A program made the position numbers and the translations under genes. The notes beneath the pieces were generated by a model that saw only the letters and a program-made list of their open reading frames with translations, searched no databases and was not told where the DNA came from. From Acidobacteriota bacterium (GTDB lineage Bacteria; Acidobacteriota; Terriglobia; Terriglobales; Acidobacteriaceae): a stretch of DNA of 64,000 bases. Positions 1 through 64,000 of this stretch are shown here, piece after piece (positions within the stretch are counted from its first letter, which is position 1; every line of letters begins with the position of its first letter). The stretch lies in assembly GCA_021816455.1 (NCBI GenBank), contig JAKAXU010000002.1, forward strand, positions 62,001 through 126,000. Reading direction: 5' to 3'.

Positions 1-265
1 TGTGGAATTGAGGAGAATTGGAAAAACGCGCCTACAGACACTTTGCCGCACCGGCTTCTCCACGTTCTCCTCAGCGCGCGAAAACGGCTCTGTGGAAATA
101 CAGGTAGGATCCGTGGAATGCAGGTTTCTGCCCAGCAATAGAGCGGTGAAGGACCGACAGAGATTTAAAGAGCGCAGACGAAGTCCACTGTTTGCACAAG
201 GGAGCGAAGGGTTGAGGAAAGCCAGGGGACAGGGTTGGTGCCTGACTGTGCGCCTTACCAGGTGC
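1..265. other. Non-coding edge segment with GTGGAA direct repeats
   Basis: No convincing gene is visible here; open frames in this stretch lack codon bias and family resemblance. It lies downstream of the minus-strand TPR gene. An imperfect direct repeat GTGGAAATACAGGT (92-105) / GTGGAATGCAGGT (113-125) has a 21-bp period, and a weaker copy (GTGGAATTGAGGA) begins at position 2. It could be a binding site for a gene lying left of the window, but nothing else supports that. Confidence 0.3.
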
Positions 266-2539
266 CTAACTCCGTATATGACCGGGTGTGGACGAAGTAC
301 AGATCCAGGCGCGGAGTTCGCCGCGGACTGAGGCCAACACGGAGGCCCAGTCGCCGGGCGCGGGCTGACGAAAGAGACACATCGTCGGATACCAGGGGGT
401 GGTGGGAATAGATTGCATCCAGCGCCAGTCCGACTGCCAGGGCAACAGAAGCCAGCAGGGCTTACCTATTGAAGCGGCCAGATGCGCAATGACCGTATCC
501 GTGCTCAGGACGAGATCGAGCGAGGCAATGACGGCGGCGGTGTTGGCCAGGTCGCGCTCCTGCGAGCAGGCGTCCAGGAGCGGAAATCCGGAGGGAAGCA
601 GTGCGCGGGCGGTGGCAATCTCCAACGCAGCCTCGCCTTTCTGCAACGCAACCCAGCGAAGAGAGGGAAAGTCGACGAGCAGCGGCAGCAGCGTTTCCAG
701 TCGGGTCGAGCGCTCGCGGTCGGCGGCATAACGGGGGTTGCCAGCCCAGCAGATGCCGATGGCAGGCGGTTCCGCTGGCCCGAGGTCGTTTGCGTCGCGC
801 GGGGAAGTTTTCGGGAGCGGCGCAGGCTCGGCGACGAGCGCAAGCGGAGCCGGGATGCTCTGCAGCGTGGTGCGAAACAGATGCGGCAGGCTGAGCAGCG
901 GGCAGTGGCAATCGAAAGCGGGAATTGATTCTCCGGCAGCGATGCACTGTCCGCCCAGCGACTCGACGACAGGCCGCAGCAGCCGCACCAGCGGCGGTTG
1001 CACCTCAACGATCAGCTCCGCCCCGCAAGCAGCCGCAAAAGGCAGGAAGCGCGCAAACTGAAGTGTGTCCCCAAGGCCCTGCTCATAGTAGACGAAGAGC
1101 CGGTTATGCGGTTTCGAGAGGGGTTCAGCGTTCCAGCGCGGCTGTTGAAAACGGCGCGGATGGGGATGGACTTCACGGAAATCCAGACGCGCTTCGTAGT
1201 TGCTCCAGCCTTCGGCGTATAGCCCGGCGCGCAACTGCGAGAGAGCGAGATTGTAGCGTGCGCCGGGATGCAGCGGATCGAGCGCGACCGAACGGCGATG
1301 CGCCGCCACGGCCTCCTCAATGCGGCCGACGCGCAGCAGAGCGTTACCTGCGTTGGAGTCTGCGGTCTTGTGGCCGAGCGCAGCGGCGCGGGCAAAGGCA
1401 GCAAGAGCCGCCTCAAGCTGCTCCGGAGCGCGCGTGGCGTTATGACGGGCAAGATCGAGAATCCCGCGCGCGTTAGCCACCTCCGGATGCTCCGGGGCAC
1501 TTTCGGCAGCCTTTTGCAGCCATCGCTCCGCTGCGGCAAAGCGCGATGCTTCCGCAGAGCCTTCCAGTTCGAGATACGCCAGGGCGACGAGCACATCCGT
1601 GCAGGACGGATCGACCGCCAGAGCGCGCTCATAGAAGAGACGGGCCTGCGCAAAGGCCTTGCGTGCGCGCAGGAGATTGCCGAAGTTGAGTAGCGCAGAA
1701 AGCAGGCGGGGATCGGCTGCCAGAGCCTGCTGAAAACAAGGTACGGCAAGGTAATCGCGGCCATCGGCCACCAGACAGACGGCCATATTTCCCCAGGCCG
1801 GAGCAAAGCTCGGCCGCAGCCGAATCGCACGCTCGTAATCGGCAATCGCTTCGGCGTGACGGCAGAGCTTTGCCGCGCAGTAGCCGGCGGCAAAATGCGA
1901 CTCCGTATGCGCTGGCATGTGCTGGATCGCAGCGCGGAAGCAGGCGAGTGCCGGCTCGAAATCGTTCCGGAGCGCGAGCGCTGTGCCCAGGCCATGCAGC
2001 GCGGCGGGTGAATCCGGGCGCAGGGCCAGAGCGCGGCGAAAACAGGCGATGGCAGCCGACGGGCTGCGAGCGGAGAGCATCAGCTCGCCGAGTCCGGTGA
2101 GCGCAGGCAGAAAGGCCGCGGCCTCGGTGGCGGGCAGGGCCAGCGCGCGCAGGTAGGCAGAGTGGGCATCCTGTACCAGGCCGACGCCGTGCAGCAGCGA
2201 AGCGTAACAGGCCCAGGCTACCGGCGAAGTTGCGTCGATCTCCAGCGCTGCCTGCGCCATGCGCAGCGCCTGCGGAAGCTGGCCGCTGCGGCGGGCGACG
2301 AGGCTCAACCCCAGCAGCGCGGAGACGCGTGTCGCCGGTTCCCCGTCGAGCGCGGCGCGGTAGCAGACGGCGGCCTCGCGCGGACGGCCTTCAGCCAGAT
2401 GCGCATGCCCGGCGGTGAGTTGGGCATGGCTGTTGGCCAGAGCGTCGAGCGCGGCTATCGCCGGAGCAAAGCGCGCGGGATCGAGGCGCGTGGGCTGGCT
2501 GGTGATTGGCGTTGCGGCGGTTGCTGGTGCAGTGGACAT
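266..2539 (-). CDS. TPR-repeat protein with C-terminal glycosyltransferase-like domain
   Basis: A 757-residue protein from the ATG at 2539; a start 12 codons further upstream is possible but has no better ribosome site. Residues about 30-460 are a run of alanine/leucine-rich tetratricopeptide repeats (recurring patterns such as ALRPDSPAALHGLGTAL and RLRPSFAPAWGNMAVCL). The last 270 residues resemble the GT-B-like domain of TPR-containing glycosyltransferases: YYEQGLGDTLQFARFLP, GICWAGNP and the nucleotide-sugar-site-like STDTVIAHLAASIGKPCWLL. No signal peptide or membrane segment is seen, so it is probably cytoplasmic. Related proteins modify proteins or surface glycans; the substrate here cannot be deduced. 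It ends the minus-strand group that begins with tgt, 120 bp upstream. Confidence 0.8.
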   Translation of the reverse strand: MSTAPATAATPITSQPTRLDPARFAPAIAALDALANSHAQLTAGHAHLAEGRPREAAVCYRAALDGEPATRVSALLGLSLVARRSGQLPQALRMAQAALEIDATSPVAWACYASLLHGVGLVQDAHSAYLRALALPATEAAAFLPALTGLGELMLSARSPSAAIACFRRALALRPDSPAALHGLGTALALRNDFEPALACFRAAIQHMPAHTESHFAAGYCAAKLCRHAEAIADYERAIRLRPSFAPAWGNMAVCLVADGRDYLAVPCFQQALAADPRLLSALLNFGNLLRARKAFAQARLFYERALAVDPSCTDVLVALAYLELEGSAEASRFAAAERWLQKAAESAPEHPEVANARGILDLARHNATRAPEQLEAALAAFARAAALGHKTADSNAGNALLRVGRIEEAVAAHRRSVALDPLHPGARYNLALSQLRAGLYAEGWSNYEARLDFREVHPHPRRFQQPRWNAEPLSKPHNRLFVYYEQGLGDTLQFARFLPFAAACGAELIVEVQPPLVRLLRPVVESLGGQCIAAGESIPAFDCHCPLLSLPHLFRTTLQSIPAPLALVAEPAPLPKTSPRDANDLGPAEPPAIGICWAGNPRYAADRERSTRLETLLPLLVDFPSLRWVALQKGEAALEIATARALLPSGFPLLDACSQERDLANTAAVIASLDLVLSTDTVIAHLAASIGKPCWLLLPWQSDWRWMQSIPTTPWYPTMCLFRQPAPGDWASVLASVRGELRAWICTSSTPGHIRS

Positions 2540-2659
2540 GACTGCTTCGATTCTGACGGGCGCAAAGGCACACAAGCACGCCGAATCCGCGGGAAGCGAG
2601 GCTGCGGTTTCAGAATGAATCGCTTGCCGGGAACGGTTCCGAATGCGGCGCGGCAGTCC

Positions 2660-3814
<1,155 letters not shown>

Positions 3815-3882
3815 CTAGCGGAGCGGCATCGGCACCAAGTCCGATGCTATAAAGCAGGATATTTCTGGCTAGCGAGATGATT

Positions 3883-5004
3883 TTATTCGCCGCTCTCGGC
3901 TACCTGGCGGAGGGCTAGAAATGCTTCTTTCAGCGTTTGGCTTACTGCGGAATCCGGTTCATCCAGAACGAGCTTTTGATATGCGTTCAAGTAGTCTACC
4001 CTTGCGCGATGGAAGAGATGTAAAAAGTGGCGAAGGAAGCCTATGCAATCGAGGAGCGCAATTTCCGTCCCACCTGTTTCTTCATAGAAGCTCGCAGCAT
4101 ACTCTGCAATCAGCGGGTCAATCGTGTCTGTAGTAACGAATAGATAATTATGGATTCGCTTCGGAGCCTTGGCTATTTTCATCACGGCGACGTCGATGTC
4201 TTCACGAGTAATCCGCTTCATCTTCATCTCATAGGCGGTGACAATGGCATCCTCTCCCACTAGGCAGATTTCCACGTCTCCAATCGCCCCAGTCTGGAGA
4301 TCTGCAGCATTGTGTGAGTTCAGAGGCAACACCCATTCGGCCAAGCGAGGCCCTGCAACCTGATAGGCAGCAGCGACCACCAGAACTGGCAGACGGCTCG
4401 CATTCCTGCATGCCAGGTGTTGACCAATGAGAAGAACTATTGCTTCTGTCGATAACGGAAGCGCGTCTTCGGCGTGCTTTAACGCCTCGATCAGAGATGC
4501 CATTCTTGCCAGTTTCTCGTCGCGTAATACCAGCAATATTCGTACCACTTCAACAAGAAGCTGGTCAGCTCCAATACGATTTTTTGCCACGTCCTCAAGG
4601 AGTTGTAGAGTCTTTTGATAAAGATCACGTGGTCTTCCGACCAGCTCAACTTTTGTCGTAAGTGGTCGGTTAATGTTGCGAAGAACCGGGGTTAGGAACG
4701 CCGTAGTCGGGTTAACGGGAAGTCTGTGCTCATTGATGAACGCGGTGATGTATCGTTCGTCGTAAGTACGACCAGAGAAGCAGCCTTTTCCACCAATCTC
4801 CGTATACGGTTTACGCGGGTCCACACTGGGACTGTCGAGCTTTGCCAGCAAGCACGACATCAGCAGCCGCACACCAGCACGGTTGCTCATGCAGCGACAA
4901 ATATAGTCCACACGCTCGCGTATAGCGGCGTCTTCAATAGCGCTTTTCTTTAGGGTTGCAGTAGCTTTGTCGTAAGCATATTGCAGGATTTGTTCTGGCT
5001 TCAT
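3883..5004 (-). CDS. SacI-family type II restriction endonuclease (putative)
   Basis: A 373-residue protein from the ATG at 5004, which overlaps the stop of the upstream methylase (ATGA), the tight coupling typical of restriction-modification pairs. The segments NRAGVRLLMSCLLAKL, KPYTEIGG, FSGRTYDERYI and NPTTAFLTPVLRN match my memory of the SacI restriction endonuclease family. A PD-(D/E)XK-like core is visible: GDVEICL followed by the EMK of YEMKMK (about residues 250-272). The family cuts specific DNA sites, and self-DNA would be protected by the neighbouring methylase. Base composition is clearly more AT-rich than tgt or rpoD, suggesting transfer. The longer reading frame upstream of 5004 lies inside the methylase and is rejected. 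Recognition sequence is unknown. Confidence 0.75.
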   Translation of the reverse strand: MKPEQILQYAYDKATATLKKSAIEDAAIRERVDYICRCMSNRAGVRLLMSCLLAKLDSPSVDPRKPYTEIGGKGCFSGRTYDERYITAFINEHRLPVNPTTAFLTPVLRNINRPLTTKVELVGRPRDLYQKTLQLLEDVAKNRIGADQLLVEVVRILLVLRDEKLARMASLIEALKHAEDALPLSTEAIVLLIGQHLACRNASRLPVLVVAAAYQVAGPRLAEWVLPLNSHNAADLQTGAIGDVEICLVGEDAIVTAYEMKMKRITREDIDVAVMKIAKAPKRIHNYLFVTTDTIDPLIAEYAASFYEETGGTEIALLDCIGFLRHFLHLFHRARVDYLNAYQKLVLDEPDSAVSQTLKEAFLALRQVAESGE

Positions 5005-5957
5005 CCGAAAAGACTCTCTTGAAGTTTTGGTTTGAAATTCGTCCAAAGCACCTCTTGCCGCGATCCCTTTGTCGAGTGGATGGTCTTGTCTGCGCCGAGA
5101 GTCTTGACCCAACGATCCGGCGGGAACATCTCCTCCATGAACGGGTGGTCATAGCCCGATACGGCGACCTTTCCGCTACAGCCATTTGCCACTGCGGCAA
5201 ACTCGCGGTGCTGGCTTACATCCATCTCAAAGCCATACGCCTTTGAATCTCCTCTTGTTACGTGGAGGTATGGCGGATCGCAGTAAAAGAGAGTCGTTGG
5301 ATTGTCGTAGAGACGCATGACCTCGATTGCTGGTCGATTCTCTATCTGCACGCGAATCAGTCGCTGGGCAATCTCATCCAAAGCCGCAATACCGCCAAGC
5401 CAGCGTGATACCACGCCGGACATTCCTGCCCTGCTCGTGTCCTTGCAGTTTGCCCACCGACCAAGGGAGGCGGTTTGCGCCAGTCCGGTCCGCGTCTGGC
5501 GAGCTTTGATATAAAACCGTCGTGCGCGTTCCACATCACTCACTCCGGCAAGCGATGCGTAAATTGCTTTGTGATATTCCTCACGTGAAAACGGAGTCAA
5601 TCCGATGGCGCGGACTAATTCGTCCTGCCTGTCGCGCAGGACGCGGAAGAAATTTACTACATCGCCGTCAATGTCGTTGTACGTCTCTATAGGCGAGGGT
5701 TCCCTGTTGAGCAGGACAGCCCCAGAGCCTGCAAATGGCTCACAGTAGTGGTGACATTTCGGCAGCAGAGGCAGAAGCCAATCCAGATGAGAAAACTTCC
5801 CCCCATACCAGCCAAAGACAATCCGTCGATTCCGCTGTGAGCGGATGTAGACAACATTCGATTGATCCAGCCCGATTTCTTCGTCGAGGTAAATCGCAGA
5901 AGGGCCACGTTTTATTGGCTTTAGCTCGTCATGTTCGTGTTGAGAGGTCTTACCCAT
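5001..5957 (-). CDS. D12-class N6-adenine DNA methyltransferase
   Basis: This 318-residue enzyme should methylate adenine N6 with S-adenosylmethionine to protect the site cut by the adjacent nuclease. The AdoMet motif is YCEPFAGSGAVLL (motif I) after FGWYGGKFSHLDWLLPLLP, and the catalytic motif is FYCDPPYLHVTRG (DPPY). Order and spacing fit the Dam/D12 class (alpha group). The C-terminus (KGSRQEVLWTNF) also matches that class. A good ribosome site (GGAGAAG) precedes the ATG. It is first in a two-gene unit with the SacI-type nuclease. Expression of the methylase ahead of the nuclease is the expected order for safe establishment of the system. Confidence 0.9.
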   Translation of the reverse strand: MGKTSQHEHDELKPIKRGPSAIYLDEEIGLDQSNVVYIRSQRNRRIVFGWYGGKFSHLDWLLPLLPKCHHYCEPFAGSGAVLLNREPSPIETYNDIDGDVVNFFRVLRDRQDELVRAIGLTPFSREEYHKAIYASLAGVSDVERARRFYIKARQTRTGLAQTASLGRWANCKDTSRAGMSGVVSRWLGGIAALDEIAQRLIRVQIENRPAIEVMRLYDNPTTLFYCDPPYLHVTRGDSKAYGFEMDVSQHREFAAVANGCSGKVAVSGYDHPFMEEMFPPDRWVKTLGADKTIHSTKGSRQEVLWTNFKPKLQESLFG

Positions 5958-6098
5958 TTCTTCTCCGGCGTCAGCGGGATATGAAGTCAGCCCCGTATGG
6001 GAACGAACATAGTCCCAGCCTTCTCATGGTACGCGACACCGTGTATCACATGGGGAAAATCTGGGCGCGGTTGTCCCCAAGCAGTACAATTCCTGTCC

Positions 6099-6557
6099 AT
6101 GGATAACGAGCGCATTCGCGAGTTTTGTCTGGCGCTGCCGCACGTGACGGAGAGCGTCAACTGGGGCCATCATCTGGTCTTCTGGGTGGGGGACAAGGCC
6201 ATCGGCGGTAAGATGTTCGCGCTCATTCACCTTGACGAAGCAGGAACTGGAGTGGTCTGGTTTCATTGCGGCGCGGAGCGTTTTCAGGAGCTGCTGGAAA
6301 CCGAAGGAGTCCTCCCCGCGCCTTACATGGCTCGCGCCTTCTGGGTCGCTATCGAGCGCTGGAGCGTCTTCGGCCAGCGACAGTGGCAGGACGAGCTGCG
6401 TCAGGCCCACCAGCTCATCTATGACAAGCTGCCCAAACGCACCAAGACTTTACTTGCCATGCCGGAAAAGGAACGCGCCAGCCTCATTCGCGCAGGGAAA
6501 AAAGCGCTCTCCGCCAAACTGCAATCAAAGGTGAAGCAAAAAGCGAGGAGAGAATAA
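6099..6557 (+). CDS. MmcQ/YjbR-family protein
   Basis: A 152-residue protein. The ATG at 6099 is chosen because the family starts with the MDNERIREFCLALPHVTE segment; the frame extends upstream without resemblance. Family signatures are the N-terminal LPHVTESVNWG, the central FWVGDKAIGGKMFALIHLD strand pair and a C-terminal lysine-rich helix (RTKTLLAMPEKE). The fold is a CyaY-like double-wing alpha/beta domain often annotated as DNA-binding; the molecular role is not established. The tail (KKALSAKLQSKVKQKARRE) is strongly basic. It is transcribed away from the restriction-modification pair. Confidence 0.85.
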   Translation: MDNERIREFCLALPHVTESVNWGHHLVFWVGDKAIGGKMFALIHLDEAGTGVVWFHCGAERFQELLETEGVLPAPYMARAFWVAIERWSVFGQRQWQDELRQAHQLIYDKLPKRTKTLLAMPEKERASLIRAGKKALSAKLQSKVKQKARRE

Positions 6558-6676
6558 CTCAGATTTCCGAAGCCGGAAGCTTTTTTGGAACCGACGCGGC
6601 TCGGTTCGCGTACCAAACATCGAGACAGAGAAATCAAACGCCCGTTCAGAAAAACCTGGGGCAAAGGCGTACGACC

Positions 6677-6868
6677 ATGATCAAGTTTCTCCTCTGGTGC
6701 ATCCTGTTTGTCCTCTGCTGGCCGCTGGCCCTGGCAGCGCTCGTGCTTTATCCTCTGGTCTGGCTGTTGCTCTTGCCGTTTCGCATCTTCGGCATCGCCG
6801 TCCAAGGTGTACTTGAGATTGTGGCGGCGATCCTTTTCCTGCCTGCGCGACTCTTGCGAGCGATCTGA
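6677..6868 (+). CDS. Small hydrophobic membrane protein
   Basis: A 63-residue, almost wholly hydrophobic protein with two predicted membrane helices (about residues 3-30 and 33-57) and a basic C-terminal end (ARLLRAI). Internal leucine/valine-rich runs such as LVWLLLLPFRIFGIAVQG look like a genuine membrane protein rather than a chance frame. No family is recognised. It follows the MmcQ gene by 119 bp in the same direction. Function unknown. Confidence 0.55.
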   Translation: MIKFLLWCILFVLCWPLALAALVLYPLVWLLLLPFRIFGIAVQGVLEIVAAILFLPARLLRAI

Positions 6869-6978
6869 AACTGCGGATGCGCCGCAATTCCCGAAGGGAA
6901 GCGCCCGGCCAGTTCGCAAGAGCAGAGAGCCGGGCGAATGCTTTCCAGCTTTCACCCCAGCCTTCCCCGCGCAAGCCG

Positions 6979-7224
6979 TCACCCCAGCAGCGCACGGATC
7001 TTCTGCTCGATCAGATTGCAGGGCACAAAAAACGGCTTCTCCGTGCAGTGGATCGTCAATGTTCCGCTGGCCGGATCATAACTCCAGGTAAAGTCCATCC
7101 CCTGATAACTCGTCGTTCCCGAGTCCCCGGTCAGCGTTAGACCCTGTGCCTGCGCCGTCTCCAGCAGGGAAGCATACTTCTCCGCGTTCAACCCTTCAAA
7201 CGTCATCTCCGGACATCCGCTCAT
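6979..7224 (-). CDS. Small conserved hypothetical protein (81 aa)
   Basis: The ATG at 7224 is preceded by GGAGG at an ideal distance, so the longer upstream frame is rejected. The 81-residue product (MSGCPEMTFEGLNAEKYASL...) has no signal peptide or membrane segment. The middle part (GTTSYQGMDFTWSYDPASG) reads as beta-strands, and the C-terminal part (PCNLIEQKIRALLG) as a helix. Many acidobacterial genomes carry small proteins of this kind, but I cannot name a family. The next gene upstream on the same strand is rpoD, which has its own terminator, so this gene is probably transcribed separately. Confidence 0.6.
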   Translation of the reverse strand: MSGCPEMTFEGLNAEKYASLLETAQAQGLTLTGDSGTTSYQGMDFTWSYDPASGTLTIHCTEKPFFVPCNLIEQKIRALLG

Positions 7225-7354
7225 GGTTTTCTCCTCCACGACGACCTTAGCAAAAAAGCGAGTAATTCCATGCAAGGAGTGTGCCGAGCCGAAGACGCGC
7301 TCCCGATGCGGCTTCGCGGAACGAAAGTCAGGCGGCCAATGATCTGCGCGGGTG

Positions 7355-7403
7355 CAAAAAGACAAGGCCCGCGCAGGTTGCCCTGGAGGGCATTGCGCGG
7401 GCC
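7355..7403 (-). terminator. Intrinsic terminator of rpoD
   Basis: On the minus strand, 37 bases after the rpoD stop, the 10-bp arms GGCCCGCGCA (7394-7403 read on the minus strand) and TGCGCGGGCC (7366-7375) form a perfect stem. An inner GCCCTCCAGGGC hairpin lies in the loop. The stem is followed by TTGTCTTTTT, a U-rich tail. Confidence 0.85.
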
Positions 7404-7439
7404 GGATCAGCGGGTGGTTCGATGGCTTACACTTCCGGC

Positions 7440-9134
<1,695 letters not shown>

Positions 9135-9548
9135 GTCTCCTGCGCGTTCTATTCCTGAAAGCTCCGCCGCCGAAAGGGTTCTATCCCGTCGGAGGTGCGT
9201 GCATAGTTAGATGCACAAATCCGGCAGAACAGACTCACCCCGGCATCGCGGAAGCGATGTCTGGTTTCTTTGCTAGGGTCAGGATCGTTCGCGCAAGTGG
9301 CCTGTGTGGCCTGCCCTGGAGCCGCAGCTCATCTGGTGGGCGTTCGGACGCACGTCCTTCAGTCCTGTTAGACTACCACAAACCGACGCAAGATACAGGA
9401 TTTTCCGCGCACTCGTCAAGGATTTTTTGGCGGGAGGGGTGCAGGAATCTCTGCGGCAGCCGCGGGAGCGGATGGGTTTGGGCCTGGGATTGGGGCCGGG
9501 TAGGTGAGCAGGCTACGGGAGCAGGCCGGCGAACGCACCATCTTCGCC
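9135..9548. promoter_or_regulatory. dnaG-rpoD intergenic region (putative rpoD promoter)
   Basis: These 414 bases between dnaG and rpoD contain no gene that I can support. The length suggests that rpoD has its own promoter inside the dnaG-rpoD unit. On the minus strand around 9365-9400 there is TTGCGT, then TAACAG after 15 bases, a weak -35/-10 candidate. No strong terminator for dnaG is seen. Confidence 0.3.
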
Positions 9549-11315
9549 TCAGGCGTGCATCTGGCGGATGGCGTGGTCGAGCCGGACCTTTTGCTGCGTG
9601 AGTGTGGCCACCTCGGCCCAGTCGCCGCGCAGCTCGGCAGCGCGGATGGCGGTGCGTAGCTCGCGTTGATCATGTTCGAGGCGGGCCAGTTCCAGGCCGT
9701 GCAGAGCGTCTTCCACGGAGGCAGGTTCCGGAGGGTCGTTCTCGTCGAGCAGGGCCTGAGCCAGCAAAGCGCGCTGCGCCGGGTCCTCGACTGCAGCCAT
9801 CGGATCGGCGCCAGGGCTGGCGGCAAGGATTTGCAGTGCGGCAAAGCTGGCCAGCGGCTGGAAGCGCTCCGGATGGGCAGCGATGGCCTCGGCGGCGATC
9901 CGATGGCAGTTGCCGTGCGAGGCAAGGGCGCGAAGGAGAACGCGCTCGACCTCGGTGATGCCGGAGACGCGCTTCGGGATGCTCTCGCGGCGGGTGAGTG
10001 CGGCCTGGCGCAGTTCTTCGCGCAGGACAGCGGAGTCGATGCCCAGCTTCTGCGCCGCGTCCATGGCGAACTGGTCGCGCTCCAGTTTGTGGCGGATGCG
10101 GCGGATGTGAGGCAGCAGAAAGTTCATGGCCTTGATCTTCTGGTCGGCGCCGGCACCCGGGAACTGCTGGCGTGCCCGCTCAATGAGGTAATCGCTCTGT
10201 CGGCGCGCCCCGCGAATCGCCGCCGCATACGCCTCGACGCCGCGCTCGCGGATGAAGCGGTCCGGATCGAGGCCGCCGTCGAGGGTGACGATCTTGATGG
10301 CGAAGCCCTCTTCGGTGAGCAGAGCGATGGATTTTTCGGCCGCATTGGAGCCGGCGGCATCGGGGTCGAAGTTGACGACGACGTTGGTGGTGTGGCGCTT
10401 GAGCAGGGCCACCTGGTGCTCGGTGAAAGCCGTCCCGCTGGTGGCGATGACCGGGTGAATACCGCGCATGTAGACGGAGATGCAGTCCATCTGGCCCTCG
10501 ACCAGGAGAGCAAACTCGAGCTGGCGCATGGCGGCTTTGGCTTTGTCCAGATTGAAGAGCACCTGGCCCTTGGAGTAGAGCGCGGTCTCCGGTGAATTCA
10601 GATACTTCGGCCCCGCCTTGTCACCGGTGGCCAGTGTGCGTGCGGTAAAGGCAATGATGCGGCCACTTTCATTGGCGATAGGGAAGGTGATGCGATTGCG
10701 GAAGCGATCATAGAGCCGTCCGGCGAGTAGATTTCCCGCAGCGTCCTCCTGATCCTTTGCGCTGAACAGCCCCGAGGCTCGCAGCGTGGCTTCGTCGGCC
10801 ATCGCGGAAAGGTGGTCGCGCAGAGCGTTGAAGTTGTCCGGTGCATAGCCAATGCGGAAGGTCTTGATTGCCTCGGCCGTCACCCCGCGCCCAGCCAGAT
10901 ATTCGCGCGCCACCGCGCCCAGCGGCGACCGCAACTGCTCCTCGAACCAGAGAGTTGCCGCTTCGTGCAGGTCCAGCAGACGGCGGCGCAACTGGGCCTC
11001 GGCAGCTTCCTCGGGAGAGTTGAATTCGCGCTTGGGCAGCGGAATCCCGCACTTCTGGGCAACGATCCGCACCGCCTCGGGGAAACTCACATTTTCAATC
11101 TTGCCGACAAAGCTGAATACGTCCCCCGACTCTCCGCACCCAAAGCAGTGATAGAACTGCCGCGCAGCATGGACGGAAAACGACGGGGATTTCTCCTTGT
11201 GAAACGGACACAGCCCGGAGTAGTTCTGCGCGCCGGTTTTGCGCAGACGCAGATAGCCGCCGATGACCTGCACGATGTCGGCTCGCTGCTTGACTTGCTG
11301 GGTAAAATCGCTCAT
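9549..11315 (-). CDS. dnaG: DNA primase
   Basis: DnaG makes RNA primers at the replication fork. The 588-residue protein has the N-terminal CHC2 zinc-binding domain (CPFHKEKSPSF and FYHCFGCGESGDVFSF, residues 36-70), then the primase core (REYLAGRGVTAEAIKTFRIG). The TOPRIM domain contains LLVEGQMDCISVYMRGI, followed by the metal-binding Asp pair region VVNFDPDAAGSNAAEKS. The C-terminal part is alanine/arginine-rich and would bind the DnaB helicase. Length is normal. The start is the ATG at 11315; no strong Shine-Dalgarno sequence is visible. Confidence 0.97.
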   Translation of the reverse strand: MSDFTQQVKQRADIVQVIGGYLRLRKTGAQNYSGLCPFHKEKSPSFSVHAARQFYHCFGCGESGDVFSFVGKIENVSFPEAVRIVAQKCGIPLPKREFNSPEEAAEAQLRRRLLDLHEAATLWFEEQLRSPLGAVAREYLAGRGVTAEAIKTFRIGYAPDNFNALRDHLSAMADEATLRASGLFSAKDQEDAAGNLLAGRLYDRFRNRITFPIANESGRIIAFTARTLATGDKAGPKYLNSPETALYSKGQVLFNLDKAKAAMRQLEFALLVEGQMDCISVYMRGIHPVIATSGTAFTEHQVALLKRHTTNVVVNFDPDAAGSNAAEKSIALLTEEGFAIKIVTLDGGLDPDRFIRERGVEAYAAAIRGARRQSDYLIERARQQFPGAGADQKIKAMNFLLPHIRRIRHKLERDQFAMDAAQKLGIDSAVLREELRQAALTRRESIPKRVSGITEVERVLLRALASHGNCHRIAAEAIAAHPERFQPLASFAALQILAASPGADPMAAVEDPAQRALLAQALLDENDPPEPASVEDALHGLELARLEHDQRELRTAIRAAELRGDWAEVATLTQQKVRLDHAIRQMHA

Positions 11316-11529
11316 CCGTCGCTGCGATCAGGATAGCCCGTCTGGCGGAAGAGTGTGTGGTTGACTCAAGCTGAAACATTGGCAGCAAAAAGTCACGTGC
11401 TGAAACTATCCAGTGATCCGATGAAGGAAAAGAGTCGTCTCGGTGTCCCGGTTGCAGTTCCACGGATCAGGCTGGAGGCATGGGGGGATATTTGTGAGCG
11501 GGAATCCATTTAGATAGAGGCAGAAGTCC

Positions 11530-12471
11530 ATGGTGAGCCGAGGAAAAGCGTTTGCAGACCGCTGGATGCCGGTGCCAATTGCGGGCAATCCGACCGGAGA
11601 GCAGCATGAGCGGCTGCGCGTGGCGCTGGAGCAGGCGCTGGCCCAGTCGGTGCCAGAGATTGTGCGGCAGCTTGACCGGCGAGGAATCCAGCGGCTGCTG
11701 GAGGATGAACAGCAGCTTACGCGCGAGATGAGCGACCAGATCGGCCAGCTCGTTCGCATGCGTGCGTTGCGGGTGGAGCAATTTCCAGAGGAGGAAGTGG
11801 CGAGCGAAAAACACTACGGTCCCGGCTACCGGGAAAAGCTGCTGCCGGGGCAGGTGACGTTGCTGCGCGAGCTGTTTCCAGAGTTGAAATCGGCGCACTG
11901 CAATGAGGTGATGGCGCGATACAAGCTGCCGGAGGCAGCCGAGGCGTGGTTTGCGATCCCGCGCTGGCAGGTGCTGGGAGCAAGCTATGCTGAGGCTGTA
12001 GAGCGTGTCTTTGCGGTGATGGCAAGTCGCCGACGCTTTGAAAATCGCATTTGTGGCAAGATGGGTCCGGAGTTTCTGCGCGAGTCGGATCGCGCGGCGC
12101 AGGCCTGGGATCTGATCGGAAAGTCGCAGGATGGCGCCGATATCCTGGTGATCCCGGCGCAGGCCGGAATGCGGCATCGCGGGCGAAGCGCGCGCCGGGC
12201 AGCGGCGATGATGGACTCGAATGAATTCGGTCTGGGAACCTTCGCCACGGCGATCCTGCTGCTGATGCATCCGGAGCGCGTCTGCAATGGCGAGTCGCTG
12301 ATGATTGACGCCAGCGGCGACGAGTATTCTCTGCACGGCAACGGAGAGTTTCTGCGCGTGCCACTCTTCGATTTTGGAATTTCCGGGCTGGAGTGCAGCG
12401 TTTTTTATCGCGAGCGAGCGCGGGCGATGTGGGGCACGCCGTCGGGCTTTGTGGTGCAGGTGGTGGCCTGA
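11530..12471 (+). CDS. Hypothetical protein, unknown family (313 aa)
   Basis: I do not recognise this protein. It is 313 residues with no signal peptide and no membrane helix, and is rich in Arg/Glu in the first half (helical: LTREMSDQIGQLVRMRALRV). The second half has mixed strands and helices (FGLGTFATAILLLMHPERV, LFDFGISGLECSVFY). Codon use matches neighbours, so it is a resident gene. It starts divergently 214 bp from dnaG and precedes the nitroreductase by 93 bp, so the two may be co-transcribed. A possible globular-sensor or enzyme role cannot be decided from sequence alone. Confidence 0.7.
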   Translation: MVSRGKAFADRWMPVPIAGNPTGEQHERLRVALEQALAQSVPEIVRQLDRRGIQRLLEDEQQLTREMSDQIGQLVRMRALRVEQFPEEEVASEKHYGPGYREKLLPGQVTLLRELFPELKSAHCNEVMARYKLPEAAEAWFAIPRWQVLGASYAEAVERVFAVMASRRRFENRICGKMGPEFLRESDRAAQAWDLIGKSQDGADILVIPAQAGMRHRGRSARRAAAMMDSNEFGLGTFATAILLLMHPERVCNGESLMIDASGDEYSLHGNGEFLRVPLFDFGISGLECSVFYRERARAMWGTPSGFVVQVVA

Positions 12472-12564
12472 ACCGTTGCCTGCTGTGCTCTGGCTTAAGC
12501 GCGGATTGCCGGAATCCTTTCCGTCGGGCGATCATCCCATCAGAGAGTCTTCGCGAAGGGATGG

Positions 12565-13203
12565 ATGCCCGCAATGACGATCAGCGCCTCCGAGTTGCAC
12601 ACACAAAAAAAGATTCCGGTCGAGGGAATGCTCCCGGCTATAGCGCACCGCTGGAGTCCGCGCGCCTATGCTGATCGGCCGGTCTCGGGCGAGCATCTGC
12701 GTCTGGTACTGGAGTCTGCTCGCTGGGCGGCATCGAGCAGCAATGGTCAGCCGTGGCGATTTCTGGTTGGCGTCCGGCCCGCTGGGGCCAGTCCGGATGC
12801 GACGTACGAACGGATTGCGGCGACGCTGGTGCCGTTCAACCGCGCCTGGGCGTTGAGCGCGCCGGTGCTGATGCTGGCCTTTGCCGTGGCGAAGACGCCA
12901 CATGGCAGCACCAACCACTACGCGCTCTTCGATCTGGGCCAGGCGATGGCGCAAATGGCCATACAGGCTGCGGCGCTGGGACTGGCGACGCACGCGATGG
13001 GCGGCTTCGATCGCGATGGAGCGCAGAAGCTGATCGGTCCAGCGGAGGATTTTCTGCCGGGAGCGGTGATTGCGCTGGGTCATCCCGGAGATCCCGGGCA
13101 GCTTGCCGATGCTGAGTTGCGCGCGCGGGAACTGGACCCGCGGGAGCGCAAGCCGCTCGAAGAGCTTGCGCTGAGCGAACCGGGCAAGCCATTCGCCTTC
13201 TGA
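12565..13203 (+). CDS. Nitroreductase-family flavoprotein
   Basis: A 212-residue FMN-dependent NAD(P)H oxidoreductase of the nitroreductase fold. FMN-binding signatures are RWSPRAYADRPVS near the N-terminus, SSNGQPWRFLVG (residues about 53-65), and the central helix ALFDLGQAMAQMAIQAAALG followed by THAMGGFD. Relatives reduce nitro compounds, quinones or enones; the physiological substrate here is unknown. The ATG at 12565 is used; an ATG three codons later would also be compatible. The protein ends in a short acidic/proline tail (RKPLEELALSEPGKPFAF). It lies between the unknown 313-aa protein and the YdcF gene, all in one direction. Confidence 0.9.
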   Translation: MPAMTISASELHTQKKIPVEGMLPAIAHRWSPRAYADRPVSGEHLRLVLESARWAASSSNGQPWRFLVGVRPAGASPDATYERIAATLVPFNRAWALSAPVLMLAFAVAKTPHGSTNHYALFDLGQAMAQMAIQAAALGLATHAMGGFDRDGAQKLIGPAEDFLPGAVIALGHPGDPGQLADAELRARELDPRERKPLEELALSEPGKPFAF

Positions 13204-13251
13204 GCCTGCAAGTCAACGCTGCGATCATCCTCGGTGCTGCGATAGTCTGGA

Positions 13252-14049
13252 ATGCGTGGAGAGGCCGAGGCGGTGACCCGACGGAAGCGCGCAACAGGCG
13301 GTGGCAACAGGCGGCAGCGCAGGAAGCGGATGGACCGGCGTCTGCTGCTGGCTGCGATCTTGTCGGTGGCCTCGCTGCTGGGTTGGGCGGCGCTGGCGCG
13401 GCACCTCGCGCCAAGCGGCACGGCGGGAGCGGGCCGCGTGGATGCGCTGATCGTTCTGGGCACCCCGGCAGACGCGGACGGGAATCCGCAACCGGCGATG
13501 CTGGATCGCATCGATGAAGCCGTCGCCGAATATGAACGGGGCGTCGCGACGAGAATTCTGTTTTCCGGCGGCGCTGCGCACAACCGTTTTGTGGAGGCAG
13601 ATGTGATGGCGCGCGTGGCACAGGCGCAGGGTGTTCCACAGGAGGCGATCTATCGCGAGCGCGCCTCCGAGGATACGATCCAGAATCTGTGCAACTCGCT
13701 TGCCATCGCCCGCGCGCATGGCTGGAGGTCGGTGGAGGTGATCAGCAGTCCTGCGCATCTGTTCCGCGTGCGCATGATGCTGGCAGACGCCCGGGGCATT
13801 GCGTGGCGCGTCCATGCCGCGCCGGAGATCGACACCGAAACCTACTATCGCGAGCTTGCCCCGGCGGTGGAGCTATGGAAGACGGTGCATTACCTGGTGT
13901 GGTCGCGCTGGCGCGAAAGCTGCCCGGCATCGACGGCGCTTGCGGTTTCGTCCGCGCTGTCGGCGACGATTTGGCCGTCGCGCATCTGCAGGATGCGGTC
14001 GGCGACGGCTGCCGCCTCCAGATTATGCGTAATCATCAGGATGGTCTGA
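13252..14049 (+). CDS. YdcF-family membrane protein (DUF218) with read-through tail
   Basis: The protein has a basic N-terminus, one membrane helix (LLLAAILSVASLLGWAALA) and a DUF218/YdcF domain: VDALIVLGTPADADGNPQP, then GVATRILFSGGAAHN, then the conserved ASEDTIQNLCNSLAIA and SSPAHLFRVRMM. YdcF relatives act on the periplasmic side, some in envelope-polysaccharide metabolism (ElyC). Start may be 13252 or the ATG at 13330, which has AGGAAG upstream and begins directly before the helix. The family domain ends near VHYLVWSRW (about 13910). The last 45 residues (Arg/Ser-rich) run antisense into the 3' end of the ABC gene, overlapping it by 160 bp, and look like stop-codon loss. Confidence 0.8.
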   Translation: MRGEAEAVTRRKRATGGGNRRQRRKRMDRRLLLAAILSVASLLGWAALARHLAPSGTAGAGRVDALIVLGTPADADGNPQPAMLDRIDEAVAEYERGVATRILFSGGAAHNRFVEADVMARVAQAQGVPQEAIYRERASEDTIQNLCNSLAIARAHGWRSVEVISSPAHLFRVRMMLADARGIAWRVHAAPEIDTETYYRELAPAVELWKTVHYLVWSRWRESCPASTALAVSSALSATIWPSRICRMRSATAAASRLCVIIRMV

Positions 14050-14648
14050 CCCAGCTCCCGGTTGGAGCGGCGCAGCATGGCGAGCACAGCGTCGGAGTTT
14101 TTTGAGTCCAGATTGCCGGTTGGCTCGTCCGCGAGCAGGATGGCCGGGCGGCTGATGAGCGCGCGGGCGATGGCGACGCGCTGCTGCTCGCCGCCGGAAA
14201 GCTCTGCCGGACGATGGGCAAGCCTGCCCTGAATGGAAAGCATTGTGCAGAGCGACTCCAGGTAGCTGCGGTCGAGCGGCTTGCGGCTGCCGCCGATCGA
14301 GTGAGCCACTTCGATGTTGCCCAGTGCGGAAAGCGACTGGAGCAGATTGAAGCGCTGGAAGACGAAGCCGATGCGCTGCTTGCGCAGGCGCGTGCGCTCG
14401 GCATCGCTCAGGCTGCCGAAGTCTACACCGTCGATGAAAACTGAGCCGGAGGTTGCGTGCGTCATGCCTCCGAGCAGATAGAACAGCGAAGATTTGCCGG
14501 AGCCGGACGGCCCGACGATGGCTACAAACTGGCCACGGGGAATTTGAAAGTTGACGCCACGTACGGCCGGCACTTCTATGTGGCCCGTGTGGTAAACCTT
14601 GCTCAGGTTGCGGGCTTCGATGATTGCGGACGAGGGCTGGGAATGCAC
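13890..14648 (-). CDS. ABC transporter ATP-binding protein, LolD/MacB type
   Basis: A complete ATPase subunit: Walker [18 protein letters not shown]-loop [20 protein letters not shown] signature [15 protein letters not shown], Walker [13 protein letters not shown] and the H-loop His in ILMITHNLE. The [10 protein letters not shown]-terminus and the QRFNLL segment are typical of the LolD/MacB/FtsE class, which works with FtsX-like permeases. No in-frame ATG is near the conserved N-terminus, so a GTG at 14648 (or TTG at 14651) is proposed, giving about 252 residues. No permease gene is adjacent, so its partner lies elsewhere. Its 3' end overlaps the convergent YdcF gene. Confidence 0.85.
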
Positions 14649-14810
14649 CAATTTATTGTAAATGGTGGCCGGTCGCCGACTGCGCGCGTGCCACCAGAAG
14701 GGACGGATTGATTCCCTGCCCTCGGGGTAAGCGAGTAGACTTGGGGCGCACGCTGGCGAGCCGCCATCGCGGCTCCGGAAGCAACTTTTCGACGAAATGA
14801 GAATCGAACC

Positions 14811-15602
14811 TTGGCCCGAGAAACTTTTCCCGCACGGTTGCTGAAGAAGGTGTGCCTGTCGGAGTCGGCACAGTGTTATCACTTTGAATTTGAGCTGGTC
14901 GATCGAGAAAGCTTCGTCTATACCCCGGGACAGTTCCTCTCTGCGGTGGCGGTGGACGGAAACGGCAAGACGCAGACGCGCGCTTACTCGATCGCATCGG
15001 CCCCCGCGGCAAATCGTTTCGACCTCTGCGTGAATCGCGTGGAGGGTGGATTCTTCTCCAACTATCTGGCCGATCTGCCGGAGGGCGCGGTCATTCAGAT
15101 TCACGGCCCGCATGGGCATTTTGTGCTGCACCAGCCTCCGGTGGAGGCGATCTTTGTGGCCACGGGAACCGGCATCGCGCCGATGCGCGCCTTCACGCAG
15201 GAACTGTTTCCGGAAACAGGGCCGGAGGCTGGAGCCGACCGCAGCGGCGGACGCGAGATATGGTGCGTCTATGGCACTCGGCATGAAAGCGAGCTGTACT
15301 ACCGCGAATACTTCGAGCGGATAGCCGCTGCGCACAGCAACTTTCACTACATTCCGACGCTGAGTCGCGCGCCGCAAGAGTGGACGGGCCATCGCGGCTA
15401 TGTGCAGCATTACGTCGGCCAGATTCTGGCCCAGCGCGAGGAAGTGAAAGGCAAGACGCCGCCTGTGCCGGAGGGTGCGGCGGCGGAATTCGATATCTAC
15501 ACCTACATCTGTGGGCTGAACAACATGGTCTCCGAGGTGCGCAACCTGCTGGCCGAGCATGGCTGGCACAGGAAACAGGTGGTCTTTGAGCGCTATGACT
15601 AA
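14811..15602 (+). CDS. Ferredoxin-NADP reductase-like flavoprotein
   Basis: A 263-residue FAD/NAD(P)-binding oxidoreductase that probably moves electrons between NAD(P)H and a ferredoxin, flavodoxin or other small carrier. FAD binding is shown by TRAYSIAS (RxYS motif, about residues 58-65) after YTPGQFLSAVA, and the nucleotide site by IFVATGTGIAPMRAF. C-terminal YTYICGLNNMVSEVRNLL and KQVVFERYD match the family. No iron-sulfur domain is fused. The start is the TTG at 14811; the ATG at 14797 is out of frame. It is divergent from the LolD-like gene and followed within 53 bp by the aldo/keto reductase. Confidence 0.9.
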   Translation: MARETFPARLLKKVCLSESAQCYHFEFELVDRESFVYTPGQFLSAVAVDGNGKTQTRAYSIASAPAANRFDLCVNRVEGGFFSNYLADLPEGAVIQIHGPHGHFVLHQPPVEAIFVATGTGIAPMRAFTQELFPETGPEAGADRSGGREIWCVYGTRHESELYYREYFERIAAAHSNFHYIPTLSRAPQEWTGHRGYVQHYVGQILAQREEVKGKTPPVPEGAAAEFDIYTYICGLNNMVSEVRNLLAEHGWHRKQVVFERYD

Positions 15603-15655
15603 GAGCATGGACTGAGCGCCTGCACTGAGCGCGGATGAGAACGAGAGAAGTCGGC

Positions 15656-16651
15656 ATGGAACTCACGACGATAGGCGGTGCGCGCGTCTCGCGTATTGGT
15701 CTGGGCACCTGGGCGATGGGCGGACTGGAGTGGGGCGCGGTGCCGGAGTCGGAGGCGATCGCCACCCTCCTCAACGCGCTCGAGCGCGGCATCCAACTGA
15801 TTGACACGGCTCCGATCTATGGTCACGGACGCTCCGAGGAGCTGATCGGCAAAGCCTTGCGGGCGCACGGCCGCCGCGAGGATTTTTATATTGCGACCAA
15901 GGCCGGACTGGACTGGGGCGAGCACGGCGGACGAGGCGCGATCGTGGCCAATCTGACACGCGAGCGACTGGAGGCGGAACTCGACGCCAGCCTGCGCCGA
16001 CTCGGCGTCGAGTGCATCGACCTCTATCAGGTGCATTGGCCGGATCCGCTGATTCCGGTCGAGGAGACGGCCGGGATTCTGGCCGGTTTTGTCCGTGCGG
16101 GCAAGGTGCGCGCGTTCGGCGTGAGCAACTTTACCGTGGCCCAGATGGAGCGTTTTCGCGCGGTTGCTCCGCTGGCCTCCGATCAGCCGCCTTACAACCT
16201 CTTCGAGCGCGGGATCGACGCCGAAATACTGCCCTGGTGCGCGTCGCATGGGGTAGCGGTGATCTGCTACAGCTCGCTTTGCCGCAGTCTGCTCGGTGGG
16301 CGTCTGCGAGCGGAGACAGCTTTTCCCGAGGGCGATATTCGTCGCGTGGACCCCAAGTTCCAGCCACCGCGCTTTGCGCAGTATCTGGACGCGGTCGAGC
16401 GGCTGGATCGATTTGCGCGGGAGCGATACGGGAAGACGGTGGCCGAGCTGGCGGTGCGCTGGGTGCTGGATCGGCCCGGAGTTTCGGTGGCCTTGTGGGG
16501 CGCGAAGCGTCCGGAGCAACTGGATGCCGTTGCGGGCGTGATGGGTTGGCGGCTGGATGCCGAAGCGATGACCACTATCGATGGGATCGTCGCCGACTGT
16601 GTTCCCGATCCGGTGGGACCGGAGTATTTGACGCCAGGAACGCGGGATTGA
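15656..16651 (+). CDS. Aldo/keto reductase
   Basis: A 331-residue NADPH-dependent reductase with the (beta/alpha)8 fold. Catalytic tetrad positions are all visible: Asp in LIDTAPIYGHGRSEELIG, Tyr in the same segment, Lys in FYIATKAGLDWG, and His in DLYQVHWPDPLIPVEET. GVSNFTVAQMERF and the C-terminal NADPH site (VALWGAKRPEQLD) follow. The ATG at 15656 (preceded by GAGAGAAG) is preferred; an ATG at 15635 has no ribosome site. Substrate is unknown; the shape is nearest to the YajO/general sugar-aldehyde subgroups. It lies close behind the flavoprotein gene and may be co-transcribed. Confidence 0.9.
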   Translation: MELTTIGGARVSRIGLGTWAMGGLEWGAVPESEAIATLLNALERGIQLIDTAPIYGHGRSEELIGKALRAHGRREDFYIATKAGLDWGEHGGRGAIVANLTRERLEAELDASLRRLGVECIDLYQVHWPDPLIPVEETAGILAGFVRAGKVRAFGVSNFTVAQMERFRAVAPLASDQPPYNLFERGIDAEILPWCASHGVAVICYSSLCRSLLGGRLRAETAFPEGDIRRVDPKFQPPRFAQYLDAVERLDRFARERYGKTVAELAVRWVLDRPGVSVALWGAKRPEQLDAVAGVMGWRLDAEAMTTIDGIVADCVPDPVGPEYLTPGTRD

Positions 16652-16699
16652 AGGCTACGCGCGGCGGAGTCTATCACAGGCGCTAGGACTGCGGAAGAG

Positions 16700-17557
16700 C
16701 TACTTTTTCGCCTTTGGCAGAGTGCGCGGCTTCTTGAAGCGCGAGCCTTTGAACTTGTACTCCATGCCGACCGAGATGCCGAAGTTCCACTGCGTACGGG
16801 GGTAGGCGCTGGTGCCGTTGAAGGTGGTAAGCAGCGCTTCCGGCGAGACGCGGAAGACCCAGCTTGGCGAGCGGTTCAGGTCAATGTGACCGCCGACTGC
16901 ACCGCCCAGGGTGATCTGGTTGTTGTACATTCCGGCCGGACCGCCGGGGCCGGGTGGCGCGCCTCGCAGGTCGGTGTTGAAGTCACCATAGACGCCGCCG
17001 ACCAGCGCATGGACGATGATCGCAGCATGCTTGTTGTGCGGACCGAGGTACTCCGGACCGATGAGGCCGAAGTACTGAGCGATGAAGAGGCCGTCGAGGT
17101 GCAGGTCATTGGGAGCAACGCCGGTCGTGCCGAGGTAACCGCGCCCGCTGCCCTCCAGACCCCAGTGTTTAGTCAGCCAGTAGGAGGCTGAGAAATCGAG
17201 TCCGCCGAGGTCGGCGCCTTCGCGCAGATTCGGTCCGGCGTGGGTGTGCCCGGAGGCCATCAGAACCGAGAGATCCCAGCGGTTGTCGTAGCGGACGCCA
17301 GCCAGTGGATCGATGGCCAGATAACCGCCATTCTCAGCGGAAAGCGGACGGGGAATGTTGGACTGGTCGGAGTTATCGGTCGAGGTTGCGCCGGGCGCGC
17401 CGGAGCTGGAGCTTTGCCCCTGCTGACCCGTAGTCGCGCTCTGTCCGGAGCTTTGTCCTGCGCTGGGATTCTGGGCCGGGTTCTGGGCCACTGCGCCCGC
17501 ACAAAAGACCAGGGCGGCAACGGAAAAAGGCAATACGAATCGCTTGAAAAGATGCAT
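16700..17557 (-). CDS. Outer-membrane beta-barrel protein
   Basis: A 285-residue exported protein. The ATG at 17557 begins a clear signal peptide (MHLFKRFVLPFSVAALVFCAGAVAQ). It is followed by a low-complexity Gln/Ser/Gly linker (residues about 26-62), then an eight- to ten-strand barrel of alternating strands (LDFSASYWLTKHWGLEGSGR; WNFGISVGMEYKF). The tail (GSRFKKPRTLPKAKK) is basic and does not end in the usual aromatic residue. Similar OmpA-barrel-like proteins are abundant in Acidobacteriota; function unknown. The gene lies downstream of cysE on the same strand with a 98-bp gap. Confidence 0.75.
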   Translation of the reverse strand: MHLFKRFVLPFSVAALVFCAGAVAQNPAQNPSAGQSSGQSATTGQQGQSSSSGAPGATSTDNSDQSNIPRPLSAENGGYLAIDPLAGVRYDNRWDLSVLMASGHTHAGPNLREGADLGGLDFSASYWLTKHWGLEGSGRGYLGTTGVAPNDLHLDGLFIAQYFGLIGPEYLGPHNKHAAIIVHALVGGVYGDFNTDLRGAPPGPGGPAGMYNNQITLGGAVGGHIDLNRSPSWVFRVSPEALLTTFNGTSAYPRTQWNFGISVGMEYKFKGSRFKKPRTLPKAKK

Positions 17558-17655
17558 CCCATCTATGGTAAATGGCCGGACTGGGGGCAAACAAACCACA
17601 GGACGGGAAAAATAGCGGGCCGCCTGCGTCACGCGTGAACCGCCTGCTGGTCCAG

Positions 17656-18411
17656 TCAGATTCCCTCGCCCATCGAAACCCATTCGCGGGCGTGCTCCAG
17701 AGTCTGGCGATAGGCTTCACGCTCCAGGTCCTCTGCGGCAAAAGTGTCAGTGGCATCGAAGGTTTCAACGCCTCCGGTTGCAGCTTCCAGCCGTTCCACA
17801 CGCACGGTCAGGGCGATGAGCGCGTCGCTGAGCGGATCCTTGATCTCGTGCGGATCGGTGATGAGGACACGATTGCCGTTGTGGTAGACGATGTGGGCCG
17901 GCACGCCGACGACGGTGGAGTTCGGCGGTACGTCGCGCAGCACGACGGAACCGGCGCCGACACGGGAGTTTTCGCCAATGGTGATGTTGCCGAGGATATT
18001 GGCGTTGTTCCCGACGAAGACTCCGTTGCAGAGCGTGGGATGGCGTTTAGACGCGTGTCCTGCCTCCGGCGCGTTGCCTGTGCCGCCGAGGGTGACGCCC
18101 TGGTAAAGCGTGACGTCATCGCCGACGACGGCGGTTTCGCCGATGACCACGCCCATGCCGTGGTCGATGAGCAGCCTCCGTCCGAGGCTCGCGCCGGGAT
18201 GAATTTCGATGCCGGTGCAGAAGCGCGCGATCTGCGAAAGCAGGCGCGCGGTGAGCCGCCATCCGCGCTGCCAGAGCGCGTGGTTCAGCCGATGCACCCA
18301 GACGGCGTGCAGGCCGGGGGTGGTGAGCAGCACCTGAATGCCGCTTTGCGCCGCCGGATCGCGACGCATGACGGATTGGATGTCTTCCCGCACTCGTGTC
18401 AGCAGGCTCAT
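17656..18411 (-). CDS. cysE: Serine O-acetyltransferase
   Basis: CysE acetylates serine with acetyl-CoA, the first step of cysteine biosynthesis. The 251-residue product starts at the ATG at 18411 ([19 protein letters not shown]), as in the family. The left-handed parallel beta-helix is evident: [41 protein letters not shown], the RHPTL loop, [25 protein letters not shown] and VPAHIV. The catalytic His lies in IDHGMG. A longer upstream frame is rejected because it overlaps cysK without resemblance. The gene follows cysK by 85 bp, forming a two-gene cysteine-synthesis unit. The acidic C-terminal extension (about 60 residues after VYHNGNRVL) is longer than in minimal CysE. Confidence 0.95.
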
Positions 18412-18496
18412 GATCTCTCCGCAGAGCAAAATTCCATATCCGGCGCGGTTCGTCGCGTGAAGCTCGTGCGGCGAACCGGCCGGACCGCTGTCTGGT

Positions 18497-19465
18497 TCAG
18501 GCGACAGGCTGTGCGACGAGCGCCTGCATCTCGGCACGGATGGAGTCGAAGAGCACGCTGGACAGGTAGCGCTCGCCGAAGCTGGGAATGATGGCCACAA
18601 TGCGCTTGCCTGCGTTCTCCGGGCGCGCAGCCACCTTGAGCGCAGCAAAGACCGCTGCCCCGGAGCTGATGCCGACAAACAGACCCTCTTCGCGCGGCAG
18701 CCGCTTGGCCGTCTCGATGGCTTCCTCGTTGGTGACGGCCACAATCTCGTCGATCAGGCTGGTTTCCAGGATGGACGGCACGAAACCGGCGCCGATGCCC
18801 TGAATCTTGTGCGGACCGGGCTTGCCGCCGGAGAGCACGGCGCTGTCCACCGGCTCCACAGCGATGATCTTCAGCGCGGGATTTTTTTCCTTCAGGAAAC
18901 GGCCTGCGCCGGTGAGCGTGCCGCCTGTGCCGACGGCGGAGATGAAGATGTCAATCTTGCCGTCGGTGTCGGCCCATATCTCCGGTCCGGTGGTTGCGTA
19001 ATGAATGGCCGGGTTGGCGGGGTTGTCGAACTGGCCGAGAACGAAGCTGTCAGGCGTGGCCGCGCGCAGCTCCTCGGCTTTGGCGATCGCGCCTTTCATG
19101 CCGCCAGGCCCGGGCGTCAGCACCAGCTCTGCGCCGAAGCTGCGCAGCACGATGCGCCGCTCCATGCTCATCGTCTCCGGCATGGTCAGGATGAGCCGGT
19201 AGCCTTTGACGGAGGCGGCAAAGGCAAGGCCGATGCCGGTGTTTCCGCTGGTTGGCTCAATCAGCACGGTCTTACCCGGCGTGATCTTGCCCGCCTGCTC
19301 GGCGGCTTCGATCATGGCCAGGCCGATGCGGTCCTTGACGCTGCTCATCGGATTCTGGCTTTCCAGCTTGAGCACTACTTCGCCGGGTAATCCGGCGGAG
19401 ACGCGGTTCAGACGAACCAGCGGGGTCTTTCCAATCAACTCAGTCACATTTGCTGCAATTGGCAT
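18497..19465 (-). CDS. cysK: Cysteine synthase A
   Basis: CysK converts O-acetylserine and sulfide to cysteine with PLP. The 322-residue length is typical. The PLP lysine is in [14 protein letters not shown] (about residue 45), the phosphate-binding loop is [12 protein letters not shown], and the substrate loop is [21 protein letters not shown] near the C-terminus is conserved as well. A good ribosome site (AGGTGAAGGAAG) precedes the ATG at 19465. It is first in the cysK-cysE unit; the product of CysE is the substrate of CysK, and the two proteins form a complex in other bacteria. The upstream 399-bp gap holds its promoter. Confidence 0.97.
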
Positions 19466-19864
19466 CTTCCTTCACCTCATATCTCTGGAGTTTCGCTGCT
19501 GGGGGTGGGTTTCAACACCCGGTTTGGATTGTTTCAGGCGGGGCAGGAAACCCGATGTGCGGCATTCTACGGAAGTTTGATGGAATCGGGGAAGACGCAC
19601 AACTGCCTCGGCATAAGTACCAGGTCGGCACTAGCGACATCGAGGCATGGCAGAAGCTTACTCCGGAACGGGCGAAAAAGGCAAATCGGAAGGCATGGCA
19701 TGCAGCGTCTGTGGACGCGTCACGGACATTCCGTTGATTGCGAGCAGATTACCTATGGAAATGACAATAAAAAGGAAAGGCATGAACAATGGCAAGATCA
19801 ATGCAGCAGCAAAAGCCGTAAAGTAGTGGGTAGGTTTAATCGCTGAGCCAGAAAGAGACGAGAC
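19466..19864. other. cysK upstream region / gap before DUF262 gene
   Basis: Nothing convincing is encoded here. Reading frames of 95 and 113 residues cover the stretch, but they overlap each other and show no family resemblance. The part nearest cysK should hold its promoter and contains palindromic G/C-rich patches (GGGTGTTGAAACCCACCC on the minus strand around 19500-19520). The part nearest 19864 becomes more AT-rich and may be the edge of an acquired segment carrying the DUF262 gene. No riboswitch could be recognised. Confidence 0.3.
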
Positions 19865-21595
19865 GTGGCTGACAGACGCTCAATGAACTCGAACTTCAAC
19901 ACTGCGAACCAGACATTCCGACAGCTTTTTGGCAACGGGCTGCGTTATCAGGTTCCTCGATTTCAACGAGATTATTCCTGGGACATGGATCAGTGGGACG
20001 ATTTGTGGCGGGATATCGAGAATATGCTTTCGCCAGGAGGCGATTCGTCGCACTATATGGGCTATCTGGTCCTGAAGACCGATGACAACCGAGTCTTCGA
20101 TGTGATCGATGGACAACAGCGGCTGACGACGATCAGCCTGATTGTTCTGGCAGCGATGAAGACGCTTAAGGATTTTGTCGAAAGCGGAGTTGAGTCGGAT
20201 GCGAACAGGAGGCGGATGGAGCAGATAAGAAACAGCTACATCGGCTATCTCGATCCAGTGACGCTGATTTCACAGCCCAAACTGGCGCTGAACCGGAATA
20301 ACGACGGGTATTACAAAGATTACATTCTTGTGCTCGGAGCGATCCCCACGCGCGGCAGGAAAGTCTCCGAGCGCTCTCTTGGCAAGGCATTCGAGTGGTT
20401 CTATGAGCAGATCAAAAGCAGATATTTTTCTCTCAAGAGCGGGGAAGAGATTGCTAGATTTCTGGAGCAGGTCGTAGACCGGTTATTTTTCACGGTCATC
20501 ACCGTACCGTCAGAACTGAATGCATACCTCGTATTCGAGACGCTGAACTCGCGTGGAGTGCGCTTATCGCCTACGGATTTGTTGAAGAATTATCTATTCT
20601 CGATTGTGGATCGGGAGAGCAACGATGCAGAAGCGGTGAATGAGCTTGAGCGCAAGTGGGAGCTGATCGTACAGCGGCTCGGCGAAGAGAGTTTCCCCGA
20701 CTTTTTGCGGACGCACTGGAACAGCCGCAACGGTTTTACGAGAGAATCGGAGCTGTTTAAGACGATCCGGACGCAAATCCTGAACAGCGGTGAGGTTTTT
20801 GAACTGCTGCGTGCGATGGATGAAGACGTGGAATTCTACGTAGCGCTCAGGGAACCGACAGGAGATTACTGGAATTCGGAACAAAGGCCTGCCGTGCAGC
20901 AGCTAAAAATGTTCAATGTGCGCCAACCGTGGCCGTTACTGATGGCGGCTCACAGACAGTTTAGGGAAGAGGGATTCACGAAGATTCTGAAAGGTTGCGT
21001 CGTCATCTCGCTCCGGTACAACGTGATTGGCGCGCTGGCAGGAAACGAGCAGGAGCGGCGGTATAACGAAGTAGCAAGCAAGATTCACAAGGGTGAAGCC
21101 TACCGACGCGCAGAGCATATCTTTCGCGATCTGCGCACGATCTACATTCCTGATGAGCAATTCCGGGCAGCGTTTGCCGAGCGGAAGTTGAAAACAACAT
21201 TGCCCAGGAACAAGAGTGTGATTCGGTGGATGCTTTTTGAAATCGAAGACGAGCTATCAGGCATTCACTATGACAGGGATAGCGCGGAGTTTACGCTGGA
21301 GCATATTCTGCCCGAGAATCCGGGATCAAACTGGCCGCAGTTCAATGATCGCCAGGCGGAAGATTGTCTGTATCGTTTGGGAAATCTGACGCTTCTTGAG
21401 CGTCCACTTAATCGGGATTTGGGCAGCAGTTCAGCAACTGAGAAGCTGCGGCGATTTGCGGAAAGCTGCTTTGTCATGACGCGGGAAATCGCAAAGAGTA
21501 ATGACGTCTGGACTCCTGAGCGCATCAGCGCTCGACAGCATGGATTGGCCGATATAGCCGTACAACGCTGGCGTATCCCGCAGATGTATGAGTGA
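19865..21595 (+). CDS. DUF262/DUF1524 protein, GmrSD-like
   Basis: A 576-residue protein with the DUF262 (GmrS-like) N-terminal domain: YQVPRFQRDYSWDMDQWDDL, then VIDGQQRLTTISLIVL (DGQQRLTT is the signature), and a C-terminal DUF1524 (GmrD-like) His-Me-finger nuclease region: FTLEHILPENPGSNW and LYRLGNLTLLERPLNRDLG. In characterised relatives the pair forms a type IV restriction enzyme that cuts modified phage DNA; both halves are here in one chain. The start is GTG at 19865, with an ATG at 19883 as an alternative. The gene is alone, more AT-rich than cysK and typA on either side, and probably acquired. Confidence 0.88.
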   Translation: MADRRSMNSNFNTANQTFRQLFGNGLRYQVPRFQRDYSWDMDQWDDLWRDIENMLSPGGDSSHYMGYLVLKTDDNRVFDVIDGQQRLTTISLIVLAAMKTLKDFVESGVESDANRRRMEQIRNSYIGYLDPVTLISQPKLALNRNNDGYYKDYILVLGAIPTRGRKVSERSLGKAFEWFYEQIKSRYFSLKSGEEIARFLEQVVDRLFFTVITVPSELNAYLVFETLNSRGVRLSPTDLLKNYLFSIVDRESNDAEAVNELERKWELIVQRLGEESFPDFLRTHWNSRNGFTRESELFKTIRTQILNSGEVFELLRAMDEDVEFYVALREPTGDYWNSEQRPAVQQLKMFNVRQPWPLLMAAHRQFREEGFTKILKGCVVISLRYNVIGALAGNEQERRYNEVASKIHKGEAYRRAEHIFRDLRTIYIPDEQFRAAFAERKLKTTLPRNKSVIRWMLFEIEDELSGIHYDRDSAEFTLEHILPENPGSNWPQFNDRQAEDCLYRLGNLTLLERPLNRDLGSSSATEKLRRFAESCFVMTREIAKSNDVWTPERISARQHGLADIAVQRWRIPQMYE

Positions 21596-21919
21596 TTTTG
21601 AGCCAGTTATCGCCACATCGTCCAGGGCAGAAGCAAAAGCCGCACATATCAAGCCGGATAGATACCGTTAGGCGATTCTGCGCTGCTGGTAGAATAGAAT
21701 CGCGGGATTGCGCGGCAAGAGGACGCGATTCTGCACTTCTGTTCGCGCGATGAGCCGGACAAAAGCCTGTTGTGCAGTGTTTGCCGTGTGGCGCTCGCTG
21801 TGCAGCGCCCGTTGCGCAGCCGGATGGTGCGGGCTGCGGGGATCGACACAAACCATCCGATCCGGCAGTGGCGCCTGAGCGCGCGCCTGCCTGTGTGAAC
21901 CCGAAGAAGGAATTTTCCG
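21596..21919 (+). promoter_or_regulatory. typA upstream region with putative sigma-70 promoter
   Basis: No gene is seen in these 324 bases. A plausible promoter is TTAGGC (21668-21673) and TAGAAT (21690-21695) with a 16-bp spacer, leaving a long leader of more than 200 bases before typA. The leader is G/C-rich with several short inverted repeats. Nothing resembles a known riboswitch. The promoter call is weak because it rests only on these two hexamers. Confidence 0.35.
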
Positions 21920-23728
21920 TTGAGCCAGACGATTCGCAACATCGCCATCATCGCCCACGTAGACCACGGCAAGACCACGCTGGTCGACGCCATGCTTCGT
22001 CAGTCCGGCACCTTTCGTGCCAACGAGCAGGTGGCCGATCGAGTGATGGACTCCAACGACCTGGAGCGCGAGCGCGGCATTACGATTCTCGCTAAAAACA
22101 CCGCGATTTATTACCAGGGCGGCAAGATCAACATTGTGGATACGCCGGGCCACGCGGATTTTGGCGGCGAGGTGGAGCGCGGGCTGAAGATGGTGGACGG
22201 TGTGATGCTGCTGGTGGACGCCGCCGAAGGGCCGCTGCCGCAGACGCGCTACGTGCTGGCCAAGGCGCTGGAAGCGAAGCTGAAGCCGATCGTCGTCATC
22301 AACAAGATCGATCGGCCGGATGCGCGCGCGCAGGAGGTGCTCAACGAGGTCTATGACCTGTTCATCGATCTGGACGCCGAGGAGGAGCAACTCGACTTTC
22401 CTGTGCTCTACACGGTCGCGAAGACCGGTATGGCGACCACCGATATGCAGACGCCGGGCACGGACCTGGAGCCGCTCTTTCAGGCCATTGTGAACACCAT
22501 TCCGGCGGCCACCGGCGACCCGGACGCTTCGCTGCAGATACTGGTCACCAACCTCGACTACTCGGAGTACTTCGGACGCATTGCGATTGCGCGCGTCTTC
22601 CAGGGCACACTGCGCGTGGGCGACGAGGTGGCCGTTTCGCGGCGCGACCTCTCGCTGCAGAAGACGAAGATCACCAAGCTCTTCACCTTCGCCGGGCTGA
22701 AGCGCATGGAGACCGCGACTACGGAGATTGGCGACATTGTGGCCATTGCAGGCGTGGAGGGAATCACCATCGGCGAGACGATCACCAGCCTGGCCAATCC
22801 CGCTCCGCTGCCTTTGATCGTGATTGATGAGCCGACTATTGCGATGCAGTTCTCGGTGAATAACTCACCGTTCTGCGGCAAGGAAGGTTCGCTGGTGACG
22901 AGCCGGAATCTGCGCGAGCGGCTGGACCGCGAGCTGCTGACGAACGTCTCGATTCGCGTGGAAGAGACCGAATCGCCGGACAGCTTCAAGGTGCTGGGCC
23001 GCGGCGAGATGCAGCTCGGAGTGCTCATCGAGATGATGCGCCGCGAAGGTTTCGAACTGAGCGTGGGCCGACCGGAGATCGTCACCAAGATGGTCGACGG
23101 TGTGCGCATGGAGCCGGTCGAGCACGTCACGATCGACGTGCCCGAAGAGTACACGGGCGTAGTCATCGAGAAGCTGGGCCCGCGCAAGGGCGAGATGACG
23201 AAGATGCACAATCACGGCTCGGGCCGGGTGCGCATGGAGTTTCGCGTGCCCAGCCGCGGCATCATCGGACTGCGCAGCGAGATGCTGACCGAGACGCGCG
23301 GGACGATCGTGATGAATACGCTCTTCGACGGCTACACGCCTTACCAGGGCGAGATTCCGCAGCGCCCGTCCGGGGTGCTCATCAGCGACCGGCAGGGCGT
23401 GACGACGACCTATTCGCTGCATGGATTACAGGATCGTGGCGTGCTGTTTCTGGGTGCGGGCGTCGAGGTATATGAGGGCATGATCGTCGGCGAGCACTCG
23501 CGCGACAACGACCTGGACGTGAATGTTGTCCGCGAAAAGAAGCTGACCAACATGCGCGCCTCCAGCGCCGATGAAGCGCTGCGTCTGGCTCCGCATCGCA
23601 TCCTGAATCTGGAACAGGCCATCGAGTTCATCGCCGAGGACGAGCTGGTGGAGGTGACGCCGAAGAATCTGCGGCTGCGCAAAAAGATTCTGCAGGCGAA
23701 CCAGCGGCCGAAGCGGCGCAACGACTGA
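21920..23728 (+). CDS. typA: Ribosome-binding GTPase TypA/BipA
   Basis: TypA is a translational GTPase that associates with ribosomes and affects stress and low-temperature growth in other bacteria. The 602-residue protein shows the G1 loop [18 protein letters not shown]2 ERGITI, G3 [10 protein letters not shown] and G4 NKIDRPDAR, then the EF-G-like domains and the BipA-specific C-terminal part ([32 protein letters not shown]). The last residues (QRPKRRND) are typical. The start is TTG at 21920. The AAGAAGGAA just upstream is the probable ribosome site. Confidence 0.97.
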
Positions 23729-23832
23729 TTTGCGGCGACTGTGGTACGTTCCAGAGAGGCTCGCCGGAGAGTGTTCGGGAGGACATCAGGATGCAGGAGT
23801 AGCGTATTCCCGGGAAACAGCGCGGCAACGTG

Positions 23833-24171
23833 ATGGCAGAATCCAGTCCCAAACCGGCATTTCCAGCAGGCGCACACGAAGTGCCCGTCTTCCCTGCGCC
23901 GCCTCGGCACCGTGCCGCCGTGCCGCGCTGGCTGCGTCAGGTGGAGCGGATGGTTGCCGTGCTGGTGCGGCTCTATCTTGGCCTGGCGCTTTGTTTTCTT
24001 CCCTGGTTTCGTCCGCTGTGGGACAATAACCCACTTTTTCTGCATGTACCTGCACTGCTGCCGCTGCTCACCAGTGGAGCGGTGCGTGGGGTGGTCTCCG
24101 GATTGGGGTTGCTGAATCTGTGGCTGGCTCTCGATGGCGCGATTCGTTCGTCTAAGGAGTGGGAGTCGTAG
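23833..24171 (+). CDS. Small conserved membrane protein (112 aa)
   Basis: A 112-residue protein with a hydrophilic proline-rich N-terminus (residues 1-35) and about three hydrophobic segments (VRLYLGLALCFLPWF; PALLPLLTSGAVRGVVSGLG; LLNLWLALDGAI). A GTG one codon earlier would also start it. No enzyme motif is visible. It follows typA by 104 bp and precedes the LOG-family gene; it has the look of a conserved acidobacterial integral-membrane protein of unknown function. Confidence 0.6.
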   Translation: MAESSPKPAFPAGAHEVPVFPAPPRHRAAVPRWLRQVERMVAVLVRLYLGLALCFLPWFRPLWDNNPLFLHVPALLPLLTSGAVRGVVSGLGLLNLWLALDGAIRSSKEWES

Positions 24172-24268
24172 TCGGCTTTCGCACCGTGTGCGGCGCCGGG
24201 TAGACTGTTGCTCGCCGCAGATCGCACGGCGAGCGCACCGGAAAAGCACAGGGGAGTCAAGCGGGTCG

Positions 24269-25294
24269 ATGGCCGAGTTCATTCCAAGGGCAGAGTCGAA
24301 TTTGCATTTGTCCAAGACGTCGCCGACGGCGCAGCCGAAGCCGCTTGAGCGCGCCCGTCTGGCCTACGAGAATCCGGAGTTTGTCAACAGCCCGGACGGC
24401 CGCCTGATTCGCATTCTCGCCGAATACACGGAGCCGCTGGCGCGCTTTCGCCGGGAACGGATTCAGGACACGATCGTTTTCTTCGGCTCGGCGCGTTTTC
24501 ACAGCCGCAGCGAGGCGGACCGCGCGCTGGAGCTGCTGGACAATACTGGCTCGACGCAGCCTGCTCCACCGGAAGAGCAGCCGGCCAGCATTCCTTCGAT
24601 TCAGGATGGTTCGGCGAGCGACCTTCAGCGGCGGCGCGCAGTGGCTGCCGTCGAGATGGCGCGCTACTACGAGGATGCGCGACGGCTGGCCGGAATGATG
24701 ACGCGGTGGGCGGCGACGGTGCCCTCGAATCCGCCCGGTCGGCATCGGTTTGTTGTCACCTCCGGTGGTGGACCGGGCATCATGGAAGCGGCCAACCGTG
24801 GCGCGTATGAGGCGGGCGGCAAGAGCATCGGGTTGAACATCCGGCTGCCGTTTGAGCAGCATCCGAATCCGTACATCACACCGGAGCTGAACTTCGAGTT
24901 TCATTATTTCTTCATGCGCAAGCTGTGGTTTGCCTACCTGGCCAAGGCGCTGGTGGTCTTTCCCGGAGGTTTCGGCACGCTGGACGAGATGTTCGAGCTG
25001 CTGACGCTGGCCCAGACGCACAAGCTGGCCAAGAAGATGACGGTGGTCATCTATGGCGGCGACTACTGGAAGCGCGTCCTCAACCTGCACGCGCTGGTCG
25101 ATTGCGGAGCGATCTCGCCGAAGGACGTGGATCTCTTCCAGTTTGCCGATACGCCGGAGCAGGCCTTCGCCATGTTGCGCGACGGACTGACGGCCAACCA
25201 TTTGGTCGGTGAAAGCGGCGGTTCGGTTCAAGAGCCTGCGGCATTCAGCATCGAAGCATTTCTTGGCCCCGAATTTGCCAAAACCAACGTATAG
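24269..25294 (+). CDS. LOG-family Rossmann-fold protein
   Basis: A 341-residue member of the LOG (lysine decarboxylase-like) family, whose characterised members hydrolyse cytokinin- or purine-nucleoside monophosphates to the free base and ribose 5-phosphate. Signatures are SGGGPGIMEAANRGAYEAGG and the catalytic/nucleotide motif FPGGFGTLDEMFELLTLAQT. The N-terminal segment (DTIVFFGSARFHS) starts the Rossmann fold. An insertion with proline-rich stretch (residues about 95-125) makes it longer than the ~190-residue LOG proteins. The ATG at 24269 begins MAEFIPRAESN; the frame upstream has no resemblance. Confidence 0.88.
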   Translation: MAEFIPRAESNLHLSKTSPTAQPKPLERARLAYENPEFVNSPDGRLIRILAEYTEPLARFRRERIQDTIVFFGSARFHSRSEADRALELLDNTGSTQPAPPEEQPASIPSIQDGSASDLQRRRAVAAVEMARYYEDARRLAGMMTRWAATVPSNPPGRHRFVVTSGGGPGIMEAANRGAYEAGGKSIGLNIRLPFEQHPNPYITPELNFEFHYFFMRKLWFAYLAKALVVFPGGFGTLDEMFELLTLAQTHKLAKKMTVVIYGGDYWKRVLNLHALVDCGAISPKDVDLFQFADTPEQAFAMLRDGLTANHLVGESGGSVQEPAAFSIEAFLGPEFAKTNV

Positions 25295-25495
25295 TGGACG
25301 GTAGGCTCCCCTTGCAGATTTTCTTGAGTGAGTGAGAAGATGTCGGATCAAACCCGAAAATACGCGCTAAGTTCGGCTAAAATGCGGAGAAATGCCGCAA
25401 TTGAACGGAAATTCGCGGGGTTTTCACGGTCTGTTGAAGAGTGGGCGTCGATACTGAAACCGCAGATTGAGCGGATCAGGAGGACGACAGACCCT

Positions 25496-26659
25496 ATGCC
25501 AGCAACCTCGATCTCGTATCTTTGGCGCGACCCGAAGGCGGTGAGCGGCTACACAACCGGCGTCTCGCTGCACAGCCACACCAACCAGTCCCAGGAGACG
25601 CTTTCGTTTGTGGCGGACTGGACGGCGCAGTATGCGTTTGTGCGTCCGTTGATGCGCTATCTGAACCGGCGTTCGTGGGAGCGTCATGGCATTCGCATCG
25701 ACTGGCTGCGCAGCTTTTGGACTCCGCCGCTGACGCCGAAGCTGGCCTGGGATCTGGAAAGCGGGCAGATCGAGAAGCTGGGCCTGAAGTCGCTGGTTTC
25801 GATCACCGACCATGACAATATCCATGCACCACGAATGCTGCGCACGATGGACCGGTCACGTCACGTGCCCATCTCCGTGGAGTGGTCGGCTCCGTACAGC
25901 GAAGTGCAGTCGTTCCACATCGGCGTGCACAACCTGCCCAGTGCGCGCGCCGCGCAGTGGATTGCGGTGCTGAACGAGTTCACGACAAATCCTTCGGATG
26001 ATCGGCTGGGTGAGATTCTCGCCGAGTTGAATCGCGAGCGCGATGTGCTGTTAGTGCTGAATCACCCGATGTGGGATCTTTACATGATCGGGCGCGATCG
26101 CCACCACTTCCTGGTCAACGAGTTTCTGCTCAAATACGGCAATCACTTTCACGCCCTGGAGTTGAACGGTCTGCGCAACTGGACGGAGAATCGGGCAGTG
26201 CGCAGGCTGGCCGAGCAGTGGAATATGCTGCTGGTGGCCGGTGGCGACCGGCACGGCGTGGAGCCGAACGCGAACATCAACCTGACCAACGCGACGAGTT
26301 TCACGGAGTTTGTCCACGAGGTGCGTTACGAGCGGCGCAGCGAAGTACTCTTCATGCCGCAGTACGCCGAGCCGTGGAAGATGCGCATCCTGCAATCGAC
26401 GATTGACGCGATCCGTGATTTTCCGGAGTTTCCGATTGGCTCGCAGTGCTGGGACGATCGCGTCTTTCATCCCGACGCAGGCGGCGAGATTCGTCCGCTG
26501 AGCGAGATCTGGCCACGCAGTCACGCGCCGCGCACCATGCAGATGATTTTGGCGGCGGCACGCTCGCTGGGCCGTCGTCCGCTCAGCTCCAGTCTGCGTT
26601 ACGCCTGGAGTGATGCCGAAGAGCTGCGCTTCGGTCTGGGCGAGCAGGAAACCGCCTAG
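25496..26659 (+). CDS. PHP-like metal-dependent hydrolase
   Basis: A protein of 387 residues if it starts at the ATG at 25496, which has an AGGAGG ribosome site 12 bases upstream. The frame stays open to a GTG at 25328 (443 residues), but the extra part is AT-rich and looks non-coding. Metal-binding patterns of a PHP phosphoesterase are seen: GVSLHSHTNQS, SITDHDNIHAPRM, VLNHPMWDLY and AGGDRHGVEPN. Substrate is unknown. It directly precedes a glycosyltransferase gene in the same direction (136-bp gap), so a role in glycan or glycolipid metabolism is possible but inferred only from position. Confidence 0.75.
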   Translation: MPATSISYLWRDPKAVSGYTTGVSLHSHTNQSQETLSFVADWTAQYAFVRPLMRYLNRRSWERHGIRIDWLRSFWTPPLTPKLAWDLESGQIEKLGLKSLVSITDHDNIHAPRMLRTMDRSRHVPISVEWSAPYSEVQSFHIGVHNLPSARAAQWIAVLNEFTTNPSDDRLGEILAELNRERDVLLVLNHPMWDLYMIGRDRHHFLVNEFLLKYGNHFHALELNGLRNWTENRAVRRLAEQWNMLLVAGGDRHGVEPNANINLTNATSFTEFVHEVRYERRSEVLFMPQYAEPWKMRILQSTIDAIRDFPEFPIGSQCWDDRVFHPDAGGEIRPLSEIWPRSHAPRTMQMILAAARSLGRRPLSSSLRYAWSDAEELRFGLGEQETA

Positions 26660-26795
26660 TTACTCCATACGGACCAGGCGCTGCCGGTTCCACCCCGCGG
26701 AAGATACCGACCGAATCAGGAGCAACTTCCACCCGAAGCCCCAACCAGAGCGGGCCGTGCTTCAGTGCGTCCGTTACCGCAGTCAGGAGTGTTTC

Positions 26796-28034
26796 ATGTC
26801 CCATGCAACCTCTTCATCTCTTCCGCGCGTCGCCTATTTTCCGGATTCGTTTCACGAGGTGAATGGCGTGGCGCATACGAGCCGCCATTTTGAAGACTAT
26901 GCGCGTCGGCGCAATCTGCCGTTTCTTTGCGTGCGTGCCGGGGAACGCACCCCGGCGCTGGTACGGGAGGGCAACCTGTGGACGCTGGAGCTTCCGCGCG
27001 GCGCGCTCTCTTTCGCCTTGGAGCAGGACCTCAGCTTCGACCCGGCGTATCTGCGCCATCTGCCTGTGATCTCGGAGGTTCTGGACGAGTTTGCCCCGAC
27101 GCAGATTCACATCACCGGCCCGAGCGAGCTGGGGATGCTGGGGGCTGCGGTGGCCGCGCACCATCAGCTGCCGCTGGCCGCAAGCTGGCATACCAATGTA
27201 CATGAGTATCTGGCGCGCCGCTCGGAGTGGCTGCTGCGCCTGCTGCCGGGAGACCAGTCGCTCAGCGCGAGCCGCATGATCGAGGACTGGACGCTTGCGG
27301 CGACGGCGCGTTTTTACGCGCGGGCGCGGGTGCTCTTTGCGCCCAGTCAGGCGTTGTGCGAACAGTTGCGCGCGCTCACCGGGCGGCCCTGCCATCGCAT
27401 GCCGCGCGGGGTGGATACCCGGCTTTTCACTCCCGCACGGCGCACCCGCGCGCGTGAGGCTGGGCCGTTTACGCTGGGCTTTGTTGGGAGGCTCTCCGTG
27501 GAAAAGAATGTCGCGTTGCTGGCGGCGATTCACGATCAGCTTCAGGCTGCGGGCCTTCGCAACCTTCGCTTCGTCGTCGTGGGGCAGGGCGCGGAGGAGT
27601 CGATGCTGCGCGAGCGCATGGCGGGGTCAGAGTTTGCCGGAGTGCTGCGCGGTGAAGCGCTTGCGACGGCTTACGCAGAGATGGACCTCTTCGTCTTTCC
27701 ATCGCACACGGACACCTTCGGTAATGTTGTGCTGGAGGCGCTTGCCTCCGGAGTGCCGGCGATTGTCACACCGGACGGCGGACCAGCGACGATTCTGCGC
27801 GATGCCGCGCGGACGGTTTCCGGTCCCGTCGGGTGCGTCGCTCCGGATGAGCAATTTGCAGAAGAAATTCAGGCGCTTCTGGATGCGCCGGAACGGCTGT
27901 CCGAGATGCGGGCCAACGCCCGCCGCTATGCTCTGACGATGACCTGGGATGCGGTCTTCGAGGGCGTCTATCGGGGATACGATCCGCGCAGCGAGCCAGA
28001 GCTTGCGCCGGAAATTCACAGACTCAGCGCATGA
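26796..28034 (+). CDS. GT4-family glycosyltransferase
   Basis: A 412-residue GT-B glycosyltransferase. The ATG at 26796 follows an AGGAG ribosome site. The N-terminal domain begins RVAYFPDSFHEVNGVAHTSR, the acceptor-side pattern of the alpha-mannosyl/digalactosyl-type enzymes. The donor domain includes GFVGRLSVEKNVALLAAIHD, VVGQGAEESMLRERM and the conserved FPSHTDTFGNVVLEALASG with the retaining-GT E-x7-E-like site. No membrane helices. The likely acceptor is a lipid (phosphatidylinositol mannoside or glucosyl-lipid-like), but this is inferred from family only. The 3' end overlaps accD by 11 bp in a convergent manner. Confidence 0.9.
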   Translation: MSHATSSSLPRVAYFPDSFHEVNGVAHTSRHFEDYARRRNLPFLCVRAGERTPALVREGNLWTLELPRGALSFALEQDLSFDPAYLRHLPVISEVLDEFAPTQIHITGPSELGMLGAAVAAHHQLPLAASWHTNVHEYLARRSEWLLRLLPGDQSLSASRMIEDWTLAATARFYARARVLFAPSQALCEQLRALTGRPCHRMPRGVDTRLFTPARRTRAREAGPFTLGFVGRLSVEKNVALLAAIHDQLQAAGLRNLRFVVVGQGAEESMLRERMAGSEFAGVLRGEALATAYAEMDLFVFPSHTDTFGNVVLEALASGVPAIVTPDGGPATILRDAARTVSGPVGCVAPDEQFAEEIQALLDAPERLSEMRANARRYALTMTWDAVFEGVYRGYDPRSEPELAPEIHRLSA

Positions 28035-28869
28035 AGTCAAGCGCGCGCTCAATGTAGCTCTTCAGTTCCGCGCGCGGAACGACGGCATCCAGAAATCCGT
28101 GCTCCAGCAGGAACTCCGAGCGCTGAAAGCCCTCCGGCAGCTTCTGGCGGATGGTCTGTTCGATGACGCGCGGACCGGCAAAACCGATCAGAGCGCCCGG
28201 CTCCGCGACGTTCAGGTCGCCCAGCATGGCGAAGCTGGCCGTGACACCGCCGGTGGTCGGGTCGGTGAGGACGCAGATGTAGGGGATGCCGGCGTCGTCC
28301 ATCTGCGCAAGGCCGGTGGCGATCTTGGCTAGTTGCATCAGGCTCACGACGCCCTCCATCATGCGCGCGCCGCCGGAGGCGGCAAGGATGAGGAGTGCGC
28401 TGCGCGTCTCCAGGCAGCGGTCGATGGCGCGAGCGATCGTCTCGCCGACGACCGCGCCCATGCTGCCTCCGATGAAGCTGTACTCCATGGCGCTGACGAC
28501 CACCGGATGCGGCCCGACGTGGCCGACGGCGTTGACAATCGCATCCTTCAGGCCGGTCTGGCGCTGTGCAGCGGCCAGGCGGTCTCGATACGGTTTGCGA
28601 TCGACGAAGCCCAGCGGGTCAGTAGACTCCAGATTGCCGTCCACGAAGGTGTATCCCGGCTCCAGTAGCAGCGCAAGGCGCTCCCGCGCGCCCATCTTGA
28701 AGTGCTTGCCGCACTTCGGACAGACATTCAGGTTGGCTTCAATCTCGGCCTTGAAGAGGATCTGGCGGCAGCCGTCACACTTGCTCCACAGGCCCTCGGT
28801 GCGCACACGCGACTCTTCGCTCTCCGCCGCGCCCTCTACGCTGGATTCCGATCGCTTGAACCATGACAT
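28024..28869 (-). CDS. accD: Acetyl-CoA carboxylase carboxyltransferase subunit beta
   Basis: AccD transfers the carboxyl group from carboxybiotin to acetyl-CoA, the committed step of fatty-acid synthesis. The 281-residue protein (ATG at 28869) has the N-terminal C4 zinc ribbon (CDGCRQ ... CPKCG), then the crotonase-type core: VDRKPYRDRLAAAQRQTG, FIGGSMGAVVGETIARAID, LILAASGGARMMEGV and DPTTGGVTASFAMLGDL. The C-terminal EGFQRSEFLLEHGFLD is conserved. accA is not in the window. A TTG three codons upstream is possible but unneeded. Confidence 0.97.
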   Translation of the reverse strand: MSWFKRSESSVEGAAESEESRVRTEGLWSKCDGCRQILFKAEIEANLNVCPKCGKHFKMGARERLALLLEPGYTFVDGNLESTDPLGFVDRKPYRDRLAAAQRQTGLKDAIVNAVGHVGPHPVVVSAMEYSFIGGSMGAVVGETIARAIDRCLETRSALLILAASGGARMMEGVVSLMQLAKIATGLAQMDDAGIPYICVLTDPTTGGVTASFAMLGDLNVAEPGALIGFAGPRVIEQTIRQKLPEGFQRSEFLLEHGFLDAVVPRAELKSYIERALDFMR

Positions 28870-28963
28870 AACTTCCAATTGTAACGGAAGCCCGCACGAT
28901 TTCTCATTTACCCACTTGCCTTACCGCGTCCTGCCGTCTTCCGCTGCTGGGCGCGAAGAGAAT

Positions 28964-29497
28964 CTACATCGAGTGCCACGACATATCGACGCGGACCGGA
29001 ATCTCATTCTTGATCGGCACGGTCAGAAACGATGGCCGCACGATCTTAAAGTCGGAGCAGGTCGCAGGAATGGTTCCGGTGATCCGCACCTCTTTGCCCT
29101 GCGTCACTCGCTGGAAGGCAACGTGCGAGTAGTGCGCCGTCTGGCCCGCGAACTGGACATCCAGATCGGCGTAAATCGTTGGCGAGGTGGTCGCCGCCTC
29201 GGCAAAGCGGGTGCGCACGACCACCATCGGGAACTCTCCGCCGCGTGTCGTCTGGATCATGTGAAGATCGCGGTTGCTGTCTCCGGAATCGAAGGACTTC
29301 ACCGGCACAGCGATCAGAAAATCGCATTGACCGGCCTTGCAAATTCCCTTGCCCTTCGCAGCGTGGCTCACGCCTTCCACCTCATGCATCGGGTGAGACA
29401 TGTGATAGGTGAGCGTGGATTGATCCAGAATCCATTGCGTAGCGCTCTGCGACCAGGCGGGGAGAGTAAAGAAAAGAAGGCATGCGAGAAACTTCAT
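28964..29497 (-). CDS. YceI-like periplasmic protein
   Basis: A 177-residue exported protein with a signal peptide (MKFLACLLFFTLPAWSQS). The mature part is a lipocalin-like YceI barrel: STLTYHMSHPMHEVEGVSH, FLIAVPVKSFDSGDSNRD, HMIQTTRGGEFPMVVVRT and VTQGKEVRITGTIPATC. YceI proteins bind isoprenoid quinones or similar hydrophobic ligands. The start overlaps the stop of the upstream gene (ATGA), so the two are translationally coupled, echoing the E. coli yceJ-yceI arrangement of cytochrome b561-like protein plus YceI. Confidence 0.8.
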   Translation of the reverse strand: MKFLACLLFFTLPAWSQSATQWILDQSTLTYHMSHPMHEVEGVSHAAKGKGICKAGQCDFLIAVPVKSFDSGDSNRDLHMIQTTRGGEFPMVVVRTRFAEAATTSPTIYADLDVQFAGQTAHYSHVAFQRVTQGKEVRITGTIPATCSDFKIVRPSFLTVPIKNEIPVRVDMSWHSM

Positions 29498-30318
29498 GAT
29501 TTACTCCAGAACTTCCAGTGAATTGGCCAGGAGACAGCCACAATGGCCGTGCAGTAGGCGATGGTCGTGACATAGGCGACCGGCGCGTGCGCGGAAGCGA
29601 TTCCATGCACTTTTTCGCCGGCATTTTCCTGCTTGTAAGCCATAATGCCGAGGATCGGCGTCAGGATCATGCCTGGCCCGTGAACCCACTCCAGGTCGCG
29701 GTGCAGGCGGATGGCGCCCTTCGGTTTGACGCCGGCGACCTTCGGAGCGAATGTCGCGAAATATGCCGTCGAGAAATAGAGTCCCGTGGTCAGCCCGCCG
29801 AGCGCGATGTGCAGGTCCAGGTTGGCGGTGGTCGGTTCCGTAATAGGCTGTCCGTTTTTCCCCTTTACTTTAGCCATAGGACCGGTAATCAATGTCGCGA
29901 GCATGGGCACCGCGGTAATCAGACCGAGCGTCTGGTGCACCTTCAGCATGTGCGTACGCTTGTTCAGCAGAGCCTGCTGCTGCGCGCTGCCCTGGGTCTG
30001 GGCTGTGGAGAAGCCCAGATCGCCCAGGGAAAGCCCCTGATCCGGCTTGGACTGGTCTGATTTCGTCTGGCCTTGCTGATCCGTTGCGCCGTTTCCGCCT
30101 GGCGGCGATGCGTTCTGGACGCCTTGCGGATCGGGAGCCGAAGGCAGGTCGGAATCTTCCATGCCAGCCAGGCTGCTGGAAGAAGCGATCTCAGCAGAGG
30201 CAATCGTGGTGTTGTCGACGGAAGCTGGTGGTGAAGCCTCCTGCGCCAACGAAAACCCAGGCCCGATCAGCGCCAACAGACAAACAGCCGCGATACCGCC
30301 GGAACGTATATATCTCAC
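29494..30318 (-). CDS. Cytochrome b561-like membrane protein (putative)
   Basis: A 274-residue protein with a signal-like N-terminus (MRYIRSGGIAAVCLLALIG), a long Asp/Ser/Gln-rich periplasmic linker (residues about 26-110) and roughly four membrane helices. Conserved His residues sit at helix ends in a b561-like way: MLKVHQTLGLITAV, LDLHIALGGLTTGLYFS, IRLHRDLEWVHGPGMILTP and HGIASAHAPVAYVTTIAY. This suggests transmembrane electron transfer through b-type haem. The translationally coupled YceI gene downstream agrees with that. The long linker is not typical of plain b561, and no family assignment is certain. Confidence 0.55.
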   Translation of the reverse strand: MRYIRSGGIAAVCLLALIGPGFSLAQEASPPASVDNTTIASAEIASSSSLAGMEDSDLPSAPDPQGVQNASPPGGNGATDQQGQTKSDQSKPDQGLSLGDLGFSTAQTQGSAQQQALLNKRTHMLKVHQTLGLITAVPMLATLITGPMAKVKGKNGQPITEPTTANLDLHIALGGLTTGLYFSTAYFATFAPKVAGVKPKGAIRLHRDLEWVHGPGMILTPILGIMAYKQENAGEKVHGIASAHAPVAYVTTIAYCTAIVAVSWPIHWKFWSKS

Positions 30319-30545
30319 GAAGACGAGTTCCTCCGAGGGGTTGGTGTCAGGATATTGTTTTGCCGGAAGTGCTATTCGCGTCGATCGCTCGTTCTACGAA
30401 TATCGGGCAGGTTTGCGAGGGGGCGGGTCGTCAACCCCTTCATGAACTGGCGTAGCTCTTATCTTGCAGTTCTGGTCTCGCAGGTACGATTTTATTGCGT
30501 GCGATCCATGCTTTGAAGGCCAAATTTATCAGATTTTGTTCCGTC

Positions 30546-30914
30546 CTAACCGCGCAGATAAGCGTCTTCGCGGTGGATCCAATCCATCCGCGGAGGGGTG
30601 AAGACATCCAGATCGACGGTCTCCTCCAGGGCAAAGGCCTCATGCGGAAGGTTGGATGGAATGCAGAGCACTTCTCCGGTATGGACGATCACCTCGCGAT
30701 CGTCGAAGACGAAACGCAGCGCGCCGGAAAGCACGTAGGTGACTTGTTCGTTGGGGTGGCTGTGGCGCGGCACGTGAGCGCCTTTGGCCAGCAGAATCCG
30801 AGCCAGCATGGTTTCGGTTCCCACCACGAAGTGGCGCTCGATGCCAGCCTTCATCGGCTCCAGTGGCAGATCGTCCCATCGGTAGTGTCGCGCCTCGTTG
30901 ATGGTCTCGTTCAT
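30546..30914 (-). CDS. Cupin-domain protein
   Basis: A 122-residue single-domain cupin. Metal-ligand motif 1 is HVPRHSHPNEQVTYVLSGAL (two His, Glu) and motif 2 is LCIPSNLPHEAFAL (His). The remaining strands form a small beta-barrel. Cupins of this size are isomerases, dioxygenase-like enzymes or small-molecule binders; no particular role can be assigned. A good AGGAGG ribosome site lies before the ATG at 30914. It lies 30 bp downstream of cobO on the same strand, so co-transcription with cobO and rlmH is likely. Confidence 0.85.
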   Translation of the reverse strand: MNETINEARHYRWDDLPLEPMKAGIERHFVVGTETMLARILLAKGAHVPRHSHPNEQVTYVLSGALRFVFDDREVIVHTGEVLCIPSNLPHEAFALEETVDLDVFTPPRMDWIHREDAYLRG

Positions 30915-30944
30915 GGCTTGTCTCCTCCTTTTTCGATACGCAGG

Positions 30945-31481
30945 TCAGTACTCGATGCCGCGCTGGGCGAGGATGCCTTTCTGGTAGGCGTGCTTCACCT
31001 CGCGCATCTCGGTCACGGTGTCGGCGATCTCCACCAGCGAGGGGTGAGCATTGCGTCCGGTCAGGATCACGTGCAGCATATCCGGGCGGGCAAGCAGCGT
31101 CTCTACCACGCGTGCCGGATCGAGCATTCCATAGCTGATTGCGTAGTTGATCTCGTCTAGAATCACGATGTCCCAGTCACCGGAGAGAATGGCTGCGCGC
31201 GCCTCATCCCAGGCAGCCTCGACCATGCGGATATCCTCCGGATCGGTCTCCGCGCCGCCGATCTTCACAAAGCCGCGGCCAAGCTGCTTCAGGACGAAAT
31301 TTTCGCCGAAGGCCGCAACGCCATCCAGTTCGCCGTAGTGCCAGGAGCCTTTCAGGAATTGCAGCATGAGTACGCGCATGCCCAGGCCGACGGCGCGAAG
31401 ACCCACGCCGAGCGCGGCAGTCGTCTTGCCTTTGCCGGGACCGGTGTTGATCAGGATCAGTCCTTGTCTGGATTCACTCAT
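30945..31481 (-). CDS. cobO: Cob(I)yrinic acid a,c-diamide adenosyltransferase
   Basis: A 178-residue ATP:corrinoid adenosyltransferase (CobO/BtuR/CobA type) that adenosylates cobalamin precursors. The P-loop LINTGPGKGKTTAALGVGLR is at the N-terminus; LMLQFLKGSW, DIVILDEINYAISYGMLD (Walker B-like) and VILTGRNAHPSLVEIAD follow, all diagnostic. The ATG at 31481 begins MSESRQGLILINTG as in the family; the longer upstream frame runs antisense to nothing known and overlaps rlmH. No other cobalamin biosynthesis gene is present, so it may serve salvage or recycling. Confidence 0.95.
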   Translation of the reverse strand: MSESRQGLILINTGPGKGKTTAALGVGLRAVGLGMRVLMLQFLKGSWHYGELDGVAAFGENFVLKQLGRGFVKIGGAETDPEDIRMVEAAWDEARAAILSGDWDIVILDEINYAISYGMLDPARVVETLLARPDMLHVILTGRNAHPSLVEIADTVTEMREVKHAYQKGILAQRGIEY

Positions 31482-31536
31482 ACGGTGTGTCGCCCGCCTG
31501 TCGTTTGATTCCACCTGGCTCTGCCATTGCGTGCGC

Positions 31537-31995
31537 TCAGTGGCCGCCGTGGTAGGGATGTCCAGCCAGAATTGTACATGCGCGATATATCTGCTCGGCG
31601 GCCACCAGTCGCGCCAGCTCATGGGCCAGCGTGAGTGCGCCAAAGGAAAGCTGAAGCAGCGCCTGGGAGCGAGCCGCCGCCGACCAGCCATCGGGAGGCC
31701 CGATGGCAAAGACCAGATGCTGTGCTCCGGCATCGCGTCGCGCGCCGACCCAGGCGGCGAACTCAGCGGAACTGAGCGGCCGTCCGCGGCTGTCGGCCAG
31801 CACCAGCGTTGCTGCTGCGCGCCCATGTTGGCGGGCAAACCAGGCCAGCAGTTCGTCCTCGCTGCGGAAGAGTTCTGTGCGCATGGGGTGATAGGGCTGC
31901 ACACGCTCAACGTACATCGATGTGAGCGTCTCAAAAGCCGCTTTCGCGCCGCTGCGCTGGGTGCGTGTGCCGATGTGCGCCAGGGTGATCTGCAT
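31537..31995 (-). CDS. rlmH: 23S rRNA (pseudouridine-1915 N3) methyltransferase
   Basis: RlmH methylates pseudouridine 1915 of 23S rRNA. The 152-residue protein is a small SPOUT methylase starting at the ATG at 31995 (MQITLAHIGTRTQRSGAKAA). Family marks are LADSRGRPLSSAEFAAWV, VFAIGPPDGW at the AdoMet knot and the C-terminal EQIYRACTILAGHPYH. The usual GG.xG in the knot loop is altered to GPPDG, but the rest is well conserved. It is the first gene of a minus-strand run rlmH-cobO-cupin and is divergent from the ribulokinase gene. Confidence 0.92.
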   Translation of the reverse strand: MQITLAHIGTRTQRSGAKAAFETLTSMYVERVQPYHPMRTELFRSEDELLAWFARQHGRAAATLVLADSRGRPLSSAEFAAWVGARRDAGAQHLVFAIGPPDGWSAAARSQALLQLSFGALTLAHELARLVAAEQIYRACTILAGHPYHGGH

Positions 31996-32145
31996 CGTCC
32001 CCAGTGTACGGCGCAGCGGGATCGACTGCGGATTTCCGGTGAATCCGGATGCGGACAGGACAGGGGCAATGGGCTTTCGGTACACTGCGATCATTCTGCG
32101 CGAATCGTTTTATTTACTGTGTTGCGCAGGTCTGCGAGGTTCTCC

Positions 32146-33720
32146 ATGCCCATCGTTGCCGGAGTCGATTTTGGAACTCTCAGCGTGCGCGTCACGCTCG
32201 TCCACAGCCAGCGCGGACCGATCGGCACTGCATCCTCGGAGTATCCGCTGCATCGGCGTCGCGAAGACCCCAACTTTGCCACGCAATCGCACGACGACCA
32301 GATGCGCGCTCTGACGCGGGCGATGCGTACGGTGCTGGAGCAGACCGGCATTGCCGGCGAGGGCGTGGCTGGGCTGGCGCTGGACACGACCGGTTCGAGC
32401 GTGATTGTGGTGGATGAGCAGATGCGTCCGCTGGACGACTACTATCTGTGGTGCGATCATCGTGCACACGCCGAGGCTGCGGAGATTACGGCGAAGGCCC
32501 ATGCGCTGGGTCTGGAGGCGATCGACTGGTGCGGCGGAGTCTATTCGCACGAGTGGGGATTCGCCAAGCTGCTGCACTGGCTGCGCCATAATCCAGAGAA
32601 GCGCGCGCGTTTCGGCTCGGCGCTGGAACATTGCGACATGGTAGCGGCGACGCTTTGCGGAGTGACCGATCCGTCGCGGGTGCGGCGCAGTGTCTGCGCG
32701 ATGGGCCACAAGTGGCTGTGGAATCCACGCTGGGGAGGATTTCCGTCGGAGGAGTTTCTGGTCGCCGTCGATCCGCTGCTGGCCGGTGTGCGCGAGAAGC
32801 TGGCCGGGGAGTTTCTCACCTCCAATCACATAGCCGGACACCTGAGCGCGCAGTGGGCCCAGGAGCTGGGCCTGCGCGCGGGAATTCCGATTCCGGTGGG
32901 AGCCTTCGACGCGCACTGGGACGCGGTCGGCTCGCACATCCGCGAGGGCGATGTGGTCAATGTCGTCGGCACCTCGACGTGCATCATCGCCATGGCGCGC
33001 GAGGCGCGGCTGGTGCCGGGCGTCTGCGGCGTGGTGCCGGGCAGCGTCCACCCGGGGTACACCGGAATTGAAGCAGGGCTTTCGGCCACGGGAGATATCT
33101 TCGAGGCCATCGCGAGGCGAGCCGGATCGACGGTGGCCGCGCTTTCGGAGGGGTTGAGCGGCTATCGCGCCGGTCAGACCGGGCTGCTGCGGTTGAGCTG
33201 GGACAACGGCGACCGTACCGTGCTGGTGAATCCGGAGCTGGGTGGTGTCACGCTGGGCTGGAATCTGCTGCACACCGCGCAGGATGAACTCTTCGCCGCC
33301 ATCGAAGGCACGGCCATGCACACGCGCATCATCCTCGAACGCATGGCTGAGCATTGCGTACCGGTCACGCGCGTTATTAACGCCGGGGGCATTCCGCAGA
33401 AAAATGAAGTCCTGAACCAGGTGTACGCCAACGTTCTGGGCAAGCCGGTGCTGGTGCCGTCGGGTGTACCCACAAGCCTTGGTTCGGGCATCTTTGCGCT
33501 GCTGGCCGCAGGCGTGTATCCCACCATCGAAGCAGCACAGGAGGCTGTCTGCCTGCCGCTTCGCATCGTCGAACCCCAGCCCGAGGCCGCCGAGGTCTAC
33601 GAGCAGCTTTTCGCGCACTACCAGAGGGCGTACTTCGCGCTGGGCAGCCCACAGAGTGCCCCCGCCGCGCTGGGTGAAATTCTGCCTGCGCTGCGACGCA
33701 TCGCAGCGCAGGCTCGCTGA
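32146..33720 (+). CDS. araB: Ribulokinase (FGGY family)
   Basis: A 524-residue FGGY carbohydrate kinase. VAGVDFGTLSVRVTLVHS at the N-terminus is the ribulokinase form of the phosphate-binding loop. Other marks are LALDTTGSSVIVVD, LWCDHRAHAEAAEIT, VGAFDAHWDAVGSHI, VVGTSTCIIAM and the C-terminal INAGGIPQKNEVLNQVYANV. The enzyme phosphorylates L-ribulose in arabinose use. No araA or araD is close by, so it is an orphan kinase here. The ATG at 32146 is chosen; the frame upstream of it is antisense to rlmH. The protein is slightly shorter than E. coli AraB. Confidence 0.85.
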   Translation: MPIVAGVDFGTLSVRVTLVHSQRGPIGTASSEYPLHRRREDPNFATQSHDDQMRALTRAMRTVLEQTGIAGEGVAGLALDTTGSSVIVVDEQMRPLDDYYLWCDHRAHAEAAEITAKAHALGLEAIDWCGGVYSHEWGFAKLLHWLRHNPEKRARFGSALEHCDMVAATLCGVTDPSRVRRSVCAMGHKWLWNPRWGGFPSEEFLVAVDPLLAGVREKLAGEFLTSNHIAGHLSAQWAQELGLRAGIPIPVGAFDAHWDAVGSHIREGDVVNVVGTSTCIIAMAREARLVPGVCGVVPGSVHPGYTGIEAGLSATGDIFEAIARRAGSTVAALSEGLSGYRAGQTGLLRLSWDNGDRTVLVNPELGGVTLGWNLLHTAQDELFAAIEGTAMHTRIILERMAEHCVPVTRVINAGGIPQKNEVLNQVYANVLGKPVLVPSGVPTSLGSGIFALLAAGVYPTIEAAQEAVCLPLRIVEPQPEAAEVYEQLFAHYQRAYFALGSPQSAPAALGEILPALRRIAAQAR

Positions 33721-33929
33721 GCCTATTCTTTGCTTCAGCCTCCGTGCTTCTGTGCACCGACCTTGCCGGTCGCGGCCAGCCTCCACCGTCGAAGATGAAC
33801 GGAAGATGAAGCTGTGATGACCATCACCGCGACACCGCAACAACACTCGCATACTTGACACCTGATGGGTACACCTACCACCTGGCCGCTCCGGCCGGTT
33901 CGGTTTCCACCCCGTCACGGGGAGAGGTT

Positions 33930-34934
33930 ATGCAATCGCGTTCCTCCGTCTTATCCTCCTTGTCAAAGCGTCTTTCGCTTGTTTCATCGCTGGCTCTTGT
34001 GCTGGCTGTGGCATTGCTGGGCGCCGCTGCGGCTCGGGCGCAAAAGAAACCTGCGGCCTCTGCAACGTCCACCACACTGAAGACAGCCCACAATGCAGCC
34101 GCGCAGAGTGCCGCGCCCAATGGCCCGTCTGGGAAGGCGAAGTTCGTCGGAAACGACACCTGCGTGGCGTGTCACTTCGACGAGGCCAAAGCAATCGACG
34201 GGAATGCACACGCGCGCCTCGCGCTGCAGCACGGCGGCCAGGGCGACACCTGTGAAAGTTGCCATGGCGCAGGCAGCGAGCATGTGGAATCCGGCGGCGA
34301 TGCCACGAAGATGTTCTCCTTCAGCAAAGCCACACCGGCACAGGCCGATGCTGTCTGTCTGTCGTGCCATGCTTCGGCCCATCCCAACTTCAAGCGCACG
34401 GCGCATGGCGAGGCAGGCGTCGGCTGCACGAGTTGCCACAGCGCGCATCACGCGAAGACCGAAGAGGCGATGCTTCGGCAGCCGCAACCGCTGCTTTGTT
34501 ACAGCTGTCACACCGACGTGAAGCCGGTCTTCGAGCAGGCGTTTCACCACAAAGTGAACGAAGGCGTGATGAGCTGCAGCGACTGCCACGATCCGCACGG
34601 CAGCTTCCAGCGGAACAATCTGCGCGCCGCCGCCGATCAGAACCAGATTTGTATGAAGTGCCACTCGGACACGGCTGGGCCGTTCATCTATGAGCATCCG
34701 CCGCTGAAGACCGAGGGATGCACAAGCTGTCACACGCCGCACGGCTCGCAGAACGCGCGCCTGCTGACACAAAACAACGTAAACAGCCTCTGCATGCAGT
34801 GCCACACCGCCTCTTCGATCTTCAACGCGCCGGGTACGCCGTCGTTCCACAATCAGGCTAATCAGTACCAGGCCTGCACCGTGTGCCACACGCAGATTCA
34901 CGGCTCCAACGCCAGCAACATCTTCTTCAAATAA
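33930..34934 (+). CDS. DmsE/MtrA-type decaheme cytochrome c
   Basis: A 334-residue periplasmic multiheme cytochrome with a signal peptide (LVSSLALVLAVALLGAAAARA) and ten CXXCH haem sites: CVACH, CESCH, CLSCH, CTSCH, CYSCH, CSDCH, CMKCH, CTSCH, CMQCH and CTVCH. Ten haems in about 280 residues, with the C-terminal region CTVCHTQIHGSNASNIFFK, match the DmsE/MtrA family, in which the cytochrome plugs into an outer-membrane porin and passes electrons across it. GGAGAGG precedes the ATG at 33930. The next gene, a beta-barrel, is 13 bp away; together they look like a porin-cytochrome conduit. No MtrC/OmcA-like surface decaheme is in the window. Confidence 0.92.
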   Translation: MQSRSSVLSSLSKRLSLVSSLALVLAVALLGAAAARAQKKPAASATSTTLKTAHNAAAQSAAPNGPSGKAKFVGNDTCVACHFDEAKAIDGNAHARLALQHGGQGDTCESCHGAGSEHVESGGDATKMFSFSKATPAQADAVCLSCHASAHPNFKRTAHGEAGVGCTSCHSAHHAKTEEAMLRQPQPLLCYSCHTDVKPVFEQAFHHKVNEGVMSCSDCHDPHGSFQRNNLRAAADQNQICMKCHSDTAGPFIYEHPPLKTEGCTSCHTPHGSQNARLLTQNNVNSLCMQCHTASSIFNAPGTPSFHNQANQYQACTVCHTQIHGSNASNIFFK

Positions 34935-34947
34935 GCAAGGGGGAATT

Positions 34948-37320
34948 ATGAAGCGCTCTTCCGTCTTCTTTTCACCCCTGATCTCTTCCCCATCAGGAGA
35001 TCGATCCATGAGCTGCCATCGGGCCGCACTCCGCGGCGTCCTGGGCGCAGCCAAGGTTGCCTTCACTCTGACCGGACTGACGCTCGCCCTCTGTGCTGCG
35101 ACGCCGGGCGAGAAGCCGGATGCAACAGCTGGCGCGAAACCAGGAGTGGCTTCCGCTGCGACTTCAAGCTCCGCCTCCAGAGCTGCATCGAGTACCGCGC
35201 GCAACGCGCCGGACCACTACAACCCGCTCCCCGAGCAGACGCCGGAGACGCAGGCCGAAGCAAGCGCAAAGTTTGCCGCGCAGTACAAGATTCACAACGA
35301 GATCGAGGTTGGCGGCCATATCGCACCCTACGGCGGCAGCGGCGAAACCTATGCGACCATGGTCAATCTGCACAGCGGGCCGCGTTTTCTCAGCGAATCG
35401 ACGGAGATGCACGCCGTCAAGGGCGCGAAGCCACTGCTCTTCGACAGCCTATCGAGCAACAGCTTCGGCTACGGCGGCGATCCCTACAGCGCGACGTTTC
35501 TCAACTTTGAAAAAGGGCGAGACTATGACTTTGTCGGCAGCTTCCGACGCGGACGAAGCTACGTGGACTACGATCTTCTGGCCAACCCACTCATTCCGTC
35601 CGGCGTCGGCAACGTTCCCTATCTCACTTCGCCGCACCTGTTCAACACCGTGCGCAAGATGCTCGACACACTGCTGATCTTTGCCCCGCTTTCGCCCGTA
35701 AGTCTGCGCGTAGGCTTCAGCCAGAACAACAGTGAAGGCCCGTCACTCAGCAGCGTTCACTTCGGCGCCGAAGCGCTGCTTGGCCAGAACTGGAACATCC
35801 AGACCCAGAACTGGACCCTCGGCATCGACGTGAAGCTGCCGCGCAACACCAGCGCGAGCTATGACCACATCATGACGCTCTATCGTGAGTTCACCACGTG
35901 GAATCTGGATATGCTCAACAACACGCTGCCCAACGGAGTTGCGGTCAGCGGCGGCATCGACTTCGTGCCGAAATGGAACGATCCGTGCGCTTCGCCACTC
36001 CTGCCCGGCGGAGCTTTCAACCCGGCCTGCAGTGGCTTTACGGCATATAGCCGACAAGCGCCGACGCATCTGTTCACACCCACCGAGGAGTTTCGCTTCC
36101 ACAGCGCGGCCATTCCGCGACTGGAGATGAATGGACGCTTCGTCTACAGCGGCAGCACGAGCACGCTCAACAACTTTAACGAGACTTTTGTCGGCAACGA
36201 GACGCGCATCAAACTCCTGGAGTCGGTCGAAACGGGCAGCGCGCGCATCCGGCGTGTGAACGTCAGTGGTGACTACGCTGTCGAGTGGCAGGTAGCCAAG
36301 CGTTTCTCTGTCTCGAATGTCGTCAATTACCAGTACTGGCGCATTCCTGGTACCAACAGCTACATCACGGTCAACTACACCGGCACTTCGATGCTGGCCA
36401 CGCCCACACCGCCCGCCAGCGCACCTGCCGCTGTTCCGGACTATCAGTGGCTCAACCAGAAATGGACCTCGGATACCGTGTTGGGAACCTGGGACACCTT
36501 CAGCCGCGCCAATTTCTCGCTCGGCTACCGCTATCGCACACGCACCATCACCGACAGCGGCGGCGATGTGATTCCCATCCACGAGAACTGGCTGCTCTTC
36601 GGCAGCGTTCTGCAGCCCGCCGCGACGTGGCGTGTCAATCTCAACTTCGAGAGCATGTACGCTGACAACTCCTTCACGCGCATCAGCCCGCGCCAGTTGC
36701 AGCACGTGATTGTCCGCTCGAACTGGAAGCCGCAGAAATGGATGACCTTCACCGGCACGGTGAACATCTTTGAAAGCCGCGACAATGTCCAGTTTGTGAA
36801 CTATCTCCAGCACAACCGGAATTATTCTGTTGGTGCTGTCATCGCTCCCGACGGAGCCTGGTCGCTCGAAGCCAATTACTCCTACGGCAGCGTCTACTCG
36901 ACGATTGCCGAGTGCTACACGGTGACTCCGGCGCCTGCCAACCCGATCTCCGCGCAGGACCCTGCCTGCGTCGCCAATGGCACACCCTACCAGACGAACG
37001 ACTCGTACAACGTGCCTACGCAGACGGGAAATCTCGGCCTGGTCTACTCACCCTTCAAGCGCGTGCATACGACGGCCGGCTATCGCGCGACGGCAGTCAA
37101 TGGCAACACAACCACAATCAACGTTCGTCAGGTGGATGGCTCGCTGCAGTCGGTCTATCAGACGCCTTATGCGACGGTCGCCTATGACCTGGAAAACAAC
37201 TGGCAGTGGAAGGCCAACTACGACTACTACGGCTACGGCGAAGGCAGCCCGGTCGGTCCCGCGGCGCCGCGACAGTTTCACGGCAACGTCTATACGCTTT
37301 CGGTGCGCTATGCGTTCTGA
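34948..37320 (+). CDS. MtrB/PioB-like outer-membrane porin (putative)
   Basis: A 790-residue exported protein. N-terminal hydrophobic segment (VAFTLTGLTLALCAA) after a short basic part; a second start ATG at 35008 with AGGAG upstream would give a more standard signal peptide. After a Ala/Ser-rich linker (to about residue 90) the rest alternates hydrophobic and polar residues in long strands and ends in the aromatic C-terminal pattern YTLSVRYAF, typical of beta-barrels inserted by BAM. The gene sits right after the decaheme cytochrome, the same order as mtrA-mtrB. Sequence similarity to MtrB itself is not obvious by eye, so the assignment relies on size, barrel pattern and position. Confidence 0.65.
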   Translation: MKRSSVFFSPLISSPSGDRSMSCHRAALRGVLGAAKVAFTLTGLTLALCAATPGEKPDATAGAKPGVASAATSSSASRAASSTARNAPDHYNPLPEQTPETQAEASAKFAAQYKIHNEIEVGGHIAPYGGSGETYATMVNLHSGPRFLSESTEMHAVKGAKPLLFDSLSSNSFGYGGDPYSATFLNFEKGRDYDFVGSFRRGRSYVDYDLLANPLIPSGVGNVPYLTSPHLFNTVRKMLDTLLIFAPLSPVSLRVGFSQNNSEGPSLSSVHFGAEALLGQNWNIQTQNWTLGIDVKLPRNTSASYDHIMTLYREFTTWNLDMLNNTLPNGVAVSGGIDFVPKWNDPCASPLLPGGAFNPACSGFTAYSRQAPTHLFTPTEEFRFHSAAIPRLEMNGRFVYSGSTSTLNNFNETFVGNETRIKLLESVETGSARIRRVNVSGDYAVEWQVAKRFSVSNVVNYQYWRIPGTNSYITVNYTGTSMLATPTPPASAPAAVPDYQWLNQKWTSDTVLGTWDTFSRANFSLGYRYRTRTITDSGGDVIPIHENWLLFGSVLQPAATWRVNLNFESMYADNSFTRISPRQLQHVIVRSNWKPQKWMTFTGTVNIFESRDNVQFVNYLQHNRNYSVGAVIAPDGAWSLEANYSYGSVYSTIAECYTVTPAPANPISAQDPACVANGTPYQTNDSYNVPTQTGNLGLVYSPFKRVHTTAGYRATAVNGNTTTINVRQVDGSLQSVYQTPYATVAYDLENNWQWKANYDYYGYGEGSPVGPAAPRQFHGNVYTLSVRYAF

Positions 37321-37337
37321 AATCGCCTGTAAGGCTG

Positions 37338-37368
37338 CGGCGGAGCGGCGATCGGACATGCTCCGCCG
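37338..37368. repeat. Stem-loop between porin and cytochrome c genes
   Basis: CGGCGGAGC (37338-37346) and GCTCCGCCG (37360-37368) form a perfect 9-bp stem with a 13-base loop, 17 bases after the porin stop. There is no T-run, so it is unlikely to end transcription; it may protect or process the mRNA inside the operon. Confidence 0.45.
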
Positions 37369-37448
37369 GGACACTCCGGAGATAGAGGAACCTTGGCATT
37401 CGATACAGTCCAACGCAACCCAAACAAACTCAGGAGGTCCGAACCCAG

Positions 37449-37796
37449 ATGCTCACCCACAACGCAACCTTTCGTAAACCGCGCTTTGCCGTTGCGCTTG
37501 CTCTCCTTTGCACTCTCGCCTGCGCCTCCGCAGCGCTGGCCGAAAGCTCCGGTGCGGATATTTACAAGTCCAAATGCCAGATGTGTCACGGGGCGGATCT
37601 CAAGGGAAATACTCCAGGCGGCAAGATGACCCATACGCAGCCGTTGGACACGCCGGAAGTGATCGCGAAGACGGATGCCGATCTGACAGCCACCACGAAG
37701 AACGGCAGGAAAAAGATGCCGGCCTTCGCCTCGAAGCTGAGCGACGCGCAGATCCACTCGGTGATCGCTTACATCCGCACGCTGCAGAAGAAATAA
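37449..37796 (+). CDS. Monoheme class I cytochrome c
   Basis: A 115-residue periplasmic cytochrome with a signal peptide (FAVALALLCTLACASAALA). The single haem site is CQMCHG; the distal Met is the one in KKMPAF. C-terminal helix SDAQIHSVIAYIRTLQKK is typical of small class I cytochromes. AGGAGG lies about 12 bases before the ATG. It sits between the porin and the NapC-type cytochrome and may shuttle electrons between the inner-membrane and porin-bound cytochromes. Confidence 0.9.
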   Translation: MLTHNATFRKPRFAVALALLCTLACASAALAESSGADIYKSKCQMCHGADLKGNTPGGKMTHTQPLDTPEVIAKTDADLTATTKNGRKKMPAFASKLSDAQIHSVIAYIRTLQKK

Positions 37797-37826
37797 GGGG
37801 CTGCCCGAAAGAAGGGAGAGAAAGCC

Positions 37827-39257
37827 ATGTCCACGTTTCAGCGCTTCCGGGAATCCTGGCTGCGGCCGATTCTCTTCTTCGGCAACAACCTTTTGAGCCT
37901 GATCGGAGGCGCACTGACAAGTGCCTCCGCGTTTGTCCTCATCGGCTTTTATCTGGTGGATGCCTTTGGTCACGGTGGCTCACGGAACCCTTACCTGGGC
38001 ATCATTCTGGGCTTCTTCCTGCCGGCGCTGTTTCTCCTCGGGCTTTTGCTTATTCCTCTCGGCATACTTGCCCGGCACGCCGCCCTGCGCAGGGCCGGGA
38101 AGATTCCCTCGGTCTATCCCCGTATCAATCTCGCCGATCCGCTCTTCCGCCACGGCATCGAAGTTGTGCTCCTGGCCACCTTCGTCAACTTCGTCCTGCT
38201 TGGCACGGCCACCTATCGCGGTGTAGCTTACATGGACACAAAGGACTTCTGCGGAGCGACCTGCCACGTCATGGCTCCGGAAGGCACGGCCTATCCGGTT
38301 TTCGCGCACTCCGGAGTTCCCTGTGTGGGCTGCCATGTCGGCTCCGGAGTCGGCGGCTACATCCACGCCAAGGTGAATGGAACTAGGCAGCTCATCGATG
38401 TCCTGCGTAACCGCTACCCGGCGCCCATTCTGACCAACGACTTGCTGCCGTCAGCCAGCCAGACCTGTCTCAACTGCCATCGCGCCGACGCCTGGATCGG
38501 CGACAAGATACGCATCTCCACCACCTTTGACGATGATGAGAAGAACACCCGCACCCGCAGCCTGATTCTGCTGCACGTGGGAGGGCGCGACCTCACCGGC
38601 AAGCTGTCCGGCATTCACGGCGCGCATCTTGGCCACATCGTCTATATCTCCACCGACACCAGACACCAGATCATCCACTACGTCGCGAAGACTGAGGCGG
38701 ATGGCTCTGTCGTCGAGTACACGGACACAAATCTGAAGCAGGCCAGAGTTGGCGTCCAGCGCGCCATGGACTGCACCGATTGCCACAACCGCGTTGCGCA
38801 CTCCTTCGATACACCCGAAAAAGCCGTGGACAGAAGCATGCTTGCCGGAGCGATCAGCCCCGAACTGCCTTTCATTCACAAGGAGTCAATCGCGCTGCTC
38901 AAGGCCAGTTACGGCAGCCCGGAGCAGGCGCGCACGCAGATCGCCGCCAGCCTGAAGCGCTTTTACCAGAGCAATTACCCCGACCTCTGGCAGAAGGATC
39001 AGCCGCGAATTGCTGAGGCAGCCAGCCGACTGGCCGTGCTCTGGAGCCAAAACGTCTTTCCATTCATGAAGGTAACCTGGGGAACGTACCCCAACAACCT
39101 GGGCCACAATGACTATCCGGGTTGTTCCCGCTGCCATGACGGCAGCCACAATTCGGCCTCGGGTCAATCGATCTCCAGCGACTGCTCGGTCTGCCACAAC
39201 GTGCTTACGATCGACGACAGCAACCGCAGCCAGCTTGCCGACCTCGGCGTACAGTAA
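37827..39257 (+). CDS. NapC/NirT-type hexaheme membrane cytochrome
   Basis: A 476-residue inner-membrane cytochrome with three hydrophobic segments in the first 135 residues (ALTSASAFVLIGFYLVDAF; IILGFFLPALFLLGLLLIPL; VVLLATFVNFVLLGTATY), followed by a periplasmic domain. Haem sites are CGATCH (a CX3CH form, followed by VM as in NapC haem 1), then CVGCH, CLNCH, CTDCH, CSRCH and CSVCH: six haems. The block from the first haem to HAKVNGTRQLIDVL resembles NapC/NirT quinol-oxidising proteins such as CymA/ImcH. It would take electrons from quinol and pass them to the periplasmic cytochromes. It ends the operon that starts at 33930. Confidence 0.85.
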   Translation: MSTFQRFRESWLRPILFFGNNLLSLIGGALTSASAFVLIGFYLVDAFGHGGSRNPYLGIILGFFLPALFLLGLLLIPLGILARHAALRRAGKIPSVYPRINLADPLFRHGIEVVLLATFVNFVLLGTATYRGVAYMDTKDFCGATCHVMAPEGTAYPVFAHSGVPCVGCHVGSGVGGYIHAKVNGTRQLIDVLRNRYPAPILTNDLLPSASQTCLNCHRADAWIGDKIRISTTFDDDEKNTRTRSLILLHVGGRDLTGKLSGIHGAHLGHIVYISTDTRHQIIHYVAKTEADGSVVEYTDTNLKQARVGVQRAMDCTDCHNRVAHSFDTPEKAVDRSMLAGAISPELPFIHKESIALLKASYGSPEQARTQIAASLKRFYQSNYPDLWQKDQPRIAEAASRLAVLWSQNVFPFMKVTWGTYPNNLGHNDYPGCSRCHDGSHNSASGQSISSDCSVCHNVLTIDDSNRSQLADLGVQ

Positions 39258-39564
39258 ATTCGGGGGAGCTCCTGGACCTGGATTGGCTTGGGGGAGGGGA
39301 TGGAGGTGGTTGGAATGGCGGAGGAACTCCTCCCGCTGGGCGCGTAAAATGACACTCCGATGAAATTGCCACCGCCGATGCAACACTTTTCCCGCCCCAG
39401 GCATCGGACTCAACAGCAAAACGAAGCGGATTTCGTCGCAAACCTCCGGATATGCCGGACGTTGCGCCGACCGCGGCTTCCCAATGTTGAGCAGATCGAT
39501 ACAACAGGCATGTGGCCGGGGAGATTCAGGCTCACGAGCCAGGTCTGTCTCACCTAAGACGAAG
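39258..39564. other. Intergenic region between cytochrome operon and RND operon
   Basis: A G/C-rich 307-base gap. It holds the purine-rich patch 39290-39330 and a small GGAGG-AACT-CCTCC inverted repeat (39330-39343) without a T-run. A 65-codon frame beginning at 39360 has no resemblance or codon bias. No promoter or terminator can be named with confidence. Confidence 0.25.
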
Positions 39565-39975
39565 ATGAACCTCGATCAGGATGAAAACGGCAGGATGACG
39601 GTCACAACGGGAAGTGGAGCAGGAGATGTGCGCGCGCCGCGAGCCTTCGCTGTGTTGCTGGCGATTGCCGTGGTGGCCTGGGGCGTTGGCTATCGTGCGT
39701 CGCTTTATTCGGCGCGCAGCGTTACCCAGCAGGCGATCCCTCCGGCCCTGCTGTTGGCGCATCGCGCCTGCCTGGAGCGTGGCGCTACGCCAGGGAGCAA
39801 TTCGATTGCGCCTGTCTCTCTCGCCAAGGGTCCGTCCCCGTTCCCTGTGGCTCACCCGGCCTTCGATTCCGAAACCGCAGTTGGCCGTCTGACGGCCTCT
39901 GGGCCGCTACCGGGCCGCGCCATCGTCTCGCATCGTCTATGGTTCTCGCGCCCGCCGCCTGCGCCGCTTGCCTAA
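39565..39975 (+). CDS. Possible small single-pass membrane protein
   Basis: A 136-residue frame from the ATG at 39565, with a polar N-terminus, one hydrophobic segment (AFAVLLAIAVVAWGVGY, about residues 28-44) and a proline/alanine-rich remainder. It sits just upstream of the RND adaptor in the same direction and may be its leader gene. Similar small proteins precede RND genes in related genomes in my memory, but I cannot name a family. A chance frame cannot be excluded. Confidence 0.35.
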   Translation: MNLDQDENGRMTVTTGSGAGDVRAPRAFAVLLAIAVVAWGVGYRASLYSARSVTQQAIPPALLLAHRACLERGATPGSNSIAPVSLAKGPSPFPVAHPAFDSETAVGRLTASGPLPGRAIVSHRLWFSRPPPAPLA

Positions 39976-40078
39976 CGTTCCAGCAGATGCCGATTCTGCG
40001 GCCGTGGTGGCAGGCGGCTACCGCACCCGGCTTACCCTGCTCCGATAGATTTGACTCCCGCTTTTGAAAGGTGGACAC

Positions 40079-41323
40079 GTGTTTCGCAAGCGTTCTTTCT
40101 GGATTGTGCTGCTCATCGTAGTGGCGATCGTGGTCGTGGTGGTCATTCGCAGCCGCAAACCCGCCGAGGGGTCGGAGAAAGCTCTTCCGGCGCCGGTCGC
40201 CGTCGCACAGCAGGGCGACCTGACGGCGCAGCTTCAGGTCGCCGGTCAGTTCATTCCCTATCAGAACGTGGATGTGCATGCCAAGATTGCCGGCTACGTC
40301 CGCTGGATCAAGGTGGATATCGGCGACATTGTGCACACCAACGAGGTGATGGCCAAGCTGGAAGTGCCGGAGTTGCGCGACCAGTTGGCGGAGACCAAAG
40401 CGGCGGTACAGCACGCGCAGGCGGAGGTGATCCGCGAGAAAGAAGAAGTTGCGCATTCGGATGCGGCGTATCGGGCGATTCACCTGAACTATACCCGCCT
40501 GGCCGAGGCCGCCAAGGAGCGTCCCGGATTGATCGCGCAGCAGGAGATTGACGACTACCAGGCGCGCGACCTGGAAGCGGCGGCTAAGATCGACGTGGCC
40601 AAGGCCGCCTATGAAGCTGCCGAGCAGCAGTTGAGCCAGGCCCGATCAAATCAGGACCGCGTTGCTGCGCTCTACTCCTACACCGACATCGTCTCGCCCT
40701 ACAACGGCGTGGTCACCTTCCGCTATGCCGACACCGGCGCGCTGGTGCCGGCCGGAACCAACTCGAACGGAACCAGCGCGAATACGGAGTCGATGCCGGT
40801 GGTGAAGGTGGCCCAGAGCGACCTGCTCCGATTGCGCATGCCGGTGCCCGAGTCCGATGTGCCCTACATTGATATCGGCGGCAAGGTGGACGTGCATGTG
40901 GATGCGACCGGCAAGGTCTTCCCCGGCAAGATCATCCGCTTCACGCGCGCGCTGGACCCGTCGACGCGCACCATGCTCACCGAAGTGGACGTGCCGAATC
41001 CGAAGCTGACGCTCACGCCGGGCATGTACGCCGAAACCACCTTCTATCTGCACACCAAACACGACGCGATCTTCATTCCCGCACAGGCCGTCGTCACCTC
41101 CGGCAACAGCTATTACATTCTTGTTCTGGATGCGACCAACCACGTCGAGAAACGCATTGTGCATCTGGGCATCCAGACGCCGAACAAGACGGAGATCATC
41201 GATGGCGGACTGAAGCCTGGCGAAAAGGTCATTGCTGCCGGCCAGGACAGCTATCGTGAAGGCGATTTGATCGATCCTCATCCCGCCTTTATCCCGACCA
41301 CGGCGCAGGAGGAAGGCAACTAA
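40079..41323 (+). CDS. RND efflux periplasmic adaptor (system 1)
   Basis: A 414-residue membrane-fusion protein. GTG at 40079 is chosen because AAAGGTGG lies 6 bases upstream; a TTG at 40064 is less likely. An N-terminal anchor helix (SFWIVLLIVVAIVVVVVI) is followed by the lipoyl half-motifs (VDVHAKIAGYVRWIKVDIGD and IVSPYNGVVTFRYADTGALV), a long coiled-coil hairpin (residues about 105-190, AETKAAVQHAQAEVIREKEE) and the beta-barrel region (FPGKIIRFTRALDPSTRTM). The gene abuts the RND pump (stop TAA directly before its ATG), so pump and adaptor are one unit with the TolC-like gene. Confidence 0.92.
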   Translation: MFRKRSFWIVLLIVVAIVVVVVIRSRKPAEGSEKALPAPVAVAQQGDLTAQLQVAGQFIPYQNVDVHAKIAGYVRWIKVDIGDIVHTNEVMAKLEVPELRDQLAETKAAVQHAQAEVIREKEEVAHSDAAYRAIHLNYTRLAEAAKERPGLIAQQEIDDYQARDLEAAAKIDVAKAAYEAAEQQLSQARSNQDRVAALYSYTDIVSPYNGVVTFRYADTGALVPAGTNSNGTSANTESMPVVKVAQSDLLRLRMPVPESDVPYIDIGGKVDVHVDATGKVFPGKIIRFTRALDPSTRTMLTEVDVPNPKLTLTPGMYAETTFYLHTKHDAIFIPAQAVVTSGNSYYILVLDATNHVEKRIVHLGIQTPNKTEIIDGGLKPGEKVIAAGQDSYREGDLIDPHPAFIPTTAQEEGN

Positions 41324-44300
41324 ATGTCCTCGTTTGCCATTCGTTACCCGTTCTTCATCCTGATGTTCTGTTTGATGATCGTGGTGGTGGGCATCACCAC
41401 GGTCGCCAGGATGCCGGTCGATCTCTTTCCGGAGATCAATATTCCGGTCGTCGTGGTGGCCACGTTCTACTCAGGCATGCCGCCGGAGCAGATTGAGGCC
41501 GACATCACCGACACCTACGAGCGATTTTTCACCCTTGGCAGCAATATTGAGCACATCGAGTCGCGCTCACTGACCGGCGTCAGCCTCATCAAGGTCTACT
41601 TTCAGCCCGGCACCGATCCGAACGCGGCGGTGAGCAGCATCTCCGGCCTGGCGCTGGCCGATCTGCGTCGCCTGCCTCCCGGAACACTGCCGCCGGTCGT
41701 TCTTCCCTTCGATGCGTCGAACCTTCCCGTCTGTCTGATTACGCTGGAAGGCAAAGGATTGAACGAGGTACAGCTCAAGGATCTCGCGCAGTTTGAGGTC
41801 CGCAACCAGGTGGCCAATGTGCCCGGCGCTTCCGTGCCGCAACCTTACGGCGGCACCTATCGCCAGATTCAGATCTATGTCGATCCGCTGAAGCTGGAAG
41901 CCCATGAGATGTCGGTGATGGATGTGGTCAACGCGATCAACGCCACCAACCTCATCCTGCCCGCCGGCGACGTCCGTATCGGCACGCTCGACTACAACAT
42001 CTACGCCAACAGCCAGGAAGACATCGTGGAGCGCATGAACGACATGCCGGTGAAAAGCGATGTCTCGCCCACGGTCAAGTCGGTGGTGCGCGTGCGCGAT
42101 ATCGGCAGGGCGGAGGACTCCGGCGCGCTGCAGTACAACATCGTCCGCGTCGACGGCCAGCACTCCGTCTACATTCCGATTCTCAAGCAGGGTGGCGATT
42201 CCAACACCATCTCCATCGTCAACGGCATCCGCGAGGCCATCAAGCATCTGCTCGACGTGCCGGAGCAGTTGAGGACCGCGGTCGTATTCGACCAGTCAGT
42301 CTTCGTCAAGATCGCCGTCAAGAACGTCATCAACGAGGGCACCATCGGGCTGGTTCTTACGGCCATCATGATCCTGCTCTTCCTGGGCAACTTCCGGGCT
42401 ACGATTTCGGTGATGCTCTCGATCCCGATCTCGGCACTGACGGCCTTCATCGCACTCAATCTGGGCGGCAGTACTATCAACACGATGGTGCTGGGCGGCA
42501 TCGCGCTGGCTCTCTCGCGACTGATTGACAACTCGGTTGTGGTGCTGGAAAACATCTTCCGCCACATGGAACTGGGGGAAAATCCCCGCGACGCCGCAGT
42601 GAACGGCGGTAAGGAAGTGCAACTTGCCGTACTGGCCGCCACGGCCAGCACCAGCATCGTCTTCTTCCCGGTTATTCTGCTGGTCGGCGTCAGCAAATAC
42701 CTGTTCACGGCGCTGGCACTGGCCGTGGTGCTCGCGCTGCTGTCTTCTTACGTGGTGGCGATGACTGTGGTGCCGCTGTTCTGCGCTACGTTCATCAAGA
42801 ACGTCGGCCATCATGCGCACAACGCTGAAGAGGCTGAGGAGAACCTTGCCGAAGCCGAACATGTCGCGTCTCATGGCACCGCGCACGGAGCCGGGCACGG
42901 AGCCTCTCACGGCGCGCAGAAGATCAGTCTCTTCCAGCGCATCGTCCGGGGGTTCAACGCGCAGTTCGATCGCCTGCAGCATGCCTACGACAAGGCGATT
43001 GTGGTCTGTCTCGACCGTCCCGTGCTGGTTGTGCTTGCCTTCTCCACCTTCGTCGTGGTCAGCTTCGGACTCTTTCCGGTGCTGGGCAAAGCGTTCTTTC
43101 CGCGCACCGACCCCGGACAGTTCGTCATCAACTTCAAGGCTCCTCCGGGCACCCGCATTGAAGTCACCGACGAGTATGCCGCGATGATGGAGAACGATAT
43201 CCGCCACATCGTCAGTAAAGAGGACATGAACATGATCGTGACCAACATTGGCGTCACGCCTGATCTGTCCTCCATCTACACCTCGAACTCGGCGATGCAC
43301 ACCGGTTTCATTCAGGTCAGCCTGAAGGAAGACCACAAGATCAGCAGTTTTGTTTACATGCAACGGGTTCGCCAGAGATTCCATCGCGACTTCCCGGAGA
43401 TCGGCGTCTACTTCCAGACCGGCGGCCTGGTGGACTCTGTCGTCAACCAGGGCAAACCGGCTCCGATCGACGTTCGCGTCGGCAGCGGCGACCTTGAATC
43501 CGGCTTCCAATACGCGACGCGGGTAGCGGCGCGAGTACGTAAGCTGGACACGGTCAACGACGTACTGATTCCGCAGGATCTCAGTTATCCCGGTCTGCGG
43601 CTGGACATCAACCGCGAGCAGGCGGGTTTGCAAAACATCTCCGTCGAGGATGCGGTGGACAACGTCATCACGGCCCTCACCTCGGACTCGCAGATTGCTC
43701 CCACTTTCTGGGTCGATCCCAAGACGGGGAACAACTACTTCCTGAGCGTCCAGTACCCGAACAACCAGATCAAAACGATGACCGACTTCAAGGAAATTCC
43801 TTTGCGCGCCCGCGACAACAAGAGCTACGCGCCGCTGGAGTCGATCGCCAAGATCGTGCCCATTGATACGCCGACCGAGGTCGATCATTATCAGCTTCGT
43901 CGCAGCTACGATGTCTACATCCAGCCGAAGAGCGAAAACCTGACGACCATCAACAACCAGGTACATAAGATTCTGGCCAGCATGCCGACTCCGCGCGGCG
44001 TCACCGTTCAGGTGTCTGGAGCGGTGACGGATATGCAGGAGGTCTTCGGCAGCTTCGCCATCGGACTGGTGCTGGCCATTGTGCTCGTCTACCTCATCCT
44101 GATGGCGCAGTTCGCCTCCTTCTCGGATCCGTTCATCATTCTGCTGGCGATTCCGCCAGGCATGTCGGGCGTGATCCTCTTCCTGTTGCTCACGCACACC
44201 ACCCTGAACGTGATGTCGCTGATGGGCGTCATCATGATGACCGGCATCGTGGTCTCGGACAGCATTCTGATCGTTGAGTTCGTGGGCACGCTGCGTGGGC

Positions 44301-44590
44301 TGGGTCATCCGCTGAAGATCGCCCTTGCCGAGGCCTGCAAAGTGCGTCTGCGTCCGATTCTGATGACAACGATGGCCACCGTTCTGGGCCTGATTCCCAT
44401 GGCTCTGGCACTGGAGCCGGGCAGCGAACAGTATGCTCCGCTGGCCCGCGCCATTCTGGGCGGACTCACCGTTTCTGGAACCGTCACCGTCTTTCTGGTA
44501 CCTTCGGCCTACTACCTGATGCACCGCAAAGAGGAAGCCCTTGAAGCGGCAGCCGCCGCAGCCAGCGGCACGGAGGCATCTCATGACTAA
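41324..44590 (+). CDS. RND efflux pump inner-membrane transporter (system 1)
   Basis: A 1088-residue HAE1-like RND transporter with twelve membrane helices and two large periplasmic loops. Marks include RMPVDLFPEINIPVVVV, the helix-4 segment ALSRLIDNSVVVLENIF and GVIMMTGIVVSDSILIVEF in the second half. The proton-relay pair that is Asp-Asp in AcrB reads Asp402-Asn403 here. Between the two halves there is a histidine-rich cytoplasmic stretch (residues 496-529, eight His with Gly/Ala/Glu), which is not usual in AcrB-type pumps and could bind metal ions. Pump, adaptor and TolC-like protein form the tripartite complex. Substrate is unknown; a metal or lipophilic compound are both possible. Confidence 0.93.
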   Translation: MSSFAIRYPFFILMFCLMIVVVGITTVARMPVDLFPEINIPVVVVATFYSGMPPEQIEADITDTYERFFTLGSNIEHIESRSLTGVSLIKVYFQPGTDPNAAVSSISGLALADLRRLPPGTLPPVVLPFDASNLPVCLITLEGKGLNEVQLKDLAQFEVRNQVANVPGASVPQPYGGTYRQIQIYVDPLKLEAHEMSVMDVVNAINATNLILPAGDVRIGTLDYNIYANSQEDIVERMNDMPVKSDVSPTVKSVVRVRDIGRAEDSGALQYNIVRVDGQHSVYIPILKQGGDSNTISIVNGIREAIKHLLDVPEQLRTAVVFDQSVFVKIAVKNVINEGTIGLVLTAIMILLFLGNFRATISVMLSIPISALTAFIALNLGGSTINTMVLGGIALALSRLIDNSVVVLENIFRHMELGENPRDAAVNGGKEVQLAVLAATASTSIVFFPVILLVGVSKYLFTALALAVVLALLSSYVVAMTVVPLFCATFIKNVGHHAHNAEEAEENLAEAEHVASHGTAHGAGHGASHGAQKISLFQRIVRGFNAQFDRLQHAYDKAIVVCLDRPVLVVLAFSTFVVVSFGLFPVLGKAFFPRTDPGQFVINFKAPPGTRIEVTDEYAAMMENDIRHIVSKEDMNMIVTNIGVTPDLSSIYTSNSAMHTGFIQVSLKEDHKISSFVYMQRVRQRFHRDFPEIGVYFQTGGLVDSVVNQGKPAPIDVRVGSGDLESGFQYATRVAARVRKLDTVNDVLIPQDLSYPGLRLDINREQAGLQNISVEDAVDNVITALTSDSQIAPTFWVDPKTGNNYFLSVQYPNNQIKTMTDFKEIPLRARDNKSYAPLESIAKIVPIDTPTEVDHYQLRRSYDVYIQPKSENLTTINNQVHKILASMPTPRGVTVQVSGAVTDMQEVFGSFAIGLVLAIVLVYLILMAQFASFSDPFIILLAIPPGMSGVILFLLLTHTTLNVMSLMGVIMMTGIVVSDSILIVEFVGTLRGLGHPLKIALAEACKVRLRPILMTTMATVLGLIPMALALEPGSEQYAPLARAILGGLTVSGTVTVFLVPSAYYLMHRKEEALEAAAAAASGTEASHD

Positions 44591-46043
44591 GCCCCTTTCC
44601 TTTCTGCTCGCTGCCGCGCTGGTTCTGCAGCCTGCCCTGCAAACAACTCTGCTGGGACAGCAAACCACGGGTACTCCCCAGCCGTCTCTGCCGCCCGCGC
44701 CGGATGCCAAACCTGTCGGGCAGGCCCTGATGGATGCGCAGAACCAAGCCGCGCAGGTGGCGAATGCCTTCGATGCCGACGCCGAGAAGCGAGCCTCGCA
44801 GGTGAACGGACCGGGTGGCAAGACGCTGACACGCAAAGAGGCCGAGCAGCTTGCCATCCGGAACAACCCGCACATCAGCCAGTACAAACTGCTTGCGTTG
44901 GCCCAGAATCAGGTCGTCCGCGAGACCCGTTCGGCTCTGTTGCCCACGCTAGCCATCAACGCAACCGGCGTGGGGGCCGAGCAGGCGTCCCGCATCTCTT
45001 CCGGTACGCTGGACTCCTCGCGCATGCTCAACCACATGGGCGTCGGCGTCGAGCTGACGCAGTTGATCTACGATTTCGGCCATACAAACAACCTGGTGGC
45101 GACCTCCGCACTCCAGGCAAAAGCTGCCTCGGCCAACTCCATCGCCACTCTGGATGAGATCGTGCTGACCACCGACGTGGCGTTCTACAACACGCTGGAG
45201 GCGCAGGCAACGGTTCGGGTTGCGAAGCAGAATCTGGCTGCGCGTCAGGCGGTTCGGGACCAGATAGCCGCTCTGACGGCGGCCAAACTCCGTTCGGACC
45301 TCGACCTGAGCTTTGCCGAGGTGAACTTGTCGCAGGCCAAACTCTTCCTGCTGGACGCCAACAATCTGGCCGATGTCGCGATGGCCCAGTTGAACCGTAT
45401 CCTCGGCCTGCCAACCTCGAACAACTACAAGCTCATCGATGAAAGCGACCCGCTTCCGGAGATCGCGCTTACGCCCGATCCGCTGTTGCAGCAGGCGATG
45501 CAGCAGCGACCCGACCTGCAGGCTTATAACTTCACCCATCAGGCCGACGTGAAGTTCAGCAAAGCCGAGCGCGACCAGCTTCTGCCCACAGTCTCAGCTC
45601 TTGGCATCCTCGGCGCCACGCCGGCCGGCAGCAGCCAGTATTACAACCCGGACTGGTACGGCGCAGCGGGCGTCAACGTCCAGATTCCCGTCTTCAATGG
45701 CTTCCTGTTCACCGCGCAGACGGCTCAGGCACGCCTGCAGGCGCGTGCTTCCGATGAGCGCACGCGCAACCTGGTCGAGCGGATTCAGCGCGACGTCAAG
45801 TCCGCCTGGCTCAACGCCAATACAGCACGCCAGAAGATGGTCGTCACCGCCGAGTTGCTGAAGGAAGCAAACATGGCTCTCGACCTCGCGCAGACGCGTT
45901 ACAACCTTGGCCTCAGCTCCATCGTCGAGCTGAGCCAGGCCGAGTATCAGCAGACGCAGGCCGCCATCCAGGACACCAATGCGCGCTTCAGCTATGAGTC
46001 CGACCTGGCCGCGATCCGCTACCAGATCGGCGTGCAACCGTAG
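44583..46043 (+). CDS. TolC-family outer-membrane channel (system 1)
   Basis: A 486-residue exported protein. The ATG at 44583 overlaps the pump stop by 8 bp. Signal peptide MTKPLSFLLAAALVLQPALQ; a Gln/Pro/Asp-rich linker; then two TolC outer-membrane-factor repeats (residues about 85-275 and 290-480): RKEAEQLAIRNNPHISQYKL, LVATSALQAKAASANS, and in the second half AQTRYNLGLSSIVELSQAEY, the classic OEP signature. It forms the exit duct for the pump above. The strong terminator 23 bp downstream ends the operon. Confidence 0.92.
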   Translation: MTKPLSFLLAAALVLQPALQTTLLGQQTTGTPQPSLPPAPDAKPVGQALMDAQNQAAQVANAFDADAEKRASQVNGPGGKTLTRKEAEQLAIRNNPHISQYKLLALAQNQVVRETRSALLPTLAINATGVGAEQASRISSGTLDSSRMLNHMGVGVELTQLIYDFGHTNNLVATSALQAKAASANSIATLDEIVLTTDVAFYNTLEAQATVRVAKQNLAARQAVRDQIAALTAAKLRSDLDLSFAEVNLSQAKLFLLDANNLADVAMAQLNRILGLPTSNNYKLIDESDPLPEIALTPDPLLQQAMQQRPDLQAYNFTHQADVKFSKAERDQLLPTVSALGILGATPAGSSQYYNPDWYGAAGVNVQIPVFNGFLFTAQTAQARLQARASDERTRNLVERIQRDVKSAWLNANTARQKMVVTAELLKEANMALDLAQTRYNLGLSSIVELSQAEYQQTQAAIQDTNARFSYESDLAAIRYQIGVQP

Positions 46044-46065
46044 TCCTGGGCTGAGGCAGCCCACC

Positions 46066-46107
46066 CCATCCGCCGCAGCCTGTCCAAGGCTGCGGCGGAT
46101 GGTTTTT
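46066..46107 (+). terminator. Intrinsic terminator of RND operon 1
   Basis: CCATCCGCCGCAGCC (46066-46080) pairs perfectly with GGCTGCGGCGGATGG (46088-46102) over 15 bp with a 7-base loop, followed immediately by TTTTT. It lies 23 bases after the TolC-like gene. Confidence 0.92.
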
Positions 46108-46184
46108 GCAGCTTGCCACTCGTCGCTTGCCCGGTGCATCTCCGGTGCCGATATACTTGCCACAGCCGTCTCCCGCGGTCTCAC

Positions 46185-47165
46185 ATGCGTCCCGAACTTG
46201 AACAAGCCGCCGCGCGGTTGCGCGAAAATACGCCGGAGAGCGTCGCCGAAGCGATTGCGCTGCTGCAGCGCACGGTCTTCCGCTTCAGCATGAAGATATG
46301 CGGCCATCCGGAGGACGCCGAGGATACGATGCAGGAGGTGCTGATGCGCTCGGCGCCGCATCTGGTGCGGCTTGTCGACGCGCAGGCGCTAGCCGTGTGG
46401 CTTTACACCGTGACGCGGAACCGCTGCTGGCGTATGCGGCGTAAACCCGCGGGTGCCTCCGGACCCACGCTCTCGCTTGACGAGCTGATACCCAGTGAAG
46501 AGGAACTGGCAGCGCTTGCTACGCGCTTCGGATCCGCGACGTCGGATCCCTCGCCGGAAGAGGCAGCCATCCACAGCCAGCAGCAGCAACTCGTCCATCG
46601 TGCCGTGCTTTCCATCCCGCCACAGTACCGGATGGTGCTGGTCCTGCACGACATGGAGGATCTCGACGTCGCGCAGATTGCGCAAGTGCTTGATCTGAAA
46701 CCCGGAACCGTTCGCGTCCGTCTGCATCGTGCGCGGCTGGCGGTACGCAAGGCGATGGCCGTACTGCTCGACAGGAGCATATCCGGAGTCGGCCAGCAGA
46801 AGTCCCGGCGTGGAGCACAACCGGGGCGTGCCGCGGCGAAGAAAGGAAAGCGATCGACCGGTTCGGGCAGTGGCCCGGCTGTGGGTGCGGTCTCCGCCCG
46901 TTCCGCCGCTTGCCGGGAGATCTTCGCCAAGCTCTCGGAGTTTCTCGACGACCGATTGCCGCGTCCGGACTGTGAGCGGATTAGCCGCCACATCGAGCAC
47001 TGCCCTAACTGCGTTCTTTTCCTGCGCGATCTGCGCCAGGCGATGGAGCGCTGCCGTAGTCTCGATCTCAGCGGCGAATCCCCCTGCGATCCCGAAGTCC
47101 ATGCCGCGCTGCACGCCCAGCTCTCTCGCGAGTATCTTCGCCTGACCGGTTCTTCGGCGGCCTGA
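46185..47165 (+). CDS. ECF sigma factor with fused C-terminal zinc-finger domain
   Basis: A 326-residue protein from the ATG at 46185. Residues about 28-100 are sigma region 2 (HPEDAEDTMQEVLMRSAPHL, then WLYTVTRNRCWRMRRK) and residues about 140-190 are region 4 (LSIPPQYRMVLVLHDMEDLD, then VAQIAQVLDLKPGTVRVRLH), as in ECF sigma factors. A basic Ser/Gly/Arg linker leads to a putative zf-HC2 anti-sigma-type zinc domain with Cys243 and the HIEHCPNC site (Cys273, Cys276), so sensing and regulation may be in one chain. It is transcribed towards the second RND operon (116 bp away) and after the terminator of the first, and may control either. Confidence 0.9.
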   Translation: MRPELEQAAARLRENTPESVAEAIALLQRTVFRFSMKICGHPEDAEDTMQEVLMRSAPHLVRLVDAQALAVWLYTVTRNRCWRMRRKPAGASGPTLSLDELIPSEEELAALATRFGSATSDPSPEEAAIHSQQQQLVHRAVLSIPPQYRMVLVLHDMEDLDVAQIAQVLDLKPGTVRVRLHRARLAVRKAMAVLLDRSISGVGQQKSRRGAQPGRAAAKKGKRSTGSGSGPAVGAVSARSAACREIFAKLSEFLDDRLPRPDCERISRHIEHCPNCVLFLRDLRQAMERCRSLDLSGESPCDPEVHAALHAQLSREYLRLTGSSAA

Positions 47166-47281
47166 GACGAATTTCCGAAAAACCGCACAAAAATTGCACA
47201 TTGCTGTAACGATCCCGGTGTCCTGTGGATTTACTCCAGTGACGGCACTCCCCTGAGCGCCGCCAATGAGGAACTTTCCCC

Positions 47282-48685
47282 GTGCGAACGCGAACCCTGA
47301 TTCCACTTATTCTGGCGCTGGCCGGATTGCCCACACTGTCGGCGCAATCGCCAGCACCGCTCACGCTGAGTGAGGCGGTTGAGATGGCCCTCGACCACAG
47401 CCCGGAGCGCAGGATCGCCGCCTCCGACGTGGCTGCGGCACGAGTGGCTGCGCAGAGCGCGCGGCTGCCCCTGCTGCCGACACTCGGTTTCGACGAAACG
47501 ATCACGCGCGGCAACGATCCGGTCTATGTCTTCGGCTCGTTGCTGCGTCAGCAGCGCTTCACCACGGCGGATTTCGCGCTGAACAGCCTGAATCGCCCAC
47601 TGCCGCTGAACAACTTTGCCACACGCTTCAGTGGCAACTGGCTGGCCTTCGATTCCTTCCAGACGGAGCTGGGAATGCGCAGTGCCGATCACGCGGCGCG
47701 GGCCGCTGTGGCCATCGCAACGCGCGCCGACCAACAGCTTGCCTGGCAGGTGGCGGGCGCGTATCTCGGCGTTCTGCTGGCGCAGCGTCAGGAGCAATTG
47801 ACCGCCAAACAGGTGCAGACCGCGCAAGCTCTTTTCGACGCCAGCCAATCGCGGGTGGAGGCGGGAACCACCGTCACCGCCGATGCGCTGAGCGCGGCAA
47901 CCGCGCTTGCCGCGCGCAAAGAGGAGCAGATTGCAGCCGAAGGTGCGCTGGCTACGGCCTGGGCGCAACTGGAACAGGCCATCGGCAAGCCAGTGCCGGA
48001 GTCCGAGCGAAATCTCTTGCCGCTCGCTGAGAACACTTATACACCGCCTGCTTTGCCGGAGGCTATCTCGCAGGCACTTCATGCGCGCAAGGACCGCCAG
48101 GCACTGATTGAGCAGCTAGCTTCGGCGCGTACCGGCGTGACCGCCGCGCGTGCCGCCTTCGGTCCCACTGTGGGTGCCTTTGGCTCCTGGGAGCAGGATC
48201 GGGATGCGTTTACGGGGAACAGTGGCAACAACTGGCTGGCTGGCGTTCAGGTGCACATGGATCTCTTCCCTGCCGCGCGTCGCCAGCAGCTCGCCGCGGC
48301 AAAGATCGCCCTTACGCGCACACAGGCCGCCAGCCAGTCGGCCGACGACGAGATCCGCATGCAGGTTACTCGCGCATGGTACGCGCATCGCACCGCCAGT
48401 CGACAACTGGAGGTGACTCGCGCCGCGATCGCACAGGCAACGGAGAGCCTGCGCATCCTGCGTGATCGCTATGATGCAGGCCTGGCCACGATGACCGACC
48501 TGCTGCGCGTCGAGGACGCCGAACGGCAGGCGCAGAACGCCTACTGGCAGGCCGTCTCCGGTAATGCACTCACCTGGGTCGATCTCCAGTTCGCTATGGG
48601 CACGCTGGACCCGCTCACACACGCGCTGGACCTAACCGCTCCGCAGCAGATTTCCAAACTTTCTTCGCACGAGGCTCAGCCATGA
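47282..48685 (+). CDS. TolC-family outer-membrane channel (system 2)
   Basis: A 467-residue exported TolC-like protein starting at the GTG at 47282. Signal peptide RTLIPLILALAGLPTLSAQ, then APLTLSEAVEMALDHSPERR, the usual first OEP motif. The second repeat contains LRILRDRYDAGLATMTDLLR and DAERQAQNAYWQA, the C-terminal OEP motif. It is the first gene of operon 2, and its stop overlaps the adaptor start by 4 bp. In many operons this gene is last, so having it first is a small distinction from system 1. Confidence 0.92.
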   Translation: MRTRTLIPLILALAGLPTLSAQSPAPLTLSEAVEMALDHSPERRIAASDVAAARVAAQSARLPLLPTLGFDETITRGNDPVYVFGSLLRQQRFTTADFALNSLNRPLPLNNFATRFSGNWLAFDSFQTELGMRSADHAARAAVAIATRADQQLAWQVAGAYLGVLLAQRQEQLTAKQVQTAQALFDASQSRVEAGTTVTADALSAATALAARKEEQIAAEGALATAWAQLEQAIGKPVPESERNLLPLAENTYTPPALPEAISQALHARKDRQALIEQLASARTGVTAARAAFGPTVGAFGSWEQDRDAFTGNSGNNWLAGVQVHMDLFPAARRQQLAAAKIALTRTQAASQSADDEIRMQVTRAWYAHRTASRQLEVTRAAIAQATESLRILRDRYDAGLATMTDLLRVEDAERQAQNAYWQAVSGNALTWVDLQFAMGTLDPLTHALDLTAPQQISKLSSHEAQP

Positions 48686-49851
48686 AACCGACCACGCCCC
48701 CCCTGACCATTTCTTCGATCCTGTCTCCGGCTCTGCTGCTGGTATTCTTCGCGCCGCTTCTCAGCGGTTGTCATGGTTCTCCTGCCACTCCGTCCAGCGC
48801 GCCGCGCACGATCACAGGTCTGGCTGTCGCGCAGGCCACATTGCAGACCGTTCCTTCCACGGTACAGGCTGTGGGAAGCGTACGAGCGGCGGAGAGCGCC
48901 ACGGTCTCAGCGCAGACATCCGGTCGCGTGCTGGCCGTACTGGTCCACGCCGGAGACGCAGTTCATGCGGGCCAACCGCTGGTCCGGATCGACAACACCC
49001 TGGCCGCCAGTGATCTGTCGCGCATGAATGCCAATGTGGCCAGTGCGCGCGATGCTGCCGCGGCGGCCCAGGCCCAGGCCGATCTTGCCGCCTCGACTCT
49101 CAAACGCTATGACCTGCTGCGCGAACGTAAGAGTGTCAGCCCGCAGGAGTATGACGAGGTCAGCCGTCGCGCGGAGGCCGCCCAGGCACAGCTTTCCGCC
49201 GCGAAGTCTCAGCTCGCCGCCGCCCAGGCGGCTGCCGCCAGCGCGACCACGATGGCCGACTACGCTGTGGTCAAGGCTCCCTTCGCGGGCCTCGTGACTG
49301 CGCGTCTGGTGGATCCCGGCGCGCTTGCCGCGCCCGGCGTTCCGCTGCTCATCGTCGATCAATCCGGTCCGCTCCAGCTTCAGGTTTCAGTGGATGAATC
49401 CCAGATCGCCGCAATTCATCCCGGCCAACGGCTTGACGCCACCCTGGATGGACAGCTGCAACCGGTTCCGGTCACTGTGGCAGAGGTGGTTCCTGCCGCA
49501 GATCCTTCGTCGCACAGCTTTCTCGTCAAGCTGGCGTTGCCCGCTTCGCGCGGATTGCGTTCCGGTATCTATGGTTCGGTGGCCATCCCGGTCGGCCAGC
49601 GGACGGCGATCCTCATTCCTGCAGCCGCAGTCGTGCATCGCGGCTCGTTGGCCACGGCCTGGGTGCTGGATGCAAATGGCCTTGCCAGCCTGCGTTACCT
49701 TACGCTCGGCGCGGTCTTTGGGGATGATCGGGTGGAAGCACTTTCCGGCGTAAGCGCGGGCGAATCGCTGGTGCTCAACCCGGCCGATCGAGACCTTGCG
49801 GGCAGCCGCATCGAAGTCGCTGCCGGAGCAACCACCGAGGTGCGGCCATGA
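48682..49851 (+). CDS. RND efflux adaptor lipoprotein (system 2)
   Basis: A 389-residue membrane-fusion protein with a lipobox (LLSGC, Cys30), so it is anchored by lipid in the inner membrane's outer face. Lipoyl halves are ATVSAQTSGRVLAVLVHAGD and YAVVKAPFAGLVTARLVDPG, with the hairpin (RDAAAAAQAQADLAASTLKR...) between them. The barrel region includes IHPGQRLDATLDGQLQ. It overlaps both neighbours by ATGA, so the three pump genes are translationally coupled. System 1 uses a helix-anchored adaptor instead. Confidence 0.92.
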   Translation: MKPTTPPLTISSILSPALLLVFFAPLLSGCHGSPATPSSAPRTITGLAVAQATLQTVPSTVQAVGSVRAAESATVSAQTSGRVLAVLVHAGDAVHAGQPLVRIDNTLAASDLSRMNANVASARDAAAAAQAQADLAASTLKRYDLLRERKSVSPQEYDEVSRRAEAAQAQLSAAKSQLAAAQAAAASATTMADYAVVKAPFAGLVTARLVDPGALAAPGVPLLIVDQSGPLQLQVSVDESQIAAIHPGQRLDATLDGQLQPVPVTVAEVVPAADPSSHSFLVKLALPASRGLRSGIYGSVAIPVGQRTAILIPAAAVVHRGSLATAWVLDANGLASLRYLTLGAVFGDDRVEALSGVSAGESLVLNPADRDLAGSRIEVAAGATTEVRP

Positions 49852-52800
49852 AATTGCAGCAGCATGATTCCAAGGCTCTGGGCCTGGCTGGTCGTCTTGC
49901 CCACGCCTTCCTCAACTCGAAACTGACGCCGTTGTTCATCGCGGCCTCGCTTGCACTTGGCGTCTTCGCCGTGCTGGTGATTCCGCGTGAAGAGGAGCCG
50001 CAGATTCTGGTCCCCATGCTGGATATCTCCACGGCGATGCCCGGAGCTTCGCCACAGGAGGTCGAGCAGCGCGTTACGCTGCCGATCGAAACACTCATTC
50101 ACCAGATTTCGGGCGTCGAATACGTCTACTCCACCTCCATGCCCGGGCAGAGCTTGGTCATTGCGCGCTTCCAGGTTGGCACCCATCAGGAAGACGCACT
50201 GGTGAAGGTCTATGACAAGCTCTATGCCAATCTGGACAAGATGCCTCCTGGTGCGACACGTCCGCTGGTGAAGGCGCGTTCCATCGATGATGTACCCATC
50301 CTCGCATTCACCTTCTGGGGCGAGCACTACGACGGCGCTCAGCTTCGCGCCATCGCCGCCGAGGTGCAGCACAGCGCCCAGCAGGTCACCGATGTCTCCG
50401 AGGTCACGCTGATCGGAGGTCTGCCGCGCACGCTGTCGATCCGGCTGGACGCGGCGAAGCTCACCGCGTATGGTTTGTCGCCGACGGCCGTTGTCGAGCG
50501 GCTGCAGGCGGCCAATGCCAGCCTTCAGGCAGGCAGCTTCGATGAGAATAACCGTGATATCCGCGTGGATGTAGGCAATCTCTTCACGCGTCGGGAGGAT
50601 GCGGAGCAGGTGGTCGTCGGCGTCTCCCACGGCGCGCCGGTGTTGCTTGGCGACGTTGCGGCCTCCATTGCCGATGGCCCGGCCGAGCCGACCAACTATG
50701 TTCTCTATGGAACTACCGCGCTCTCCGTGGCGCACGGAGCGGCTCCGCAGCAGTACCCCGCCGTAACGCTCACTGTGGCCAAGCGCAAAGGCACTAACGC
50801 CACCGACATTGCCAATGCGGTCCTGGCCCGCGTCCACGCCATGCAGGGTACGGCGATTCCCGCCGACCTTCACATCACCACTACACGCAACTACGGAGAC
50901 ACTGCGAAGGCCAAATCCGACGAGTTGCTGGAGCATCTGCTGCTGGCCACGCTTTCGGTCACTTTTCTGGTTGCGCTCTTCCTTGGATGGCGGGAATCCG
51001 GCGTTGTGCTGCTGGCTATTCCGGTTACGCTTGCGCTCACCCTGGCCACCTTCTATCTGCTCGGTTACACGATCAACCGAGTCACACTCTTTGCACTCAT
51101 CTTCAGCATTGGTATCCTGGTCGATGACGCGATCGTCGTTGTCGAAAACATGGTTCGCCACTTCCGGCTGCCTGCAAATCACGGCCGCCCGATGAGCGAA
51201 GTTGCCGTTGAAGCCGTAGCCGAGGTGGGAAACCCGACGATTCTTGCCACCTTCGCCGTCATCGCCGCCGTGCTGCCCATGGCCATGGTGCGCGGCCTGA
51301 TGGGACCATACATGCGTCCGATCCCGGTCGGAGCCTCTGCGGCGATGCTCTTCTCGCTGCTGGTGGCCTTTGTCGTTTCGCCGTGGGCCGCCCTGCGGCT
51401 GGTCGGAAAGCATCTCGAGGGCGCGCATCTGCTGGAGCCGGAGCGGGAGAACTGGCGCACTCGTATCTACCGCCGCGTGATGACGCCGCTGATTGCCTCG
51501 GCAAGCAATCGTGCGATCTTCTTTCTCGCTGTGCTGGCGATGTTGCTGCTCTCCGTTCTGCTGGTGCCGCTCGGTCTGGTGCGGGTCAAGATGCTTCCCT
51601 TCGACAACAAGAGCGAGTTTCAGGTGATCGTGAACATGCCCGACGGCACGCCGCTGGAGCAGACCGCGCGGGTCGCCCAGACGCTCGGCAACCTGCTTGC
51701 CACCCAGTCCGGAGTGCTGAATTATCAGGTTTACGCCGGAACCTCCGGACCGTTCAACTTCAACGGTCTGGTGCGTCACTACTACCTGCGCCGCCAGGCC
51801 AACCAGGCGGATATTCAGGTGAACCTGCTTCCTGTCGACCAGCGAAAAGAGCAGAGTCACGCCATTGCCAAGCGCCTGCGCCCGCTGCTTGATGCCGCGG
51901 CGGCTCCTTATGGCGCGCGTGTCCAGGTGAGCGAAGTGCCGCCCGGTCCGCCCGTTGTGCAGACGCTCGTTGCCGAGGTTTACGGCCCCACCATGGCTGG
52001 GCAAATCGATGTCGCGCGCCGCATCAAGGCCATTTTTCAGCAGGCGCCCGGCGTTGTCGACACCGACTGGTATGTCGAAGATCCGCAGCCGGAGATTCGC
52101 ATCCACGTCGATCAGGTCAAGGCCGCCCAGCATGGCATCGCCGTAGCCCAGGTGGCACAGGCTGTTGCGCTGGCCACCGGCGGCGTCACTGCCGGTCTGG
52201 AGCATGACCCGCGCTCGCGTGAGGACGTTCCTGTCGTCGTGCGCTTCATCCGTCCGGATCGCTCCTCCGAGCAGGCGCTTGAGAATATCCACCTGCCTGC
52301 CTCCGATGGCTCCATGGTCAGTCTGCGCGAGTTGGTCACCGTGGAGCACACGACGCTTGCGCCGAGCATCTATCACAAGAACCTGCGCCGCGTCGTCTAC
52401 GTCACCGGCGACGTTGCCGGAGCGGAAGAGAGTCCCGTCTACGCCATTCTGCGCATGAACAAGGCGCTCGACCACCTCACGCTGCCCGCCGGATACACGC
52501 TGGCGCGCTATAACTCCACGCAGCCGGATACCACCACGCACTACGCGATGAAGTGGGATGGTGAGTGGCAGATCACCATCGAGGTCTTCCGCGATCTGGG
52601 CCTGGCTTTTGCCGCCGTGCTCGTGCTCATCTACGTGCTGGTCGTCGGATGGTTCCGGTCGTTCCTCGTTCCGCTGATCATCATGGCGCCCATCCCGCTT
52701 ACGTTAGTCGGCATTCTGCCCGCGCACGCCATTCTGGGCGCGTTCTTCACCGCAACCTCGATGATCGGCTTCATCGCCGGAGCGGGCATCATCGTCCGCA

Positions 52801-53105
52801 ACTCGATCATCCTAGTTGATTTCATCGAACTGCGCCGCGCAGAAGGCGTGCCGCTGGCCGAGGCCGTCATCGACGCCGGCGCGACGCGTTTCCGGCCCAT
52901 GCTGCTCACCGCTGCCGCGGTCGTTGTCGGCGCCAGCGTCATCCTTGCCGATCCCATCTTCCAGGGGCTGGCGATCTCGCTGATCGCCGGAGCGGTGGCC
53001 TCCACGTTCCTCTCGTGGCCCACCATCCCCATCCTCTACTACCTTGCTCACCGCCAGGAGGAAGCGGCGAGCTCCGATCCATCTTCCACAGGAGAGTTGC
53101 TATGA
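49848..53105 (+). CDS. RND efflux pump inner-membrane transporter (system 2)
   Basis: A 1085-residue RND transporter. N-terminal LTPLFIAASLALGVFAVLVI and IPREEEPQILVPMLDISTAM distinguish it from AcrB-like pumps. The proton-relay motif is intact: IGILVDDAIVVVENMVRHF (Asp-Asp). Helix 11/12 region has ATSMIGFIAGAGIIVRNSIIL. Two periplasmic loops carry the substrate pockets. RND pumps of this branch often stand next to DUF2892 and methyltransferase genes, as seen here. The stop overlaps the DUF2892 start by 4 bp. Substrate unknown. Confidence 0.93.
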   Translation: MKLQQHDSKALGLAGRLAHAFLNSKLTPLFIAASLALGVFAVLVIPREEEPQILVPMLDISTAMPGASPQEVEQRVTLPIETLIHQISGVEYVYSTSMPGQSLVIARFQVGTHQEDALVKVYDKLYANLDKMPPGATRPLVKARSIDDVPILAFTFWGEHYDGAQLRAIAAEVQHSAQQVTDVSEVTLIGGLPRTLSIRLDAAKLTAYGLSPTAVVERLQAANASLQAGSFDENNRDIRVDVGNLFTRREDAEQVVVGVSHGAPVLLGDVAASIADGPAEPTNYVLYGTTALSVAHGAAPQQYPAVTLTVAKRKGTNATDIANAVLARVHAMQGTAIPADLHITTTRNYGDTAKAKSDELLEHLLLATLSVTFLVALFLGWRESGVVLLAIPVTLALTLATFYLLGYTINRVTLFALIFSIGILVDDAIVVVENMVRHFRLPANHGRPMSEVAVEAVAEVGNPTILATFAVIAAVLPMAMVRGLMGPYMRPIPVGASAAMLFSLLVAFVVSPWAALRLVGKHLEGAHLLEPERENWRTRIYRRVMTPLIASASNRAIFFLAVLAMLLLSVLLVPLGLVRVKMLPFDNKSEFQVIVNMPDGTPLEQTARVAQTLGNLLATQSGVLNYQVYAGTSGPFNFNGLVRHYYLRRQANQADIQVNLLPVDQRKEQSHAIAKRLRPLLDAAAAPYGARVQVSEVPPGPPVVQTLVAEVYGPTMAGQIDVARRIKAIFQQAPGVVDTDWYVEDPQPEIRIHVDQVKAAQHGIAVAQVAQAVALATGGVTAGLEHDPRSREDVPVVVRFIRPDRSSEQALENIHLPASDGSMVSLRELVTVEHTTLAPSIYHKNLRRVVYVTGDVAGAEESPVYAILRMNKALDHLTLPAGYTLARYNSTQPDTTTHYAMKWDGEWQITIEVFRDLGLAFAAVLVLIYVLVVGWFRSFLVPLIIMAPIPLTLVGILPAHAILGAFFTATSMIGFIAGAGIIVRNSIILVDFIELRRAEGVPLAEAVIDAGATRFRPMLLTAAAVVVGASVILADPIFQGLAISLIAGAVASTFLSWPTIPILYYLAHRQEEAASSDPSSTGELL

Positions 53106-53311
53106 CCGTCGAACGCGCTGTACGCATGCTGGCAGGAACGCTGATTCTGACATCTCTGCTTCTGGCTCACTATCTCTCGGTAAACTGGCTCTGGTTTACC
53201 GCCTTTGTCGGACTCAACCTTCTTCAGTCCTCAATCACCAACTGGTGCCCGGCTATGAGTATCCTGAAGATGCTCGGCCTACGCTCGGCCGATTCCAAAG
53301 GTTGCTGCTGA
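53102..53311 (+). CDS. DUF2892 (YgaP-type) small membrane protein
   Basis: A 69-residue protein with two membrane helices (MLAGTLILTSLLLAHYLSV and WLWFTAFVGLNLLQSSIT). The pattern ERAVRMLAGTLI at the N-terminus and WCPAMSILKMLGL at the C-terminal end of the second helix is that of DUF2892 proteins, including the membrane part of the sulfurtransferase YgaP. It is translationally coupled to both the pump (ATGA) and the methyltransferase (TGATG), so it belongs to the operon. Confidence 0.88.
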   Translation: MTVERAVRMLAGTLILTSLLLAHYLSVNWLWFTAFVGLNLLQSSITNWCPAMSILKMLGLRSADSKGCC

Positions 53312-53934
53312 TGGCCCACGATCACCCGCGACGATTCTCCCCCGCTCAAGCGCATCGGCTCGACGCACCCGAGCGCAGACTCTGGCTGCCGATCGAGCCG
53401 GTCCTGAAGGCGATTGAGCTTACGCCGGGCATGGCCGTGGCAGACATCGGAGCTGGCACCGGCTACTTCGCTTTACCCATCGCGCAGGCGGTGGGCAGTT
53501 CGGGCCGGGTTTCCGCCGTCGATGTTGCGTCGGAGATGCTTGCGCTGCTGAACGAAAAAATCCTCACCGCAGGCATTACGAATATCGACTGCGTACGCGG
53601 CGAAGCAGAAGCAACGGGACTGGAATCGGCAGCCTTCGACCGCGTGCTGCTGGCCAACATCTGGCATGAAGTGGACGATCGTTCTGCTACCCTGAAGGAA
53701 GCGGCGCGTCTGCTGCGGCCAGAAGGTCGGATTGTCATTCTGGATTGGTCGCCAGACGTTCCCGCATCCGGCGCGACGCAACCGGGTCCGCCGATCGAAC
53801 ATCGCATTCCGCTGTCGGAGGTCCGCAGGCAGCTTGCCGGGAGCGATTGGGGGATATCCTTTGCCGGAGCCATCGGAGAGTATTCCTGGCTGGTCCTTGC
53901 CACCCGGCCTTTCGCTTTGCGCTCCGCAGGGTAG
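53311..53934 (+). CDS. Class I SAM-dependent methyltransferase
   Basis: A 207-residue methyltransferase. Motif I is MAVADIGAGTGYFALPIAQA, followed by the acidic SAVDVASEMLALL and VLLANIWHEVDD (motif IV region) and LRPEGRIVILDW. UbiE/ArsM-like class, small-molecule substrate; no Cys triad of arsenite methylase is seen. The ATG overlaps the DUF2892 stop by one base. It may modify a compound that is then exported by the pump encoded just before it, but that is inference from position. Confidence 0.9.
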   Translation: MAHDHPRRFSPAQAHRLDAPERRLWLPIEPVLKAIELTPGMAVADIGAGTGYFALPIAQAVGSSGRVSAVDVASEMLALLNEKILTAGITNIDCVRGEAEATGLESAAFDRVLLANIWHEVDDRSATLKEAARLLRPEGRIVILDWSPDVPASGATQPGPPIEHRIPLSEVRRQLAGSDWGISFAGAIGEYSWLVLATRPFALRSAG

Positions 53935-54113
53935 AATCTCTCGACGACGGTTGTACGGCGGGATGCTTCGCGAAGAGGCCACAGAGGGCTTGTACCGGAT
54001 GTCTTCCGCGCAAAAGGAAATGTTGGAGTTAGAGTAGTCGAGAGGCGAGTCTCTCCGGGAGAAGCGCAGAACAGGCGGTATGCACGTCGACCGCTCTCAG
54101 AAAGGACCACCCC

Positions 54114-54566
54114 ATGGAAGTCATCACCCGACACCTCGACGGCGTACGCTTCAGCATCGAGACGCGCGGACACACCATCCTCACCGACCAGCCGAAGGAA
54201 AACGGCGGCGAGGACTTAGCCATGACGCCACCAGAGCTGCTGCTGGCCTCGCTCGGCTCCTGCGCAGCCTTTTACGCTGCGCAGTATCTGAAGACCCGCA
54301 ACCTCGTTTCCGCGGAAGGTCCCAATGGCGTGGAGGTCAGCGTCACAGCGGAAAAACTGAAGCCGCCCGCGCGCCTGGGCAATTTCGTTATCCGCGTCAA
54401 ATGCCCGGTGGCGCTCACACCGGAGCAGCGCGAAGCGCTCCACCGCTCCGTCCACCAGTGCGTCGTGCACAACACGATGGTTTCGCAGCCGCAGATCGCC
54501 ATCGAGTTGACCATGCCGGAGCAGTCAGCGCAGGAGATTCCCGCGCAATTCTTGCAGTCGCACTGA
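54114..54566 (+). CDS. OsmC-family protein
   Basis: A 150-residue OsmC/Ohr-like protein. The conserved Cys in LGSCAAFYAAQYLKTR and the C-terminal Cys in SVHQCVVHNTMV are the redox pair of the family; PPELLLASLGSC is the core motif. Such enzymes reduce organic hydroperoxides with lipoyl or other thiol donors, or bind related thiol compounds. The gene follows the methyltransferase after a 179-bp gap and precedes the LysR gene by 11 bp. AAGGA is present near the start codon at 54114. Confidence 0.9.
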   Translation: MEVITRHLDGVRFSIETRGHTILTDQPKENGGEDLAMTPPELLLASLGSCAAFYAAQYLKTRNLVSAEGPNGVEVSVTAEKLKPPARLGNFVIRVKCPVALTPEQREALHRSVHQCVVHNTMVSQPQIAIELTMPEQSAQEIPAQFLQSH

Positions 54567-54577
54567 GGACAATTCGC

Positions 54578-55645
54578 TTGCCCACGCTCGAAAACTTTCG
54601 CCTGACCGTCTTCCGCGCCGTTGCCGCGCAGCTGAGCTTCCGCAAGGCTGCCGAGGAGCTGTATCTGACCCAGCCGGCCGTTACCTTTCAGATCAAGGCA
54701 CTCGAAGACGATCTCGGCGTTTCGTTGTTCGACCGCTCCGGCCAGCGCATCGCACTCACCGCTGCCGGAGAGCTGCTGCTGGACAGTGCGCGGAATTCCC
54801 AGGAGATTCTCCATCAGGCCGCGCAGCGAATCGCCGCGCTCGACGGCTCTTTCGGCGGCGAACTCACCCTCGGCGTCTCCACCACCATCAGCCAGTATCT
54901 TCTGCCGCGCCTGCTGCGCGGATTTCTCATGGACCATCCCCAGGCGCGCTTCCGCGTCATCACCGGCAATACGGAGCACATCGTGCAAAGCGTCCTCGAC
55001 GGTCACTCCGCGCTCGGCCTCATCGAAGGTCCGGCGCGCAACCGCGAGGTGGGCACGGAGCCGTTTCTGCGCGACGAACTCGTGCTCATCGTCCCTGCCG
55101 CGCACGAGTGGGCTGAGGGTGCTGAGATTGCAGCCAGCGATCTGGCCGATTCTCCGCTGCTGATGCGCGAGCGCGGCTCTGGATCGCGGCGTGTGCTGGA
55201 GCTGGCGCTGGAGCGGGCCGGAGTGAAGCTCAGGTCGCTGCGCGTTGCCATGGAGCTGGATTCGGTTGAAGCGATCAAATCCGCCGTCGAGGCTGGTCTC
55301 GGCATCGGCTTCGTCTCGCGTTGGGCCGTTGCGCGCGATCTCCGGCTCGGTCAGCAATTCCGCATCGTGCCTGTCCGCGACCTTGCTGTGACACGCGATT
55401 TCAGCTCCGTCGTGCGGGTCAGCCCGTCGCCTCAGGGCATGGCACTGGAGTTCCGCCGATTTATCGCCGCGCACTTCGCAGCCGCCCGCTTCAGAGCCAG
55501 CAACAACGACAAAACAGCTCCGTATTTGTCAGAGCCATCCGCGGCAAAGCCGAGTTCGCCCAAGTCGGGCCAGCCAAAGTCACGTCCGCCAGCTTCGAGA
55601 ACGCTTGGCGCTCCGCACAAAGCTGCCCCGCGCGTCCGCCGATAA
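54578..55645 (+). CDS. LysR-family regulator with basic C-terminal extension
   Basis: A 355-residue LysR regulator if it starts at the TTG at 54578 (GAGGAC upstream). The helix-turn-helix is at the N-terminus: TVFRAVAAQLSFRKAAEEL and LTQPAVTFQIKALEDDLGVS. The effector domain follows (TLGVSTTISQYLLPRLLRGF, and GLGIGFVSRWAV). The last about 50 residues (after SNNDKTAPYLSE) are a Pro/Ser/Lys/Arg-rich tail not usual in LysR proteins. It is followed directly by a YeiH-type exporter; in E. coli the LysR regulator YeiE lies next to yeiH. Effector is unknown; sulfite is a candidate by analogy. The longer upstream frame overlaps OsmC and is rejected. Confidence 0.9.
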   Translation: MPTLENFRLTVFRAVAAQLSFRKAAEELYLTQPAVTFQIKALEDDLGVSLFDRSGQRIALTAAGELLLDSARNSQEILHQAAQRIAALDGSFGGELTLGVSTTISQYLLPRLLRGFLMDHPQARFRVITGNTEHIVQSVLDGHSALGLIEGPARNREVGTEPFLRDELVLIVPAAHEWAEGAEIAASDLADSPLLMRERGSGSRRVLELALERAGVKLRSLRVAMELDSVEAIKSAVEAGLGIGFVSRWAVARDLRLGQQFRIVPVRDLAVTRDFSSVVRVSPSPQGMALEFRRFIAAHFAAARFRASNNDKTAPYLSEPSAAKPSSPKSGQPKSRPPASRTLGAPHKAAPRVRR

Positions 55646-55712
55646 ATTCTCTCAATCCCTCATCAGAACTACTGCTTGGACGCGGCCGTTGTCCAGCGAG
55701 CACACTCGTCTC

Positions 55713-56633
55713 ATGTCAAAGAACATCTTTTTTGTCGGCCTCATTCTGGCTGCCAGCGGCTTGGTATCGCCACCTGTCGCACTGGCCGCCGGGCTGGCCT
55801 ATGGCTTGTCGTTCGAGCATCCGTTTCACCTGGATGCGCGCCGTCTGGCTCGTTTCCTGCTGCAGATTTCGGTTGTTGGCCTGGGCTTCGGCATGAACCT
55901 CACGGAGGTGCTGCGCGTCGGAGCTTCCGGTTTTCTTTACACGGCTGGCAGCATCAGCTTTGCGCTGCTGCTGGGTTGGCTGCTCGGCCACCTGCTGCGC
56001 GTGGAAAAAACCGCTTCGTTCCTGATCTCCGCGGGCACAGCCATCTGCGGTGGCAGCGCCATCGCCGCGCTCGCGCCCATTCTGCAGGCCGATGACGAGG
56101 CGATGGCTGTTTCGCTCGGAACCGTCTTCGTGCTCAACTCCGTCGCCTTGCTCATCTTTCCCGCCATCGGTTCGGCGCTGCACCTTTCGCAGACGCAATT
56201 CGGCCTCTGGGCCGCGCTTGCCATCCACGACACAAGCTCCGTAGTCGGTGCGGCCGCCAAGTACGGAGCCATTGCGCTGGCGGTGGGCGCCACCGTCAAG
56301 CTTGCCCGTGCACTCTGGATCGTGCCCGTCTCCGTCGCTACCGCCACTGCGCGCAAGAGCGGCGCACAGATCCAGTGGCCGTGGTTCATCCTCTTCTTCT
56401 GCCTGGCTGCGGTCGCCAACAGCTATCTGCCCGCGCTCCATGCGGTCGATGCGCAACTCAACCACCTCGGCGTTCTCGGCCTTACCGTCACGCTTTTCCT
56501 GATCGGGACAGGCATCCATCGCCAGACGCTGCGCGAGGTCGGCATCCGCCCGATGCTGCAAGGGGTACTGCTGTGGATTGTCGTCGGCGTTGGTTCCCTC
56601 TGGCTCATTCGTGGAGGATTCATTCACCTCTGA
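55713..56633 (+). CDS. YeiH-family putative sulfate/sulfite exporter
   Basis: A 306-residue integral-membrane protein with about nine to ten helices. YeiH marks are VGLGFGMNLTEVLRVG, FLISAGTAICGGSAIAALAP and LAIHDTSSVVGAAAKYG. The family is annotated as putative sulfate exporter; evidence for the substrate is limited. ATG at 55713 begins MSKNIFFVGLILAASG, as the family does; a frame upstream overlaps the LysR gene's 3' end. Position after a LysR gene agrees with regulation of the transporter by it. Confidence 0.88.
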   Translation: MSKNIFFVGLILAASGLVSPPVALAAGLAYGLSFEHPFHLDARRLARFLLQISVVGLGFGMNLTEVLRVGASGFLYTAGSISFALLLGWLLGHLLRVEKTASFLISAGTAICGGSAIAALAPILQADDEAMAVSLGTVFVLNSVALLIFPAIGSALHLSQTQFGLWAALAIHDTSSVVGAAAKYGAIALAVGATVKLARALWIVPVSVATATARKSGAQIQWPWFILFFCLAAVANSYLPALHAVDAQLNHLGVLGLTVTLFLIGTGIHRQTLREVGIRPMLQGVLLWIVVGVGSLWLIRGGFIHL

Positions 56634-56760
56634 GGTGCCAGAGCGTCTTCCCTGTAAGCAGTGTGAGCGAAAACGCTCCATCCCAAGCCACCGCAGACAA
56701 CCTGCGAACCCCGCTCTTCGATGGGCAAACATCTTTCGCAAAAACAACAATGCGCACAAA

Positions 56761-56801
56761 GAGCAAGGGCAGCGAAGCACTCCGCCTCGCTGCCCTTGCT
56801 C
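56761..56801. terminator. Bidirectional terminator hairpin
   Basis: GAGCAAGGGCAGCGA (56761-56775) pairs perfectly over 15 bp with TCGCTGCCCTTGCTC (56787-56801), loop 11 bases. It lies in the gap between the convergent YeiH (ending 56633) and TonB-domain (ending 56821, minus strand) genes. The tail on the minus strand is TTTGTG, on the plus strand TTACG, so it is probably used on both sides though the T-runs are short. Confidence 0.65.
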
Positions 56802-56820
56802 TTACGTAGTCCTGTTCCGT

Positions 56821-57909
56821 TTATTTCGTCGCAGGTGCCTGCGACGCGATCGTAATCGTCCCGTTCAGCCCCTGATACGGCTTCCCGTCGAAGTTGTACT
56901 CGATGGTGTCGGAGACCTCTACCGGCTGTCCATTCACCATATACGGCTGGAAGCGGTAATTGGTCACACAGTCTTCGGCTGCCTGCGCCAGGGGTCCCGG
57001 TCCCATTGCCGGGCCGTTCCCTTTCACCTTGCCGTCCTTTTCGATCACCACGGGCACTGAAACCACGCCAAACACCTGGTTGTTCCTCGCCTCGATCGGA
57101 TACTCGCACTCGGCAACGTGCACCGGCACCAGCGGCGGATCGCCCGGCTCATGGGCCAGAGGGAAGGCGACGGTTTTGCCGGTTGGCTTCAGCTCGGCGT
57201 CGCTACCCGCGGCCAGAGGCTCCAGCGTCGTGATTTCCAGGTCGGTCCCCAGTCGGTTGTAGGGCTTGATCTGCACCTTCGTCGCCACCTGTCGGCCGCC
57301 AACGGTTTTGAACTCCGAATACTCCGTCATCACCTTCGAGGTTGTCGTGTAGCGCAGGACGCCGCTCTTTGCGTCAAAGCAATAGCGTGGAAAAAGCAGG
57401 TCCGGATTCATGCCATGGGCCGCCGTCTCCGGATAGGTCACCGTCACACAGTTCAGCACCTCGCCGCTGAAGGTTCCTGCCTGCCCGGTCAGTTCCAGGT
57501 CGGCCGGATAATGCGCCGCCAGATGCAGCGGGTCCAACAGCGGCTGCGCGACTTCCATATTCAGCGCATTCAGGGGCAGCCGCGCTCCCTTGGTGGCTAC
57601 CTGCGCGGTCGGCGAAGTGCTCCACTCACCGGCAGTATTCTTCTTCTCGGTGTACTGGCGATGCCACACGCCCGCTCCGCTGCTCCACACCTCCAGCGTG
57701 CCGGATTCGGTCTCCTTGCCGGAGCGTATGTCATAGAGCGTGTAATTTGCCTTCAGATGATAGGCCGGAGCATCCGCTCCGCTCAATCCCGTCACCTTCG
57801 AGCCCTGGCTCAGCACCGCGCGCGCCGCCGGAGCCTGCGCAATGCCTGCCGAAGTCAGCGTTGCCGCCACCATCGCTCCTGCGCACCACCGGAAATATCT
57901 CAGATTCAT
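56821..57909 (-). CDS. Secreted TonB-C-like domain protein
   Basis: A 362-residue exported protein. ATG at 57909 has an ideal GGAGAGG; the signal peptide is WCAGAMVAATLTSAGIAQA. The first two thirds are beta-rich, with a lipoprotein-localisation-like pattern (YTLYDIRSGKETESGTLEVW). The C-terminal third is a TonB-C-like fold: VFGVVSVPVVIEKDGKVKG, then AAEDCVTNYRFQPYMVNGQP. No N-terminal membrane anchor other than the signal is seen, so it is more a TonB-C-domain periplasmic protein than a true TonB. Similar proteins are numerous in Acidobacteriota; function unknown. Confidence 0.8.
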   Translation of the reverse strand: MNLRYFRWCAGAMVAATLTSAGIAQAPAARAVLSQGSKVTGLSGADAPAYHLKANYTLYDIRSGKETESGTLEVWSSGAGVWHRQYTEKKNTAGEWSTSPTAQVATKGARLPLNALNMEVAQPLLDPLHLAAHYPADLELTGQAGTFSGEVLNCVTVTYPETAAHGMNPDLLFPRYCFDAKSGVLRYTTTSKVMTEYSEFKTVGGRQVATKVQIKPYNRLGTDLEITTLEPLAAGSDAELKPTGKTVAFPLAHEPGDPPLVPVHVAECEYPIEARNNQVFGVVSVPVVIEKDGKVKGNGPAMGPGPLAQAAEDCVTNYRFQPYMVNGQPVEVSDTIEYNFDGKPYQGLNGTITIASQAPATK

Positions 57910-58100
57910 TCGAGGCCTCTCCTTTTTTGCCTCTGAAGTGTACATCAATCGGTTTATCTCGCGACACTCTTCTGTAAAACCCATGCCCCGGTCGCCCAGA
58001 GATGGAAGCTCCGCTCCGCGACCATCTGCCATCTTCCACCGAACAAAGCCGACACGGGCACTCGCCTTCCCGGTGATACTGTATCTTCTGGGGATTCCTC

Positions 58101-59072
58101 ATGCTTCGCCGCACCCGCAGACTTCTCTGGATCATCGCCGCAGTACTGGTCTTCATCTCGGCCGCCGTCTTCCTGCGCTTCAAATCTCCGCCGGAGGCCG
58201 CGCGCCTGCTCCCGGAGTCCGATGGCATTCTCTACGTCAATCTCCGTCCGTTGCGCACTCTCTTTCATCCGCACCTCGCGCCGGTCACGCACGCGCCGGA
58301 GTATCAGCAGTTCCTGGATGCAACCGGCTTTGACTGGGAGCGCGACCTCGATCAGGCCGCCATCGCTCTGCATCGCATGTCCGACCCGCGCGGTCCCAAC
58401 GGCCCGGTCGCTTACTCCATGGTTCTGGTCGGCCGTCTGGATGGCCGCCGCATCGCTGCCTGGCTGACCGCACACGCTGCCGCGCGCGAGAACTACGACG
58501 GCCAGACCATCTACAGCCTGCTCAGCGAAGGCCGCGTCGTTCGCGTTGCACAGATCGGCTACGACACCATCGCCGTCTCCAACACACCCACCCCCGAGCA
58601 GATTCACTCGATTCTCGATCGTCACCGCACTGCGGCTCTGCCCTTCGCCGGCTCCACGCTGCTGGCCCGTCACTGGTCGGAGATTCCGCTGCTGTCCTTC
58701 GCCTGGGGCATGGGCCAGATCGGACTTCCCTTCACCCAAAGCGGAACTATCCACGTCTTCGGCTTCGCCCTGCCGCTTCCGCCGGAGACCACCTTTCTGG
58801 CCAGTCTGCGCTGGGTCGGTTCGCTTCGGCTGCGCGTCGAGGAGATCGCTCCCTCCGAACCGGTTGCCGTCAGCCAGGCCTCCAATCTCAGCCTGCTGCT
58901 GCTTCTGGCCCGCGGTGTCACCCAGCGTCTGGCACCTACGCCCGCCAACCGCGGCCTTCAGCAACTTTTGTCCGCAGCGCAGATTTCCAACCATCGCAAT
59001 CGCGTCACCATCCGCGCCACTCTGCCCGCCTCGACGGTCCTGAATCTCATCAACGGCGGAAGTAAGGAATAA
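58101..59072 (+). CDS. Membrane-anchored hypothetical protein (323 aa)
   Basis: I cannot name a family. The 323-residue protein has a basic N-terminus and one membrane helix (LLWIIAAVLVFISAAVFLRF), so the rest is periplasmic. The body reads LLPESDGILYVNLRPLRTLF, AIALHRMSDPRGPNGPVAYS, LVGRLDGRRIAAWLTAHA, which recalls the DUF3352-like "substrate-of-self" proteins that have similar LP..AD..Y.Vn patterns, but I am not sure. ATG at 58101 follows GGGGA. It is divergent from the TonB-domain gene and upstream of the interrupted mrr gene. Confidence 0.65.
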   Translation: MLRRTRRLLWIIAAVLVFISAAVFLRFKSPPEAARLLPESDGILYVNLRPLRTLFHPHLAPVTHAPEYQQFLDATGFDWERDLDQAAIALHRMSDPRGPNGPVAYSMVLVGRLDGRRIAAWLTAHAAARENYDGQTIYSLLSEGRVVRVAQIGYDTIAVSNTPTPEQIHSILDRHRTAALPFAGSTLLARHWSEIPLLSFAWGMGQIGLPFTQSGTIHVFGFALPLPPETTFLASLRWVGSLRLRVEEIAPSEPVAVSQASNLSLLLLLARGVTQRLAPTPANRGLQQLLSAAQISNHRNRVTIRATLPASTVLNLINGGSKE

Positions 59073-59366
59073 TTCTGCAACTCGCACCGAGGACTACCAT
59101 GTCGATTCCAGACTTTCAGACTTTGATGTTACCGGTATTGCGAATGGCGAATGAGGGTGAAGTTCGCATAGCAGATGTCGTGGAAAAACTTGCGAATGAG
59201 TTCAAACTGACACAGCAAGAACGAATGCAGCTCCTACCATCAGGGAAACAAACTACTTTTGCAAACCGAGTGCATTGGGCAAAATTCTATTTAGTCTCCA
59301 TCACCCGGTCTAAACCCACCGCCTTTAGGCGGTACGCTTTCAGCGTCAGTGCTTGATACTGGAAGG

Positions 59367-59810
59367 ATGGTGGAGTACCGGAAGAGTTCTCACGCGATTT
59401 GGGACGTGAAGTACCATGTTGTGTGGATCACGAAGTACCGATACAAGGTGCTGCGCGGTGAGATCGCGGTGCGAACGCGTGATCTGCTGCGTCAGATATG
59501 CGAAGGCAGGGAAGTTGTGATCGTGCAGGGGTCTGTAAGTCCGGATCATGTGCATATGCTGGTGAGTGTACCGCCGCAGTTGGCTCCTGCGAAGCTGGTG
59601 CAGTATATGAAGGGCCGTTCGAGCCGGTTGCTGCAAGACGAGTTTCCGCAGTTGAAGAAGCGTTATTGGGGGCAACATCTTTGGGATCGGGGGTACTTCT
59701 GTGCGAGCGTGGGCGCGGTGGACGAAGAGACGATTCGGAAGTACATCGAAAGCCAGCAGTGGGAAGACCCTGGGGAGAACTTCAAAATCACCGCGCCAAG
59801 CGAGCCTTGA
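59367..59810 (+). CDS. tnpA: IS200/IS605 transposase (Y1 HUH)
   Basis: A 147-residue single-tyrosine transposase. The HUH motif is in VSPDHVHMLVSVPP, the N-terminal strand is AIWDVKYHVVWITKYRYKVL, and the catalytic Tyr is probably the one in ASVGAVDEETIRKYIESQ, the family position. Starts at the ATG at 59367 after GGAAGG; a GTG 18 bases upstream is also in frame. Intact and probably functional. The element moves as single-stranded DNA through the terminal hairpins, as in IS608. Confidence 0.93.
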   Translation: MVEYRKSSHAIWDVKYHVVWITKYRYKVLRGEIAVRTRDLLRQICEGREVVIVQGSVSPDHVHMLVSVPPQLAPAKLVQYMKGRSSRLLQDEFPQLKKRYWGQHLWDRGYFCASVGAVDEETIRKYIESQQWEDPGENFKITAPSEP

Positions 59811-59812
59811 GA

Positions 59813-59901
59813 CGGCTCTCAGCCGGGAGCCTTGCAGGCGGCTTCAGCCGCAAGCAGGCGACTTTCAGTCGCAATCAAACCCACCGGCTTTCAGCCGGTG
59901 G
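59813..59901. repeat. Cluster of iterated small hairpins at IS right end
   Basis: Right after the tnpA stop are four hairpins in a row: CGGCT-CTC-AGCCG (59813-59825), GCGGCT-TC-AGCCGC (59838-59851), GCGACT-TTC-AGTCGC (59858-59872) and CCACCGGCT-TTC-AGCCGGTGG (59881-59901). All have a CT...AG closing pair and a short CTC, TC or TTC loop. ACGCT-TTC-AGCGT (59334-59346) at the left end has the same design. The pattern suggests copies of one recognition hairpin that have diverged in the stem only. Confidence 0.75.
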
Positions 59902-60831
59902 TCGTTTAGGCAAAGCAGGTTTGATAGAGCTGACGAAGCGTGCATATTTCCGCATCAGCGAAATCGGGCGCGGGGTACTGGCAAATCCACCAGAGAAAAT
60001 CGATATCAACTTTCTCACGCGTTTCCCGGACTTCAAACTATTTCGACAAGCAAGTAATACAGAAGAATTTTCAGAGGTAGCAACGGAATCACATGGAGCA
60101 ATTCAACAGCATCCGGAACAGACACCTGACGAGATTATGCGGGGTGCTTATCGGCAGTTGGAATTGGCACTTGCTGATGAATTGATCCAGCGAATCCGAT
60201 CAGGCTCTCCTGCATTCTTTGAGAGTGTGGTGGTGAGACTTCTGGTAGGAATGGGCTACGGCGGGTCGTTTAATGACGTAAGCAAAGCGCTTGTCGGAGG
60301 ATCCGGCGATGGCGGAGTCGATGGAGTGATTGATCAGGATCAACTTGGCTTGGATCGTATCTATGTTCAAGCAAAACGCTATACTGACGGCAACACTGTC
60401 GGCCCAGGAGCGATACGCGATTTTTTTGGCAGCCTAGATCGCTTCAAGGCAAACAAAGGTTTATTCGTCACTGCATCAACCTTTACCAAGTCTGCTCGGG
60501 AAACTGCAGAACTGCTCAGCAAGCGAATTGTTCTCATCGATGGCGACCAGTTAACTAGACTGATGATTCGCCACAGCATCGGTTGCCGGATAGAAGAAAC
60601 GTTGCATATCAAAAAGGTAGATGAGGAGTTCTTCGATTAACTTAGGCTCCCATTTTCCCGCACACCATCTTCACAGTAACCAGACTTTTTCATTCTTCGG
60701 ACTCCCAACTTGCAGGCCTCTCAGGCGGCAGAATAGTTTTACTCAGGTACAAAACTCAGATACAAAATAGTGCTGACTTGGGAAGGGGAGCAAATAAAGC
60801 AATTCAGCCAATTACTTAAAAAGAGGCGAGT

Positions 60832-62034
60832 CTACGGCTGCTTCAATCCCAGCGCCTGCACCACCCGTGGGTCCGGAACCGCTGCCTGACCTTCAGCCTT
60901 GGTCACCACGCCGAAGTTCCCGCGATAGTCCCACATCGTCCAGCCCATACCGTCGGCTTCGAGCGCCGTCCTCACGTCATGAATCCACCGCTGCCGCGCC
61001 GCCGGATCGGAGTGATCGCGAAAGGCGCCAAACTCATCGCAGACCACCGGCACGCCATTCGCATTGCCCCACGCTGCCGCCGCATCCAGCAGCAGCCGGA
61101 TATGCCGCGCATTCCAGTCGTCCAGAAAATATCGTTCCAGCTCCAGCCGGTCCGCTGCTCCGGCGTTCTTGCCCGGAATCTCCTGCAGCACGCTCTGCAT
61201 CGCCGACGTATCCGCGTCATCGGCCGGATACGGAACGCCATGCGTATACCGCCACCAGCCCGTCGACCAGCCCGCGCCCTGATGCGTGAACTCATACGGC
61301 TCATAAAAGTGGAAGTTGTAGATAAGATTTCCCTCGGAGAACGGCGTCAGCCGGAGCAGATCCTGCAGGCTGTCCCAGTGCGCTCCTACCGCCAGAATCG
61401 TATTCTCCGGTGCCGCCTGCCGGATTACTCCGATGGTCTGTGCTTCAATTCCGGCCCAGCGGAAATCGTCTTCCACCTCCGGCTCGTTCATCACCTCAAA
61501 GAAGATCATCTTCGGGTCGCGCGTCCGGAAGTGCGCCGCCAGCGCGCTCCACATCGCCTCAAAGCGGGCTACGCCATCGGTGCCCGTTCGCAGCCGGAAC
61601 TTGTAGTCCTCCTCCGGATGTACGTCCACAATCACTGCAAGGCCCTGCGCGATCATCTCGTCCACTGCGCGATCCACGCGCCCCAGGAACTCCGCATTCA
61701 GCCCGTCGGCACCCACCGAAGCGTGTGTCAGCGGGGCCGGATCGATGCTGAGCCGCACGTGATCAAAGCCCAGCTTCGCCATCAGTTGAATGTCGGCCTC
61801 ATCGATGTAGCTGTTGGTCCGGGCTGCTGAGTAGTCTCCGGTCGACTGGGCGAACCACATGGAGGCGTTGATGCCGCGCCGGAGATGCCCAGCCCGCTGA
61901 AAGGCCAGCTTTACACCCGCCGCGCGTCCTTCTATCTGCGCATCTGACTGCGCCGCTGTTTGCGCCGCCAATCGCGCCCCGCTCACCAGGGCAAGCACCA
62001 CACACAGGGATACTGCAACTCTGCGCATTGCCAT
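60832..62034 (-). CDS. Secreted GH5-family glycoside hydrolase (cellulase-like)
   Basis: A 400-residue exported enzyme of glycoside hydrolase family 5. A signal peptide (VAVSLCVVLALVSGARLAAQ) is followed by the barrel: GINASMWFAQSTGDY, DHVRLSIDPAPLT, VIVDVHPEED, then the acid/base Glu in FFEVMNEPEVEDD, NFHFYEPYEFTHQG, and the nucleophile Glu in VPVVCDEFGAF; GWTMWDYRGNFG closes the active site. It would hydrolyse beta-1,4-glucans or mannans; substrate cannot be settled. The ATG at 62034 or the one at 62028, which has better spacing from GGAG, is the start. The gene stands alone. Confidence 0.9.
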   Translation of the reverse strand: MAMRRVAVSLCVVLALVSGARLAAQTAAQSDAQIEGRAAGVKLAFQRAGHLRRGINASMWFAQSTGDYSAARTNSYIDEADIQLMAKLGFDHVRLSIDPAPLTHASVGADGLNAEFLGRVDRAVDEMIAQGLAVIVDVHPEEDYKFRLRTGTDGVARFEAMWSALAAHFRTRDPKMIFFEVMNEPEVEDDFRWAGIEAQTIGVIRQAAPENTILAVGAHWDSLQDLLRLTPFSEGNLIYNFHFYEPYEFTHQGAGWSTGWWRYTHGVPYPADDADTSAMQSVLQEIPGKNAGAADRLELERYFLDDWNARHIRLLLDAAAAWGNANGVPVVCDEFGAFRDHSDPAARQRWIHDVRTALEADGMGWTMWDYRGNFGVVTKAEGQAAVPDPRVVQALGLKQP

Positions 62035-62098
62035 GACTCCATCGGAAATCTCCGTTGGCTGATAACGATATCATTTGCTTCCACCGCTGTCATCCCGC

Positions 62099-63391
62099 TC
62101 ACATTCCGCCGAGTCCGCGCATCAGAAGCACCCCGGCCACGGCCGCCAGAATTCCGACCGGCATCACCCAGACGCCCACCCGCAGGAACTGGCGCGCACT
62201 CACCTCCAGCCCTTCGCGCCGCAGCGCAATCAGCCACAGAATTGTCGCCAGCGAGCCGGTCACCGACAGGTTCGATCCCAGGTCGATGCCCAGCATCACC
62301 GCCGCGCTCATCAGCATCTTCAGGTGCGCCTCCTGCGCCGCTGCTCCGGCAATCAATCCCAGCGGCAGGTTGTTGACGAGGTTGTTGCCCAATCCAATGG
62401 CAAAGCTCACCGCCAGCGCGCCGACCGCCGTTGGCATCACCTCGGCGTGTGCCAGAGCTGCCGAAGCCCATCGCAGCGCACCCACACCAATCATTGCGTC
62501 CACCAGCACGAACAACGCCGCGACCAGCCCCAGCGTCTTCCAGCTCACGCGGAGCAGCAGCGGAAGCGGAGATCGGCGCGCCTTCACGCTCACCATGACC
62601 GTCACCGCCATCGCCAGCAGACAGGTTGGCCATCCCAGGTCGATGCCTCGCGCGCTTGCCACCAGCAGCGCGGCAATCATGGCCGCCAGCCCACCAACAA
62701 CCATGCGCCCGTTCGCGCTGAGCCGCACCGCCGGTTGCTCGCCATGCTCGCTGGAGACAAGATCGCCCTGTGCCAACTCCTTCCGGAAGACCACTCGCAG
62801 CGCTAGGTATGTTGCCGCAATCGAGAGCAGGCTCGGTACCCCAAACGCCACCATCCAGTGCCCCAGCGTCGGCATCCGTCCACGAAAGACCACCAGATTC
62901 GCCGGATTCGAGATCGGCAACGCAAACGACGCCGCATTCGCCACCATTGCGCACGCATAGAGATAAGGCAGCGGCTTCACCCGCGCCCGCCGTACCGCCG
63001 TCAACACCGCCGGAGTCAGCACCACGGCCGTCGCATCGTTGGACATCAGCGCCGTCACGGCAATCCCAGCCAGATAGATCAGAGTGAAGAGCTTCACGCC
63101 GGAGACGCCGCCGTTTTCCGTGCCACCTGCTCCGACCACCGCCCGCGCCGCCACCCAATCGAAGACGCCTTCGCGCTCGGCCAGCGCCGACAGCAGCATC
63201 ATTCCCGTCAGGAAGAGATAGACATCCAGCCCTTCGCGCACCGCGTGCAGGGCCAGCCGCAGCGGCATCAGCCGAAGCGACACCAGCAGCAGCGCGCCTG
63301 CGCCCACCCACCATACCTCGGCGATTCCACGCGGACGCAACAACATCAGCAGAATGCTCGCCGCCACAATCAGCAGAATTGCTCCCGTCAC
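62099..63391 (-). CDS. ArsB/NhaD-type anion or sodium transporter
   Basis: A 430-residue membrane protein with about ten to twelve helices, of the ion-transporter superfamily (ArsB, CitM, NhaD, SLC13). Marks are LTALMSNDATAVVLTPAVL, FALPISNPANLVVF and the second-half repeat ISFAIGLGNNLVNNLPLGLI-like IGLGNNLVNNLPLGL plus GIDLGSNLSVTGSLATILW. Arsenite efflux is a possible role but no arsC or arsR is near. No suitable ATG is seen at the family N-terminus; GTG at 63391 (GRVTGAILLIVAAS) is proposed. It precedes GH5 on the same strand, 64 bp apart. Confidence 0.8.
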   Translation of the reverse strand: MTGAILLIVAASILLMLLRPRGIAEVWWVGAGALLLVSLRLMPLRLALHAVREGLDVYLFLTGMMLLSALAEREGVFDWVAARAVVGAGGTENGGVSGVKLFTLIYLAGIAVTALMSNDATAVVLTPAVLTAVRRARVKPLPYLYACAMVANAASFALPISNPANLVVFRGRMPTLGHWMVAFGVPSLLSIAATYLALRVVFRKELAQGDLVSSEHGEQPAVRLSANGRMVVGGLAAMIAALLVASARGIDLGWPTCLLAMAVTVMVSVKARRSPLPLLLRVSWKTLGLVAALFVLVDAMIGVGALRWASAALAHAEVMPTAVGALAVSFAIGLGNNLVNNLPLGLIAGAAAQEAHLKMLMSAAVMLGIDLGSNLSVTGSLATILWLIALRREGLEVSARQFLRVGVWVMPVGILAAVAGVLLMRGLGGM

Positions 63392-63624
63392 TCGACCCCC
63401 GTCTTCATCCGCTCGACACACACGCCCACTCCAAATCTGGGCGGCAACGCGTCGGCGCATCCGCGCGATTCGACGACAAAGCGTGAGCCTGCGGAGCGCT
63501 GTCCTAGTTTTACAGGACAAGCCAAAGCGCTCGCGAGAGGAAGTTGAGTCTCGTCGGCGCGGCGTCCCGTCTATAGTGAAACTGAAGCAACTCGGTTCGT
63601 CATCTTCCTGAAGGATCCTTGTGC

Positions 63625-64000
63625 ATGAATCTACCGTTTCGTCTTGCCGTGGCGGCAGTTGCCGTCGTTGTCGCTGTCCCGGTTGCACCGCGCGCCGTCT
63701 TCGCCGCCCAGAATCCCGCAGTCCAGAATCCCGCTGCCCCGCCTTCTGAGCCTGCGGGTGCATCGCCCGAGCACCGGAGCTTTCCGGCACCCACCAATCT
63801 CCAGGTTCTGCCGAAAGATCTGACCGGCGAGCAGGTGCACAAAATCATGGAGCAGTGGGAGGGTGATCTTGGCTCCGGCTGCCGTACCTGCCATGCCGTG
63901 GACCCGAAGAAAGTGGGGCCGAACGGACGTCCCCGCCTCAACTTCGCGGACGACTCGAAGGAAGAGAAGAAGACGGCGCGGCTCATGTACAGGATGACGG
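63625..64000 (+). CDS. Reaction-centre-type cytochrome c, N-terminal part (cut by window end)
   Basis: An exported protein (signal MNLPFRLAVAAVAVVVAVPV, then AVFAAQ) with one haem site CRTCH (Cys86) in the 125 codons present. The segment FPAPTNLQVLPKDLTGEQVH and KIMEQWEGDLGSGCRTCHAV resembles the photosynthetic reaction-centre cytochrome c subunit family as it occurs in non-photosynthetic Acidobacteriota. AAGGA lies about 10 bases before the ATG. The rest continues past position 64000, so haem number cannot be counted. Divergent from the transporter gene at 63391. Confidence 0.85.
   Translation, partial: MNLPFRLAVAAVAVVVAVPVAPRAVFAAQNPAVQNPAAPPSEPAGASPEHRSFPAPTNLQVLPKDLTGEQVHKIMEQWEGDLGSGCRTCHAVDPKKVGPNGRPRLNFADDSKEEKKTARLMYRMT

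Follow-up and report, generated by a model that had tools for sequence, protein, structure and literature searches.

Can four adjacent genes of a soil-type acidobacterium carry electrons from the quinol pool to the cell surface when no MtrC-type surface cytochrome accompanies them? The genes in question occupy positions 33930-39257 (+ strand) of the window, the 64,000-nucleotide stretch of DNA analysed here (G000:C67:62001-126000), and encode a decahaem cytochrome, a barrel, a monohaem cytochrome c, and a six-haem membrane cytochrome, separated by intergenic gaps of 13, 128, and 30 bases. The source is a draft genome of 3.42 Mb in 101 contigs, 86.5% complete, whose nearest relatives by sequence are MAGs labelled Acidobacteria or Acidobacteriaceae. 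An initial annotation, made from the letters alone, had proposed four adjacent same-strand genes forming a candidate electron conduit; all four were found where it had placed them, and its reading is now supported by the family calls, an MtrB profile link, an ImcH signature, and the homologous loci described below. Elsewhere in the window, the stretch at 41324-44590 was named 'RND' by reading of the sequence, without a search.

Table 1. Positions of the four genes and of smaller features within them, numbered from the first base of the window
Feature	Position	Strand	Basis
DmsE/MtrA-family decahaem c-type cytochrome	33930..34934	+	TIGR03508, PDB 6r2q_A, 10 CXXCH
Predicted outer-membrane barrel, divergent MtrB/PioB branch, 790 aa, C-terminal Phe	34948..37320	+	Family-profile match to MtrB
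Cysteine-bearing barrel insert, C347 to C361	35986..36030	+	Alignment of 23 barrels; predicted loop position
Second cysteine-bearing barrel insert, C656 to C674	36913..36969	+	Same alignment; predicted loop position
Monohaem class I cytochrome c	37449..37796	+	PF13442 2.6e-15, PF00034 1.3e-10
ImcH-like inner-membrane quinol cytochrome, 476 aa	37827..39257	+	PF03264 at residues 113-221; haem motifs; hydrophobic clusters
Atypical first haem motif CX3CH (CGATCH), beside third hydrophobic stretch	38250..38267	+	Motif reading

The decahaem cytochrome

The decahaem frame is open from a TTG at 33855; counted from the ATG at 33930, it encodes 334 amino acids with ten CXXCH motifs and ends at 34934. 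The protein passes the NCBIfam DmsE-family model TIGR03508 (248.8 bits, cut-off 192.2); on the GSU2203 family model it reaches 224, short of the cut-off of 325. Its top PDB match is 6r2q_A (E 6.5e-39), a chain that we take to be MtrA; the molecule name given for this entry is an odd one. The structure 6R2Q is described in a passage of PMC10654088 as MtrAB of Shewanella baltica. The decahaem is a member of the MtrA/DmsE family, as first annotated, and is probably periplasmic, judging by eye from its signal-like N-terminus.

The genome encodes a second decahaem, which lies alone near the end of contig C51, with no barrel-sized frame downstream within the remaining 0.9 kb of that contig. Besides the two decahaems, the genome encodes proteins with the doubled CXXCH above the Pfam cut-off on contigs C3 and C73, one on each; a six-motif protein lies on C14.

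The DmsE name of the model that the decahaem passes, together with two molybdopterin oxidoreductases on contig C70, raises the alternative of a DmsEF-like conduit that serves a surface DMSO reductase or another molybdenum reductase. However, PF00384 matches in the genome occur only on C70 and none on the operon's contig (C67), so no molybdopterin protein stands beside the operon; an adjacent DMSO reductase (molybdopterin subunit DmsA), as in DmsEFAB, was not found there. We regard this alternative as very improbable.

The barrel as a remote relative of MtrB

Searched at E up to 0.1 in Pfam and up to 1 in NCBIfam, and against the PDB sequences, the window barrel had no match; a 36-row profile of its family matched no PDB chain, and PF11854 (MtrB_PioB) had no match anywhere in the window's genome. 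The profile searches proposed in the initial annotation (MtrA/DmsE, MtrB/PioB, and NapC/ImcH) gave a divided result, with the decahaem recovered by TIGR03508 and the membrane cytochrome by PF03264, but the window barrel missed by PF11854.

A profile of 44 barrels (the window and 43 relatives) was aligned by hhalign to a profile of 28 Pfam-recognised acidobacterial MtrB proteins, taken from 28 of 30 loci after two were removed on account of their last residue. The match reached a probability of 98.2% (E 5.3e-14) over 650 columns, near full length on both sides. Reversed controls stayed low, at 2.2% for the reversed barrel against MtrB, 0.5% for the barrel against reversed MtrB, and 6.1% for the barrel against its own reverse. 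A control profile of LptD, another large barrel, taken from 26 genomes of the window's family, gave 0.2% and 0.5% against the barrels and 0.6% and 3.2% against MtrB. All six random subsets (20 barrels versus 13 MtrB) scored 97.4-98.2%, and restriction to the 15 nearest barrels lowered the match to 79.7% over 203 columns. One bridging member was found, the barrel of L212, which sits in an MtrC-decahaem-barrel locus and passes PF11854 (30.6 bits, cut-off 23); it was the only one to pass among the eight barrels tried (window, L179, L182, L189, L199, L206, L181, and L212).

The conduit barrels of the MtrAB type have 26-28 transmembrane strands. The beta-type alternation of the window barrel, a measure that does not count strands, has a z of 5.5, compared with 6.6 for MtrB, 3.4 for LptD, and -0.9 for the helical ImcH, and a C-terminal Phe is present in 39 of the 44 barrels. 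The profile evidence makes the barrel a remote homologue of MtrB, from a far-off and little-recognised branch of an established pore family whose Pfam model for MtrB misses the window member. The large outer-membrane barrel of the initial annotation is upheld at this profile level, and no match to an unrelated porin family, a possibility raised there, was obtained. Of the 399 class genomes sampled, 227 have a barrel of this family (E <= 0.001), which is an undercount because the genomes of the later loci L204 and L212 (G109 and G353) are absent from the 227.

Invariant pairing of decahaem and barrel

We compared the window with 59 relative loci, made up of 43 loci and 16 further ones, of which 15 came from outside the class; L055, a repeat of L005, was excluded. 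The decahaem gene lies immediately upstream of the barrel gene on the same strand in all 59, of which 58 satisfied the rule (42 of 43 and 16 of 16). The one locus that the rule missed, L082, has overlapping frames owing to a long start call and was assigned by inspection. A scan of genome contigs also found the identical four-gene order in five of five loci; given this conserved order and the adjacency in all 59 loci, the arrangement is not a product of chance.

A quick tree was built from 28 decahaems paired with MtrB, those of the window and of 37 among the 59 relative loci, and the orphan on C51. In it, a single 99% branch gathers all 28 MtrB-paired rows and separates them from the 38 of window type, also in two genomes that carry both pairs in tandem (G517 and G657). 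The C51 decahaem groups with that of the window. The test of a constraint that unites the window-type rows in a single clade gave a p-AU of 0.26, which neither favours nor rejects it; L193 forms a long row. Decahaem and barrel are a cognate pair, and the decahaems divide by barrel type.

These results also bear on whether the barrel might be an unrelated porin merely lying beside the cytochromes, with the decahaem acting as a periplasmic electron store. The barrel lacks a direct family match, and its AlphaFold model, built from six close sequences, has a mean pLDDT of only 25, both of which would fit such a porin. Against it stand the MtrB profile link with its low controls, the PF11854 bridge through L212, the invariant pairing, and the split of the decahaems by barrel type, and we find this explanation scarcely credible.

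No MtrC match in the window's family, MtrC beside the pair in relatives

The OmcA/MtrC model TIGR03507 (E <= 0.001) drew no match from the window's genome at its 86.5% completeness. The same model matches 73 of 398 sampled class genomes, none of them in the window's family (f1), where 57 sampled genomes carry the barrel; the missing MtrC/OmcA-like surface reductase of the initial annotation is thereby confirmed for this model, in the genome and in the sampled genomes of its family. MtrC was likewise found in none of 42 in-class loci chosen by barrel, and stands above cut-off beside the pair in five of the 16 barrel-chosen further loci (L179, L181, L188, L192, and L194). All five MtrC proteins checked against Pfam match PF22113 (MtrC/MtrF domain).

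Among the 73 MtrC genomes, 58 have a barrel match and 69 have an ImcH match. The MtrC loci of 16 of these genomes, all from family f6, were inspected. MtrC, decahaem, and window-type barrel are neighbours in 14 of the 16, with an ImcH-like fusion in between in L208 and the barrel in two frames in L214; L205 and L207 show MtrC alone. A four-haem protein follows the barrel in 11 of the 14 MtrC-decahaem-barrel loci. ImcH is present in nine of the 16, a share biased upward because several loci were chosen for having ImcH on the same contig. The barrel occupies the MtrB slot next to MtrC in other acidobacteria. The initial annotation had allowed that homologous operons might tie the cytochromes to another terminal reductase; the homologous loci instead tie the barrel to MtrC and ImcH.

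The monohaem carrier and the ImcH-like quinol module

The monohaem cytochrome c, correctly named in the initial annotation according to its two Pfam matches (Table 1), would act as a periplasmic carrier. By rule, 28 of the 43 and three of the 16 relative loci have a homologue no more than 3 kb downstream from the barrel.

By simple hydropathy, the membrane cytochrome has hydrophobic clusters near residues 31-38, 67, and 115-119, and its six haem motifs are five CX2CH and one CX3CH at 142. One CX3CH is present in each of 24 ImcH ORFs from relative loci (23 distinct, as L055 repeats L005). The hallmarks of ImcH, as listed in a section of PMC6295460, are three helices, an adjoining atypical CX3CH, 5-9 CX2CH, and a partial likeness to NapC. 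Judged against that published description, the predicted features of the membrane cytochrome carry the ImcH signature. The six-haem NapC/NirT-type cytochrome of the initial annotation stands as to its six motifs and its PF03264 match, but not all motifs are CX2CH, and of the CymA/ImcH comparison drawn there the ImcH-type quinol module holds and the CymA type does not.

Barrel and ImcH are also linked across genomes. In 56 genomes with both positions among the matches listed (nearest pair taken where there were several), they share one contig in 44, lie within 15 kb in 42, and lie within 3 kb in 32; the other pairs comprise 12 split between contigs and two with distances of 33 kb and 4 Mb. Across 399 class genomes, 142 have both, 85 the barrel alone, 43 ImcH alone, and 129 neither, an odds ratio of 5.0 with kinship not controlled. 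The window's family contains 49 genomes with both, eight with the barrel only, and six with ImcH only. The examined stretch lacks ImcH in 24 of the 43 relative loci and in 10 of the 16 further ones, and 85 of the 227 barrel genomes have no ImcH match at E <= 1e-20.

Other candidate quinol modules stand beside the pair in some loci, namely a CbcL-like (multihaem plus b-type) protein in L071, L182, and L191 and a small NrfH-like protein in L083, L085, L086, and L187. Both labels are our own, since the underlying NCBIfam matches are below cut-off, and of the four NrfH-like proteins only that of L083 was submitted. Three kinds of quinol module, CymA, CbcL, and ImcH, are distinguished in part of PMC6295460; likenesses of all three therefore occur near the pair, that to CymA only at the NrfH level. 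The same source, in one of its passages, states that mtrAB/mtoAB were not found next to imcH, and the ImcH linkage of the decahaem-barrel pair contradicts such published statements.

The proposed conduit and the direction of electron flow

We consider it very likely that the four genes encode a quinol-to-surface electron conduit without MtrC, composed of ImcH, the monohaem cytochrome, and the decahaem in an MtrB-type barrel. ImcH would draw electrons from the (mena)quinol pool, the monohaem cytochrome c would ferry them across the periplasm, and the MtrA-type decahaem, sheathed in the divergent MtrB-type barrel, would conduct them through the outer membrane. Because MtrC is absent, the terminal haems would contact the outside acceptor directly. 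The proteins would form a complex and pass electrons outward, with Fe(III), humics, or shuttles as candidate acceptors. According to works cited in a portion of PMC4245776, MtrAB alone is able to pass electrons to Fe(III), so MtrC would not be indispensable. With a class I monohaem as its carrier, the conduit would be well matched to an acceptor of high potential, for instance Fe(III) at low pH. Iron reduction at low oxygen by cultured Acidobacterium capsulatum and Acidicapsa species is reported in an excerpt of PMC8790237.

The chief rival is inward flow through the same conduit, as in Mto/Pio, whereby Fe(II) or another outside reductant would feed electrons through the decahaem and the monohaem cytochrome into an aerobic chain or the quinone pool. 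Such MtoAB/PioAB-like use would agree with the frequent lack of MtrC in mtr clusters for Fe(II) oxidation (stated in part of PMC4245776), with a possible role of MtrC in conferring the reducing direction (discussed with reservations in part of PMC8805035), with the short cytochrome c MtoD of mto loci (noted in PMC10654088, in the relevant passage), and with an oxidase/cytochrome b region in the window's own genome, whose ORFs were named by reading. However, ImcH homologues are reported, in the section concerned of PMC6295460, only with reducers, and MtrC adjoins the pair in relatives of other families. Outward flow is favoured because ImcH has so far been linked, as far as that section goes, only with reduction; we judge inward flow to be unlikely, at roughly one chance in several.

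Inserts and cysteines of the barrel

Ten MtrC-less and 13 MtrC-linked barrels were chosen for alignment. Residues 337-359 of the window barrel are filled in more than 60% of the MtrC-less and less than 30% of the MtrC-linked barrels, and the same holds for residues 659-662, 664-670, and 672-677. C347 is within the first insert and C361 just past it; C674 is within the second and C656 just ahead of it. Across 53 MtrC-less and 18 MtrC-linked loci (L055, a duplicate, L056, and L214 left out), the median length is 774 versus 681 and the median number of cysteines six versus zero. The window's 34-row barrel clade also has greater length and more cysteines than the MtrC-linked barrels. In a tree that omits these three and nine close ones, each label (long and cysteine-rich; MtrC absence) switches just twice, so barrel length and cysteines may be unrelated to MtrC; an independent-pair test is powerless here. 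MtrC-less barrels outside the window's clade carry 0-2 cysteines, which speaks against a general tie between long cysteine-rich barrels and MtrC absence. It is conceivable, though doubtful, that in one large acidobacterial clade long cysteine-bearing extracellular barrel loops replaced a lost MtrC, giving a self-contained ten-haem conduit through which aerobic soil bacteria exchange electrons with iron minerals or humus.

Comparison with known systems

The locus resembles the MtrAB core of Shewanella MtrCAB (PDB 6r2q) in that an MtrA-family decahaem adjoins an MtrB-homologous barrel; it differs in that the barrel is a homologue at the profile level only, no MtrC was found, and an ImcH-like protein takes the place of CymA. 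MtoAB and PioAB share the two-part conduit without MtrC and, in mto loci, the small cytochrome c carrier, but they occur with CymA/MtoC and MtoD, or with PioC, as far as the source text goes, whereas ImcH is present here. The f6 loci resemble, at the level of layout (MtrC, decahaem, barrel, four-haem), the 'Group 5' MtrCAB of Acidobacteriia described in part of PMC8805035; unlike them, the window has neither MtrC nor the four-haem gene and has ImcH. For Group 5, that part of PMC8805035 gives five such hits in Acidobacteriia and mentions no inner-membrane quinone oxidoreductase nearby. The ImcH of Geobacter, in the passages of PMC6295460 that describe it, shares the N-terminal helices, the CX3CH, the CX2CH series, and the likeness to NapC, but has 495-519 aa and six CX2CH, in contrast to 476 aa, five CX2CH, and an adjoining mtrAB-like pair here.

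A passage of PMC3669403 puts forward the MtrA/DmsE homologues of acidobacteria as genes for iron reduction, and homologues of PioA, PioB, and PioC are reported in Acidobacteria in a part of PMC10654088. A 2018 survey (PMC5900883) lists, in the portion concerned, mtrA/mtrB homologues in 13 acidobacterial genomes, deems the sets incomplete and their use unlike that in Shewanella or Geobacter, and describes several of the strains as aerobic; this verdict and the aerobic strains, as given in that portion, speak against the conduit reading. Our literature search, with most subscription journals outside its reach, found no publication that joins ImcH to a decahaem-barrel pair. Acidobacterial mtrA/mtrB and a few MtrCAB loci are already known; what is new is a divergent, MtrC-less, ImcH-linked variant of the conduit that is common in the class, not a new kind of conduit. 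A profile of the barrel could detect such conduits elsewhere. If the conduit works, the need for MtrC becomes directly testable in an ImcH-linked system, and electron exchange with minerals or humus could be open to a large share of the class.

Surroundings of the operon and related genes

The cumulative GC skew of the window reaches its maximum, with a change of sign, at ~34 kb, at the operon (near 34000), and the operon site possibly lies near the replication terminus. In the efflux-type set that follows the operon, HlyD and OEP were assigned by Pfam and RND by reading; HlyD and RND homologues also come after the operon in the five closest loci. The second decahaem in the window's own genome groups with the window's decahaem in the decahaem tree, and may be a soluble partner or a paralogue. 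The interrupted barrel relative in L056 may be a decaying copy or have a wrong start.

Coordinates of features in the window and at other loci
Location	Feature
Window, 40064-46043	Efflux-type set
L010 (G000:C51), 6933-8147	Second DmsE/MtrA decahaem, without barrel
L056 (G346:C11:150297-152375)	Barrel relative with internal TAA stop
L071, 8491-12556	CbcL-like 11-haem protein carrying a b-type cytochrome domain; 19-haem cytochrome
L092, 1712-4504	930-aa eight-haem protein with lipo-invert C-terminal anchor domain
L208, 6317-8950	Single 877-aa frame matching ImcH; 17 CX2CH and one CX3CH

Tandem sets and multihaem cytochromes beside the pair

At two homologous loci (L179 and L180), canonical MtrAB stands in tandem with the window-type decahaem-barrel pair on the same strand, each set having a separate decahaem; in L180, the monohaem cytochrome and ImcH come next. 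The ImcH-matching frame of L208, which adjoins MtrC, the decahaem, and the barrel, is apparently ImcH fused to a multihaem domain. In L071, the two multihaem proteins follow the pair, and ImcH is also present farther along. A nine-haem cytochrome of 422-441 aa with a hydrophobic C-terminal stretch lies near the pair in L070, L079, L081, and L091, recurring across two families, the window's own (f1) and f7. The eight-haem protein of L092, encoded upstream of the pair, is a candidate surface cytochrome.
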